Part shown: positions 1 to 7,392 of the stretch, piece by piece
How the letters are laid out: each line of letters starts with the position of its first letter
Position numbering within the stretch: position 1 is the stretch's first letter
Origin: Natrinema soli
Lineage (GTDB): Archaea > Halobacteriota > Halobacteria > Halobacteriales > Natrialbaceae
Direction of reading: 5' to 3'
Length of the DNA: 7,392 nt
Assembly: GCF_028618695.1 (NCBI RefSeq)
Contig: NZ_JAQIVI010000585.1
Coordinates: 1 to 7,392, forward strand
Position numbers and translations under genes: made by a program
Notes under the pieces: model-generated
Databases searched by the model: none
Told to the model about the DNA's origin: nothing
The model's input: the letters and a program-made list of their open reading frames with translations, nothing else

Positions 1-164
1 AGGACGCCAGCCGTACCGACGCCGCGGTGGATCCGGACGCGGTCCGCGAGTCGGACGCGACCGATCGCGGGCCGACGACCGAAGACGGCGCACAGGGCCT
101 CAAGGACGACCCGGAAACGGAGCGGCTCGCGGACGCCGGTTCCGACGATCGCGAAGACGAGTAA
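1..164 (+). CDS. C-terminal end of an acidic haloarchaeal protein (5' partial)
   Basis: An open frame enters from the left edge (first full codon at base 3) and ends at TAA 162-164, giving 53 visible residues. The tail is strongly acidic, with 19 Asp/Glu against 6 Arg/Lys, no hydrophobic segment and no recognisable motif. It reads like the disordered, charged C-terminal extension common on haloarchaeal proteins. Third codon positions are almost all G or C, as in the clear genes nearby, which supports real coding. The function cannot be told from this fragment, because the domain that would identify it lies outside the window. The next gene starts about 100 bases downstream on the same strand behind its own possible promoter, so a shared operon is uncertain. 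Confidence 0.7.
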   Translation, partial: DASRTDAAVDPDAVRESDATDRGPTTEDGAQGLKDDPETERLADAGSDDREDE

Positions 165-237
165 CGTAGTCTACTTTCGTCAGTGGAGTTCGCGTGACTG
201 CGCCAGCGGACCTGCTGCCGTGGTTCGCCGGGTCGCC

Positions 238-244
238 TACTAAG
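238..244 (+). promoter_or_regulatory. possible TATA box of the hydrolase gene
   Basis: TACTAAG is centred about 27 bases before the ATG at 268. That is the spacing expected for a leaderless haloarchaeal transcript, and there is no purine-rich ribosome binding site between box and start. The match to the archaeal box A consensus is only moderate. Confidence 0.35.
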
Positions 245-267
245 CCTCTCCTGCTGCTACGTGGGCT

Positions 268-1065
268 ATGGCTTGGACAGACGAAAGCGGCGGCTCCGAG
301 GGTGTCGACGTCACCGGCCCGTCGGACGCACAGTCGATCGTGTTCGTACACGGTGCGATGTTTACCCGAAAGATGTGGCTTCCCCAACAACGGGAGCTCT
401 CCGAGTCGTTCCACGTCGTCTCGCCGGATCTCCCCGGCCACGGTACTCGCGCCGGCAAGCCGTTCCGGATGGAGCCGGCGATCGACGTCCTCGAGGACGC
501 CCTCGAGACGCACGTCGACGGGTCGGCCGTCCTCGTCGGGCTCTCGCTCGGCGGCTACGCGGTCACGGAGTATGCTCATCGCCATCCCGACGAGGTCGAC
601 GCGCTGGTGCTGTCGGGGAGCAGCGTGAACCCGGTGAATACGATGGAACTCGGCACGCGACTGACCGGGGGGCTGTCGCGGCTCCTGACGAAACCCGATG
701 TCGGAAAGCGCGCCGTCGAGGAACTCGCGACGCGATGGGTTCAAAATCGTGACCTCCCGCCGGATATCGAGCGAGAGATCATCGAAGCCGGCTTCTACCC
801 GGAGCAGTTCGGCGACGCGGCACCGGACATCGCGGGCGAGGATTTCCGGGCGAAGCTCTCCACGTATCCCGGCTCGACGCTCGTCCTCAACGGCGAGAAC
901 GACAAACTGATGCGCCGCGGCGAGCGGGCCCACGCCGGGGCCGCGCGTGACGGCCGCGTGGAAGTCCTCGCGGACGCCGGCCACATCTGTAACCTCCACC
1001 GACCGGCCACGTACACCGACCGGGTTCGACGGTTCGTCCAACGGACCGTCCCGACGCAGCAGTAG
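268..1065 (+). CDS. alpha/beta fold hydrolase
   Basis: This 265-residue protein belongs to the alpha/beta hydrolase superfamily, soluble serine hydrolases that cleave ester, amide or similar bonds. The substrate cannot be read from the sequence. Visible family marks are FVHGA at 26-30 (oxyanion-hole HG motif), DLPGHGT at 54-60, and the nucleophile elbow GLSLGG at 91-96 with Ser93. The other likely triad members are Asp212 (in NGEND) and His239 (in DAGHI). The stretch at about 120-190 between core strands would form the lid. The length is normal for a single-domain member, and all three catalytic residues are present, so it should be active. There is no signal peptide or membrane segment, so it is probably cytoplasmic. 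The ATG start lies about 27 bases after a TATA-like box. It converges with the membrane-protein gene on its right. The family call is secure; the specific activity is unknown. Confidence 0.9.
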   Translation: MAWTDESGGSEGVDVTGPSDAQSIVFVHGAMFTRKMWLPQQRELSESFHVVSPDLPGHGTRAGKPFRMEPAIDVLEDALETHVDGSAVLVGLSLGGYAVTEYAHRHPDEVDALVLSGSSVNPVNTMELGTRLTGGLSRLLTKPDVGKRAVEELATRWVQNRDLPPDIEREIIEAGFYPEQFGDAAPDIAGEDFRAKLSTYPGSTLVLNGENDKLMRRGERAHAGAARDGRVEVLADAGHICNLHRPATYTDRVRRFVQRTVPTQQ

Positions 1066-1080
1066 GTCAGGCGTTCGTCG

Positions 1081-1103
1081 CCGGGTGTCTGCTCGAACAC
1101 CGG
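1081..1103 (+). terminator. imperfect hairpin after the hydrolase gene
   Basis: CCGGGTGT and ACACCGG are complementary apart from one bulged G, around an 8-base loop, 16 bases after the stop at 1065. It lies in the 193-base gap between two convergent genes. No T-tract follows, so a terminator role is only a guess. I see nothing else in the gap. Confidence 0.25.
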
Positions 1104-1258
1104 ATGTACGGTTGCTCAAGGGCGTACGTGGCCGTGTCAGAAGTGGTGCGAACGTCCGGGAGAATAGCAGGATTGCGGACTCACGGCGGCTTCGGGCGGG
1201 TCGGTCGACGGGTGGCCGGACGTACCGACGGCTCAGGGGCGGCGGTCGCCGCGGCAGT

Positions 1259-2563
1259 TCAGGAACGTCGGTCGCCGATCGCATTGCGCAGCCGACCCGG
1301 GAGTCCGAGCAGGGAGATTCCGAACCCGAACAGCACCATCAGCACGTAGAGTCCGAGCGTCGAGGTCCAGACGACGAACATCGCGAGGATCGACCAGCCG
1401 CCCGCCAGGAAGTAAAACGCCGCGATCGACATCGCAGTTCCGTACAGCAAGACGAGGTACGGCCCCCAGTCGTGGGCGTGGCCGCGTCGCACTCGCCGTC
1501 GAACGTAGCGTTTGAGCTCGCCCTCGAGGGACTCCTTCCTGACGGTTCGGTTCTCGACGTCGTCCTCGAAGGTGTCGACGCGATCGCGCAGCCGCTCGAT
1601 CTCTTCGCGCAGTACCTCGGGGTCGTCCGCGCGGTCGCGCGTCCGAGCGCTCGTTCGACTCGCCCTCGCGCTGGTGCGGTCACTGGCGCGATCCTCCGTG
1701 GCCCCCTCGTCGGCACCCGTGGCGTCGTCGGTCATCGCTTCTGTCGGAATCTGTCGATGTCCGGGACTTTGTAGCTGCCGATCCACTTCACGGTCGGCGA
1801 GGACTGCGTTGAGGACCGCACCGAAGACGAGGATGATCGAGCCGACGTAGAGCCAGACGAGGACGAGGAACACGGCACCGAGCGCGCCGTAGACCGCGTA
1901 CCCGGTGGCCAGACCGGTGTACAGCGAGAACGTGCGACTCAGTGTGAACCAGCCGACCGCGGCGACGATCGTTCCCGGTGCGGCCTCGCGAAGGCCGACG
2001 TTCGCGTCCGGAAAGATGACGTACAGCGGCAGGAACGTCGCGACCAGCCCGAGAACGATGAACAGCTGTCCGACGATCGAGAGTCCGAATCCGGCAACGA
2101 ATCGGATCACCAGCTCGAGCGCGCCGACGACGACGAGGCCCAGGGTGATGCCGACGGAGACGATCGTCGCGTCCCAGACGGTGTCAAGCAGTGACTTCTC
2201 CCCCGCAGTGCCGTACACCTGCGAGAAGGCCCGGTCGAGCCCGCGGAGGACCCGGCTCGAGCCCCAGAGCAGGCCGAGGATGCCGACGATGGTCGCTCCC
2301 TGGCGGCCGGTGTCGTCCACGATCGTCTCGGCGAGCAGCTCCTGAGCGTCCGGCGTGAGCACGTCGCTTGCCGCCGCCGTGAGCCGCGCTGCGAGCGCCT
2401 CGCCCCCGATCGATGCCGCAATTCCCAGCGCGAGCAGCATGAGCGGGACGAGCGAGATGAAGCCGTAGAACGCGACGCCCGCTGCGAGCAGCGTCAACTG
2501 TTCGTTCCTGGCGAGCCGAACGGCTTCTCCCGTCACCTCGAGTCCCCGTCTGTGATCGAGCAC
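1259..2563 (-). CDS. YihY/BrkB-family membrane protein with extra coiled-coil and two-helix C-terminal module
   Basis: This 434-residue integral membrane protein begins at GTG (2561-2563). That start is preferred because a TATA-like box lies about 30 bases upstream; a longer reading from TTG at 2617 would run over that box. Residues 23-256 match the YihY/BrkB family: a first long helix (23-52, with AAGVAFYGFISLVPL), a short hydrophobic segment (90-104), and helices at about 133-158, 161-185, 197-217 and 222-256. The family was once called ribonuclease BN in error; its transport or envelope role is still poorly defined. After Met277 comes a charged linker, a likely coiled coil (314-350, EEIERLRDRVDTFEDD) and two more membrane helices within 367-421. 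I recall a module like this as a separate small haloarchaeal protein encoded beside yihY, so this looks like a fusion. Codons 256-276 have unusually A/T-rich third positions, so a frameshift joining two genes is possible. Confidence 0.85.
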   Translation of the reverse strand: MLDHRRGLEVTGEAVRLARNEQLTLLAAGVAFYGFISLVPLMLLALGIAASIGGEALAARLTAAASDVLTPDAQELLAETIVDDTGRQGATIVGILGLLWGSSRVLRGLDRAFSQVYGTAGEKSLLDTVWDATIVSVGITLGLVVVGALELVIRFVAGFGLSIVGQLFIVLGLVATFLPLYVIFPDANVGLREAAPGTIVAAVGWFTLSRTFSLYTGLATGYAVYGALGAVFLVLVWLYVGSIILVFGAVLNAVLADREVDRQLQSPGHRQIPTEAMTDDATGADEGATEDRASDRTSARASRTSARTRDRADDPEVLREEIERLRDRVDTFEDDVENRTVRKESLEGELKRYVRRRVRRGHAHDWGPYLVLLYGTAMSIAAFYFLAGGWSILAMFVVWTSTLGLYVLMVLFGFGISLLGLPGRLRNAIGDRRS

Positions 2564-2588
2564 GCGCGGCCCTTCGACGCGGGCCGCA

Positions 2589-2597
2589 ATATGTAAT
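2589..2597 (-). promoter_or_regulatory. TATA box for the YihY-family gene
   Basis: On the minus strand this reads TTACATATT, an AT-rich island in GC-rich surroundings. Its centre lies about 30 bases before the GTG at 2563. This supports GTG as the start and a leaderless or nearly leaderless transcript. Confidence 0.55.
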
Positions 2598-2647
2598 CGC
2601 ACGACACGGTGTTGCAATGGTCCGTTACGATGGTGCGACGGGCGTTT

Positions 2648-2665
2648 GCTCCTCGAGTCAGGAGC
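2648..2665. repeat. perfect inverted repeat, possible operator
   Basis: GCTCCT, a 6-base spacer (CGAGTC), then AGGAGC. It sits about 50-60 bases upstream of the YihY-family TATA box on that gene's strand, and far (over 200 bases) from the zinc-ribbon start. It could bind a dimeric regulator, but one 6-base stem can occur by chance. Confidence 0.25.
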
Positions 2666-2850
2666 GACGTCGACGCCCGGTTCTATCGGGGCCCTCGTAC
2701 GGTCCCGTTAGCGGCTGTACGAAGCCGATTAGCCACCGCTATTCGGACCGAGTTCCGTTGCCAGGACCCCGTTCGCGCCTGACGGCCAGCGGGTCCGTCG
2801 GCGGTATCATCTCGTGGCCGTGCCGTCGAGCGAGTCGGACCCGCCTCGCT

Positions 2851-2861
2851 TTTCTGTTATC
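2851..2861 (+). promoter_or_regulatory. probable TATA region of the zinc-ribbon gene
   Basis: The segment TTTCTGTTATC is a T-rich island about 22 bases (centre to ATG) before 2878, with no ribosome binding site after it. This fits leaderless transcription and favours the short 66-residue product over any upstream start. Confidence 0.4.
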
Positions 2862-2877
2862 GCGTGAACGTGACCGT

Positions 2878-3078
2878 ATGGAACAACGACGCTGTCCGGA
2901 CTGCGGCGTGACGATGGAAGGGGTGACCGTCCGCGATGGCGAGGGCATGAAGCCGTCCATTGCGACCGGGAAACGCGACGGATTGCTGGGGAAGATCGGC
3001 CTGCAGAACACGACGAAACTCCGGAGCGTCTGCTGTCCGGAGTGCGGGCTCGTCCGCCTGTACGCGGACGTGGAGTAA
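2878..3078 (+). CDS. small zinc-ribbon protein
   Basis: A 66-residue protein with two zinc knuckles: CPDC (Cys6, Cys9) near the N-terminus and CPEC (Cys53, Cys56) near the C-terminus, with an extra Cys52. The four cysteines should bind one zinc ion in a ribbon fold. Between them is a Gly/Lys-containing stretch (30-48) that is more basic than usual for a haloarchaeon and could touch nucleic acid. The ATG at 2878 is chosen because a T-rich promoter-like island precedes it and because sequence upstream in the same frame is not protein-like. Small zinc-ribbon proteins of this kind are very common in haloarchaea and mostly uncharacterised. A role in nucleic-acid binding or protein contact is inference. 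It is transcribed towards trm1, with about 70 bases between the two stop codons. Confidence 0.8.
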   Translation: MEQRRCPDCGVTMEGVTVRDGEGMKPSIATGKRDGLLGKIGLQNTTKLRSVCCPECGLVRLYADVE

Positions 3079-3091
3079 CGGGTCTCTCGAC

Positions 3092-3148
3092 ACGGTCAGT
3101 CGAACCGTCTCTCGATCTGGGCCGTCGAAACGCGGTCAGTCGAACCGC
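3092..3148. repeat. twin hairpins built on a 15-base direct repeat, possible bidirectional terminator
   Basis: CGGTCAGTCGAACCG occurs at 3093-3107 and again at 3133-3147, 40 bases apart. Each copy can form a stem with a 7-base loop. The fifth closing pair differs between copies (A-T at 3092/3108, G-C at 3132/3148), so pairing is kept. It fills the short gap between the convergent zinc-ribbon and trm1 genes. No T-tract is present. Confidence 0.4.
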
Positions 3149-3150
3149 AG

Positions 3151-4272
3151 TCAATCGAGGTTCCCTTCGGTCGCCGCGCGGATCTCGCCCACGCTGGCGT
3201 CCGTCTTGAACGTCGTCCCACCGTAGTGGGCTCTCGAGGCCGCATACCCCGCCTCGCGCAGGTCCGTGAGGAACTCGTCCATCGCGTTTGCGGGCAGCCC
3301 CCAGTTCCGACAGAGCTTGTGCTGGTCGTAGTGTGTCGGCTCGTCCAGTTCGGCCGAGAGCGCGTCGCAGAGCTCTCGAGCCTCGGGCGCGGTATCGAAC
3401 GTGTACGGAATTTCGTCGCGGACCGCGGCGACGAACTTGCGATTCCGAATGGAACCGAGCCAGACGGGGCCGGCGGTGAGCATTCGATTTCCCCCGCAGT
3501 GGGGGCACGTCTCGAGCGGATCGGCGAGCAGCCCGGAATCGGCCTCACGGTAGAGACAGTCTTCACAGTGGTAGAGGTGGCCTAACTCGTCGATCGCGGC
3601 GTCGGCCGCGGTGGGCTTGTGCTCGAGCTCGAGGTAGGTCCGGACGTAGTGACTGGTCGCGTGGGTCAGGAGCGGCTCGACGCCGACGTCGACGCGCGCG
3701 GCGCTGCGAGCGAGCGCCGAGACGAGGATTCGAACGCCCATCTCGGCGTGGTAGTCCGTGTTCCGGGGGATCGCGGAATAGGAGCGCACGCCGCTGTTGA
3801 AGTGGGCCCCGCACAGCGGCGCGGTGTCCGTCGCGGTGACGCAGACCAGGTCCCGACAGTTCGCGAACGCGGCGTCGGCGAACGGCATCGGCGTCCCGTA
3901 GGGGTCGAGATCGATCACGTCGAACGGCTCCTCGTGCATGAGGGCGGAGACGTTGCGGTGTTCGACCCGCGCCCGCTCGTCGCAGTCGTTTCGCTCGAGG
4001 TTCTCCCGCGCGAGGGCGACCGCCTCCTCGTCGACGTCACAGCAGGTGACCTCCCAGCCGTCGGCGGCGGCCCTGACACCGCGGACGCCGCTCGCGGTCA
4101 TCGCGTCCAGATACGAGGTAGCGCGCTCCTCGCGGTCGCGATAGGCTCGCAGCGTCGCGATCGTCAGATCCCGGTTCAATTCCTGTCGCGGATTGTAGAA
4201 GACCGCCTCCTCGATGCCCTCGGTCTGCTCCCCGGGGATTTCGAGTTCGACCCCGCCCTCAGTGACGCGCAT
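3151..4272 (-). CDS. trm1: tRNA (guanine(26)-N(2))-dimethyltransferase Trm1
   Basis: A 373-residue cytoplasmic enzyme that uses S-adenosylmethionine to methylate N2 of G26, at the junction of the D and anticodon stems of tRNA, once or twice. Family marks in order: FYNPRQELNRD (25-35), the SAM-binding Rossmann motif LDAMTASGVRGVR (55-67), an acidic residue after strand 2 (CCDVDEEA, 77-84), and the catalytic DLDPYGTP (121-128), which typifies N2-guanine methyltransferases. A C-terminal part holds a zinc-ribbon insert (Cys236, Cys239, Cys256, Cys259) followed by the Trm1-specific tail, including the HKLCRNWGLP region (318-327). The length is normal for archaeal Trm1 and nothing looks broken. The ATG at 4270-4272 starts right at the expected motif order. 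It is divergent from the SWIM gene (140-base gap) and convergent with the zinc-ribbon gene, so it is likely transcribed alone. Confidence 0.97.
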   Translation of the reverse strand: MRVTEGGVELEIPGEQTEGIEEAVFYNPRQELNRDLTIATLRAYRDREERATSYLDAMTASGVRGVRAAADGWEVTCCDVDEEAVALARENLERNDCDERARVEHRNVSALMHEEPFDVIDLDPYGTPMPFADAAFANCRDLVCVTATDTAPLCGAHFNSGVRSYSAIPRNTDYHAEMGVRILVSALARSAARVDVGVEPLLTHATSHYVRTYLELEHKPTAADAAIDELGHLYHCEDCLYREADSGLLADPLETCPHCGGNRMLTAGPVWLGSIRNRKFVAAVRDEIPYTFDTAPEARELCDALSAELDEPTHYDQHKLCRNWGLPANAMDEFLTDLREAGYAASRAHYGGTTFKTDASVGEIRAATEGNLD

Positions 4273-4293
4273 ACCACGTCTCGTCGGTAGCGG

Positions 4294-4301
4294 GCGAAAA
4301 G
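4294..4301 (-). promoter_or_regulatory. weak TATA-like box for trm1
   Basis: The minus strand reads CTTTTCGC, centred about 25 bases before the trm1 ATG. It is the only T-rich stretch at the right distance, but it is a poor match to the archaeal box A consensus. Confidence 0.3.
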
Positions 4302-4339
4302 CAGTGTGGTCTCGCGCGGCTCGAGCGTCGCCGAAGCCG

Positions 4340-4360
4340 GGCGGATCCGATCGGTCCGCC
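4340..4360. repeat. inverted repeat between divergent trm1 and SWIM genes
   Basis: GGCGGA and TCCGCC flank the 9-base TCCGATCGG, which itself contains the palindrome CCGATCGG. It lies upstream of both promoters (about 23 bases before the SWIM TATA box), a suitable place for a shared operator. GATC-centred palindromes are frequent in haloarchaeal DNA, so confidence is low. Confidence 0.3.
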
Positions 4361-4382
4361 GTCGCGGTACAACAACCAAACC

Positions 4383-4390
4383 GATTTTAC
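4383..4390 (+). promoter_or_regulatory. TATA box for the SWIM gene
   Basis: GATTTTAC is centred about 26 bases before the GTG at 4413, with no ribosome binding site between. The transcript should begin at or next to the GTG, which supports that start codon. Confidence 0.55.
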
Positions 4391-4412
4391 AGTTGGGGAC
4401 ACAGTTCCGGTC

Positions 4413-4769
4413 GTGTCGGAGGCCAACCCCGTCGAGCGATGGCAGGCCGCCCTCGAAGAAGCCGGCGAACTCACGCCCGCGATCGTCGGCGATATCTCGC
4501 AGGTCCACGGCGACCGCGGGGTTCGCGCCATCGAGGCGGTCGGCGAAAACCGGGTGAAGGCCTACCGCGATTTCACGATCGTCGTCGGCTACGACGACGA
4601 GTACATCGTCGAGGACGGCGGCTGTACTTGCAAGGACAGCGAGTACAACCTCGACGCTGACGACCCGACCGAGAAGTGCTGGCACTCGCTGGCCGTCGCG
4701 ATCGCGCGCCGGGTCGGCCACGTCGACTACCACGATATGTGGTACTCGGAGGTCCGCGAACTGTTGTAG
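4413..4769 (+). CDS. SWIM zinc-finger domain protein
   Basis: A 118-residue acidic protein with the SWIM zinc-binding signature CxCx(n)CxH: Cys71-Thr-Cys73, then 15 residues, then Cys89-Trp-His91. The N-terminal 70 residues look like a small alpha/beta scaffold (Val/Ile-rich strand at 54-66). The part after the finger (92-118) looks helical. SWIM domains occur in SWI2/SNF2 ATPases, MuDR transposases, MEK kinases and the Sws1 subunit of the Shu recombination complex, where they bind DNA or proteins. Small stand-alone SWIM proteins are widespread in haloarchaea without a settled function. GTG is taken as the start because the TATA-like box at 4383-4390 is at leaderless distance. Its right neighbour is the replication initiator (convergent, 71-base gap). 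A link to replication or recombination is only suggested by position. Confidence 0.88.
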   Translation: MSEANPVERWQAALEEAGELTPAIVGDISQVHGDRGVRAIEAVGENRVKAYRDFTIVVGYDDEYIVEDGGCTCKDSEYNLDADDPTEKCWHSLAVAIARRVGHVDYHDMWYSEVRELL

Positions 4770-4840
4770 CCGATTGCCGTTGTGCTCAAATTACTGCCGT
4801 CGTTTCGGGTTCAAATCACCGATCGGTCGCTCGGTTTCCG

Positions 4841-6040
4841 TCACTCGGACTCGTTACAGGCGGCGATGATGACTTTCGGATCGTCGATCAGCCGATTCTC
4901 CATGTAGTTCCCTTTCCCTCTGCCGGCCCACTTGCGCTCCTGCTCGATAATCGAGAGGAACTCGAGTTCCGAAAGGATGTCTCGGACGCGCCGGAGCTTC
5001 AGATGCTCGGACTGATCGCGATCACACAACCGCTTGTACAGGTCGTACGCTTCGTTCGTCGTTATCGGTGCGTCGTCCCCCTCCTTTTGCTGGGTGAGCA
5101 GCGCCATCGCCTCGAGAACCAGTTTCGCGTGACTCGGACTCTTGGAAATCAGTTCGGCGAGGCGGCTGGTCTCCTCGCGCTCGTGAGCGTGATCGACGCA
5201 GTCCTCCGTGACGGAGTCGTGGTCGTTCTCCTCGGCAATCTCGCCGGCGAATCGGAGGATATCGATCGCCTTCCGCGCGTCGCCGTGTTCACGGGCTGCC
5301 AGTGCGGCGACGCGAGGGACGACGCCGTCTTCGAGCACGCTCTCGTGGAACGCGTCGGAGCGTGATCGGAGAATCTCTCGGATCTGGGTCGCGTCGTACG
5401 GGGAGAAGACGTACTCCCGTTCACAGAGGCTCGATTTGATCCGCTCGTCCAGCGAGTCCTTGTACCGGACCTTGTTCGAGATTCCGATGACGCCGATCGT
5501 GCTCTCGGTGAGCTTTCCCGATTCGACCGCTCGCGAGAGCTGCATCAGGATTTCGTCGTCTTCGATCTTGTCCACCTCGTCCAGGATGATCAGCGCGACG
5601 TCGTACCGCGTGTCGACGATGCGCCAGAGACGACGGTAGTACTCGGCCGTGCTCAACCCCGAGTGGGGGATCGAGATCTCCGTTTCCGTCTGCTCGTTGA
5701 GTTGATGACCGGCCGATTGCACGGCCTGTGTCTCCGTCGATTCCTGGAGACAATCGACGTAGGCGACGCCGATCGATACGTCGTTATCCTTCGCACGCTC
5801 GACGGCGTGATTCGTGATGAATTTTGAACAGAGGGATTTCCCAGTACCCGTCTTTCCGTAGACGAGAACGTTGTTCGGCGTGTTCCCGCGCGTGGCCGGT
5901 TTAATCGCGTTCGCGAGGTTCGTCAGTTCGTCCTCGCGGCCGATAATCCGGTCGCCGTCCGGGAGGTGTGAGACCTGCAGGAGTTCCTTGTTCCGGAAGA
6001 CCTCATTTTCGCTGCCGAAGTAATCCATCGAGTCGGACAT
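4841..6040 (-). CDS. Orc1/Cdc6-family replication initiator
   Basis: A 399-residue AAA+ ATPase that binds origin recognition boxes and starts chromosome or plasmid replication, also helping MCM helicase loading. Visible features: the N-terminal FRNKELLQVSHLPD region (15-28) and IIGREDEL (32-39), Walker A GKTGTGKS (62-69), Walker B IILDEVD (151-157), sensor 1 ISNK with Asn189 (187-190), and sensor 2 GDARKAID with Arg256 (253-260). A C-terminal winged-helix domain (about 295-395) has the wing motif GRGKGNY at 373-379, which would contact DNA. The length is typical and all ATPase motifs are intact. The ATG at 6038-6040 is followed by the expected N-terminus. Immediately upstream lies a gene-free region with ORB-like repeats, the arrangement expected of an origin with its cognate initiator. 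Haloarchaea carry many Orc paralogues, so I do not assign a number or say whether this is the main chromosomal origin. Confidence 0.97.
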   Translation of the reverse strand: MSDSMDYFGSENEVFRNKELLQVSHLPDGDRIIGREDELTNLANAIKPATRGNTPNNVLVYGKTGTGKSLCSKFITNHAVERAKDNDVSIGVAYVDCLQESTETQAVQSAGHQLNEQTETEISIPHSGLSTAEYYRRLWRIVDTRYDVALIILDEVDKIEDDEILMQLSRAVESGKLTESTIGVIGISNKVRYKDSLDERIKSSLCEREYVFSPYDATQIREILRSRSDAFHESVLEDGVVPRVAALAAREHGDARKAIDILRFAGEIAEENDHDSVTEDCVDHAHEREETSRLAELISKSPSHAKLVLEAMALLTQQKEGDDAPITTNEAYDLYKRLCDRDQSEHLKLRRVRDILSELEFLSIIEQERKWAGRGKGNYMENRLIDDPKVIIAACNESE

Positions 6041-6068
6041 TCAGTTGGTCAAACGATTCATCGGAGAC

Positions 6069-6079
6069 CACTTAACCCA
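6069..6079 (-). promoter_or_regulatory. possible orc1/cdc6 promoter (TTAA core)
   Basis: The minus strand reads TGGGTTAAGTG across this site, with TTAA at 6072-6075, about 33 bases before the ATG. It implies a leader of only a few bases. Repeat copy 1 (6094-6102) is about 20 bases further upstream, close enough for initiator binding to affect transcription. Confidence 0.35.
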
Positions 6080-6093
6080 TTCGGACCGTGGTG

Positions 6094-6102
6094 CCGCTGT
6101 AT
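6094..6102 (-). repeat. ORB-like copy 1 (core only)
   Basis: Exact CCGCTGTAT core on the + strand. At the G-string position (6083-6087) there is only a partial match, CGACC-like rather than ACCCC. It is closest to the orc promoter. Confidence 0.6.
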
Positions 6103-6145
6103 ATTGTCTGAATGCTCTTTAGAGGATTTAAAGCTGGGAATTTAG

Positions 6146-6165
6146 ACCCCTCATTGCCGCTGTAT
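6146..6165 (-). repeat. ORB-like copy 2 (full unit)
   Basis: ACCCC, six bases (TCATTG), then exact CCGCTGTAT. This is a complete core plus G-string. An AT-rich stretch (6100-6145) separates it from copy 1. Confidence 0.75.
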
Positions 6166-6188
6166 GGCCGGAATACAACTCCGTATTT

Positions 6189-6197
6189 CCGCTGTAT
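6189..6197 (-). repeat. ORB-like copy 3 (core, near-complete G-string)
   Basis: Exact CCGCTGTAT core. At the fixed 6-base distance lies ACTCC (6178-6182), one base off ACCCC. Confidence 0.65.
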
Positions 6198-6220
6198 TGT
6201 CCGTCCGTGACCGTGCGGTC

Positions 6221-6229
6221 TCGCTGTAT
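6221..6229 (-). repeat. ORB-like copy 4 (degenerate)
   Basis: TCGCTGTAT, one mismatch in the core; the G-string position reads ACCGT. It keeps the 32-base spacing from copy 3. Confidence 0.5.
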
Positions 6230-6294
6230 CGTATTCGGAACCTTCCTCTCGAGAACTGATTCGCCGGGTTCACCTGCAGTTGCGCACCGAACTT

Positions 6295-6303
6295 CTGCTG
6301 TAT
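6295..6303 (-). repeat. ORB-like copy 5 (degenerate)
   Basis: CTGCTGTAT, one mismatch in the core and no clear G-string. Its position is exactly 201 bases from copy 1. Confidence 0.5.
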
Positions 6304-6346
6304 ATCGCCGAAATGGGTTATAGATGGACTGATTCAGTTGTTCACC

Positions 6347-6366
6347 ACCCCTCGGTGCCGCTGTAT
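6347..6366 (-). repeat. ORB-like copy 6 (full unit)
   Basis: ACCCC, six bases (TCGGTG), then exact CCGCTGTAT. It is 201 bases from copy 2 and has the same CCCCTC start. Confidence 0.75.
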
Positions 6367-6378
6367 TCGGAGTCACAC

Positions 6379-6398
6379 ACCCCGAAATGCCGCTGTAA
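6379..6398 (-). repeat. ORB-like copy 7 (full unit)
   Basis: ACCCC, six bases (GAAATG), then CCGCTGTAA. It extends leftwards as CACACCCC and so matches the inverted copy 8 (also ACACCCC...CTGTAA) best of all. Confidence 0.75.
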
Positions 6399-6521
6399 CG
6401 ACGCGGCGGTGGGAGCGTACCAGAAACGAGGGTTCGAGTATGCAGATCGAGCGAAAGACGGGTTCAGGAGAGCGATCAGGCGAACGACGGTACAGGCCTG
6501 AGTCGACTCGAGTGATAATCC

Positions 6522-6559
6522 TGCGTTCGAAACCGACCGAACGTAATTGCGTTCAAAAC
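6522..6559. repeat. 12-base direct repeat pair overlapping an inverted repeat
   Basis: TGCGTTCGAAAC (6522-6533) and TGCGTTCAAAAC (6548-6559) differ at one base and start 26 bases apart. Overlapping the first, CGTTCG and CGAACG (6524-6529 and 6538-6543) form a 6-base inverted repeat with an 8-base loop. It lies beside the AT-rich part of the origin spacer and may be a second protein-binding site. Confidence 0.35.
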
Positions 6560-6586
6560 ACTCAGTGGATGGTGACACACCAGTAG

Positions 6587-6595
6587 TATTTAATA
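6587..6595. promoter_or_regulatory. strong TATA-like or unwinding-element sequence
   Basis: TATTTAATA is the best TATA-box match in the window. It is not followed by a convincing gene on either strand. It may be part of the AT-rich unwinding element, or the promoter of a short untranslated RNA. Confidence 0.4.
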
Positions 6596-6687
6596 GCATT
6601 GTCTCTCGGTTCGGACGACGTGACAGTTGAACTCGTAACTCAGCTAGATCGATCGAAATATCGCAGCTCGGCCAGTATCCCGGGGAC

Positions 6688-6707
6688 TTACAGCGGAACT
6701 CTGGGGT
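6688..6707 (+). repeat. ORB-like copy 8 (full unit, inverted)
   Basis: TTACAGCGG, six bases (AACTCT), then GGGGT, continuing as GTG. It is the only copy on the opposite strand and marks the right edge of the putative origin. It pairs with copy 7 across the spacer. Confidence 0.75.
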
Positions 6708-6823
6708 GTGTCGCTCCGTCACTTCGCTCGATCCAGCCCTCTCTATCTCATAAGAACAGTCACGTCTCACTCACCCACCTTTTCCGCTCGGGTTCGTTCG
6801 CGCTGCTCACTCACCACTCACGG

Positions 6824-6842
6824 CAAAAATCTGGACCAAAAA
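6824..6842 (-). terminator. paired T5 tracts downstream of hisH
   Basis: On the minus strand, 37 bases after the hisH stop, two TTTTT tracts (6842-6838 and 6828-6824) are separated by GGTCCAGA. Runs of T without an obvious strong hairpin are typical archaeal terminators. The stretch 6711-6878 is otherwise a gene-free region with several CTCACTC-type short repeats (6766-6774, 6806-6814, 6849-6856). Confidence 0.55.
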
Positions 6843-6878
6843 GGACCGCTCACTCCTGATGGTCGTTCGCGATCAAAG

Positions 6879-7392
6879 TCACGCTTCGACGCAGATCTCG
6901 ACGAAGTTCCGCAGGATCTGTAGTCCCGTCTCGCCGCTCTTCTCGGGGTGGAACTGCGTGCCGAAGACGTTCCCCGCCTCGTTGGCCACGATCGAGGGGA
7001 ACTCGAGTTCGTAGTCCGTCGTCGCGACCGTCGCGTGTTCGTCGTCCGGGGCCGCGTAATACGAGTGGACGAAGTACGCGTAGTTCCCGTCCACGCCCGC
7101 TACGAGGGGATGGTCGCGCTGGATCTCGAGTTCGTTCCAGCCCATGTGCGGAACCTTCTGGCCCTCGGCGAATCGGACGTTGGTGCCGGGGATCAGATCC
7201 AGCCCCTGGACGGCCGACTCGCCCTCGTTTTCGCCCTCCTCGCTCGTCGTGAGTAGCATCTGCATCCCGAGACAGATACCGAAGAGAGGGGTGCCGCTGT
7301 CGGCCACCTCGAGGAGGTCCTCGCGAAGCGGGTCGGCGTTCTCGACGCCCTCGCGGAACGCGCCGACGCCGGGCAGGACGACGCCGTCGGCC
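6879..7392 (-). CDS. hisH: imidazole glycerol phosphate synthase glutaminase subunit HisH (N-terminus outside window)
   Basis: HisH is the class I glutamine amidotransferase half of the HisH-HisF complex in histidine synthesis. It hydrolyses glutamine and passes ammonia to HisF, which converts PRFAR into imidazole glycerol phosphate and AICAR. The window holds 170 residues; roughly the first 35 are cut off at the right edge. Visible marks: LPGVGAF near the start (visible 6-12), the nucleophile elbow FGICLGMQM with catalytic Cys at visible residue 40 (codon 7272-7274), PHMGWN (81-86), YFVHSYYA (106-113), and TQFHPEKSG with the catalytic His148 and Glu150. The catalytic triad is intact, and the C-terminus (LRNFVE) is typical. 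The stop is TGA at 6879-6881, followed by T-rich tracts. It is the first gene beyond the putative origin; its promoter is outside the window. Confidence 0.96.
   Translation of the reverse strand, partial: ADGVVLPGVGAFREGVENADPLREDLLEVADSGTPLFGICLGMQMLLTTSEEGENEGESAVQGLDLIPGTNVRFAEGQKVPHMGWNELEIQRDHPLVAGVDGNYAYFVHSYYAAPDDEHATVATTDYELEFPSIVANEAGNVFGTQFHPEKSGETGLQILRNFVEICVEA

Follow-up and report, generated by a model that had tools for sequence, protein, structure and literature searches.

The gene-free region upstream of an orc1/cdc6 initiator gene in Natrinema soli carries a short repeated motif, which raises the question of whether the locus is a replication origin dependent on that initiator and, if so, where within it the duplex might open. 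The window, meaning the whole stretch of DNA that was analysed (7,392 bp), has the following layout around this region.

Left of SWIM118, minus strand: trm1
Left of SWIM118, minus strand: gene for a YihY-type membrane protein
4413-4769, plus strand: gene for a 118-aa protein, for which we coined the label SWIM118
4841-6040, minus strand: orc1/cdc6 initiator gene, 399 aa (TIGR02928, 416.6 bits; Cdc6_lid and Cdc6_C domains)
6041-6878: intergenic region of 838 bp between hisH and orc1/cdc6
6071-6077, minus strand: GGTTAAG, presumed to be the orc TATA box, immediately behind ORB copy 1
3' end at 6879, minus strand: hisH

SWIM118 had no Pfam or NCBIfam match, and its sequence contains C-x-C and C-x-H pairs. 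The closest named relative found was Natrinema zhouii, with an Orc 99% identical to that of the window; the first homologue scan yielded Natrialbaceae alone, and the wider Orc families come from later searches. The window Orc can be aligned over nearly its whole length with the solved archaeal Orc1/Cdc6 structures 2qby and 2v1u (E about 1e-62), but both are distant from it. The position of GGTTAAG and its conservation in an alignment of 31 loci suggest that it is used as the orc promoter element.

Eight CCGCTGTAT-type cores lie at 6094-6696, four of them with a G4 block exactly 6 bp on.

6094-6102, minus strand: ORB copy 1, promoter-proximal, without G4
6146-6165, minus strand: ORB copy 2, ATACAGCGG-N6-GGGGT
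6178-6197, minus strand: ORB copy 3, ATACAGCGG-N6-GGAGT
6221-6229, minus strand: ORB core copy 4, one mismatch, without G block
6295-6303, minus strand: ORB core copy 5, one mismatch, without G block
6347-6366, minus strand: ORB copy 6, full motif
6379-6398, minus strand: ORB copy 7, full motif, inner member of the inverted pair
6688-6707, plus strand: ORB copy 8, full motif, inverted member

With at most one mismatch, ATACAGCGG matches the window 9 times against 1.09 expected, a count of at least 9 being reached in 0 of 200 shuffles. Eight of the nine matches are intergenic (4 exact, 4 with one mismatch), with cores at 6094, 6157, 6189, 6221, 6295, 6358, and 6390 on the minus strand and 6688 on the plus strand. 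Within 6041-6878 alone, the 8 observed cores compare with a shuffled mean of 0.116 and a maximum of 2 in 2,000 shuffles, while ACAGCGG-N6-GGGGT occurs 4 times in the window and never in 300 window shuffles. Chance repeats were rejected because shuffles reach neither count. The sequence-only reading had placed a C4/G4 block at exactly 6 bases in copies 2, 6, 7, and 8 and had described seven copies in one orientation and one inverted, and both statements proved correct. Its claim that the cores are confined to the gene-free region stands for the exact core and the full motif but fails for the loose core, since the ninth match, GTACAGCGG at 2021-2029, lies inside the YihY gene. The 289-bp spacer between copies 7 and 8, which it had called AT-rich, is only mildly so (54% GC versus 64% for the locus), and the AT-richest upstream 40-mer of the window falls between copies 1 and 2; the spacer contains the AT-richest 40-mer at 27 of 31 loci examined.

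All matches to ACAGCGG-N6-GGGGT in three whole genomes fall in the orc upstream region (4/4, 7/7, and 7/7), and the reversed pattern gives 0, 1, and 0 matches in the same genomes. At least one match is present in 138 of 199 relatives, many of them single, as for the reversed pattern. A similar density across the genome, which had been named beforehand as an argument against a specific ORB, was thus not found in these relatives, and a dispersed motif was rejected, all matches lying at the orc locus in 3/3 whole genomes. We also rejected a virus-borne origin: seven viral contigs contain one exact TACAGCGG-N6-GGGGTGTG match each, which we take as chance, with no second box scoring at least 10 and no tblastn match to the six window proteins.

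We counted boxes scoring at least 18 up to 1.5 kb upstream of orc, using a matrix trained on loci that it then counts. At least two boxes were present at 54/54 loci with an Orc at least 60% identical to that of the window (family A; L034 and L001 are one place among these rows). Loci with an Orc 54 to 58% identical (family B) carried the family-A box in 0/8 cases and instead have 3 to 8 boxes of the form TTTCACCGGAAAC-GGTGT. The other N. zhouii Orc rows examined gave 0/13 (L040 and L043 represent a single gene, no Orc match came from L045, and further partial matches are not included). The exceptions are L124 (Orc 47% identical), with three boxes, and L116 (36%), with one; L126 and L128 have no box. 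We note that the family-B box (e.g., TTTCACCGGAAACCCGGTGTG) often matches both strands, being nearly palindromic (L094, L097, L112-L115, and L117).

Origins adjacent to orc/cdc6 in haloarchaea have been described as having intergenic ORBs mostly upstream of orc, with a G-string, an inverted pair around an AT-rich spacer, and ORBs whose sequence goes with the family of the Orc (Wu et al. 2012, PMC3528665). The window shares with them the adjacent orc1/cdc6, inverted ORBs 289 bp apart, GGGGT in 4/8 copies, and, apart from L124 and L116, the linkage of ORB to Orc family. The array is real, and its ORBs fall within an established type of origin, that with the Orc-matched, G-string ORBs of haloarchaea. 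The sequence-only reading had proposed that the motif defines this Orc clade; the family counts agree, but the CAGCGG/GGGGT shape alone is not clade-defining, because a similar ORB stands beside a 39% identical Orc and L124 also has boxes. Its suggestion of an undescribed ORB class was not borne out, since the similar ORB TAACAGCGGAAACAGTGGGGTGGGGGGGT, common to Hla_3512 and Hwa_HQ2959A, is in print (PMC3528665). This ORB has an ACAGCGG half and a GGGGT half in the order of the window box but differs in having 7 rather than 6 bases between the halves and a long G tail, and in H. lacusprofundi it lies about 1 kb upstream of the Orc with 39% identity. The box WTACAGCGG-N6-GGGGTGTG itself was not found in the examined text of PMC3528665, whose full ORB list (Additional file 4) may include it.

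A 16S rRNA gene near orc is reported for oriCb with Hvo orc5 (PMC3528665), and in 3/3 chromosomal family-B genomes looked at a 16S gene is situated about 2.3 kb beyond orc, from which rRNA synteny we infer that family B is oriCb (Hvo orc5, oriC2). The oriC2 origin with Orc5 is listed as active (PMC7776575). Family-B loci have the spacer core described below in common with the window but differ from it in box and in Orc, the identity of 54 to 58% placing the window Orc below the value of at least 80% that delimits the oriCb family (PMC3528665). With L035, the Orc encoded at the start of the N. zhouii chromosome and, to judge from that place, presumably the oriC1 Orc, the window Orc shares 45% identity.

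Within family A, the sub-branch L090, L099, and L100 has TTACATCGGCACTCCGGGGTGTG-like boxes with ACATCGG for ACAGCGG, the box forms of the two sub-branches being ATACAGCGG versus TTACATCGG. Six fixed positions set the Orcs of these three loci apart from the remaining family-A Orcs, and three of the six lie in the winged helix (K348R, D354E, and N382H, numbered as window Orc residues 348, 354, and 382), where family B has S348, D354, and H382. It is a guess that these three residues read the changed box base, and the combined difference in box and winged helix offers a natural test of initiator specificity.

The array has a partly fixed architecture. Across 31 loci, the first direct step is 32-34 bp in 31/31 and the last is 63-65 bp in 30/31, usually after a step of 32-33 bp, and 89 of 215 steps measure 31-34 bp and 55 measure 62-65 bp. 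Lengths of 32 and 63 bp correspond to about 3 and 6 turns of 10.5 bp. Outside these fixed steps, helical phase was unconvincing (p 0.047; p 0.72 for distinct values), and a phase common to all steps was rejected, whole turns being matched by the fixed 32- and 63-bp steps alone. The inverted copy and the first direct copy mostly have GGGGTGTG tails. In the promoter-proximal copy, G4 is missing from its usual position, and the copy continues into the presumed BRE/TATA, e.g., CCGAAC-GTTTAAG (30/31 loci; L022 is truncated). Most of the 30 loci with fixed box steps have Orcs 92 to 99% identical, and the inner inverted pair is 272-299 bp apart in 11/13 loci with 60 to 65% identical Orcs. In L020 (Natrarchaeobius), 20 boxes scoring at least 10 lie upstream of 1851, many of them 33-36 bp apart.

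An alignment of 15 short spacers revealed a conserved block between the inverted ORBs, laid out as a TATA-like box, a GTCCATTGA-type block, and then a sequence-variable inverted repeat. Its elements in the window are as follows.

6501-6601, minus strand: conserved core element of the putative origin, in the spacer, about 100 bp (alignment and models R1 and R2)
6587-6593, minus strand: TATA-like box TTAAATA
6559-6570, minus strand: GTCCATTGA-type block, here ATCCACTGAGTG, with its A at 6566 as the start-like base
6549-6556, minus strand: unit U1, TTGAACGC
6537-6544, minus strand: unit U' (inverted), ACGTTCGG
6523-6531, minus strand: unit U3, TTCGAACGC
6503-6512, minus strand: block closing the core, CTCGAGTCGA

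The consensus is about TAAATAC-N-CTGTGTnA-AAGTCCATTGAGTG-U1-U'-U3-CTCGAGtCGAA. Core scores were 47 to 148 in 38/38 loci tried (the window, L001-L030, L095, L096, L101, and L108-L111) against a best score of 32 in 20 intervals without orc; these scores are partly circular, as the five seed strings comprise three stretches taken from L011, L016, and L025 and two blends. The units covary between species (TTGAACG, TTGGACG, GTGAACG, TCGAACG), and the U1-U3 distance is 0.51 within a locus versus 1.49 between loci, with 0/5,000 permutations as low (35/38 rows, L002, L022, and L095 being dropped for gaps; the permutations leave relatedness in). Of 75 distinct loci (out of 96 collected), 38 have a perfect inverted repeat of at least 7 bp behind the GTCCA block, with arm sequences that vary widely, versus 2.1% of shuffles. 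The TATA-like centre precedes the A of nCCA by 24 bp in 52 of 81 loci (96 tried), by 22-26 bp in 69, and by 16 bp in 12. Intact orc at L002 is accompanied by a core (5441-5552) without U' and U3, as after U1-U3 recombination, and ten loci with Orcs of 60 to 62% identity (L089, L091, L093, L098, and L102-L107) have a core of their own, with a TTTAT box, a TACCGTAC block, and a hairpin, similar in plan and written in other letters.

In most loci the spacing of the TATA-like box agrees with a haloarchaeal core promoter, in which such a box stands about 22-28 bp ahead of the start-like base. A CGAAA-type BRE is given for haloarchaeal promoters (PMC4983044), and alignments A1 and A2 have no such conserved block upstream of the core TATA-like box. 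RNAalifold gave 6 weak U'-U3 pairs, both sides being changed in 4 of them, and the core RNA folds barely better than shuffles (mean z -1.1), so that a strong fold was rejected; a known RNA family was likewise rejected, there being no Rfam match. In H. volcanii, a transcript start lies far upstream of orc5 together with a Northern-verified small RNA, which is strongly induced only in low salt (PMC6490895).

Two sequence models were used to ask where else the core occurs. R1, built from 30 training rows (matched by construction), was run on 199 genomes and matched in 59/59 genomes with a family-A Orc at least 78% identical, on the orc strand and 349 to 1,243 bp upstream; at most 28 of these genomes supplied training rows. 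Among the R1 matches listed, all with E 1e-5 or better are at a family-A orc, including those of G016 (truncated) and G055 (broken), the weaker ones being scattered and in part upstream of family-B orcs. R1 gave on 39 loci 7 matches (E up to 5), 7/7 upstream of orc and on its strand, and 8 of 15 family-B upstream stretches matched at 7e-4 or better, six of the 15 having been chosen for weak R1 matches. R2 covers 62 positions and has 38 training rows from families A and B, again matched by construction. On 66 genomes it gave 13 matches, 12 with an Orc in the adjoining stretch and 11/12 of these on the orc strand; training rows came from G141, G143, G164, and G193, and eight of the other nine matches have an Orc. 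At family-B loci 12/14 matched R2 (7 are training rows), with L181 pointing away from orc. The core in this form was absent by R2 at 14/16 loci with 60 to 65% identical Orcs and at 13/14 N. zhouii Orc loci tested. Of the 14 loci without it in the first group, ten were aligned and have the TTTAT-type core instead.

It is the untrained matches that tie the core to Orc genes. Class-wide, 108 of 391 genomes match R2 at E 5e-4 or better, and the 40 untrained stretches are those class-wide matches whose Orc neighbour was not yet known, many of them being close relatives of each other. An Orc lies within 2 kb at 38/40, and at 35/38 the core is upstream of orc on the orc strand, with L233, L241, and L245 pointing away; L191 likewise has a core upstream of orc but pointing away. 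The Orc partners are mostly family B (75 to 99% identical to L113), with one of family A (71%) and others closest to L035 or L124 (50 to 56%). L262 ends at a contig end, and since the other end of that contig carries an Orc at 566 it may be the 39th Orc-adjacent match. L227 (G213:C3:103771-103824) has a core with a perfect 8-bp inverted repeat and no Orc found within 2 kb, and is a possible orphan origin. As judged from these sequences, the spacer core is common to several Orc classes with different boxes.

The orc cassette has moved and decayed. It is flanked by hisH and SWIM118 in 23 of 30 contig loci (L020 is a short contig), and at L022-L025, L029, L030, and the plasmid loci orc is elsewhere with the array kept. 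Both flanking genes were present in 54/54 genomes picked for absence of an intact family-A Orc, from which 20 orc-less hisH-SWIM intervals were chosen by gap length (G016, with a truncated orc, is one of the 54 and outside the 20). Sixteen of the 20 have no box scoring at least 8, and four keep relicts: two boxes 32 bp apart in G021 and G087, one in G100, and one weak box in G005. The orc-less hisH-SWIM intervals L130, L131, L132, and L135, retaining one or two boxes, resemble fossil origins. The gene itself is truncated in L123 and broken in L030/L118, and L022 lacks the first 15 codons of orc along with the promoter-proximal ORB copy. GC- or keto-skew showed no turn at the locus in 400 kb of N. 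zhouii, and skew therefore lends no support to an origin there.

We consider it probable, at roughly 0.8, that the locus is a chromosomal replication origin of a Natrinema-like haloarchaeon, dependent on the adjacent Orc1/Cdc6 and combining ORBs, an opening core, and an autoregulatory array. In its favor we count the locus-restricted motif, the Orc-clade boxes, the array kept with a moved orc and its decay in orc-less intervals, the inner-pair spacing, the fixed first and last steps, the core beside Orcs with its inverted repeat and TATA-like spacing, the likeness of family B to oriCb, the H. volcanii orc5 small RNA, and the active oriC2. Against it we count the lack of a skew turn and of a BRE, the weak RNA fold and pairs, the lack of an Rfam match, the core missing at most N. 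zhouii Orc loci and most loci with 60 to 65% Orcs, L002 without U'/U3, the orphan L227, the three matches pointing away, and the unphased other steps. In such an origin, the Orc winged helix would sit on the ATACAGCGG half of each ORB and its AAA+ domain on the GGGGT half, and copies 7 and 8, the inverted pair whose G/T tails are extended, would bracket duplex opening and MCM loading. The melting site would be the core, with its TATA-like box, GTCCATTGA block, and inverted repeat, and its sequence suggests that it is probably also a promoter firing a small RNA towards the array. The fixed 32- and 63-bp steps of the same-strand array would set Orc molecules on one face of the helix; because the last copy abuts the orc promoter, bound Orc would repress its own gene, and the spare ORB copies would titrate Orc.

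The strongest competing view concerns the core, which could be purely a DNA element, untranscribed, that acts in unwinding or helicase loading or as the site of a second protein and looks TATA-like through AT-richness, the palindromic triplet U1-U'-U3 then being a binding site or an extruded hairpin. We give this somewhat less than an even chance. The AT-richest 40-mer in the spacer of most loci, the missing BRE, and the weak RNA fold are all consistent with it, as are units that vary in concert, which would be expected for sites of one protein or a cruciform. Melting alone would not need the nearly fixed distance from TATA-like box to GTCCA block, however, and the direction of the core towards orc in 35/38 cases and the small RNA upstream of H. 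volcanii orc5 (PMC6490895) also argue for a promoter.

That the locus is a dormant or relict origin, with Orc and boxes kept and no firing in normal growth, appears unlikely, although dormant origins are published for haloarchaea (PMC4595724) and both the relicts in 4/20 orc-less intervals and the lack of a skew turn would fit. Orcs 92 to 99% identical and fixed steps are unlike a decaying site, while a dormant origin under selection would keep both. A role of the array solely in orc expression, as operator or as Orc-titration site, with replication starting elsewhere, is improbable: copy 1 does abut the presumed orc promoter, and spare ORBs beside one orc of H. hispanica oriC2 (oriC2D) likely titrate Cdc6E (PMC3936714), but against it stand the inverted pair around a conserved core, kept at 276-300 bp in relatives, and the recurrence of the window's core beside other Orc classes. 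The oriC2D cluster lies downstream of cdc6E, whereas the spare copies of the window are upstream of orc; at 30/31 loci no box scoring at least 15 was found in the gene or 2 kb downstream, the single match being at the 5'-truncated gene of L022, and a downstream titration region of this type was rejected. Segregation (centromere-like) sites can hold same-strand iterons with regular steps, as here, but such a site beside orc by chance is very improbable, given that none of the seven annotated stretches carrying family-A Orcs has an annotated partition gene and that the box tracks the Orc family.

The spacer core is a more surprising finding than the ORBs. No mention of it was found in the examined text of PMC3528665, the spacer is described only as AT-rich in the literature examined, and the roughly 100-bp core appears new within the open-access text searched. 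We tentatively propose that haloarchaeal origins of several Orc classes share one ORB-independent, promoter-like core whose short hairpin RNA helps opening or licensing. If this is true, the H. volcanii small RNA found upstream of orc5 would be an instance, and a common transcription-linked core would mark the origins of this group, with ORBs as exchangeable address labels. ORBs show which Orc binds, not where or how a haloarchaeal origin opens. Because the core recurs in Orc classes whose boxes are unrelated, largely preserves its orientation and inner distances, and by itself finds Orc genes, work on the opening site, and on whether transcription plays a part in archaeal initiation, gains something definite to aim at; the core may also help to locate origins whose ORBs are unknown.
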